From Opitutia bacterium (lineage in GTDB: Bacteria > Verrucomicrobiota > Verrucomicrobiia > Opitutales > UBA953), in NCBI GenBank assembly GCA_947456525.1, contig CANGRI010000011.1, positions 1 through 32,709 of the forward strand: 32,709 nt of DNA. Reading direction: 5' to 3'. The notes below the pieces were generated by a model. It saw only the letters and a program-made list of their open reading frames with translations. It made no database searches and was not told the DNA's origin. The position numbers and the translations under genes were made by a program. Below, in pieces: positions 1-32,709 of this stretch; within the stretch, counting starts at the first letter, position 1; the number at the start of each line of letters is the position of its first letter.

Positions 1-1
1 C

Positions 2-760
2 CTGCCCTACCTCCCCCGCGACCTCGAAGACCTCGCCGAAGAAGACGCGCTGCTCGAACTGCGCGGACGCTCGGGCGAAGTCGCCAAGCGCGTGCTGGCG
101 GCGGAACCGAACCTTTCGCTGGGCCTGAAGCGCCGGGCCCTCGAACGCTTCCGCAACAAGACGAAGCACGCCCGCGCCCGCATCAAGGAAGTCGGCTGGG
201 ATGCCGCCTGCCACGAGCTCTTCGTGGAATCGCTCGGCCTCGGCGGAAACCGCGCCCCGATGTCCGAACTCGCCCGCAGCCATTCTCCGGAACAGATGCT
301 CATCCTGGGGATCGATGCGCTCTACATGGAGAAGTGCGGGCGATGGCGCCTCCGCGGCCTTCGCCCCGCCGGCCATCCTCATCGTCGCCTCGCCCAATAC
401 CTGGAGCTCTATCGGCGAAGGCCCGATTGGCGTGCGCAGCTCCGCGCGTGGGCGCTCGCCCTGCCCTCTTCGCCGCTGGTCTCCGCGCGAAGGAGACTGA
501 TCGACGACGTCTTCGCGTGCCTGCTCTCCGACGGACGGGCCGACACCTTATGCGTCAACGCGTTGCTGCCGCTGCTTCAGGACCCTCGGCATACGCTCGA
601 CCGCAGCTGGCTCGATTGGCCGCCGGGTCATCACCCGGACGACATCCATGAAGCCCGGGCCCTGATCGGCCTCCCGGGGGCGGCCCGGAACTGGGAAATC
701 CAAGGAATCCTCGACATCCTGCGTCGGTCGATGGCCTCGGCCGAACCCGAGACAACCTGA
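2..760 (+). CDS. DUF2851 family protein, 5' end cut by window edge
   Basis: The reading frame is open from base 2, so the GTG at 92 in the ORF track is internal and the gene begins upstream of the window. The visible 252 or so residues contain a stretch like the family's ESLGY...P...LA block (ESLGLGGNRAPMSELA), followed by WRLRGLRPAGHPHRRLAQ. The latter corresponds to the W..LRPANFPTIRIAQ signature I associate with DUF2851, a family of unknown function found mainly in Bacteroidota and Verrucomicrobiota. No catalytic motif is evident and no signal peptide can be judged because the N-terminus is missing. It ends with TGA and is followed by 70 nt before the next gene, with no hairpin terminator between. 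The family assignment is from remembered motifs; the function is unknown. Confidence 0.7.
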   Translation: MPYLPRDLEDLAEEDALLELRGRSGEVAKRVLAAEPNLSLGLKRRALERFRNKTKHARARIKEVGWDAACHELFVESLGLGGNRAPMSELARSHSPEQMLILGIDALYMEKCGRWRLRGLRPAGHPHRRLAQYLELYRRRPDWRAQLRAWALALPSSPLVSARRRLIDDVFACLLSDGRADTLCVNALLPLLQDPRHTLDRSWLDWPPGHHPDDIHEARALIGLPGAARNWEIQGILDILRRSMASAEPETT

Positions 761-795
761 GGCAAGCTCCCTAGGCGGGTCGCTGCGAACGCGGA

Positions 796-824
796 TTGAC
801 CACCCCGAAGGCCCATCCTATATT
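796..824 (+). promoter_or_regulatory. Sigma-70-type promoter giving a probable leaderless mRNA
   Basis: TTGACC (796-801) is followed by exactly 17 nt and then TATATT (819-824). The ATG of the next gene is at 831, only 6 nt past the -10 hexamer. Transcription normally starts about 6-8 nt after the -10, so the mRNA would begin at or within a base or two of the start codon. No Shine-Dalgarno sequence is present. The hexamers are seen in the sequence; leaderless initiation is inferred. Confidence 0.6.
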
Positions 825-830
825 ATTCCT

Positions 831-1436
831 ATGAACCCCAAGCTCACCCTGGCGCTGCTCGCCCTCGGCCTTTCCGTCCCTGCCTTCGCGGTCTCCTCCG
901 CCGACCCGACCTCCCACCTCCTCTCGTCCGGCCCCACCGGCCCCGGCCCGTCCGGCCCCGGTGGCGACTACGGCGTCGTCGACGAGTGGGACGAGCAGGA
1001 AGACACACTCCTCGACCAGGCCATCAAGCTGCTCGAAGCCTCCCAAGCCGCACCGTCGGTGAAGGACCTCAACGAAGCCATCAAGGACCTCTCCGTCGCC
1101 GAGGACATGGAAGAACAGGAAATCCATCCGCGCGAGCCCAAGGGTCCCCGCGGCAGCGCCGGCCCCCGCAAGCCGACCTCCTCCCGTCCGCGCCACGTGA
1201 AGGAAGACCACGACGAGATCATCAAGCAGGAGAAGTCCGCCATCGCCCTCGTGCAGGACGCCGTCAACGCCCTCAAGTCCAACAATCGCGCCAAGACCGC
1301 CGATAGCATCGAGGCCGCCCTGGCTGCCATCCGCAAGGCCGACGACCTCAACGAGGACATCGACCCGAACGAAGGCAACGAGAAGGTCCGCGCCGCCCGC
1401 GCCGCCGCGCCGGCCGTCAAGGCTCGCAAGAAGTAA
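831..1436 (+). CDS. Small exported protein with a duplicated helical unit and Pro/Gly-rich linkers
   Basis: This is a 201-residue protein that I do not recognise. Residues 1-20 form a typical signal peptide (MNPKLTLALLALGLSVPAFA), so it should be exported to the periplasm or beyond. Residues 34-45 are a collagen-like Pro/Gly linker (GPTGPGPSGPGG). Two charged, Ala/Leu-rich helical segments of identical length (about 64-93 and 144-173) align without gaps and look like an internal duplication. Between them lies a basic Pro/Arg/Lys-rich stretch (about 99-122), and the C-terminus is Ala/Lys-rich and basic. There is no enzyme motif. It is probably a single-gene unit with its own promoter and terminator. 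The even and strongly biased codon usage suggests good expression (inference). Confidence 0.75.
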   Translation: MNPKLTLALLALGLSVPAFAVSSADPTSHLLSSGPTGPGPSGPGGDYGVVDEWDEQEDTLLDQAIKLLEASQAAPSVKDLNEAIKDLSVAEDMEEQEIHPREPKGPRGSAGPRKPTSSRPRHVKEDHDEIIKQEKSAIALVQDAVNALKSNNRAKTADSIEAALAAIRKADDLNEDIDPNEGNEKVRAARAAAPAVKARKK

Positions 1437-1458
1437 GCCCTTCCGGCACCCCCTTTCG

Positions 1459-1485
1459 AAGGCCCCTCACGGGGCCTTTTTGTTT
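1459..1485 (+). terminator. Rho-independent terminator of the small exported protein gene
   Basis: AAGGCCCC-TCAC-GGGGCCTT is a perfect 8-bp stem with a tetraloop, followed by TTTTGTTT. It starts 22 nt after the stop codon at 1436. Confidence 0.9.
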
Positions 1486-1512
1486 GGGGGCGCGCACCTT
1501 TCCCCAAAACGA

Positions 1513-1542
1513 TTGTCTCAAGCGAGACGCCACGACTACAAA
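1513..1542 (+). promoter_or_regulatory. Possible promoter of the FAD oxidoreductase gene
   Basis: TTGTCT (1513-1518), an 18-nt spacer and TACAAA (1537-1542) lie just before the ATG at 1559. The match is modest. A 5-bp inverted repeat, GTCTC-AAGC-GAGAC (1515-1528), overlaps the -35. A promoter is required here because a terminator ends at 1485. Confidence 0.35.
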
Positions 1543-1558
1543 CCCATCACCCGCCCCG

Positions 1559-3250
1559 ATGATCAAAGCAGCCCTCCGACTCCTGACTCTGGCCGCCCTT
1601 GCCGTCTCCGCCTTCGGAAGGGAACTGCCCAAGCCCGCCACGCCGAACCCCGGACTGCGCTATTACTACCCGATACCCAAGGAGGCCGCGACGAAGACGT
1701 TCGAGTTCGACGTCGTGATCTACGGCGCCAGCCCGGCGGCGGTCTCCGCGGCCTGCCAGGCGAAGAAGATGGGCAAGTCGGTAGGCGTCTTCGTCTTCCG
1801 CCGCCACGTCGGTGGGATGTCCTCCTCCGGCCTGAGCGATGTCGACTACGGCAAAAAGACCGCCATCGGCGGCATGGCGAAGACGGTCTACCTCGATTTC
1901 TTCAAGAAGCAGGTCCAGAGCCCGGCCGAGGTGGAGACGCTCTTCCTGACGATGCTCGCCGACCTCGGCATCCCGGTCTTCTTCGAGCACCGCCTCGAGC
2001 GCGTGGAACGCGACGGCGGCCGGATCGCGAAGCTGGTCTTCGAGAACGGCAACGCCGCCCGCGGCAAGGTGTTCATGGACACGACCTACGAAGGCGACCT
2101 GATGGCCCGCGCGGGCATCGCCCTCGTGGCCGGCCGCGAACCGGCCGCCGAGTTCGGCGAGAAGCTCAACGGCATCCAGATCGGCGCCGGTTCCTCGCCT
2201 CACAACTTCCAGTGGAAGGTCGATCCCTACGTGGTGCCCGGCGACCCGAAGAGCGGCGTCATCGAAGGCGTGGATGCGAAGCCTTACGCCGCGGAAGACC
2301 ACGGCAAGCCGGACAAGCGCTACCAGCCCTTCTGCTTCCGCGTCTTCGCCACGAAGAAGGACCCCCTGCCCTGGCCGAAGCCGGAAGGCTACCGCCCCGA
2401 GCGCTACGAACTGCTGAAGCGCTACGTCAACGCGGCGCCGGACTCCGGCTGGTGGAACCTCATGTACTCCCGCGGTCCGTTGAAGCTGAACGAAGGCGAT
2501 TGCAACAGCGCCGGCCCAGTGTCGCTCGACTATGTCGATGGCAGCAAGCACTGGGCCGAAGCCAGCTACGAGGAACGCGAAAAGATCTTCCAGGACCACG
2601 TGAACTACCAGCAGGGCTACCTCTACTTCCTCGCCAACGACGCGAGCATCCCGGCCGAACTGCGCGGCCGGGTCAGCCAGTTCGGCCTGACGAAGGGCGA
2701 GTTCCCCGAGACCGCCGGCTGGCCGCACGAGCTCTACGTGCGCGAGGGACGACGTCTCCGCGGCGACTACGTCCTCACGGAGCACGACTGCCTCGGCAAG
2801 ACGAAGGTCGAGGACTCCGTCGGCCTGGGCAGCTTCATCATGGATTCGCACGTGGTGCGTCGCATCATCTACAAGACCGCCAAGGAAGGCCGCATCACCC
2901 ACCTGCGCACGTCCAAACCCGAGGAGATCACCGAAGTCCAGCGCGAATGGAAAGGCGACATGGTCGGCGTCGAAGGCCAGTTCGACTACGCCGTGCCGAA
3001 GCCCTACCGCATCAGCTACCGCTGCCTACGCCCGAAGAAGGACGACTGCGTCAACCTGCTTGTCCCGACGGTCATCTCCTCCACCCACCCCGCCTTCGGC
3101 TCGATGCGCATGGAGCCCGTCTTCATGATCCTCGGCCAGAGCGCCGGCGCCGCGGCGGCCCTCGCCATCGACGGTGGCCTGGCGGTCCAGGACGTCGACT
3201 ACGCGAAGCTTCGCGCCATCCTCCTAAAGGAAGGCCAGCTGCTCGACTGA
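1559..3250 (+). CDS. Secreted FAD-dependent oxidoreductase (FAD_oxidored, PF12831-like)
   Basis: The protein is 563 residues. The ORF track begins at a TTG (1484) inside the preceding terminator. The ATG at 1559 is chosen because it gives a clean signal peptide (MIKAALRLLTLAALAVSAFG). After about residue 45 comes a Rossmann dinucleotide-binding start of the form V.YGASPAAVSAACQAKKMG, with a downstream RRHVGGMSSSGLSDVD segment. The C-terminal part has ISSTHPAFGSMRMEP...GQSAGAAAALAI, which closes the FAD site in this family. Members are flavoproteins of mostly unknown substrate, common in Planctomycetota and Verrucomicrobiota and often near sugar-degradation genes; none is seen here. The substrate cannot be told from sequence. 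It converges on the next minus-strand gene with 13 nt between stop codons. Confidence 0.8.
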   Translation: MIKAALRLLTLAALAVSAFGRELPKPATPNPGLRYYYPIPKEAATKTFEFDVVIYGASPAAVSAACQAKKMGKSVGVFVFRRHVGGMSSSGLSDVDYGKKTAIGGMAKTVYLDFFKKQVQSPAEVETLFLTMLADLGIPVFFEHRLERVERDGGRIAKLVFENGNAARGKVFMDTTYEGDLMARAGIALVAGREPAAEFGEKLNGIQIGAGSSPHNFQWKVDPYVVPGDPKSGVIEGVDAKPYAAEDHGKPDKRYQPFCFRVFATKKDPLPWPKPEGYRPERYELLKRYVNAAPDSGWWNLMYSRGPLKLNEGDCNSAGPVSLDYVDGSKHWAEASYEEREKIFQDHVNYQQGYLYFLANDASIPAELRGRVSQFGLTKGEFPETAGWPHELYVREGRRLRGDYVLTEHDCLGKTKVEDSVGLGSFIMDSHVVRRIIYKTAKEGRITHLRTSKPEEITEVQREWKGDMVGVEGQFDYAVPKPYRISYRCLRPKKDDCVNLLVPTVISSTHPAFGSMRMEPVFMILGQSAGAAAALAIDGGLAVQDVDYAKLRAILLKEGQLLD

Positions 3251-3263
3251 GTCCGGACCGGCC

Positions 3264-4484
3264 TCAGGCCATCATCTTCCGCGCCTTCTCGAGCGAGACG
3301 GCCAGGCGGTCGACTTCCTCGAGCGTATTGTAGAACGCGAACGAGGCGCGGGCGGTCCCGCTGAGTCCGTAATGCTTCATGAGGGGCATGCAGCAATGAT
3401 GTCCGGTGCGGATGGCGATGCCGTCCGCGTCGAGCAACGTGCCGATGTCGTGCGGATGGCCGCCTTCGATGTTGAAGGAGATCACGGCGACCTTCTCCGG
3501 CGCTTCGCCCACGATGGTCAGTCCCTTGATGGCCTTGAGGCGCTCGGTGGCCGCGGCGAGCAAGGTCTGCTCATGCGCATGCGCGGCCGCCTGGATGGGC
3601 ATGAAATACTCGAGGGCGACGCCGAGGGCGATCGCGCCGGAGATGTCCGGCGTGCCGGCCTCGAAACGCTCCGGGGCCTCGCGGAAAGTGGTGCCGGCGA
3701 AGTCGACCTTGCGGATCATGTCGCCTCCGAACTGGTAAGGCGGCATGGCGTCGAGCAGCTCGGGCCGGCCCCAGAGCACGCCGATGCCGGTCGGCCCGAA
3801 GGTCTTATGGCCGGAGAAGGCGTAGAAGTCGCAACCAAGCGCGGGGACGTCGACCTTGAAGTGCGCGGCGGCCTGGCAGCCGTCGATGAGCACGAGGGCG
3901 CCGGCGGCCTTGGCGAGACGCGTCATCTCGGCGGCGGGGTTGACCGTGCCGAGGGCGTTGGAGACGTGGGCGAAGGCGACGAGCTTGGTGCGGGCCGAGA
4001 GCAGTCCTTTGAAGGCGACGAGGTCGACCTCGCCGCGCGGCGTGACGGGCGTGACGACGACCTTGGCGCCGGTGCGTTCAGCGATGACCTGCCAAGGTAC
4101 GATGTTAGCGTGGTGCTCAAGGTGCGTGAGCAGGATCTCATCCCCGGCCCGGAGGTTCGCGCGCCCCCAGCATTCAGCGACGAGATTGATGCCTTCGGTA
4201 GCGCCGCGGACGAAGACGCAGCCGCGGGCATCCTTGAGGCCGAGGAATTTCGCGACCGAGGCGCGGGCGGATTCATAGGCCGTGGTGGCCTCCTCGCTCA
4301 GGAGGTGGACGCCACGGTGCACGTTGGCGTTCTGCTCGGAGTAGTAGCGCTCGAGGGCCTTGATGACCGCCGCCGGCTTCTGGGAAGTGGCCGCGTTATC
4401 GAGGTAGGTCAGCGGACGACCGCGCACGGATCGTCCCAGGATCGGGAAGTCCTTGCGGAGGGCGGCGACGTCGAACACAGGCAT
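3264..4484 (-). CDS. sufS: Group II cysteine desulfurase (SufS/CsdA type)
   Basis: This 406-residue PLP enzyme removes sulfur from L-cysteine as a protein persulfide, mainly for Fe-S cluster assembly. It has the N-terminal TYLDNAATSQKP block (26-37), NVHRGVHLLSEEAT, and HHANIVPW. The PLP lysine is K227 in SGHKTFGPTG. The catalytic cysteine is C364 in RTGHHCCMPLM, the SufS-type signature; a second Cys, C365, follows directly where Ala is usual in E. coli SufS. The length is normal for the family. It starts 47 nt after the ftsZ stop with no terminator or clear promoter between, so it is probably the last gene of the dcw unit. No sufBCD, sufU or sufE is visible, so the acceptor is unknown. No Shine-Dalgarno precedes the ATG. 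Assignment to SufS rather than CsdA rests on general similarity. Confidence 0.9.
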   Translation of the reverse strand: MPVFDVAALRKDFPILGRSVRGRPLTYLDNAATSQKPAAVIKALERYYSEQNANVHRGVHLLSEEATTAYESARASVAKFLGLKDARGCVFVRGATEGINLVAECWGRANLRAGDEILLTHLEHHANIVPWQVIAERTGAKVVVTPVTPRGEVDLVAFKGLLSARTKLVAFAHVSNALGTVNPAAEMTRLAKAAGALVLIDGCQAAAHFKVDVPALGCDFYAFSGHKTFGPTGIGVLWGRPELLDAMPPYQFGGDMIRKVDFAGTTFREAPERFEAGTPDISGAIALGVALEYFMPIQAAAHAHEQTLLAAATERLKAIKGLTIVGEAPEKVAVISFNIEGGHPHDIGTLLDADGIAIRTGHHCCMPLMKHYGLSGTARASFAFYNTLEEVDRLAVSLEKARKMMA

Positions 4485-4531
4485 GGGCCGAACGTAGGAG
4501 GACCCGGGCGAGGCGCAACCGGGAAGCGAAA

Positions 4532-5659
4532 TCAGGGCGACGGAGGCAGGCGTACGGCCTTGCGGATATAGGCCGGCACGTCCACGTCCTGTCCGTCGAT
4601 GAAGGTCATCGGGGTGCCGCCGAACAGGCCGCGGCGCATGGATTCTTCCGTCGCGAACTCGAAGATCGGCTGAGCGGGGTCCTCGGCCTTGGCGCCCTTC
4701 TTGGGCTTGGCCGGAGCCTTCGGCGCCGGCAGCGAAGCGCCGAGCACCGAGACTTCGATGCGGTCGCCGAGGGCCGGCTCGATGCGCGCGCAGAGGACCG
4801 TGGAAGTCTCGCCGCCGAAACGCGTGCGGACCGCGGCCACGGCCTCGAAGGCCTCGGTCGAGGTCATCGCGGGACCGCCGGCGACATAGACGAAGAGCGA
4901 GGCGACCTTGGCGACCGCGCCGGGCGCGTGCGCGAGCGGACAGTCGCAGGCCGCGCGGGCGGCCTTCATCGCGGCGCCTTCGCCCTCGCCGACGCCATAG
5001 GCGAAGAGCGTGGGCGAGCCGGGCGTGGAAAGGAGCGAGCGGACCGCGGCGGGATCGACGGCGATGAGCGCGCCGGGCGCGAAGGCCGAGGCGAGTCCGC
5101 GGATGGCGCCGCCGACCCAGTTGTCCGCCGCGGCGAACGACTCGGAGAGCGGAGCGTCGGGCGAGACCTGCTGGAGCAGGAGATCGTTATGCACCACGAC
5201 GAGCCCGTGGCACTTCTGCCCGAGCTTGACCGTGGCGTCGTTGGCCTGACGCATGCGACGTTCGCCTTCGTGCGAGAACGGCATCGTGGCGAAGGAGAGC
5301 ACCGTCGCGCCGGTCTCGGCCGCGAGGCCGGCGACCACCGGTGCGGCGCCGCTGCCGGTGCCGCCGCCGAGGCCGGTGACAAGCACCACGAGCGGCACGC
5401 CGGCGAACAGCCGACGGAGGCCGGCTTCTTCGGACTCCGCGGAAGCGAGCCCCAGCGCGGCTTCGCCGCCCGTCCCCATGCCGCGGGTCTGCGCGCGTCC
5501 GAGCTGTAGGGTCTGCGCGGTGCCGGCGGGCAAGGAACGGGCGTCGGTGTCGAGCAAGGCCACGGCGACCTCGGCCGGTAGCTGCGCCGACAGGCGCGTG
5601 ACCATCGAGCACCCCGCCCCGCCGAGGCCGACCAGGAGGATGGAAGCGGGCGTCGACAT
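4532..5659 (-). CDS. ftsZ: Divergent cell division protein FtsZ with an altered T7 loop
   Basis: This 375-residue tubulin homologue would form the division ring. The GTP-binding signature GGGTGSG is at 98-104, with LLDTDARSL (36-43) as the T3-type loop, EGERRM (131-136), and NDLLL (158-162). The C-terminal tail DVPAYIRK (360-367) matches the conserved peptide that binds FtsA and other anchors. Two departures stand out. The T7 loop, NVDFAD in E. coli (N207, D209, D212), reads AVDPAA here (200-205), keeping only the middle Asp. The guanine-contacting N-D pair of E. coli (186-187) is D-N here (179-180). The N-terminal extension is absent and the linker before the tail is short and Lys/Pro/Ala-rich. 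The start lies one base after the ftsA stop. Position and the tail support FtsZ rather than another tubulin-like protein; GTPase activity is uncertain. Confidence 0.9.
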   Translation of the reverse strand: MSTPASILLVGLGGAGCSMVTRLSAQLPAEVAVALLDTDARSLPAGTAQTLQLGRAQTRGMGTGGEAALGLASAESEEAGLRRLFAGVPLVVLVTGLGGGTGSGAAPVVAGLAAETGATVLSFATMPFSHEGERRMRQANDATVKLGQKCHGLVVVHNDLLLQQVSPDAPLSESFAAADNWVGGAIRGLASAFAPGALIAVDPAAVRSLLSTPGSPTLFAYGVGEGEGAAMKAARAACDCPLAHAPGAVAKVASLFVYVAGGPAMTSTEAFEAVAAVRTRFGGETSTVLCARIEPALGDRIEVSVLGASLPAPKAPAKPKKGAKAEDPAQPIFEFATEESMRRGLFGGTPMTFIDGQDVDVPAYIRKAVRLPPSP

Positions 5660-5660
5660 C

Positions 5661-6896
5661 TTAGAGGCGGAAGAGCTCCTTGAGCTGGGCGAGGAAACCG
5701 CGCGGGCGCCGCACGGGCGGCGGAGCGTCGGTGATCGCGGCGGTCATGAGGCCCACCACGCCGGCATACTCGGGCTTGCGGAGGGATTCGTTCTCGAAGT
5801 TCGGGACGCCCACGCGGGCGGAGAGACCGGTCACGAGCTGCACCGCCTCGGCCGCATCGGCCAGGCTGGCGGAACCGCCGGTCAGGATGACGCCGGAGGG
5901 GATCATGTTCTGATCAAGCTTCACGGCGTGGCCGGGGAAGATGGCCTCGAGGCGGCGGAGCACGTCCTTGCGCACGAACTCGATCGTCTCCTGGTAGCGG
6001 AGCGAGAGCACCTGCGTGATGGTGCCGCGGTTGAACTGCTGGTCGCCGACGCCCTTGTCGCCGTCCTTCCAGATGGTCTGGTTGACGTCGGTGTCGCGGT
6101 GCATCGCCGAACCGAAGCGCAGCTTCAGGTCCTCGGCCGTCTCGCGGCTGATGCGGAGCGCGACGCTTAGGTCGTTGGTCAGGTGCTCGCCGCCCACGGG
6201 GATCGAGCCCGCGCAGAGGATGTGCTCCTTGTAATAGAGGATCCAGTCGGTCGTGCCGGCGCCCATGTCGATCACCAGCACCCCGCCCTGCTTGTCGGCG
6301 TCGCTGGCGGTGGCGCAGGCCGCGGCGTGCGAGGCCAGGATGAAGTCGCGGACGCGGATGCTCATGCCGTTCACCATCCCGACGCGCATGCGCATGTTGC
6401 CCTCCTCCATCGTCACGCGCCAGAAGTTCACCTCGAGGCGCTTGCCGGCCATGCCGACCGGGTTGCTGACCGGACGGTTGTCCAGCATCGTCGGCTGGCG
6501 CATGTAGAGGATCGTCGCGCGGCCCGACGGCGGTTCGAGGCGCTTGGCCGAGGCGATCGCGTCGGCCACGTCCTTGGCGGTGACCTTGCCGTCGTGCGCG
6601 GGCACGGCGACGAAGCCCTTCACGCGTTCGCCTTCGGCGGCGGGACCGGACAGGGAGAGGTAGACGTGGTCGACGGCGCGGCCGGAACCGCGTTCGATGT
6701 CGTTGACGACCTCATGGACGCACTGCGTGAGCTTCTCGAGGTCGGTGACGGTGCCTTTCACGACGCCGTCGGTGCGGCGTTCGCTGAAGCTGAGCATGCG
6801 GGCCTTGCCGTCGATGATCTGGCCGAGGAGGCTGGCGGTCTTGTGCGTGCCGATGTCGATGACGGCGATGAGGGAAGGAAGGGGCTTGGGGGTCAT
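5661..6896 (-). CDS. ftsA: Cell division protein FtsA, actin-like membrane anchor for FtsZ
   Basis: The protein is 411 residues, with the ATG at 6896 that overlaps the ftsQ stop as ATGA; the ORF track extends further upstream by read-through. The actin-fold phosphate 1 motif is AVIDIGTHKT near residue 12. The second phosphate motif is VLVIDMGAGTTDW, and the adenosine motif is ILTGGSASL. The last residues (RGFLAQLKELFRL) form an amphipathic helix, matching the membrane-targeting sequence of FtsA. It tethers FtsZ filaments to the membrane and signals to the FtsQLB and FtsWI machinery. The neighbours ftsQ and ftsZ are in the classical order. No Shine-Dalgarno is visible before its start, so translation is probably coupled to ftsQ. 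Confidence 0.93.
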   Translation of the reverse strand: MTPKPLPSLIAVIDIGTHKTASLLGQIIDGKARMLSFSERRTDGVVKGTVTDLEKLTQCVHEVVNDIERGSGRAVDHVYLSLSGPAAEGERVKGFVAVPAHDGKVTAKDVADAIASAKRLEPPSGRATILYMRQPTMLDNRPVSNPVGMAGKRLEVNFWRVTMEEGNMRMRVGMVNGMSIRVRDFILASHAAACATASDADKQGGVLVIDMGAGTTDWILYYKEHILCAGSIPVGGEHLTNDLSVALRISRETAEDLKLRFGSAMHRDTDVNQTIWKDGDKGVGDQQFNRGTITQVLSLRYQETIEFVRKDVLRRLEAIFPGHAVKLDQNMIPSGVILTGGSASLADAAEAVQLVTGLSARVGVPNFENESLRKPEYAGVVGLMTAAITDAPPPVRRPRGFLAQLKELFRL

Positions 6897-7876
6897 CGGA
6901 TGGGAGCGGCGGGGGCGGGGACGAGGCGAGGTTCGGGAACGGGAGAGGAGGCGTTCGTGCGATTCTGGATCGACATCTTCAGCACGTAGGCCTGCGCGGT
7001 CGTGCCGGGCCGGCGGAGCAGTTCGTCGACGTTGATGCGCCCGAGCAACGCGAGCTCGTTGCGCCAGTTGGCGGTGGAGAAGACGATCTCGACGAGCGCG
7101 GGCCGGTCCATCGGCTGGGTGCCGGGACGCACGGTGACGCGCAGGTTGGAGCCCGGCGAATCCTCCTGCGCGCCGAAGCAGTCGCGGAGCGAGACCGCCG
7201 ACCACTGCTTGTAGAGGTTCGGATACTGCGTGCGGACGACGAGCAGGAACGGGGCGGCGATCTCGACGCCTTCGATCAGCATCTTGTCGTCGCTGCCGGT
7301 GGCGCGGTAGTCCTGGATCTCGGGCAGGCTGCGGACGGCCTGCTCGGGGTAGCCCGTGCCGGCGAAGGTCTGTCCGTCGGAGGCCACGAGGCGGACCTGG
7401 ATCGGCGCGCTCTTGCCGGACTGGGTCGTGATCCTGGCCACCGCGAGGCGCTCGCGCAGCGAGATCTCGAGCGAGCCGTCGTTACGGCGGCGGACGTCGG
7501 CGGCGACGACCTGGTTGTCCGACTCGAGGTCGGCCTTGATGACGCGCACATCGCGCCCGAAACCATCGGGGCCGTTGGCGACGATCTTCTTCACGAAGTC
7601 GGCGGGCAGGAAACCGTCGGTCTTGAAACGGAGCGCTCCGCCCGCGGGGGCGGAGGTGGCGGATTCGTCGACGGCCCACCAGAGCACGCCGACGACGGCG
7701 GCGAAGAAGATCACCGCGAGGACGGTGGGCAGCTTCGAGCGCACGGCGCGCTTGCGGCCGATTTCGCCCTCGGGGACACGGTTGACGTCCTGCGGGACGA
7801 GCGCGCGCCAATCGCGGTCGGCCGGACCCATGAAGGCGTCGCGGCGTTTGCGGAAGAGGTTGTCGAAGAGGCCCAT
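6893..7876 (-). CDS. ftsQ: Cell division protein FtsQ/DivIB-like
   Basis: This 327-residue bitopic protein has a basic cytoplasmic N-terminus of about 49 residues (RKRAVRSK before the membrane), one transmembrane segment at about 50-69, and a periplasmic part. The latter begins with a POTRA-like region (FKTDGFLPADFVKKI) and continues to ISLRERLAVARI, which corresponds to the E.-P-VA stretch of FtsQ. The C-terminus is Pro/Ala-rich. It would join FtsL and FtsB as the divisome regulatory subcomplex. Sequence identity in this family is always low; the assignment rests on topology, the POTRA-like stretch and its place between ddl and ftsA. It starts 2 nt after the ddl stop. Confidence 0.82.
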   Translation of the reverse strand: MGLFDNLFRKRRDAFMGPADRDWRALVPQDVNRVPEGEIGRKRAVRSKLPTVLAVIFFAAVVGVLWWAVDESATSAPAGGALRFKTDGFLPADFVKKIVANGPDGFGRDVRVIKADLESDNQVVAADVRRRNDGSLEISLRERLAVARITTQSGKSAPIQVRLVASDGQTFAGTGYPEQAVRSLPEIQDYRATGSDDKMLIEGVEIAAPFLLVVRTQYPNLYKQWSAVSLRDCFGAQEDSPGSNLRVTVRPGTQPMDRPALVEIVFSTANWRNELALLGRINVDELLRRPGTTAQAYVLKMSIQNRTNASSPVPEPRLVPAPAAPIR

Positions 7877-7878
7877 GT

Positions 7879-8802
7879 TCAGCGGCGGACGGGTTGGGCG
7901 GCGCGCGCAAGGGCCGGAGCGGCCATGCGGCGGACGAGGGCGGGGAAGTCGAGGCCGACGCAGGAAGCGCTCTTGGGCATCAGGCTGGTTTCGGTCATGC
8001 CGGGCATCGTGTTGATCTCGAGGAAATAGAACCTTCCGTCAGGCTCAAGGAAGACATCCGCGCGGGCGAAGTCCCGGCAGCCGCAGGCGGCGAAGAGCCG
8101 GGCGGCCGCCGCACCGATGGCGGCGGTCGCTTCCGGGCCCACGGGCGCCGGGAAGCGGTACTCCGAGGCGCCCTTGGTGTATTTGGTCTTATAATCGTAC
8201 ACGCCGGCCAGAGGGACGATCTCGACGAGACCCATGGGCTGGCCGTCCAGGAGACCGATGGACATCTCGCGGCCGCGGAGGCGGCGTTCGGCCATCCATT
8301 GGCCGGAAGCGGGGATCTCGGCCAGGGCCTTGGCCACGGCGGCCTGCCCTTCCAGCATGTAGAGGCCGACGCTGCTGCCCTGGTCCGAAGGCTTGATGAC
8401 GACCTGCTCGCCCAAGGCGGCCACGAGCGCGGCGGCGGCGGGCTTGGCGGCGCCCGCGAAGGCGACCTCCGGGATGGCGGGGACATCGGCACCGCGCATG
8501 GCGCGCTTGGTCGCGACCTTGTCCATGCAGAGGCGGTTGGCGGAGGAGGAACAGCCGGCGAAGGCGATGCCGCGGGCTTCCATCTCGGCCTGGGCGCGGC
8601 CATCCTCGCCCCAGCCTCCATGCAGGACGGGCAGGACGACATGCTTGGCGCCGTCGAGCCAGCCGGGCAGGACGTCGGCCTCGAGCTCGACGAGACGCGA
8701 ACCCGGGAGCGCCGACGCCACGGCCTTGCCGGAGCGCAGCGAGACCTCGCGTTCGGAGGAGAGGCCGCCGCAGAGGACGACGATTTCAGGGACGAAGGTC
8801 AT
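7879..8802 (-). CDS. ddl: D-alanine--D-alanine ligase
   Basis: The protein is 307 residues, the normal length. This ATP-grasp enzyme makes D-Ala-D-Ala for MurF. It has CGGLSSEREVSLRSG (11-25), HGGWGEDG (61-68), and KPSDQGSSVGL in the ATP-grasp region. At the C-terminus are RADVFLEPDGRFYFLEINTMPG and MTETSLMPKSA, which carry the Mg-binding Glu and Asn. The ORF track starts far upstream in a frame overlapping murC-murB. The ATG at 8802 is chosen because it forms an ATGA overlap with the murC-murB stop and has GGAAGGA about 9 nt before it, one of the few good Shine-Dalgarno sequences in the window. The tyrosine in KTKYTKGASEYRFPAP is of the D-Ala rather than D-lactate type, as far as can be judged by eye. 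Confidence 0.93.
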   Translation of the reverse strand: MTFVPEIVVLCGGLSSEREVSLRSGKAVASALPGSRLVELEADVLPGWLDGAKHVVLPVLHGGWGEDGRAQAEMEARGIAFAGCSSSANRLCMDKVATKRAMRGADVPAIPEVAFAGAAKPAAAALVAALGEQVVIKPSDQGSSVGLYMLEGQAAVAKALAEIPASGQWMAERRLRGREMSIGLLDGQPMGLVEIVPLAGVYDYKTKYTKGASEYRFPAPVGPEATAAIGAAAARLFAACGCRDFARADVFLEPDGRFYFLEINTMPGMTETSLMPKSASCVGLDFPALVRRMAAPALARAAQPVRR

Positions 8803-11075
8803 AGCAGTTCCTTCCATTCGCGGCCGAGGGCGACGATCTCCGGCTGGAGCTCGACGCCTTGGCGCGACTTCACCTCGGCGCGGACGGCGCGCATGAGTTC
8901 GATGAAGTCGGCGGCCTTGGCGTCGCCGGCGTTCACGAGGAAGTTGGCGTGCGTCGGCGAGACGGAGACCGGACCGACGGCGCGGCCCTTGAGCCCGCTG
9001 ACGTCGATGAGGCGGCCGGCCTTGTCGCCTTCGGGATTCTTGAACACGCAGCCGGCGCTGGCTTCGCGGGGCTGGGAGGCGCGGCGTTGCGCGGCCATGT
9101 CGTCCATCCGCGCGCGGATGGCGGCGGGCTCGTCGCGGCCGGCCGCGCGGAGCACGGCCGAGAGGACCACGGAGCCGTGCAGCTGCGGGCAGTCGCGATA
9201 AAGGGCGTCGAAGCTGTCGCGGCGCGCGGCGCGCACCCTGCCCTGCGGCGTCAGCCACTCGATCGACTCCACGACGTCGAAGATCCAGCCGCCCATCGCG
9301 CCGGCGTTCATGCGCAGCGAGCCGCCGACCGTGCCGGGAATGCCTTCGAGGAATTCGAAACCCTTCCAGCCTTCGCGGGCGGCGAAACCGCAGAGCTCCT
9401 TGAGTCGCGTGCCGCCGCCGACGCGCAGACGGCCTTCGCCGAGGTCGGTGACGGCGCCCCAATGGGCCGCGTCGAGATGCAGGATGAGGCCGTCGTAGCC
9501 TTCGTCGGGCACGAGGAGGTTGGAACCGCGTCCGAGGGCGAACCAGCGCAGGTCGAGCTCCGCGGCGGCGCGGAGCAACGTGACGATGTCGTCGACGGCC
9601 GCCGGCTCGGCGTACCAGCGGGCGGCGCCGCCGAGTCCGAGCGTGGTGCGGCGGGCGAGCGGCTCGTTGGCGCGCAGGACGCAATCCGCGGAAAGCCGGC
9701 CGGAGACGAGGTCCGGCAGGTCGAGCGAAAGGATGTCGTCGCCGCGGCGGCGGAGCACCTTCGCGTAGGCTTCGGCGTCGCGCTCGATGTCACCCGCGCC
9801 CACGAAGGCGACGACCGTGTCGGCGCCCTGGGCGAGGCCGTCGAGCAAGGTCGGCAGCGCGCGGCGATCCTCGACGAGGCGATGCGACGAACCGGCCACG
9901 ATCGCGTCGGAACCACCTCCTTCGACCGCGGCTTCGCCCGCGGAATAGACAGGCAGGACCAACGCATGGTCGGCGACCGCGAGGGCGTCGCGGAATTCGC
10001 GCGAGTACTGGCGCGTGCGCGTGTGACGATGCGGCTGGAAGACGACGATGAGGCGGCCGGCGTGCGTCTCGCGGACCCATTTGAGCAAGGCGGCGATCTC
10101 CGTCGGATGGTGCGCGTAGTCGGCGAGCACGCGGAGCCCCGTGCGTTCGAAGAGCACGTCCTGGCGGCGCCGGATGCCGCGCCAGCGGGCGAGCGGCTCG
10201 GCGACAAGCCCGCCGGTGATGAAATGCGTGACCGCGAGCGCCAGCGAGGCATTCGAACGGTTGAACGTGCCCGCGACAGGCAGGTTGAACTGGCCCTCCG
10301 GGAAACGTCCGCCGAGCGAGATCACCGAGGAGGAATGCCCGCCCTGCACGAGACGGAAGGAATAATCGCCGCCCTCGCCGACGCGGATCACCGGGACCTT
10401 GAGTCCGGCGACGAGCCGCTCGAGGCGTTCGTTGCCGACGGGGATCACGACGGCGGTGCGGGTGCGTTCGAACAGCGCACGGAAGACGCCTTCGAGCGCG
10501 GCTTCGTCGCGGTAATAGTCGGGATGGTCCCAGTCGAGGTTCACCGCGACGGTGACATCGGGCGAGAAGGCGCCGATCGTGCCGTCGCTCTCGTCGACCT
10601 CGGCCACGACCCAGGGAGAAGAGGCGGAGGCGCGGGCGGGCGGGAAGGAGGGGTCGCGGAAGAGACCGCCGAGCACGTAACCGAAATCGGCCTCGGCGCT
10701 GGCGAGCGCGGCGACGAGCAGGCCGCAGGTGGTCGTCTTGCCGTGGCTGCCGCAGACGGCGACGAAACGACGCTTCGCGACGGCTTCCGCGAGGAGTTCG
10801 CCGCGGCGCAACGTGCGGACCTCATGGCGCCCGGCGAGCGTGAGCGCGGCGTGGCCGGGCTTCACCGCGCTGGAACGGCCGACGACGGCAGGATGGCGAC
10901 CCGCGGCCCACGGATCGCGCAGCAGCGGGATGTCGGCGTTGGCGAGCTGCAGTTCCATCGGGCTACCCGTCGAATCATCCCAGCCCGAGACGTCCCAGCC
11001 CTCCCCTTTCAGGTAGATGGCGAGCGGACCGACGCCCATGCCGCAGGCGCCGAGCATCCAGGCGGAGGCGCTCAT
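8799..11075 (-). CDS. murC-murB: Fused UDP-MurNAc--L-alanine ligase / UDP-MurNAc dehydrogenase (MurC-MurB)
   Basis: This 758-residue protein holds two consecutive enzymes in one frame. Residues 1 to about 450 are MurC: a nucleotide-binding start (MLGACGMGVGPLA), the ATP loop GSHGKTTT (109-116), AEVDESDGTIGAFSPD, DYAHHPTEI (319-327), and VVFQPHRHTRTRQ, which distinguishes MurC from Mpl. Residues from about 455 are MurB: TTLGLGGAARW and RGSNLLV for FAD binding, GIPGTVGGSLRMNAGAMGG (578-596), and SAGCVFKNP (673-681), then a closing helix and GVELQPEI. MurB makes UDP-MurNAc and MurC adds L-Ala, so the fusion joins successive steps, although the enzyme order in the protein is reversed. In E. coli the proton donor of MurB is Ser229 in GSFFKNP; here that position is C676. 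Both ends overlap neighbours as ATGA. No internal stop or frameshift separates the domains. Confidence 0.95.
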   Translation of the reverse strand: MSASAWMLGACGMGVGPLAIYLKGEGWDVSGWDDSTGSPMELQLANADIPLLRDPWAAGRHPAVVGRSSAVKPGHAALTLAGRHEVRTLRRGELLAEAVAKRRFVAVCGSHGKTTTCGLLVAALASAEADFGYVLGGLFRDPSFPPARASASSPWVVAEVDESDGTIGAFSPDVTVAVNLDWDHPDYYRDEAALEGVFRALFERTRTAVVIPVGNERLERLVAGLKVPVIRVGEGGDYSFRLVQGGHSSSVISLGGRFPEGQFNLPVAGTFNRSNASLALAVTHFITGGLVAEPLARWRGIRRRQDVLFERTGLRVLADYAHHPTEIAALLKWVRETHAGRLIVVFQPHRHTRTRQYSREFRDALAVADHALVLPVYSAGEAAVEGGGSDAIVAGSSHRLVEDRRALPTLLDGLAQGADTVVAFVGAGDIERDAEAYAKVLRRRGDDILSLDLPDLVSGRLSADCVLRANEPLARRTTLGLGGAARWYAEPAAVDDIVTLLRAAAELDLRWFALGRGSNLLVPDEGYDGLILHLDAAHWGAVTDLGEGRLRVGGGTRLKELCGFAAREGWKGFEFLEGIPGTVGGSLRMNAGAMGGWIFDVVESIEWLTPQGRVRAARRDSFDALYRDCPQLHGSVVLSAVLRAAGRDEPAAIRARMDDMAAQRRASQPREASAGCVFKNPEGDKAGRLIDVSGLKGRAVGPVSVSPTHANFLVNAGDAKAADFIELMRAVRAEVKSRQGVELQPEIVALGREWKELL

Positions 11076-12160
11076 GCGGCGGCGGGCCGGCGGCGGCCGG
11101 CGAGCGCGAGGGTTTCCCGGGCGAGTTCTTCCCAGCGGTTGGCGGCGTCGGCCAAGGCGAGCGCGTCACGCATCACGGCCAACGCGGCGACGTCGGCGAG
11201 CCGTTCGAACACGACGGTCGAAAGGCGCGCCAGGTCGGACTCGGCGAGCAGGATCGCCGCGCCGGCCTGTTCGCTCTGGCGGGCGTTGGCCGTCTGATGG
11301 TCGTCGGCAGCGCGCGGATAAGGGACGAGTACCGCCGGCGTGCGGCAGGTGGCGAGTTCGGCGAGCGTGCCCGCGCCGGCGCGCGTGACCGCGAGGTCGG
11401 CCGCGGAATAGGCCATCGCCATCTGGTGGCAGAACGGGACGAACTTCACCGACGACTGCGGGGCGCGCACCTCGTCCTCGCGGCCGCCCGGGCCGGTGAG
11501 GCAGAGCACGTGGACGCCGCGGATCGCGAACTCCTCGAGGTTGTCCTCCACCCAGCGGTTGAGGGACGAGGCGCCCTGGCTGCCGCCCGTGACCAGCAAG
11601 AGGCGACCCGTCGGAGGCAGGCCGAGCGCGCGACGCGCGGCGTCACGGGCCTGCGGACGGATCTCGGCCCGCACCGGATAGCCGGAATCATGCTGACGCT
11701 CCGCGTCGAGGCCCGGAAGGCGCACGCCGGCGGGAAGATGCACCGAGTCGGCGAAACGGGCGATGAGCCGGACCGCCTTGCCGGGCTTGCGGTTCGCCTC
11801 ATGCACCAGCACCGGGACGCCGGCAAGACGGCACGCGAGCGCGGGACCGAGGCTCATGAAGCCGCCGAAGCACACCAGCGCGTCGGGCCGGAAACGGCGG
11901 AGCAGACGCCACGAAGACCAGACCGCGCCGAGCAACGCCGGGAAGAAAAGCAACTTCGCGACCAGCCCGGGACCGAAACCGCGGCCCTTGCCCGGCACGA
12001 AGCTGAGGCGCGGGTAGTTGGACGTCATGCGCGCGTCGACGGCCTTGCTGCTGACGATCAGCAGGCATTCGTGACCATCCTCCGTGAGCCGCTGGGCGAG
12101 GGCGATGCCCGGGGCGAGATGCCCGCCGGTGCCGCCGCACGCGAGCAGCACGCGGCTCAT
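11072..12160 (-). CDS. murG: UDP-GlcNAc--lipid I GlcNAc transferase MurG
   Basis: This 362-residue GT-B fold glycosyltransferase of the inner membrane's cytoplasmic face converts lipid I to lipid II. GGTGGHLAPG (9-18) is the N-terminal glycine-rich loop, CFGGFMSLGPALA (97-109) the second, and HEANRKPGKA (120-129) corresponds to the HEQN block. TGGSQGAS (191-198) is the third glycine loop and RAGAGTLAEL (260-269) carries the ribose-binding Glu. The ORF track runs far upstream. The ATG at 12160 is chosen because it overlaps the ftsW stop as ATGA and has a strong AAGGAGG 7 nt upstream. The length is typical. Confidence 0.95.
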   Translation of the reverse strand: MSRVLLACGGTGGHLAPGIALAQRLTEDGHECLLIVSSKAVDARMTSNYPRLSFVPGKGRGFGPGLVAKLLFFPALLGAVWSSWRLLRRFRPDALVCFGGFMSLGPALACRLAGVPVLVHEANRKPGKAVRLIARFADSVHLPAGVRLPGLDAERQHDSGYPVRAEIRPQARDAARRALGLPPTGRLLLVTGGSQGASSLNRWVEDNLEEFAIRGVHVLCLTGPGGREDEVRAPQSSVKFVPFCHQMAMAYSAADLAVTRAGAGTLAELATCRTPAVLVPYPRAADDHQTANARQSEQAGAAILLAESDLARLSTVVFERLADVAALAVMRDALALADAANRWEELARETLALAGRRRPAAA

Positions 12161-13371
12161 GCGCGAGCCTCCTTGGCCACGAAGGCGGGTTGGGCCGACG
12201 CGCGGATGCAATTGAGGACGAGCCCGACCATGCAGCCCATGATCACGAGATTGGTGCCGCCATAGCTGATGAACGGGAGCGAGATGCCCTTGGTCGGCAG
12301 CAGGCCCGTCACCACGCCCATGTTGATGAGCGCCTGGAGGACGAGGAAGAGCGTGGCGCCGAGGCAGACGTTGAAGCGGTAGAGGTCCGCCGAATAGCGC
12401 ATCGCGCGGTAGGCGCACCAGAAGATGCCGAGATAGACCGCGGCCACGATCGTCGTCGCCACGAGGCCGTATTCCTCGCCGATCACCGAGAACACGAAGT
12501 CCGTGTGCGCTTCCGGCAGGTAGGCGCGCCCCTGGATGCCGTTGGCCGCGCCCTTGCCGGTGAGGCCGCCGACGCCGAAGGCGACCATGCCCTCGAAGAG
12601 CTGGTAAGCCTCGTCGCCGCGTTTCTCCCACGGCTCGAGGAACGACGTGAAGCGGCGGAGACGGTTGGGCCAGTTAAGGATGAGGACGGTGAAGCCGCTG
12701 AGCCCAATGAGGAAGGTCGGGACGACGTAGGCCCAGCGCACGCCCGAGACCAGCATCATCGTGCCGCCCACCGCGCAGCAGAGGATGATCGTACCGAGGT
12801 CGGGACCGAGCGCGATGAAGCCCGCGATGGTCACCAGCACCGCCACCGGCTTCACGAAGCCTTCGCGGCAGTCGATCCAACCGAGCGGGGTGAAGAGGTA
12901 AGGCTCACGCGCGCTGAGCCGATAGATCGTGAACTTGTTGGGCAACGTGTGCCGCTGCATGCGGGCGAGGACGTCGGAAAGCACGACCACCAGGGCGAGC
13001 TTGCCGAGGTCCGAGGCCTGCAGGCGGAAGAAACCGAAATCGATCCAGCGCCACGAACCGTTCACCGAGACGCCGATGTGCGGGATGCGCGCGAGGAGCA
13101 TCGCGACGCAGGCGCCGCCGAGGATGTACCAGCGCCACACACGCGCCTTCTCGAGGTCGATCCGGAAGAACACGTAGCCGGCCACGATCGCGATCGGCAC
13201 GTAGGCCAGCTGGCGATAGAACGCCGCGGTGCGGTTGCTCGACGAAAGCGAGATGCCGGCGCTGTACTGCACCACCAGCCCGAACAGCGCCAGGGACAAG
13301 GCGAGCAGCAGGATGCCCCAGGAGTACCCACCCAGGGCTCCCGGACCTTCCTGCTTCTCCTTGATGACCAT
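12157..13371 (-). CDS. ftsW: SEDS peptidoglycan glycosyltransferase FtsW
   Basis: This 404-residue polytopic membrane protein has about ten hydrophobic segments. It polymerises lipid II at the septum together with FtsI. SEDS motifs seen are LQASDLGKLAL (118-127), ALGPDLGTIIL (187-197), YLPEAHTDFVFSVIGEE (284-300) with the catalytic-loop Asp D291, and LPTKGISLPFISYGGTN near the C-terminus. The dcw position supports FtsW over RodA. The loop between LARMQRH and KPVAVLV (about 136-175) is some 15-20 residues longer than I expect and contains aromatic and charged residues. It starts 20 nt after the LysM gene stop and ends in an ATGA overlap with murG. Confidence 0.93.
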   Translation of the reverse strand: MVIKEKQEGPGALGGYSWGILLLALSLALFGLVVQYSAGISLSSSNRTAAFYRQLAYVPIAIVAGYVFFRIDLEKARVWRWYILGGACVAMLLARIPHIGVSVNGSWRWIDFGFFRLQASDLGKLALVVVLSDVLARMQRHTLPNKFTIYRLSAREPYLFTPLGWIDCREGFVKPVAVLVTIAGFIALGPDLGTIILCCAVGGTMMLVSGVRWAYVVPTFLIGLSGFTVLILNWPNRLRRFTSFLEPWEKRGDEAYQLFEGMVAFGVGGLTGKGAANGIQGRAYLPEAHTDFVFSVIGEEYGLVATTIVAAVYLGIFWCAYRAMRYSADLYRFNVCLGATLFLVLQALINMGVVTGLLPTKGISLPFISYGGTNLVIMGCMVGLVLNCIRASAQPAFVAKEARA

Positions 13372-13391
13372 GGCGCGGCGCGAAGCTCAGC

Positions 13392-13964
13392 TTACTTCTT
13401 GTCGGCCGGAGCCGGAGCGGCGTCGGCCGGCTTGGCTCCGGTGAGCGGGACGAGCTTGAGCGGGGTGAAGGTCGGAGCAGGCGCGGCCGGAGCGGCGGTC
13501 GTGGTCGCGGGCTTGGCGGCGGTCGCAGCGGACTTCGTACCGGCCTTCGTGCCAGCCTTCGTCGGGGCCTTGGAGGCGGCCGGAATCGTCAGGACCTGGC
13601 CGGGCTTGAGGTCGGCGTTGAGGCTGAGCTTGTTGGCCTTGGCGAGGTCGGCGCGGGAGACCTTCTCGCTGTCGGCGATGCTCATGAGGGTCTCGCCCTT
13701 GGCGACCGTGCGCTTGCCACCGGGGCCGACGGCGCCGACGGGCGTGAGCTTCGTCGGCACGGGGGCCGGAAGGCGGTCGGCGACCGGCAGGGGCGCGGCG
13801 GCGGAAGCGACCGGGGTGGTCGCGCGGGCACCGCCCGAGAAGGCGGCGAGGTCGCCGGGCTGTTCGAAGCCGCTGGTGCTTCGGCAGCCGTTGACGCCGA
13901 CGAGGACGGCGATGACGCAGAGGTGCACGAGCACGACGGCAGTGACGGTGATGATGGGACGCAT
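13392..13964 (-). CDS. Membrane-anchored or lipoprotein LysM-domain protein
   Basis: The protein is 190 residues. The N-terminus has a hydrophobic segment (about 3-24) ending VLVGVNGC, an imperfect lipobox, so it is either a lipoprotein or anchored by the helix. A single LysM domain follows (KRTVAKGETLMSIADSEK...LKPGQVLTIP, about 84-128), which binds GlcNAc-containing glycans such as peptidoglycan. Low-complexity Pro/Ala/Thr/Lys-rich segments flank it, including near-repeats KAGTKAGTK. No peptidase or amidase domain follows, so it is a binding or scaffold protein rather than a hydrolase. It lies between murD (44 nt away) and ftsW (20 nt away), where the standard dcw order has no gene. The ATG at 13964 is the only sensible start; the upstream leader is A/C-rich with no Shine-Dalgarno. 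A role at the division site is inferred from position only. Confidence 0.85.
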   Translation of the reverse strand: MRPIITVTAVVLVHLCVIAVLVGVNGCRSTSGFEQPGDLAAFSGGARATTPVASAAAPLPVADRLPAPVPTKLTPVGAVGPGGKRTVAKGETLMSIADSEKVSRADLAKANKLSLNADLKPGQVLTIPAASKAPTKAGTKAGTKSAATAAKPATTTAAPAAPAPTFTPLKLVPLTGAKPADAAPAPADKK

Positions 13965-14008
13965 GGTGGTGGTCTTGTTTGTTTGGGTGGGTGTTTTGGT
14001 TGGAAAGA

Positions 14009-15283
14009 TCAGACGCGGTTGGCGAGGGCGGTGGCCGCGCGTTCGAACACGAGGCCGCGCTCGGCGTAGCCACGGAACTGGTCGAAGCTCGAGAAGCCGG
14101 GGCTCAGCAGGATGGCGGCGGGCCCCTGCGCGTCCTTGGCGGCCGCGACGACGGCGTCCTGGAGCGACGGATAGCAACGGGCGGTCTTGCCGACTTCGTC
14201 GAAGTGGCGCTTCAGCTCGTCGGCGGTCTCGCCGATGAGGTAGGCGGAATCCACCAGCGGAGCGATGTTGCGGACGAAACGGGCGAGGTCTCCGCCCTTC
14301 CACTTCCCTCCCCCGATCCAGCGGACCGGGATGCTGAACTGCGAGAGCGCGGCCTGGACCGCGTGGAAATTCGTGCCCTTCGAGTCGTTCCAGAATTCGA
14401 CGCCCTTGTTCTCGGCGACCTTGCGGAGGCGGTGCGGCGGGACGCGGAAGAGGCGGGCCGCCTCCTCGAGATGGCGCATCGGGATCCCGCGCGCCTGCCA
14501 GTACTTGCAGAGGATGGCCCAGTTCTCGCGCTGCGGCCAGGAATCGAAGACCGATCCCGCGGGCACCGTGTCGGCGACCTCGGCGCGCGTGGCGACGAGC
14601 GCCTCGGCGGGCAGCTCGATGCCGAACGCCCGGGCGGCGGCCACGACGGATTCGCCGACGACGAGGATGCCGCCGGGCATCATGCGCTCGATGAGCCTGA
14701 ACTTAGCGCGGAAGTAACTCTCCAGGTCGCCGTGACGGTCGAGATGGTCCTCGTCGAAATTGGTCCAGAGCACCGCCTCGGGCGTGAAGTGGCGGAGGTC
14801 TTCGGCCTGGAAGGAGCTCACCTCCACGATGGCGACGAACGAACCGTTCGAGACCGTGCGGTGGAGCGACGTGAGCGGGAGGCCGACGTTGCCGCAGGCG
14901 ATGGCGTCGAGCCCGGAACGCTTGAAGGCGAACGAGAGGAACTCGGTGATGGTCGTCTTGCCGTTGGTGCCGGTGATGGCGATCGCCGGGCCGGTCCAGA
15001 GCAGCGCGCCGAAGTCGAGCTCGGTCAGGCAATGCAGGCCGGCGCGGCGCGCGGCGAGGATCCACGGGTGCGACTGCGCGAAGCCCGGACTGTAGACCAG
15101 GAGATCGTGACGTGCGGCCTCCTCGGGACCGAACTGCCGGTTCTCCCCGCGTTCGTCATAGATGACCGAAGCGAAGCCGGCGGTGGCGAGGGATTCCGCG
15201 ACGGAACGCCCGCTCACGCCCTCGCCGAAGACGGCGGCGGGCCGGGTGAGCCGGCGTCGGAGGGATTCGGGGAACTCGCTCAT
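14009..15283 (-). CDS. murD: UDP-MurNAc-L-Ala--D-glutamate ligase MurD
   Basis: The protein is 424 residues. This cytoplasmic ligase adds D-Glu to UDP-MurNAc-L-Ala. The ATP loop is GTNGKTT (105-111). EVSSFQAEDL (154-163) and TNFDEDHLDRHG (174-185) match the Mur ligase central domain. K194 in YFRAKFRLIER is the expected carbamylated lysine. NDSKGTNFHAV and LLSPGFSSFDQF (the latter near the C-terminus) are MurD-specific. The start at 15283 (MSEFPES) is preferred to the track's upstream start because it overlaps the mraY stop as ATGA. The N-terminal domain is short, but the total length is within the family range. Confidence 0.94.
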   Translation of the reverse strand: MSEFPESLRRRLTRPAAVFGEGVSGRSVAESLATAGFASVIYDERGENRQFGPEEAARHDLLVYSPGFAQSHPWILAARRAGLHCLTELDFGALLWTGPAIAITGTNGKTTITEFLSFAFKRSGLDAIACGNVGLPLTSLHRTVSNGSFVAIVEVSSFQAEDLRHFTPEAVLWTNFDEDHLDRHGDLESYFRAKFRLIERMMPGGILVVGESVVAAARAFGIELPAEALVATRAEVADTVPAGSVFDSWPQRENWAILCKYWQARGIPMRHLEEAARLFRVPPHRLRKVAENKGVEFWNDSKGTNFHAVQAALSQFSIPVRWIGGGKWKGGDLARFVRNIAPLVDSAYLIGETADELKRHFDEVGKTARCYPSLQDAVVAAAKDAQGPAAILLSPGFSSFDQFRGYAERGLVFERAATALANRV

Positions 15284-16392
15284 CGGAGCTTCAGGGAGAG
15301 CAGGCCGAGGAGGCCGCACAGAAGGGAGAGGATCCAGAAGCGCGCCACGACCTTCGTCGCGGGCCAGCCCTTCTTCTGGAAATGGTGATGGATGGGCGTC
15401 ATCAGGAACAGGCGCTGGCCGCCCGTCCGCTTGAAGTAGGCCACCTGCAGCATGACCGAGACCGCTTCGACGACGAAGACGCCGCCGACGATCGCGAGCA
15501 GGAACGGCTGGTGCATCAGGCAGGCCACGGCGCCGAGTCCGCCGCCGAGCCCGAGCGCGCCGACGTCGCCCATGTAGATCTCCGCCGGGGCCGCGTTGTG
15601 CCAGAGGAAGACGAGGCTGCCGCCGACGAGGGCCGAGCAGAACACCGCCAGTTCGCCCGCGCCGGGGACGTAGCTGATGCGAAGGTAGGTGGCGAACTCA
15701 TGGTGGCCGGCGAGATAGGCGACCGCGCCGAGGATCATGGTGGTGATGAGCACGCAGCCGATCGCGAGCCCGTCGAGGCCGTCGGTGAGGTTGACCGCGT
15801 TGGAACAGCCCACGCAGACCAGCACGAAGAACACGCCGGCGACGCCGAGGCACGCGAGGAAAGGCCAGCCGAGGGACTTCGCTGACCAGAGCGGTCCGTT
15901 GAGGATGGGGAGCCAGACCTCGCAGAGGCTTTCGCGATAGGCCGGGTCGAGGAGCACGATACCGAAGGCGATCAGCGCGACGAGGCCCTGCCCCGCCAGC
16001 TTCATGCGCGCCGAGATGCCGTCGGAGCTGCCATGCCGGACCTTCAGCCAGTCGTCGTATAGACCCACCAGGCCCATGCCGATCAGGCACCAGAGAGCCG
16101 CGAGCACGAGGACGTTGAGACGGGCCCAGAGGAGCACCGACGGGATCATCGCCACGGCGATGATGAGCCCGCCCATGGTCGGGACCTTGCCGCCTTCCTT
16201 GGCGAGCTCACCCATGAGCTTGGCCGAACGCTCCGGCTGGCGCAGGCGCGCGAGCACGGCGATGAGGCGGCCGGAGAAGAACATGCCCAGCAGCAACGCC
16301 GTCACGCCGGCCATGATCGCGCGGACGGAGATGTATTCGAAGAGTCGGAAAGGTCCCCAGGTGTGGACGAGTTCGCTGAGACGGTAAAGCAT
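15280..16392 (-). CDS. mraY: Phospho-MurNAc-pentapeptide transferase MraY
   Basis: This 370-residue polytopic enzyme forms lipid I from UDP-MurNAc-pentapeptide and undecaprenyl phosphate. The catalytic signatures are all present: LYDDWLK (111-117), NLTDGLDGLA (201-210), YMGDVGALGLGG and PIHHHFQKKGW near the C-terminus. KVPTMGG (69-75) is the N-terminal family block. GDVGALG has Ala where E. coli has Ser, a mild change. It begins one base after the murF stop and overlaps murD as ATGA. About ten membrane segments are evident. Confidence 0.95.
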   Translation of the reverse strand: MLYRLSELVHTWGPFRLFEYISVRAIMAGVTALLLGMFFSGRLIAVLARLRQPERSAKLMGELAKEGGKVPTMGGLIIAVAMIPSVLLWARLNVLVLAALWCLIGMGLVGLYDDWLKVRHGSSDGISARMKLAGQGLVALIAFGIVLLDPAYRESLCEVWLPILNGPLWSAKSLGWPFLACLGVAGVFFVLVCVGCSNAVNLTDGLDGLAIGCVLITTMILGAVAYLAGHHEFATYLRISYVPGAGELAVFCSALVGGSLVFLWHNAAPAEIYMGDVGALGLGGGLGAVACLMHQPFLLAIVGGVFVVEAVSVMLQVAYFKRTGGQRLFLMTPIHHHFQKKGWPATKVVARFWILSLLCGLLGLLSLKLR

Positions 16393-16393
16393 C

Positions 16394-17767
16394 CTAGTGG
16401 AAAGAGAGCGCGGCGCGCAGGGGTTCGGGCAGGCAACGCTCGAGGGCGAAGGAACGGCTGCCCTTCAGGAAGACGAAGCCGCGGTGCGCGGCGACGCGGG
16501 CGGCGGCGTCCTCGACGGAAGCCGCGACGGAAAGCTCCACCCCCGGGAGCGCAACTCCCTGCAGCAGCGCGGCCGACTCGCCGCCGAAGACGACCACATG
16601 GTCGCCGGAGCGGAGAGGCAGCTGCGCGCCGCAGTCGCGGTGGAGTTGCGCGGAGGTGGGACCGAGCTCGGCCATGCCGCCGAGCAGGAAAAGACGAGGG
16701 GCCGCGGAGGCGCGGCTGAGACGCTCGAACGCGCGGGCCGAATCCAGGAGCGAGGCCGGGCTGGAGTTATAGCAGTCGACGTAGAAGGTGCGGTCGCCTT
16801 CGACGTGCACGCTGCCGCGACCGGCGGGCGGCATCCAGCGCGATAGCGCGGCGGCGAGGGCTTCGGCCGGCCGGCCGACCGCGAGGGCGGCGACGAGCGC
16901 GAGCGCCGCGTTGCGGGCCAGCCCGTCGGAGATCGGGGCGAGCGGAAAGGCTTCGCCGTCGAGGACGAGGGAACGCAGGCCGCGCGCGTCGGTGACGAAG
17001 GAGGCGCGGACGAGACGGGCCGGGGCGACGGCCGGGGCGGCTTCACCCTCGAACTGCACGGCGACGCAGCGGGCGGCATGGGCGGCGAACTCGGGCCAGG
17101 CCAGGAGCGCGGCCGGGATGACGGCGCGGCCGCCGGGGGCGAGCGCGGCGACGAGCGTGGCCTTCTCGCGGGCGATACCGGCGAGCGAACCGACGCCTTC
17201 GAGATGGACCGGGGCGACGTTGGTCACGATCGCGACATCGGGACGGATGACGGCGGCGGAGACGCCGAGTTCGCCCGGGACGCTCATGCCGGCCTCGATG
17301 ACGGCGAAACGATGCCGCGTAGGCTCGACGCGCAGCAGCATGAGCGGCACGCCGATCAGGTTGTTGAGATTGGCTTCGGTGACGAAGGCCTCGGCGCCGA
17401 GGAGCGCGGCGAGCAGCTCCTTGGTGGAAGTCTTGCCGACGCTGCCGGTCACGCCGATGACCTGGCCTTGGAAGCGCGCGCGCCAGCGGGCGGCGACGCG
17501 ACGTAGCGCGGCGAGCGGATCGTCGACGACGAGCTGGGGCAGGTCGTCCGCGACCGGGCGGGCGACGAGCGCGCAGGCGGCGCCCTGCGAACGGGCGGCG
17601 CCCAGGAAATCATGGCCGTCGCGGCGATCGGTGCGCACGGCCACGAAGACGTCGCCGGAACGGAGCGCCCGGGTGTCCGTGCCGAAGCCCGTGACCGCGG
17701 CGCGCGGCGCGGCGGTCCAGCGGCCTTCGGCCCAGGCGGCGAGGTCGGCTGACGAGAACGTGGGCAT
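16394..17767 (-). CDS. murF: UDP-MurNAc-tripeptide--D-Ala-D-Ala ligase MurF
   Basis: The protein is 457 residues from the ATG at 17767, which overlaps the murE stop as TGATG. A GTG one codon earlier (17770) would overlap as GTGA and cannot be excluded. An upstream GGAGGGG is about 10-13 nt away. The family N-terminal block is FGTDTRALRSGDVFVAV. The ATP loop is TGSVGKTSTKELL (107-119), with Val and Ser substitutions common in MurF. EANLNNLIGVPLMLL and EAGMSVPGELG follow, and DCYNSSPASLLDSARAF is the C-terminal-domain signature (YN.NP.S). It adds D-Ala-D-Ala, supplied by the ddl gene of the same cluster. Confidence 0.93.
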   Translation of the reverse strand: MPTFSSADLAAWAEGRWTAAPRAAVTGFGTDTRALRSGDVFVAVRTDRRDGHDFLGAARSQGAACALVARPVADDLPQLVVDDPLAALRRVAARWRARFQGQVIGVTGSVGKTSTKELLAALLGAEAFVTEANLNNLIGVPLMLLRVEPTRHRFAVIEAGMSVPGELGVSAAVIRPDVAIVTNVAPVHLEGVGSLAGIAREKATLVAALAPGGRAVIPAALLAWPEFAAHAARCVAVQFEGEAAPAVAPARLVRASFVTDARGLRSLVLDGEAFPLAPISDGLARNAALALVAALAVGRPAEALAAALSRWMPPAGRGSVHVEGDRTFYVDCYNSSPASLLDSARAFERLSRASAAPRLFLLGGMAELGPTSAQLHRDCGAQLPLRSGDHVVVFGGESAALLQGVALPGVELSVAASVEDAAARVAAHRGFVFLKGSRSFALERCLPEPLRAALSFH

Positions 17768-19290
17768 CACGACTGCGCGCCCCTCCGGAGCTCGAGGATC
17801 TCGCGCACGACCTGACGGTCGTCGAAAGGCACCACCGTGTCGGCGAATTCCTGGGTCGTCTCATGGCCCTTGCCGGCGATCACGACGCAGTCGCCGGATT
17901 TCGCGGCGGCGAGGGCGCGGCCGATGGCGTCGCGGCGATCAGCCACGAATTCGATGGTCGGCAACGCGCCGAGGCCTTCGCGCATGTCGGCGAAGATCCG
18001 GTCGAGGCTTTCCTTGCGCGGGTTGTCGGCGGTGGCCCAGGCGAGGTGGGCGAGGTCGGCGACGGCCTTGGTCATCGCGGGACGCTTGCCGCGGTCGCGG
18101 TCGCCTCCGCAGCCGTAGACGCAGAGCACGCGGCCCGGGGTGATGTCGCGCAGCATGCGCAGGGCGTTGCGGAGGGCGTCGTCGGTGTGGGCGTAATCGA
18201 CGAAGACCGGGAACGGCTGGCCGGCCTCGACGCGTTCCATGCGGCCGGGGACGCCGGGGAAGGAAGCGAGCGCGGGCGCGAGCGCCAGCGGGTCGCGGCC
18301 GAGGGCCGCCGCCATCGCGAGCGCGCAGAGGACGTTCGAGACGTTATACCCGCCGGGCAGCGTCGACTTGAAGATCGTGGCCCGGCCTTCGTGGCGCACG
18401 GTGAAGACCGCGCCGCCGGTATCGAGGGCGAGGTCGGTCGCGCGCACGTCGGCGTCGGCCGCGAGACCGAAGGTGATCACCGCGCCTCGGCGGCGGCAGG
18501 CCTCGGCGAGCACGCGTCCCGCGGGATCGTCGAGGTTGATGACGCAGACGTCGGGCACCGAGCCGTTGCGGCCGTCGAAGAGGGCCGTCTTCGCGTCGAG
18601 GTAGGAAGCGAGGTCACCGTGGTAGTCGACGTGATCGCGGGTCAGGTTGGTGAACGCCGCGACGCGGAAGCGGAAGCCGTGGACGCGGTCCTGGTGGAGC
18701 GCGTGGGAGCTGACCTCGAGGCAGGCGCCGGCGCAACCCGCGTCGACCATCTGGCGGAAGAAGGCGGCGAGGTCGGCGGATTCCGGCGTCGTCTTATAGG
18801 AAGGGATCGAACGGCGGCCGAGATGGTAGCGTACCGTGCCCACCAGGCCCCACTGCGATCCGTCGGCCTGCAGCAGATGGCGGAGGAGCGTGGAGATCGT
18901 GGTCTTGCCGTTGGTGCCCGTCACGCCGACGAGCTGGAGCGCGGCTTCGGGATGGCCGTAGAAGCGGCGGGCGATTTCGGCGAGGGCGCGACGCGGATCG
19001 GCGACATGGGCGGCCGCGACGGCGGGCAGGCCGCTGACCGGCTCACCCGAGATGATGGCGGCGGCGCCGCGCGCGATCGCGTCGTCGAGGAAGGCGTGGC
19101 CGTTGGCGCGCAGGCCGGGCAGCGCGAAGAAGAGGGAGCCCGGGATGATCCGGCGGCTGTCGGTGACGATCGAGGAGATGCGGACCGAGCCGTCGCCGGC
19201 GCGGCCGAGGACCGGGAAGCCTTGCAGCAGGGAGTTGAAGGTCGGGCGCTCCATGGCGGCGGGCATCGTCATCGCGGGCAGGGGCGTCAT
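17767..19290 (-). CDS. murE: UDP-MurNAc-L-Ala-D-Glu--meso-diaminopimelate ligase MurE
   Basis: The protein is 507 residues. The ATG at 19290 is chosen because it forms an ATGA overlap with ftsI; a start at MERPTF, 12 residues later, is also possible. The ATP loop is GTNGKTT (125-131), with EVSSHALHQDRV (192-203), TNLTRDHVDYHG (214-225), the carbamylated lysine K234, and VDYAHTDDAL (364-373). The specificity motif is DNPR (422-425), the signature of meso-DAP enzymes rather than lysine enzymes. GKGHE (473-477) is also present. The cell wall is therefore inferred to be of the DAP type, as expected in a Gram-negative. Confidence 0.95.
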   Translation of the reverse strand: MTPLPAMTMPAAMERPTFNSLLQGFPVLGRAGDGSVRISSIVTDSRRIIPGSLFFALPGLRANGHAFLDDAIARGAAAIISGEPVSGLPAVAAAHVADPRRALAEIARRFYGHPEAALQLVGVTGTNGKTTISTLLRHLLQADGSQWGLVGTVRYHLGRRSIPSYKTTPESADLAAFFRQMVDAGCAGACLEVSSHALHQDRVHGFRFRVAAFTNLTRDHVDYHGDLASYLDAKTALFDGRNGSVPDVCVINLDDPAGRVLAEACRRRGAVITFGLAADADVRATDLALDTGGAVFTVRHEGRATIFKSTLPGGYNVSNVLCALAMAAALGRDPLALAPALASFPGVPGRMERVEAGQPFPVFVDYAHTDDALRNALRMLRDITPGRVLCVYGCGGDRDRGKRPAMTKAVADLAHLAWATADNPRKESLDRIFADMREGLGALPTIEFVADRRDAIGRALAAAKSGDCVVIAGKGHETTQEFADTVVPFDDRQVVREILELRRGAQS

Positions 19291-21083
19291 CGGCCGAGAT
19301 CGGCGACGTGGCCGCGCGGGACGGTGGTGACGGGAGGCAGGTCGAGCCAGCGGATGCACTTCTCCGCGACCTCGCGGAAGACCGGCGCCGAGATCTTGCC
19401 GCCGTAGGCGATGCCTTCGGTATGCGGCTCGTCGATGATCACCGTGATCGCGAGCTTCGGGTCGCCGACGGGGAAGAAGCCGGCGAACGAAGCCACGTGA
19501 TGCGAGGAGGAATAATGGCCGTTGATGATCTTCTGCGTGGTGCCCGTCTTGCCGGCGACCTCGTAGCCCGGGATGTCGGCGATCGGCGCCGTGCCGCCCT
19601 TGCCGCAGACGGCGCGGAGGAGCGAGGCCGTCTGCGCGGCCGTGGCGGCCGTGATGGCGCGACCGCGGGAACGCGGGGCGTAGTTGATGACGGAAGCCTT
19701 GGTCTTCGGATCCTCGACGCGCAGCACCAGCTGCGGCTGCATCAGGAGGCCGTCGGCGGCGATGACCGACATCGCGAAGTGCATCTGCATCGCCGTGACG
19801 CTGACCGAGTGGCCCATGGGCATGCGCGAGATCGTCATGCCGTCCCAGCGCTTCGGCGGGATGAGGAGTCCCGGCACCTCGGCGCCGGTGATCAGGCCCG
19901 TGTTGGCGCCGAAGCCGAAGGACTTGATCAGCGAGAAGAACCGCTCTTCGCCCATCCGCTCGGCATACTGCATGCCCACCTGGACGGTGCCGCGGTTGGA
20001 GGATTCGCGGACGATCTCGCGGATGTCGGCGGCGCCGATCGCGTGGGAGTCGGCAGGCAGCGAGACCATGCGGCCGCGGTACGGGACGCTCGTGGCGGCG
20101 CAGTCGAAGACCGAGTTCGGCGTGATGAGGTGTTCCTCGAGGGCGCCGGAGATCGAGACGATCTTGAAGACGGAACCCGGCTCGTAGACGTCGGACACCG
20201 CGCGGTTGCGCTGGCTGTCCATCGGCGCGGCCTTCGCGTCGAAGAAGCGGTTGAGATCGAAGGTCGGCCAATTGGCGAGGCCGAGGATGCGGCCGGTGCG
20301 CGGCTCGCTGACGATGATGATGCCGCTCTTGGGGGTATAGCGGGCGGCGGCGGCGGCGAGGGCGTCCTCGCAGGTGCGCTGGATGAGGCTGTTGATCGTC
20401 AGCACGACCGTGCTGCCGTCGACCGGGGCGACTTCGCGCAGTCGGTTGCTGGCGATCTCGCGATGGCGGCCGTCGCGCTCGGATTCGATCCACCCCTTCT
20501 GGCCGATGAGGAGCGGGTTCATCACGCTCTCGATGCCGGCGGCGGGGACGCCGTCCTTGTTCACATAGCCGAGCACGTGGGCGGCGAGCTGTCCTTTCGG
20601 ATAGTTGCGGCGATACTTCAGGTCGGCGCGGATGGCCTTGATGCCGAGCGCCTTGATGCGCTTCGTCGTGGCTTCGTCGACCTCATGGGCGAGGATCGTC
20701 CAGCGGATCGTCTTCTCTTCGCCCGCGTCGTCGGTGCGCGTGAGGGTCTCGAAGGCCTGGCGGACCTTGAGGAAGGGCAGGCCCAGGATCTTCGCGACCT
20801 CGGCGGCGCGGTCGTGGTCTCCCTTGGCGAGGGAATCCGGATCCACGCCGATGTCCCAGACGTCTTCGGAGACCGCGAGGAGGTTGTCCTGCGCGTCACG
20901 GATCTCCCCGCGGCGGCAAGGGATCTCCTGGAACACGCGGCGAGCCTGCTGGGCTTCGGCGCGCAGACGAGGGGCGTCGACCCAATGCAACCAGACCAGC
21001 CGTGCGGTCACGGCCAGGAAGCAGAGGGAAACGGCCCAAGCCAGCAAACGGTAGCGCGTTCGCCTGGCGTGGGGGAGGCTCAT
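19287..21083 (-). CDS. ftsI: Septal peptidoglycan transpeptidase FtsI (class B PBP)
   Basis: This 598-residue bitopic protein has a short basic cytoplasmic N-terminus, one transmembrane segment (about 12-32) and a large periplasmic part. The pedestal domain contains RGEIRDAQDNLLAVS (58-72) and YPKGQLAAHVLGYV. The transpeptidase triad is complete: the S304-V-F-K307 tetrad in EPGSVFKI, SSN (361-363), and KTGTTQK (512-518). It crosslinks septal peptidoglycan with FtsW. No PASTA domain is visible at the C-terminus. It starts with an ATGA overlap with the ftsL-like gene and has GGGAGGA about 12 nt upstream. Confidence 0.95.
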   Translation of the reverse strand: MSLPHARRTRYRLLAWAVSLCFLAVTARLVWLHWVDAPRLRAEAQQARRVFQEIPCRRGEIRDAQDNLLAVSEDVWDIGVDPDSLAKGDHDRAAEVAKILGLPFLKVRQAFETLTRTDDAGEEKTIRWTILAHEVDEATTKRIKALGIKAIRADLKYRRNYPKGQLAAHVLGYVNKDGVPAAGIESVMNPLLIGQKGWIESERDGRHREIASNRLREVAPVDGSTVVLTINSLIQRTCEDALAAAAARYTPKSGIIIVSEPRTGRILGLANWPTFDLNRFFDAKAAPMDSQRNRAVSDVYEPGSVFKIVSISGALEEHLITPNSVFDCAATSVPYRGRMVSLPADSHAIGAADIREIVRESSNRGTVQVGMQYAERMGEERFFSLIKSFGFGANTGLITGAEVPGLLIPPKRWDGMTISRMPMGHSVSVTAMQMHFAMSVIAADGLLMQPQLVLRVEDPKTKASVINYAPRSRGRAITAATAAQTASLLRAVCGKGGTAPIADIPGYEVAGKTGTTQKIINGHYSSSHHVASFAGFFPVGDPKLAITVIIDEPHTEGIAYGGKISAPVFREVAEKCIRWLDLPPVTTVPRGHVADLGR

Positions 21084-21463
21084 CGAGAGCGCGGTCCTCC
21101 CTGCCCTCCTGCGGAAAGGAAGGCGGTTTCGCGGGCCGTCATCCGGGGGCTCGCGGAAAGCAGAGGGGTCGGGGATGTGACCGCTGGGAAATACCGGACC
21201 CAGACCACCTGTTCGGGGACCGGGGGCTTGAGCGCATCGCCGATGCGCTGCTGGAGTTCGAGGGTGTTGATGGCCTGGTCGCGCTGGCGACGGACCGATT
21301 CGAGCTCCTTCTTAGAGAAGGCGATGTCGCGCTCGATGCGCTGGATGCGGCTGCCGATCGTCTCGGCCTCGACGCGCAGGCGCATGATATTGATCGTCCC
21401 GACGGCGGCGGCGGCGACGGTCCCGAACACGCAGACCCAGGCGAGGAAGAAGCGCGGGCTCAT
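21080..21463 (-). CDS. ftsL: FtsL-like small bitopic division protein
   Basis: The protein is 127 residues. A short N-terminus is followed by one transmembrane helix (about 5-26). A coiled coil follows (about 28-75, Leu/Ile/Arg/Glu-rich, including RIQRIERDIAFSKKELESVRRQRD), then a Pro/Ser-rich tail. There is no recognisable family motif; FtsL proteins diverge so strongly that position and topology carry the call. It lies between rsmH and ftsI, the standard ftsL position, with ATGA overlaps on both sides. The tail after residue 80 is longer than in most FtsL proteins. Confidence 0.75.
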   Translation of the reverse strand: MSPRFFLAWVCVFGTVAAAAVGTINIMRLRVEAETIGSRIQRIERDIAFSKKELESVRRQRDQAINTLELQQRIGDALKPPVPEQVVWVRYFPAVTSPTPLLSASPRMTARETAFLSAGGQGGPRSR

Positions 21464-22377
21464 GCGGAGAGGCGGCGCACGGCGCGGAGGCGCGCCGAGC
21501 GGCTGCGGGGGTTGCGTTCCTGTTCGGCGTCCGAGGGCTGGAGCGCCTTGCGGGTGAGGAGGTCGGCCTGCTTCACGCGGTCGTCCTGGTTGCGGGAGTC
21601 GTCGCGGTCGACCGGACGGCCGGCGACCTCGTTCATGTAGCGCTTCACCATCCGGTCCTCGAGGGAGTGGAAGGAGATGACGGCGAGCACGCCGCCGGCG
21701 TTGAGCTTGCCGAAGGCGAGCGGCAGGGCGTCGGCCAGGGCGCCGAGCTCGTCGTTGACCGCGATGCGGACGCCTTGGAAGGTCCGGGTGGCGGGATGCG
21801 GGCCGCGGGGACCGGGCGCGGGGGGCGCGGCTTCGGCGACCAGTTCGGCGAAGGTCGAAGTGCGGGCGAGGCGGCCGGTGCCGCGGGCGGCGATGATCGC
21901 GTTGACCACGCGGAACCAGCGGGGCTCCTCGCCGTAGTCGCGGACCGCGCGTTCGAGCTCGGCGCGTTCGCCGCGCTCGAGGAACTCGGCGGCGCTGCGG
22001 CCGACGCGTGTGTCCATGCGCATGTCGTTCGGCGCGTCGTAGCGGAAGGAGAAGCCGCGCTCCGGGACATCCAACTGGTACGAGGACACCCCAATGTCCA
22101 TCAGAACACCATCGAACAGTCCCGGAACGCGGTCAAGGTGGCGGAAATTCTCGGAATGGAAACGCAGGCGGCCCGGATGGGCGGCGAGCAGCGCGGCGGA
22201 GCGTTCGCCGGCGGCGGGATCGCGGTCCATCGCGTCGACCGTGCAACGCGGCGCGCGGGCGAGGATCGCCGACGTATGGCCGCCGCCGCCGAACGTGCAG
22301 TCCAGGTAGGCGCGCCCGTCCTGCGGGGCGAGGAGCGTCAGGCACTCCTCGAGCAGGACTGGAACGTGGCTGGTCAT
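21460..22377 (-). CDS. rsmH: 16S rRNA (cytosine-1402-N4)-methyltransferase RsmH (MraW)
   Basis: This 305-residue enzyme uses S-adenosylmethionine to methylate C1402 in the ribosomal P site. HVPVLLEECL (4-13), DCTFGGGGHTSAIL (26-39, SAM binding), MDIGVSSYQLDVPERGFSFRYD and NDMRMD, TFQGVRIAVNDEL, and VISFHSLEDRMVKRY are the family blocks in order. It lies second in the dcw unit after mraZ, with a 52-nt gap and no terminator. No Shine-Dalgarno is seen before its ATG. Confidence 0.95.
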   Translation of the reverse strand: MTSHVPVLLEECLTLLAPQDGRAYLDCTFGGGGHTSAILARAPRCTVDAMDRDPAAGERSAALLAAHPGRLRFHSENFRHLDRVPGLFDGVLMDIGVSSYQLDVPERGFSFRYDAPNDMRMDTRVGRSAAEFLERGERAELERAVRDYGEEPRWFRVVNAIIAARGTGRLARTSTFAELVAEAAPPAPGPRGPHPATRTFQGVRIAVNDELGALADALPLAFGKLNAGGVLAVISFHSLEDRMVKRYMNEVAGRPVDRDDSRNQDDRVKQADLLTRKALQPSDAEQERNPRSRSARLRAVRRLSA

Positions 22378-22429
22378 GCGGCGGTCTGTGAATAAGGTGT
22401 GAGCAGTGTAAGTAACTTCCGGATACGCT

Positions 22430-22882
22430 TCACAGGCCGAGCTCGCGCAAGGCGCGGAGGATGGTGAGCGCGGACTCGGATTCGCGGTCGGCCTTGGGCG
22501 GCGTCGGCGACGAGATGTGGAAGGTGGTGAAGCCGCCGCGGAAGATCACCTCGTGCTCGAGCTTCGCCTCCTTGACGATGTGCTCGTTGAGCGTGATGCG
22601 GCCGGCCTTGTCGCACGTGACCTGGATGCTGTTCGTGCCGAGCAGGCTCAGCGCGTCCATCTTCACCGGATCGCTGACGGTGACCTGCGAGGCGGCGACG
22701 CGGATGCGTTCGGCCATCGACGGAGGGAACACCACGACCGACGCGAGCGCCGGGTGATACATCGCGAGGAAAGTCGCTTCCGCATCGAAACGCCAGGCCG
22801 CCGGGATGGTGACACGGTTCTTCTCATCCAGCTTTCCGTTATGGATGCCGGTGAAGAGACCGTTGTTGGCGCCAATAGACAT
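22430..22882 (-). CDS. mraZ: Transcriptional regulator MraZ, first gene of the dcw cluster
   Basis: The protein is 150 residues from the ATG at 22882; the ORF track's earlier start (22924) lies inside the operator and promoter and is rejected. Two AbrB/SpoVT-type swapped-hairpin DNA-binding repeats are visible: KLDEKNRVTIPAAW (about 17-30) and CDKAGRITLNEHIV in the second half. MraZ forms a ring-shaped oligomer that binds short TGGG repeats in its own promoter and represses the cluster in species studied. An array of such repeats lies 18-51 nt upstream of this start. Confidence 0.93.
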   Translation of the reverse strand: MSIGANNGLFTGIHNGKLDEKNRVTIPAAWRFDAEATFLAMYHPALASVVVFPPSMAERIRVAASQVTVSDPVKMDALSLLGTNSIQVTCDKAGRITLNEHIVKEAKLEHEVIFRGGFTTFHISSPTPPKADRESESALTILRALRELGL

Positions 22883-22900
22883 TGCGTATGGGGAGTTGCC

Positions 22901-22933
22901 CCCAGATGACCCACTTTTCCCCACAGCCCTCCA
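22901..22933 (-). promoter_or_regulatory. MraZ-box array (operator)
   Basis: Read on the minus strand, TGGA (22933-22930), TGGG (22923-22920), TGGG (22913-22910) and TGGG (22904-22901) recur at steps of 10, 10 and 9 nt, that is, on one face of the helix. MraZ of other bacteria binds TGGGN repeats at this period. The array covers the spacer and -10 of the predicted mraZ promoter. Three boxes are perfect and the outermost is degenerate. Confidence 0.7.
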
Positions 22934-22941
22934 CCCGTCAA
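22913..22941 (-). promoter_or_regulatory. Predicted mraZ/dcw promoter
   Basis: On the minus strand TTGACG (22941-22936) is followed by a 17-nt spacer and AAAAGT (22918-22913). The -35 is good and the -10 weak. The start codon is about 30 nt further on. Overlap with the MraZ boxes supports the placement. Confidence 0.45.
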
Positions 22942-23143
22942 CAATTTAGCCTCAGATCGGGCCAATTTCTTGTTCACAGCGCGACCAGGGGGATTAAATG
23001 ACTGATTTCCGTCTTTATTTTATTTAAAACATTGATTATTAGTGTTTTGCGTAAAAATAGGCGCAACGAAGCTCCAGACGGCCCCATTCTCGCCCTTCCC
23101 GGCCGCTTCCGCGACCCCGCGATCCGCGCCGGTGCCAGGGCAT

Positions 23144-23166
23144 TTGTAGTTGAATTACAATTACAA
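23144..23166. promoter_or_regulatory. AT-rich inverted repeat upstream of the lipoprotein gene
   Basis: TTGTAGTTG-AATTA-CAATTACAA is a 9-bp inverted repeat with one mismatch. It contains TACAAT (23156-23161), a good -10 hexamer for rightward transcription, so an operator over a promoter is possible. The start codon is about 100 nt downstream. Confidence 0.4.
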
Positions 23167-23263
23167 AATGACGGTCCGCAGGCCCCGGGAGCGAGGGCGA
23201 AACTGTTTGCCAACGGACCCCGGCTGTGCTTTGTGTCCAAGCACTCCCACACGACTCTCGCAC

Positions 23264-23680
23264 ATGAAAACCGCCCTCGCCCTCCTCGCCGCCCTCGTCC
23301 TTTCCGGATGCTCCACCCAGATCGGCGTGGATAACTCCCAGAACCACGAAGCCTCCTTCTCCAACGTCACGGGCGTCCTGACCACCCGCTACAGCTCCGA
23401 CACCGAGGCCGTCTTCAACGCCGTCAAGCGCACCATCGACGCCATGCCCGGCACCCTTCGCACCGGCGAGACCGACGAGCGCGGCGCCAACAAGGAGCTG
23501 CTGAGCGTCGTGGCCTACGCCCGCACGATCGGCGACCTCGAGATCAAGATCACCATCGAGAAGGCCGAAGACGAGGTCACCAAGGCCGTCTTCACCCAGG
23601 TGAAGGTCAAGTACGGCTTCTTCGGCAACCTGCCGGAAAGCCAGAAGATCGTCTCCAAGATCACCTCCAACCTGCGCTAA
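23264..23680 (+). CDS. DUF3568-like lipoprotein
   Basis: The protein is 138 residues. The ATG at 23264 is chosen over the track's upstream start because it gives a lipoprotein signal peptide ([16 protein letters not shown]) with the lipobox LSGC; the mature Cys is residue 16. After it the protein is a small alpha/beta domain with alternating charged strands ([32 protein letters not shown]) and a final [13 protein letters not shown] helix. This pattern resembles DUF3568, small envelope lipoproteins of unknown function that I associate with Verrucomicrobiota. It has its own terminator and no Shine-Dalgarno. Localisation to a membrane is predicted; the role is unknown. Confidence 0.75.
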
Positions 23681-23705
23681 GCGCCGGGGCGGAACCGCCA
23701 AACGG

Positions 23706-23743
23706 ACGCCGCCCAGCCATCTGGCTAGGCGGCGTTCTTTTTT
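23706..23743 (+). terminator. Strong Rho-independent terminator after the lipoprotein gene
   Basis: ACGCCGCC-C-AGCC-ATCT-GGCT-A-GGCGGCGT is a 12-bp stem with one opposed mismatch, followed by TCTTTTTT. It ends only 13 nt before the aroC start. Confidence 0.9.
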
Positions 23744-23756
23744 AACCACTTTACCA

Positions 23757-24866
23757 ATGGGCAACATCCACGGACACAGTTTCCGCATCACCACCTTCGG
23801 CGAAAGCCACGGACCGGCCCTCGGCGTCATCATCGACGGCTGCCCGCCCCGCGTGCCCTTCGACGCCGCGTTCCTGCGCAGCGAGCTCGATCGGCGCCGT
23901 CCCGGCCAGAGCGCGCTGACCACCCAGCGCAAGGAAGCCGACGCCCCCGAAGTGCTCTCGGGCGTCTCGCACGACGGCCTCACCCTCGGCTCGCCGATCG
24001 CCATCGTCATCCGCAACGGCGACCAGCGTCCGCAGGCCTACGCCGAGATGAAGGCCGCTTACCGTCCTTCGCACGCCGACTTCACCTACGACGCCAAGTA
24101 CGGCATCCGCGCCGTCGAAGGCGGCGGCCGTTCCTCCGCCCGCGAGACCGCCGCGCGCGTCGCCGCCGGCGCCGTCGCCAAGACGGTGCTCAAGCACGCC
24201 TGCGGCGCCCGCATCATCGCCTGGGTCGAGAGCGTCGGCGACGTCCGCATGCCCGCCGCCGCCAAGGCGCCCACGCTCAAGCAGGTCGAGGCCACGCCTA
24301 CGCGGTGCCCGCATCCCGCCACCGCCGCGAAGATCGACGCCCTCATCCGCGACGCGCGCGCCGACGGCGACTCCGTGGGCGGCGTGATCTGCTGCGTCAT
24401 CGAGAACCTTCCCGCCGGCCTCGGCTCCCCGGTCTTCGACCGCTTCGAGGCCGACCTCGCCAAGGCCATGCTCTCGCTGCCCGCGACCAAGGGCTTCGAG
24501 ATCGGCAGCGGCTTCGCCGGCACCGTGCTGCGCGGCAGCGCGCACAACGACGAGTTCGTCCGCAAGGGCGGCCGCATCCGCACCGCGACCAACCGCTCGG
24601 GCGGCACGCAGGGCGGCATCACCAACGGCGAAGACGTCGTCTTCCGCATCGCCTTCAAGCCCACCGCGACCGTGCTCAAGCCGCAGAAGACCGTCCGTCC
24701 CGACGGCCGCGCCACCGAGCTCAGCGCCAAGGGCCGCCACGACCCGTGCGTCCTCCCGCGCGCCGTGCCCATCGTCGAAGCCATGGCCGCCCTGGTCGCC
24801 GTGGACCACTGGATCCGCGACCGCGGACAGAACGCTCCCTTCGGCCGCTGCGGACGCAAGGCATGA
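23757..24866 (+). CDS. aroC: Chorismate synthase
   Basis: This 369-residue, reduced-FMN-dependent enzyme performs the last step of the shikimate pathway, from EPSP to chorismate. The family signatures appear in order: [15 protein letters not shown] (14-28), [15 protein letters not shown] (47-61), [48 protein letters not shown], and [20 protein letters not shown]. The length is normal. The start follows a terminator by 13 nt with no Shine-Dalgarno. It overlaps the next gene by ATGA, so the two are translationally coupled. Confidence 0.96.
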
Positions 24867-25594
24867 CGCCGCTCATCCTCATCCTCGGACCCACGGGCGC
24901 CGGCCGGGCCGACACGGTGCGCGAACTGGCCGAGAACGCCTGGCCCGAAGGCCGCAAGATCCGCATCCTCCGCGAGGTCCGCGAAGGCGGCGTCGCGCCC
25001 GACGCCTGGGAATTCAAGGACGGCCAGGCCATCCTGCCCGCGCCGGGCGACGAAGACGCCGCGATCCTCGTGACCAACGGCGCGCTCCACGTCATCGACC
25101 AGATGGAGGCGCTGCACCGCACCATCCGCCCGACGCTGCCCGACGCGGTATGGCATGTCGCGCGCATCATCACCGTCGCGGACTGCCCGCTCGCGATGAA
25201 GCACAAGGCCGTCGAGGAATGGTACCGCGTGTGCGTGCACTTCTCCGACGCCGTCATCATCAACCGCCGCTGGGAGGTCCCGGGCCAGTGGGTGAGCAAG
25301 TTCCTCGAACCGTACGAGAAGGAATTCTATCCCTGCCTCTTCTTCAACCTGACCAAGGTCGGCGCGATCTCGAATCCCGCCGCGGTCATCGACGGCGAAC
25401 CGCTGCGCCTGACGCACATCTTCGACGACATCGACGCCGTCGACGAGATGGAGTTCGACGAGGACAACCTGCCCGACGAGCCGTTCGACCTCATCCGCCA
25501 GGTCGACAAGTATTTCGCGCGCGACGAACTCGGCCGCCGCAACATCCTCGTCCCTGAGATCGGCGACCTGCTCCGGCAGGAAGGCCGCTGCTGA
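24863..25594 (+). CDS. Protein with a degenerate P-loop-like N-terminus, function unknown
   Basis: This 243-residue protein begins [19 protein letters not shown], in which a hydrophobic strand precedes a Walker A-like GxxGxGR-A (residues 9-16). Arg and Ala replace the usual Lys and Ser/Thr, so ATP or GTP use is doubtful. The central part has [36 protein letters not shown] and the later part is acidic ([21 protein letters not shown]). The phrase on a serine or tyrosine-rich 'footprint' of adenylate or guanylate kinases is absent. There is no signal peptide or membrane segment. It overlaps aroC by ATGA and precedes the acyltransferase gene by 11 nt. I do not recognise the family; a kinase-derived fold is a guess from the first 20 residues. 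Confidence 0.75.
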
Positions 25595-25605
25595 GGATCC
25601 GACGC

Positions 25606-26478
25606 ATGCGGCCGCTGATCGTCACCTACGCCTGGCTGCTGACCCGCCTTCCCGAAGCGTTCGCACGCCTCAACGCCGCGCTCCTAGGCGAAGTCCTCTG
25701 GCTCATCCGCGGCAAGGTGATCCGCCGCAACCTCGCGAGGGCCTTCCCGCAGAAGGACGCCGCCTGGGTCCGCCGCATCGGCCGGACGTCCTGCCGCCGC
25801 ACCGCGGAGATGGGTCTCTTCTCCATCGCCTCGCCGATGATGTCCGAGGCGGAGATCCGCCGCCGCATCGTCGTGGATGACAGCGTCACCAGCGAGACCG
25901 ACGGCCTGCCGCCCAAAGGCACGGGGGTCGTCCTCTTCGTGCCGCACTTCGCGCTGATGGAGATGATGACGACGACCACGCTGCTCCGCCCCGACCTCGC
26001 GAAGCGCGAATGGGTCGTCATCTACCGCCCCCTGGACCAGCCGGCCGCCGAACGCTGGGTCAAGGAGGCGCGCGAACGCTTCGGCATGAAGCTCGCCTCG
26101 CGACGCGACGGCTTCGCCCGCTCGATGAAGGCCGTGCGCGAAGGCCATGTCGCGGCGGTGCTCTTCGACCAGACCACGCAGACGGGCTCGATCTGGCGCT
26201 TCATGGGGTCGCCCTGCTCGGTCACCGAGCTGCCCGGCATCATCGCGCAACGCTTCAAGTGCCCGAGCCGCATCTACTGGGCCGACCGCACCGGCTTCTG
26301 GCGCTGCCGCCTGCGGATGGAGGCCCTGCGCGCGACGGACTCGATCGGGCTCACGATCGAATCCAACGCGTGGCTCGAGCAGAAGCTGCTTTCCGGCGAA
26401 GACACCTGCGCGAACTGGCTCTGGGCGCACGACCGCTGGAAGCACGGCGAGGCGCCCTTCCGGAAGCTCGGGGAATGA
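25606..26478 (+). CDS. Lipid A biosynthesis acyltransferase-like (LpxL/HtrB family)
   Basis: The protein is 290 residues, close to the family length. The catalytic HX4E pair is H114 and E119 in FVPHFALMEM, where the family usually has H.GN.E. Further blocks are VVIYRPLDQPAAERWV, FDQTTQTGSIWRFMG (substrate pocket region), and ANWLWAHDRWKH near the C-terminus, the W.H.RW motif of the family. It would transfer a secondary acyl chain to Kdo-lipid A or a similar glycolipid at the inner membrane. The N-terminus has a weakly hydrophobic helix. GAGG about 10 nt upstream may be a Shine-Dalgarno. Which acyl position it serves cannot be told. Confidence 0.85.
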   Translation: MRPLIVTYAWLLTRLPEAFARLNAALLGEVLWLIRGKVIRRNLARAFPQKDAAWVRRIGRTSCRRTAEMGLFSIASPMMSEAEIRRRIVVDDSVTSETDGLPPKGTGVVLFVPHFALMEMMTTTTLLRPDLAKREWVVIYRPLDQPAAERWVKEARERFGMKLASRRDGFARSMKAVREGHVAAVLFDQTTQTGSIWRFMGSPCSVTELPGIIAQRFKCPSRIYWADRTGFWRCRLRMEALRATDSIGLTIESNAWLEQKLLSGEDTCANWLWAHDRWKHGEAPFRKLGE

Positions 26479-26481
26479 CCG

Positions 26482-27054
26482 TTACTGCTTAGGCTCGGCG
26501 GCCGCGGCCGGAGCCTCGGTCTCGTCCTTCTTGCGGCGCTTCTTTTCGCCTTCCTTGGCGTCGCCGCCCTTGCCCTTCTCCTTGGCATCTCCGGTCTTGT
26601 TGCCCTTCTCCTTCGCGAGCTCGGGACCGTACTTCTCGGCGAGCTTGCGGACGAATTCCATGCGCTGTTCCGGCGTGAGGGCCTGGATGCGGGCCCGCTC
26701 GGCCTTGGCTTCCTCGGGGCTCAGCGTCTTGAAATGGTGTTCGAGCACGCGCGCGCCGAGACCGCCGCGTTCGCGCATCTCCTTCATGATCTTGTGACGC
26801 TCCTCGGGGGTCGCGGTCTCGTACTTGGCAAGGTTGGCGGCGAACTCGCGACGGGACTCGGGCGACATACGCTCCATCTTCTCGATGGCGGAGCGCATGC
26901 GCGCGAGACGTTCGGGCGGGAGCTCGACGATCTTGCGGATGGTCTGGATCTCCTCGACCGTCGGGTCGGAGTCGGGCGAACGGACGGGAGCCTGCTGCGC
27001 ATAGGCCAGCGAGGCTGCCATCGCGAGAGCCGGAAGAAGGAAGAGCTTCTTCAT
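26482..27054 (-). CDS. Exported protein with repeated S/T-P-E-x-R motifs, sigma operon
   Basis: This 190-residue protein has a signal peptide (MKKLFLLPALAMAASLAYAQ). The body is helical and highly charged with recurring motifs LPPERLARM, MSPESRREF, ATPEERHKI, LSPEEAKAE and LTPEQRMEF, spaced about 10-30 residues apart. LTPEQR fits the LTxxQ signature of the Spy/CpxP group and also the pattern of DUF3106. The C-terminus is a Lys/Glu/Gly-rich low-complexity tail followed by Ala/Pro. It lies 4 nt after the anti-sigma-like gene and is the last gene of the unit. A periplasmic sensor or chaperone role is inferred from the motif and context only. Its stop codon is 3 nt from that of the convergent acyltransferase gene. 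Confidence 0.75.
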   Translation of the reverse strand: MKKLFLLPALAMAASLAYAQQAPVRSPDSDPTVEEIQTIRKIVELPPERLARMRSAIEKMERMSPESRREFAANLAKYETATPEERHKIMKEMRERGGLGARVLEHHFKTLSPEEAKAERARIQALTPEQRMEFVRKLAEKYGPELAKEKGNKTGDAKEKGKGGDAKEGEKKRRKKDETEAPAAAAEPKQ

Positions 27055-27058
27055 CGGA

Positions 27059-27421
27059 TCAGGAGCCGGGGGCGTTGAGGACCTCGACCACGCTGGGCTT
27101 CTCGACCGCGGGGGAAAGGAGCGAAAGGTCGTCGGCCGCGCCGAGCAGGTCGGCGAGCTGGGCGGATTCGTCGCGGGCGACGAGCGCGAGGGTCTGGCGG
27201 TTGAGCGCCTCCTCGGAGGGGGCGGACAAAGTGAGGACGGCCACCAGGCAGGCGGCGGCGGCCGTGGCCACGGAACTCCAGCGGATGACGATGCGGCGGC
27301 GGCGATCGGCGCGGACGGCCTCGACGACGCGGCCGGAGAAGCCGGGGACGGCCACGGTGCGGCCACGGCTGAGCGAGGCGGCAAGCTCCTGGTCGAAGGC
27401 GTTGTGGTTAGGATTGTCCAT
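27059..27421 (-). CDS. Putative membrane-spanning anti-sigma factor
   Basis: The protein is 120 residues. The cytoplasmic N-terminus of about 45 residues contains FSGRVVEAVRADRRRR, a short helical stretch like those in anti-sigma domains of this size. It is followed by one transmembrane segment (about 47-67) and an acidic periplasmic tail. There is no zinc-binding HxxxCxxC motif. It lies 49 nt after the ECF sigma gene on the same strand. The call rests on topology and neighbourhood; the sequence itself is not diagnostic. Confidence 0.6.
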   Translation of the reverse strand: MDNPNHNAFDQELAASLSRGRTVAVPGFSGRVVEAVRADRRRRIVIRWSSVATAAAACLVAVLTLSAPSEEALNRQTLALVARDESAQLADLLGAADDLSLLSPAVEKPSVVEVLNAPGS

Positions 27422-27470
27422 GGCTCAGTTCATTAGGTTAAACACCGCCGTGGGCGGCAAGTTGCAGGGC

Positions 27471-28043
27471 TCATTCGTTTCCATAGAAGTCTTTCAGGAG
27501 CTCGCGGAGGCGGCTCCGGGCGCGGTGGATCCAGGTCTTCACCGAGGAGACCGGGACGCCCATGATTTCGGCGATATCCTCGTAGGGCAGCTCCTGCTGG
27601 ACGACCAGGAGGATGGCGGTGCGCTGTTCCGGGGGCAGCTGGGCGATCGCCCGCTGGAAAGCCTCGTCGAGCTCGGCCACGCGGCGGGCGGACTGCTGGG
27701 TGCTGTCGCCCGGCTCGGCGGCGAATTCCAAGGCGGTGGTCGGCTTGCGGCCTCGTCGGCGCCACTCGTTGAGCACGAGGTTGTGCGCGATGTGGATCAG
27801 GTAGGTGCTCAGCTTCGCTTCGGGCCGCCAGCGAGAAGCCGCGCGGTGCAGGCGGATGAAGACCTCCATGGCCAGCTCTTCGGCGGTGGCCTGCGAACCC
27901 ACTTCGCCGCGGAGGTAGCCGACCAACCGGGCATGATGCCGGTTGACGAGCAGGCGGAGGGCGTCGTCATCCCCTTCCGCGACCAAAGCCATCAGCCGCT
28001 TGTCGTCCTCGTCATCCGGGAGCGTGGGCTCTTCCTGGGCCAT
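27471..28043 (-). CDS. ECF-type RNA polymerase sigma factor
   Basis: The protein is 190 residues. Region 2 spans about 24-97: LVNRHHARLVGYLRGEVG, then AEELAMEVFIRLHRA (the -10 recognition helix region) and LSTYLIHIAHNLVLNEWRRR. Region 4 spans about 125-180: AIAQLPPEQRTAILLVVQQELPYEDIAEIMG, then VPVSSVKTWIHRARSRLRELL, the -35-binding helix-turn-helix. There is no region 1.1 or 3. It is followed by a membrane anti-sigma-like gene and an exported protein, a common ECF arrangement. TATAAC lies 6 nt before its ATG (minus strand), so it may have a very short leader, but no matching -35 was found. Confidence 0.93.
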   Translation of the reverse strand: MAQEEPTLPDDEDDKRLMALVAEGDDDALRLLVNRHHARLVGYLRGEVGSQATAEELAMEVFIRLHRAASRWRPEAKLSTYLIHIAHNLVLNEWRRRGRKPTTALEFAAEPGDSTQQSARRVAELDEAFQRAIAQLPPEQRTAILLVVQQELPYEDIAEIMGVPVSSVKTWIHRARSRLRELLKDFYGNE

Positions 28044-28075
28044 CTCTAGGTTATAACTCCGGGAAACGGGTTAAG

Positions 28076-29011
28076 TTACGCCGTCCGGGGGCGGAGGGCG
28101 AAAGCGCGCAAGGTGCGCAGGAGGAACTGTTCGAAAGCGGCCAGGACCTGGTAGTTCAGCTCCATGCGGCGGCGGGCGTCCTCGAGATAGCCGACCGACA
28201 GGGCGACCTGCTCGGCGCAGCCGGCGTGGTTACGGCCGATGAGCCGGAGCTTCTCCTCTACCGAGACGAGCATGCGGGCCCGGATTCCTTTGGTGATGGT
28301 CGCCTCATGCGCCTTCACCACGTCGTCCTTGTCGTCATCGGACGGCGGGGGCGGCGGCGCGGCCTCGAGGGCCTCTTCGACGAAAAGTTCCAGCAGCACC
28401 TCGAAGCGTGCGCACAGGGCGTAGAGCGGGATGAAGACTTCGGAGACGCGGGCCGTCGGCGAGGCCGGTCCCTTGACCATGCGGGTGAGCAGCTTGTCCA
28501 TCTCCCGCAGCCAGTCGGCCCAGGAGGCGTCGGCGATGGTCGGCGCCTCACCGGCGATATGGAAACGCATGCACCGGCTGATGACCGTCGGCAGCACGGA
28601 GTAATAGTTGGCCGTCTGGAGCACCACGAGCGTGCCGCGCGGAGGTTCCTCCAAGGTCTTCAGGAGGCAGTTCGCAGCCGTCGCGTTGAGCCGGTCGGGC
28701 TCATGGATGAGGACGACGCGGCGTTCGGAAACCGAGGTGAGGTTCAGCGAGGAGACCACCTGCTGCGCATACTCGACCTTGATGGTGCGGGAGAGCCCGG
28801 ATGGCCGCAGCACGCGGCAATCCGGATCGGCGACGGGATCCGACACGCCGAGATGCAACGCGGACAGGTGTTCGGCGGCGCGGGCGAGCAAGGCGCCGTC
28901 GGCGCCGGTGAGCAGCACGGCATGCGGCATACGTCCCTCGGCACGGGCGCGGGCGAGCACCTTCAGGACCGGGAGGTCCGAAAGCTCAGCGGAAGCGGCG
29001 GGCGATTTCAT
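28076..29011 (-). CDS. holB: DNA polymerase III delta' subunit-like (HolB)
   Basis: The protein is 311 residues from the ATG at 29011 (MKSPAASAEL), which has a strong AGGAGGT 5 nt upstream; the ORF track start lies inside tmk. It is a clamp-loader AAA+ subunit: HAVLLTGADGALLARAA takes the place of Walker A without its Lys, as expected for delta'. RRVVLIHEPDRLNATAANCLLKTLEEPPRGTLVVL is the Walker B and central region, and PTVISRCMRFH contains the SRC sensor 1 motif. No zinc module CxxC pattern is evident. An acidic, Pro-rich insert (APPPPPPSDDDKDD) splits the C-terminal half. It overlaps the 3' end of tmk by 26 nt; tmk and holB are often neighbours. Confidence 0.88.
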   Translation of the reverse strand: MKSPAASAELSDLPVLKVLARARAEGRMPHAVLLTGADGALLARAAEHLSALHLGVSDPVADPDCRVLRPSGLSRTIKVEYAQQVVSSLNLTSVSERRVVLIHEPDRLNATAANCLLKTLEEPPRGTLVVLQTANYYSVLPTVISRCMRFHIAGEAPTIADASWADWLREMDKLLTRMVKGPASPTARVSEVFIPLYALCARFEVLLELFVEEALEAAPPPPPSDDDKDDVVKAHEATITKGIRARMLVSVEEKLRLIGRNHAGCAEQVALSVGYLEDARRRMELNYQVLAAFEQFLLRTLRAFALRPRTA

Positions 29012-29615
29012 GCCAGACCTCCTGTTCGACGGCTTCGGCCGGGCGGGCAGCGTCGACCACGAAGAAACGCCCGGGCTCCTCCTTCGCCAGCGAGTGATAA
29101 AGTTCGCGGACCTTGCGATGGAACTCGGCGCCGAGCACCTCGAAGCGGTCGGCCTGCCCTTGGTCGCGGACCGAAGCACGCCCGAGACCACGGGTCGGGT
29201 CGAGGTCGAGCAGGACCGTCAGGTCCGGCAGCACGGAGCCGCAGGCCAGACGGTTGGCGGATTCGATGAGCGCGCGGTCGAGGCCGCGACCGCCGGACTG
29301 GTAGGCGACGGTGGAGTCGATGAAACGATCGCAGAGGACGACCTTGCCGGCGGCGAGCGCGGGGGCGATGACATCGGCGACGAGCTGCGCGCGGCAGGAA
29401 GCGAAGAGCAGGGCCTCGGCGGCCGGCTGGATCGCCGAACCGGGCTGCTTGAGCACGTCGCGCATCTTCTCGCCGAATGGCGTGCCGCCCGGTTCGCGCA
29501 GGCTGAGCACGGTCTCGCCGGCGGCGCGCAGACGCTCCGCCAGACGGGTCAGCTGCGTGGACTTGCCCGCGCCCTCCCCTCCTTCGAACGTGATGAATTT
29601 ACCGGCGATCGGCAT
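28986..29615 (-). CDS. tmk: Thymidylate kinase
   Basis: The protein is 209 residues, the normal length. It phosphorylates dTMP to dTDP. The P-loop is FEGGEGAGKSTQ (10-21), followed by REPGGTPFGE (the DR/E-P-G-G substrate block), DRFIDSTVAYQSGGRGL (the DR[YF]..S..AYQ signature), and a LID region with RASVRDQGQADRFE. It is the first gene of the tmk-holB-sigma unit. TTGGAAGC upstream of the ATG gives a weak Shine-Dalgarno. Confidence 0.96.
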   Translation of the reverse strand: MPIAGKFITFEGGEGAGKSTQLTRLAERLRAAGETVLSLREPGGTPFGEKMRDVLKQPGSAIQPAAEALLFASCRAQLVADVIAPALAAGKVVLCDRFIDSTVAYQSGGRGLDRALIESANRLACGSVLPDLTVLLDLDPTRGLGRASVRDQGQADRFEVLGAEFHRKVRELYHSLAKEEPGRFFVVDAARPAEAVEQEVWHEIARRFR

Positions 29616-29673
29616 GCGCTTCCAAGATGTCCGCCGCAGCGGTCAAAGCGAGCGGAGAAAACCGCTGCGAATA

Positions 29674-29701
29674 AAAAGGCCCGGCGGACGCCGGGCCTTT
29701 T
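29674..29701 (-). terminator. Bidirectional-looking terminator after the FecR-domain gene
   Basis: AAAAGGCCCGGCG-GA-CGCCGGGCCTTTT is a perfect inverted repeat (12-13 bp stem) with A and T runs on both ends. It lies 22 nt past the stop of the FecR-domain gene and separates it from tmk. No plus-strand gene ends here. Confidence 0.88.
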
Positions 29702-29723
29702 CAACGGAACTGAGGAGCGAGGC

Positions 29724-30809
29724 TCAGACGCCGGTCGGCGTCGGGTTGACCTGCGTCTGCTCGACGGTGCGGTCGACGTTGTCGGTGATCTTCTTGAGCG
29801 TCGCGTCGAGGGTCTCGCTGCCGCCGGTGGTGGTGTTCATCGGGGCGCCCGGCGCGAACTTCTTGTCCTCCTTGGCGACGTCGTCGGTCACCTGGGCCTC
29901 GGAGATCACGGAGCCGAAAGCCTTCGACGGAGCGCCGCCGATGCCGCCGGCGAAGATCTGCGAGCGGCTGGGCATCGTCTGGGCCATGGCGTTGACGGTG
30001 GCGGCGACTTCGGCCGGGAGCGTGGAATTGTCGCCGAGCATGGCGGCGATCGCGGCGAGGTCTTCGGCCGGGATCGGATAGAGCATGACCTGCACCGGCT
30101 TGGAAAGCGTGGCGAGGGTCGCGGCGGAGGGCGCGGCGGCCTTCGGCGCGCCCGGAGCGGCGGCGGCGGACTTGGCGAGGCTGGCGATCAGTGCGGCGGA
30201 CGGGACGGAGCTCGAGACCTGCATGCCGGGGTCGACGGTGACCGGGCCGGCGTTGCAGCTGTAGACGGTCGTCTCGACCGAGCCGCGCACGCAGTCGACG
30301 ACGATCTGGCCGACGCCATCGGGACCGACGCGATATTCGACGGTGAAGACGGTGCCGCGGATGCGGACGAGACCGGCCGGCGTCTTGACGGTGAAGGTGG
30401 AAAGCGAGTTCAGCTTGCGGACTTCGCCGATGATCTTACCGCGCGGGATCTCGAGCTCGGTGACGGAAGGACTCGGGTCTTTCTCGATCTGCCGATAAGG
30501 GGCGGCGATGCCGGCGGCAGGAACCTGACGGAACGTACGCACGTCGAGCAGCGTGTTCGGCGTGAGCACGACGGAGGCGCCGTTGGAGAAGACGAGTTCG
30601 GCCGTGGAATTGATGCCGGTCTCGACAAGGGAGCCCTCTTGGAACGTCGTTCCGGCCGCGAGCGCCTTGCGCTGCGACTTCGCATCCACGAGGGTCACGG
30701 TACCGGTGACCTTGCCGACCTGGACCTTGCCGGACTGCAGTGCGGCAGAAGACAGGATAGGCAGGAGCGCAAAGGCGACCATTCCCAGGTGCTTGAAAAA
30801 GGAACTCAT
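29724..30809 (-). CDS. Exported FecR-domain protein
   Basis: The protein is 361 residues. The ATG at 30809 gives a signal peptide (MSSFFKHLGMVAFALLPILSSA); the ORF track extends beyond the terminator and is not real upstream. The FecR domain spans about 28-190, with VTGTVTLVDAKSQRKALAAGTTFQEGSLVETG, AELVFSNGASVVLTPNTLLDV, and FTVKTPAGLVRIRGTVFTVEY, the last being the typical P.G...RGT.F.V strand. After it come Ala/Pro-rich low complexity (about 208-235), a helical segment, and an acidic tail with a Gly/Thr stretch. FecR domains sense signals in TonB-linked systems, but many secreted stand-alone ones exist. No sigma or receptor partner adjoins. The gene appears monocistronic, with terminators on both sides. 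Confidence 0.85.
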   Translation of the reverse strand: MSSFFKHLGMVAFALLPILSSAALQSGKVQVGKVTGTVTLVDAKSQRKALAAGTTFQEGSLVETGINSTAELVFSNGASVVLTPNTLLDVRTFRQVPAAGIAAPYRQIEKDPSPSVTELEIPRGKIIGEVRKLNSLSTFTVKTPAGLVRIRGTVFTVEYRVGPDGVGQIVVDCVRGSVETTVYSCNAGPVTVDPGMQVSSSVPSAALIASLAKSAAAAPGAPKAAAPSAATLATLSKPVQVMLYPIPAEDLAAIAAMLGDNSTLPAEVAATVNAMAQTMPSRSQIFAGGIGGAPSKAFGSVISEAQVTDDVAKEDKKFAPGAPMNTTTGGSETLDATLKKITDNVDRTVEQTQVNPTPTGV

Positions 30810-30871
30810 GGAGACTGTGGGGAGACGGAAAACTAACCTACCCCAACACCGAGGCAAACCCTTTAAAACGA

Positions 30872-30896
30872 AAAGACCCCCGAAACGGGGGTCTTT
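30872..30896 (-). terminator. Terminator after the phosphofructokinase gene
   Basis: AAAGACCCCCG-TTT loop counterpart-CGGGGGTCTTT is an 11-bp perfect stem with a 3-nt loop, followed on the minus strand by TTCGTTTT. It lies 23 nt past the stop codon. Confidence 0.88.
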
Positions 30897-30919
30897 GTTC
30901 ACGGTCTTGGCGACTTTCC

Positions 30920-32221
30920 TTAGGCCGTGACGTACTTCTCGAGGCGACGCTGGACGGCGATCGCAGAGAGCTGCGCGTACTTCGGAAGTCCCTGATCGAA
31001 AGGCAGTTGCAGTTCGCCTTGGATGAGGGGGAGAGCGTAGCGGACGAAGTCGGGGTGGATGGACATCTTGTCTTCGCCGATCCACTTCTCCGGGAAGGCC
31101 TTCACGCCGTTGGCGATCTGGTCGAGAGGAGCGAGGAGGGTCTGGACCGCGTAGGTCTCTTTTTCCGAGCGGGCGAGGATGACCATCTTGCCGGACTCGC
31201 CTTCGAGGGCGGCCTTGACGGCGGCGCCGCCGCAAAGTTCAGCCTCATCGACGTCGGTCTTCGAAGCGTTGTGCGAAGCCGCGCGCTGGGTGATACCGAG
31301 CTTGGAGGAGCGGGCCTTGACGCCGTCGAAACGGGATTCGACGAGCGTGCGGAGGTATTCGCCGGCGCCGCCGAGGACGGCGTGGCCGAAGGCGTCGGTG
31401 CTGGAAGTGTCGGCGCCGAGGTAGTTGCCGGTGGCGTCCTGGACGCCTTCGGAGACCACGACGAAGCAGTGTCCGTTGCTCTTCAGGACTTCTTCGACGC
31501 GGCGGATGAAGTTGTCGGCGTTGAAGGCGACTTCCGGCAGTAGCACGATGTGCGGCGCGGTGTTGGTGTAGTGGGTGTTCTTGACGGACTTGTCTTCGCC
31601 CTTGTCGCGGCGATGCGCGAGGACGGACGAGGCGGCGAGCCAGCCGGCGTTGCGGCCCATGACTTCGAGGATCGAGACGAAGTCGTTCTGGCCCATGGCG
31701 GCGTTGTCGAGGGCGGTCTCACGGATGGTCACGCCGATGTGCTTGGCGACGGAGCCGAAGCCGGGGCAGTGGTCGGTGAGGGGCAGGTCGTTGTCGATGG
31801 TCTTGGGCACGCCGACGACGCGGAGCTCGTAGCCGCGCTCCTTGGCGAGGGCGTCGATCTTGGCGGCGGTGTCCTGGGAGTCGTTGCCGCCGATGTAGTG
31901 GAAGTAGCGGATGTTGTGGGCTTCGAATACCTGGAGGATACGATCGAAGTCTTCGGCCTTCTTCACCTTGTAGCGGCAGGTGCCGAGGGCGGCGCCGGGG
32001 GTATGACGGAGGGCGCGGAGGGTCTGCTGGGATTCGGCGGCGAGGTCGACGAGCTGCTCGTGAAGGACGCCCTGGATGCCGTTGAGGCCACCGTAGATCT
32101 CGACGATCTCGTCCTCATGCTTGAGGGCTTCCGAGATCACTCCGGCGAGGCTGGCGTTGATGACGGGGGTCGGACCGCCGCTCTGCGCGACGAGAAGATT
32201 GCCAATGAGGGGAGAAGACAT
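30920..32221 (-). CDS. pfp: 6-phosphofructokinase, PPi-type signature
   Basis: The protein is 433 residues, longer than bacterial ATP-PfkA (about 320). The phosphoryl-donor loop is GGNDS (111-115), where ATP enzymes have GGDGS; the Asp at the fourth place marks PPi-type enzymes. PKTIDNDL (139-146) has the Lys that replaces Gly in ATP enzymes. The MGRNAGWLAA block and the N-terminal QSGGPTPVINASLAGV are also present. Both positions indicate pyrophosphate as donor, making the step reversible (inference from known residue rules). Asn in place of the first Asp of GGDDS is a subgroup feature I cannot date. It starts 93 nt after the purB stop, without a Shine-Dalgarno. Confidence 0.92.
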   Translation of the reverse strand: MSSPLIGNLLVAQSGGPTPVINASLAGVISEALKHEDEIVEIYGGLNGIQGVLHEQLVDLAAESQQTLRALRHTPGAALGTCRYKVKKAEDFDRILQVFEAHNIRYFHYIGGNDSQDTAAKIDALAKERGYELRVVGVPKTIDNDLPLTDHCPGFGSVAKHIGVTIRETALDNAAMGQNDFVSILEVMGRNAGWLAASSVLAHRRDKGEDKSVKNTHYTNTAPHIVLLPEVAFNADNFIRRVEEVLKSNGHCFVVVSEGVQDATGNYLGADTSSTDAFGHAVLGGAGEYLRTLVESRFDGVKARSSKLGITQRAASHNASKTDVDEAELCGGAAVKAALEGESGKMVILARSEKETYAVQTLLAPLDQIANGVKAFPEKWIGEDKMSIHPDFVRYALPLIQGELQLPFDQGLPKYAQLSAIAVQRRLEKYVTA

Positions 32222-32283
32222 GGGAGTGAACGAGTTGAAAAGTGGGTTGTGGGAAGCCCCACCCCCCTTGGCAACACGGAAAA

Positions 32284-32305
32284 CCCTCCCCTGCCCGCAC
32301 CCCCC
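32284..32305 (-). other. G-quadruplex-type motif between purB and pfp
   Basis: Minus strand GGGGGG-TGC-GGG-CA-GGGG-A-GGG has four G-runs with loops of 3, 2 and 1 nt, fitting the standard quadruplex pattern. A further GGGGGGTGGGG lies 16 nt downstream. It is in the transcribed strand sense if purB and pfp are co-transcribed. Confidence 0.55.
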
Positions 32306-32314
32306 TGATAAGGC

Positions 32315-32709
32315 CTACAAAATGCGTCCGGCTTTGACCTGAGCGGACTCAGGCACCTTCCGGGACCAGTCCGAGGCCTGCTTCACGAAAGCGTCCACCT
32401 GGGCGCCCGCGGAGCCGGTCAGCTCGCCCGCCTTGGTGACGGCATCGAGCAGGACGGACTTAGGCAGGCGGAGGCGGCTGTCGGCGGCGAGGCGGTCGAC
32501 GAGGTCGTTACGCTCGATCTTGCCGGTACGGAGCTCCTTGGCGACGGCGACGGCGTGTTCCTTGATGGCCTCGTGGGCCTCTTCGCGGCCGGCACCGGCC
32601 TTGACGGCTTCCATGAGGAAGGTGGTCGTGAGCAGGAACGGCAGGTAGTGGCGCGACTCGCGGTCGATGACCGGGCGATTGACCTCCATCTGGCCGAGCA
32701 CGGTGAGGA
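32315..32709 (-). CDS. purB: Adenylosuccinate lyase, C-terminal part, cut by window edge
   Basis: The frame is open to the end of the window, so the GTG at 32701 in the track is internal and the gene continues beyond. The visible 130 residues have TTTFLMEAVKAGAGREEAHEAIKEHAV and NDLVDRLAADSRL, matching the C-terminal ADSL helix region of PurB (.E..LMEAVK.G..RQE.HE.IR.H). The enzyme cleaves SAICAR and adenylosuccinate in purine synthesis. The catalytic residues lie in the missing part, so argininosuccinate lyase-type relatives are not fully excluded, but the C-terminal pattern favours PurB. Confidence 0.75.
   Translation of the reverse strand, partial: LTVLGQMEVNRPVIDRESRHYLPFLLTTTFLMEAVKAGAGREEAHEAIKEHAVAVAKELRTGKIERNDLVDRLAADSRLRLPKSVLLDAVTKAGELTGSAGAQVDAFVKQASDWSRKVPESAQVKAGRIL

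Follow-up and report, generated by a model that had tools for sequence, protein, structure and literature searches.

A divergent FtsZ with a single T7-loop acid in a freshwater genus of Opitutae

In model bacteria, GTP hydrolysis by FtsZ drives treadmilling, which is thought to be vital for efficient division. The PVC superphylum includes Planctomycetota and Chlamydiota, which lack FtsZ, and in tubulin the β-subunit has a T7 loop without the acid needed to hydrolyze the GTP of its neighbor. In crystal structures of Staphylococcus aureus FtsZ, the catalytic water is positioned by a swing of D210 (Escherichia coli D209), and D213 (D212) does not move (PMC8936486). The side chain of S. aureus N208 (N207) holds a K+ ion that is locked by Q48 (Q47) of the next subunit, D46 (D45) and N44 (N43) touch the Mg2+ shell, and R143 (R142) is arginine-finger-like; assembly in vitro is lost with each of the substitutions N208L, D210N and D213N, and Q48A assembles with a 6-fold lower GTPase (PMC8936486). 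E. coli D212A retains 7% of the wild-type GTPase activity (PMC8142252) and its filaments form rings in vivo (PMC4383033), and D212G gives static, non-treadmilling rings in vitro (PMC7320174) and complements only with a suppressor mutation (PMC5405962). The FtsZ of Verrucomicrobiota has been described as highly divergent (PMC1845146, PMC9871819, PMC12283558). The residues lost in the FtsZ described here are reported as conserved across species (PMC8936486), and the literature searched, whose reach stopped short of older PVC dcw and D212G studies, holds no report of a loss of T7 acids.

The ftsZ gene and its dcw cluster

The window, meaning the whole 32,709-nucleotide stretch of DNA that was analyzed, carries a complete dcw cluster entirely on the minus strand, comprising mraW, ftsI, murE, murF, mraY, murD, ftsW, murG, a murC-murB fusion, ddl, ftsQ, ftsA and ftsZ. 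The genes that matter most for division are:

4532..5659, minus strand: ftsZ, 375 aa, the single tubulin/FtsZ-family gene found in the window genome
5661..6896, minus strand: ftsA, TIGR01174 242.7 bits, above the cut-off, with an inferred start picked from the ORF
6893..7876, minus strand: ftsQ, assigned by position between ddl and ftsA and matched by relatives' genes in the same place
8799..11075, minus strand: murC-murB fusion, a type known also from Verrucomicrobium spinosum (PMC12283558)
12157..13371, minus strand: ftsW, PF01098 269.7 bits
19287..21083, minus strand: ftsI, septal transpeptidase, PF00905 192 bits plus PF03717

The ftsA product ends in an amphipathic-looking helix, GFLAQLKELFRL, as expected of a membrane anchor, and the ftsQ product (6893..7876) matched no Pfam family. 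Upstream of the cluster, region 1480-3333 of the plus strand holds large ORFs; the 588 aa ORF at 1484-3250 (plus strand) resembles an FAD-dependent oxidoreductase by eye.

The translation of the ftsZ ORF (4532-5659, minus strand), which contains APGALIAVDPAAVRSLL, matches PF00091 with 99.5 bits and PF12327 with 31.5 bits, both above the Pfam cut-offs. Against the NCBI equivalog model TIGR00065 it scores 198 bits, below the curated cut-off of 295.2. That cut-off is passed by 19 of 193 Verrucomicrobiota genomes versus 59 of 60 in the control phylum, and it is unsuited to Verrucomicrobiota because 174 of the 193 have no match above it. An AlphaFold2 model of the protein (pTM 0.73) has the FtsZ fold and superposes on S. 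aureus FtsZ with GDP-BeF3-Mg (7ohk) with a TM of 0.85 by target. Helix H7 spans residues 171-193, T7 ends with D202 and H8 starts at 203; the model is a monomer with a C-terminal half of moderate confidence and gives no firm geometry for the subunit interface. The gene lies right after ftsA in the dcw cluster and its product ends in an FtsA-binding peptide. Most likely, it is the true and sole division FtsZ of a freshwater Opitutae genus, the window coming from a lake bacterium. The functional elements of the protein are:

5606..5608, minus strand: S18, equivalent to E. coli N24 in T1/H1, a nucleotide contact lost together with N207
5537..5551, minus strand: T2/H2 D37-T-D39-A-R41, equivalent to E. 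coli N43-T-D45-A-Q47; Mg-side D45 kept, K+-lock Q47 changed to Arg and N43 to Asp (roles from PMC8936486)
5348..5368, minus strand: T4 G-box GGGTGSG, residues 98-104, intact
5255..5269, minus strand: E131...R135, equivalent to E. coli E138 and R142 (arginine-finger-like), intact; role from S. aureus R143 (PMC8936486)
5045..5062, minus strand: T7 loop A200-V-D202-P-A-A205, equivalent to E. coli N207-V-D209-F-A-D212 by profile alignment
4559..4582, minus strand: FtsA-binding C-terminal peptide DVPAYIRK, residues 360-367, kept across the genus

An earlier sequence-only reading had placed the altered T7 loop at 5040-5063, which encloses the position found here, and its account of GGGTGSG, the DVPAYIRK tail and the place right after ftsA was accurate.

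The T7 loop within the genus

The T7 region of the window protein reads G-A-L-I-A200-V-D202-P-A-A205-V-R against G-L-M-N207-V-D209-F-A-D212-V-R in E. coli. In a profile alignment with MG1655 FtsZ it pairs with E. coli RPGLMNVDFADVRTVM with zero gaps, and phmmer pairs it gaplessly with LINVDFADV of Mycobacterium tuberculosis FtsZ; two methods thus agree, and the catalytic Asp is therefore not displaced by a gap. D209 is kept and N207, F210 (now Pro) and D212 are lost. The sequence-only reading, which counted two of three named residues as gone (N207 and D212) and D209 as kept in the form of D202, was correct on each and left the loss of F210 out of its headline. As AVDPAA, the loop lacks the NxDxxD motif with both acids, a motif that marks the canonical mechanism and not descent and that most Verrucomicrobiota do without.

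All 41 distinct full-length genus FtsZs carry D202 and P203, and N207 and D212 occur in none. Position 200 is Ala in 24, Pro in 16 and Ser in one, and position 205 is Ala in 39 of the 41 and otherwise Val or Ser, so the question raised by the sequence-only reading, whether AVDPAA is conserved in the clade, is answered as follows: 41/41 have Asp-Pro, with Ala, Val or Ser in place of D212. The genus likewise keeps D45, R142 (42/42 sequences), E138, N165 and the G-box, and replaces N24, N43 and Q47. Asp replaces N43 in 42/42 sequences; the Q47 position holds R, A, S or N, with Arg in 33 of 42. Both K+ ligands of the S. aureus type (N208 and Q48, E. coli N207 and Q47) are thereby replaced, and no new acidic residue has become fixed in T7 or early H8 among the 41 distinct sequences.

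FtsZ matches occur in 66 of the 79 genomes of the family, nearly all single-copy. The window genome (65% complete) has one match, as do genus members that are 97-99% complete, and the idea that a second FtsZ helps this one is therefore removed. The additional matches in genomes G060 and G019 come from gene fragments or split genes, and the two full copies in G070, 94% and 89% identical to the query and on different contigs, are most simply explained by two co-binned species. An assembly error, chimera, misalignment or canonical second FtsZ elsewhere in the genome deserves hardly any credence as the source of the unusual loop. The window assembly is indeed fragmented, but the same residues recur in dozens of independently assembled genomes, with D202-P203 kept genus-wide where a sequencing error would have left relatives with NxDFAD; the gapless alignments rule out misalignment or a small gap, and the near-complete relatives have no second FtsZ.

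Pairwise dN/dS within the genus has a median of 0.11, with quartiles of 0.07-0.18 and a maximum of 0.35 (392 pairs). Because of this median we take the genus FtsZ to be under purifying selection, which rules out a decaying gene for the genus, as the sequence-only reading had argued from codon usage. The same figure, together with the conserved FtsA-binding tail and the essentiality of ftsZ in V. spinosum (PMC12283558), makes it very unlikely that this FtsZ is on its way out, a relic kept shortly before loss in cells whose division no longer depends on FtsZ turnover. Such a reading would fit the scores of Verrucomicrobiota FtsZs, which lie far below canonical ones (19/193 versus 59/60 for TIGR00065), and the dcw clusters of some small-genome families in this order, from which ftsA and ftsZ are gone although the rest remains.

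Those families are Opitutales f21, f23 and f24, with genomes of 0.8-1.0 Mb. Their dcw remnant keeps ddl and ftsQ, with ftsW or murC-murB near, and unrelated genes follow ftsQ:

L412, 8280-11044: dcw remnant without ftsA/ftsZ
L417, 8803-11714: dcw remnant without ftsA/ftsZ
L415, 6960-8746: dcw remnant without ftsA/ftsZ
L416, 9906-12378: dcw remnant without ftsA/ftsZ

The f21, f23 and f24 genomes yielded neither a full ftsA nor a full ftsZ, and they appear to have lost both genes while late division genes stayed, as in Chlamydiae. Family f6 gave no FtsZ match. Two genomes of family f14, genus g18, were left out as evidence of FtsZ loss: G146, a single 2.3 Mb contig with a listed completeness of 95%, gave no FtsZ, FtsA or ATP-grasp match, and the lack of even an ATP-grasp protein means that this could be an odd or masked record; G109 gave no FtsZ, full FtsA or Ddl. 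The apparent absence of ftsZ from G059 and G144 (L420, L419) is an assembly effect, the contig ending at ftsQ.

T7 acids and facing residues across Verrucomicrobiota

We collected 255 distinct Verrucomicrobiota FtsZs and aligned them to E. coli FtsZ; six are gapped at 209/212, leaving 249 scored. Both acids are present in 36, D209 only in 176, D212 only in 31 and neither in 6. The control set of 66 FtsZs keeps N207, D209, F210 and D212 throughout; 64 of them come from the phylum to which a Burkholderiales genome belongs, its most divergent FtsZs among them, and two from a Selenomonadaceae genome. Within the window's order most families read N-[LVIQ]-D-F-[AS]-[TSA], that is, D212 alone is lost, and a separate clade of the FtsZ tree (f25, f27, f28, f29, f31) has exchanged D209 for G, T or A and retained an acid at 212. 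The T7 loop noted by the sequence-only reading is thus real in the window protein and is not a feature of that protein alone: the loss of D212 is older and phylum-wide, and the changes of N207 to A/P and F210 to P are the part that falls to the genus and its sister g5. D212 disappeared early in the order (from an E. coli-like NVDFAD to N-L-D-F-A-T), before N207 and F210 changed in these two genera.

Parsimony on the FtsZ tree, the deep nodes of which are weakly supported, requires at least 14 changes at position 209 and at least 19 at 212, so losses at both positions recurred. A dependent model of evolution at the two sites fits better than independence (LR 13.8, 4 df, p=0.008 uncorrected, with several pairs tried); under it, D212 disappears easily from proteins that have D209 and almost never from those without it. 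D209 was tested against 42 positions of comparable conservation, of which D212 gave the most negative odds ratio (0.07) and ranked second by LR. Simulations under independence gave six or fewer tips with neither acid in 16% of runs, and the six FtsZs that carry neither acid mean that the one-acid rule is not absolute. From these patterns, one T7 acid seems enough and loss of both seems to be avoided.

Several observations from the survey stand apart. FtsZs of families f22, f48 and f50 (L179-L184, L201, L210-L214) score 30-90 bits, T1, T4 or T7 can hardly be placed in them, and some are without both T7 acids. One f17 genome (L236, G137:C5:59853-62412) carries two FtsZs, the second with T7 NVGLDDL; this copy clusters with family f25, from elsewhere in the phylum, pointing to horizontal acquisition of a D212-only FtsZ alongside a D209-only one. 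L047 (CALQLO010000013.1), titled Akkermansia muciniphila, holds an ftsZ 86% identical to the Opitutae window gene, and the record name therefore looks wrong.

The either-or pattern of D209 and D212 bears on whether the window FtsZ might be a GTPase-dead scaffold, one that binds GTP, polymerizes and hardly hydrolyzes, with turnover through nucleotide exchange, FtsA or other partners and with D209 kept only as an Asp-Pro cap at the T7/H8 junction. The static, non-treadmilling rings of D212G (PMC7320174) would suit such a protein, as would the conserved D-P exactly at the start of H8, a pair that genus g5 and individual members of families f18 and f52 have acquired as well. Yet the pattern is hard to explain if the chemistry needs neither acid, and R142 (42/42) and D45, both kept, serve catalysis as well as binding; we regard a dead enzyme as unlikely, while still a serious contender.

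Loss of N207 is linked most strongly to loss of N24 across the phylum (rank 1 of 40 positions, LR 25, odds ratio 46) and also to loss of N43 (odds ratio 23, LR 10), against odds ratios of 1-8 for most other positions. N24 and N43 face N207 from the neighboring subunit, so this linkage is expected if T7 still docks and the protein still polymerizes; as correlation and not proof, it suggests an interface facing T7 that has been rewired rather than abandoned. No link of N207 to D209 or D212 was detected (p 0.45 and 0.31). General correlated decay of the active site is thus not the rule, N207 being unlinked to the two acids yet linked to N24 and N43.

The same comparison speaks to a fully restored GTPase, in which a residue such as N43D (Asp37) near Mg2+ compensates for the missing acid or Arg41 replaces K+. 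Asp at N43 in 42/42 and Arg at Q47 in 33/42 genus sequences are what this would call for, but N43D is unrelated to loss of D212 across the phylum (odds ratio 1.1) and tracks N207 instead, Q47 is unlinked to D212 (odds ratio 0.8) with Arg also present in one control FtsZ, and T7 and early H8 of the genus have no newly fixed acid. Neither N43D nor Q47R qualifies as a general replacement for D212, and we consider full compensation distinctly unlikely.

A putative slow-turnover FtsZ and its relation to known systems

We think it probable, though far from assured, that the genus FtsZ polymerizes with GTP and hydrolyzes it slowly through D209 only, at a site free of K+, to give slow-turnover Z-rings. 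This proposal is built on the sequence, its alignment and conservation, purifying selection, gene neighborhood and single copy, and it makes predictions for GTPase rate, K+ independence and filament dynamics. The protein would bind GTP and form head-to-tail filaments, with FtsA as the link to the membrane. As the sole T7 acid, D202 (E. coli D209) would position the attacking water from the upper subunit, with help from the lower subunit through R135 (R142) and, on the Mg side, D39 (D45). Since D212 and both halves of the K+ clamp (N207 in T7, Q47 in the adjoining subunit) are missing, hydrolysis should be slow, on the order of the few per cent seen with E. coli D212A, and little dependent on K+. 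The resulting Z-rings would turn over slowly and serve mainly as a scaffold for FtsW/FtsI, and the site would have arisen stepwise, with D212 lost first in the order and N207 and F210 changed later in the genus and its sister. The main counter-point is that S. aureus N208L and D213N fail to assemble in vitro (PMC8936486), so the losses here could mean poor polymerization instead of slow hydrolysis. A slowly hydrolyzing FtsZ, as the sequence-only reading had also proposed, is the best interpretation, by analogy with E. coli D212A (7% GTPase; PMC8142252) and the static rings of D212G (PMC7320174).

We therefore describe what looks from its sequence to be a genuine FtsZ with a one-acid T7 loop, from a phylum whose divergence was known and in which the loss of T7 acids is apparently new. 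For Verrucomicrobiota as a whole, we advance more tentatively, as a plausible reading that falls somewhat short of probable, that FtsZ works through a one-acid site in which either T7 acid has been lost but seldom both, that many lineages have taken apart the K+ clamp along with the residues facing it on the next subunit, and that division proceeds by slow or non-treadmilling Z-rings. If the one-acid reading is true, fast GTP-driven treadmilling is not generally required for FtsZ-based division, and the phylum holds graded intermediates between canonical FtsZ and FtsZ-free division, which bears on how the PVC superphylum came to divide without FtsZ. The phylum would offer a natural test, without engineered mutants, of which T7 acid carries out the hydrolysis, what role K+ has and whether treadmilling is required.

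Compared with described bacterial FtsZs (TIGR00065; E. coli, S. aureus, M. tuberculosis), the window protein shares the fold, G-box, place after ftsA, FtsA-binding tail, D209, R142 and D45, and differs in lacking D212, N207, F210, Q47 and N24 and in scoring 198 versus 295 bits. The E. coli D212A and D212G (FtsZ2-type) mutants miss the same acid and have slow GTPase, filaments and poor turnover or treadmilling (PMC8142252, PMC7320174, PMC4383033); these are laboratory-made and D212G needs a suppressor (PMC5405962), whereas the loss in the window is natural, old and accompanied by a changed facing surface. V. spinosum FtsZ, from the same phylum, is likewise divergent, lies in a dcw cluster with a murC-murB fusion and is essential (PMC12283558, PMC1845146), but has 673 aa with a long C-terminal extension, unlike the 375 aa window FtsZ. 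Nitrosopumilus maritimus FtsZ is also a natural protein without the NVDFAD T7 motif (PMC3684127), yet it lacks the GTP-binding motif, forms no polymers in a yeast test and works beside Cdv, whereas G-box and divisome are intact in the window. The natural low GTPase of Candidatus Thiosymbion oneisti FtsZ (PMC8953583) has another cause, since its catalytic residues are conserved. In tubulin, one of two interfaces lacks the acid, whereas in a homopolymer of the window protein a D212-type acid would be missing at every interface.
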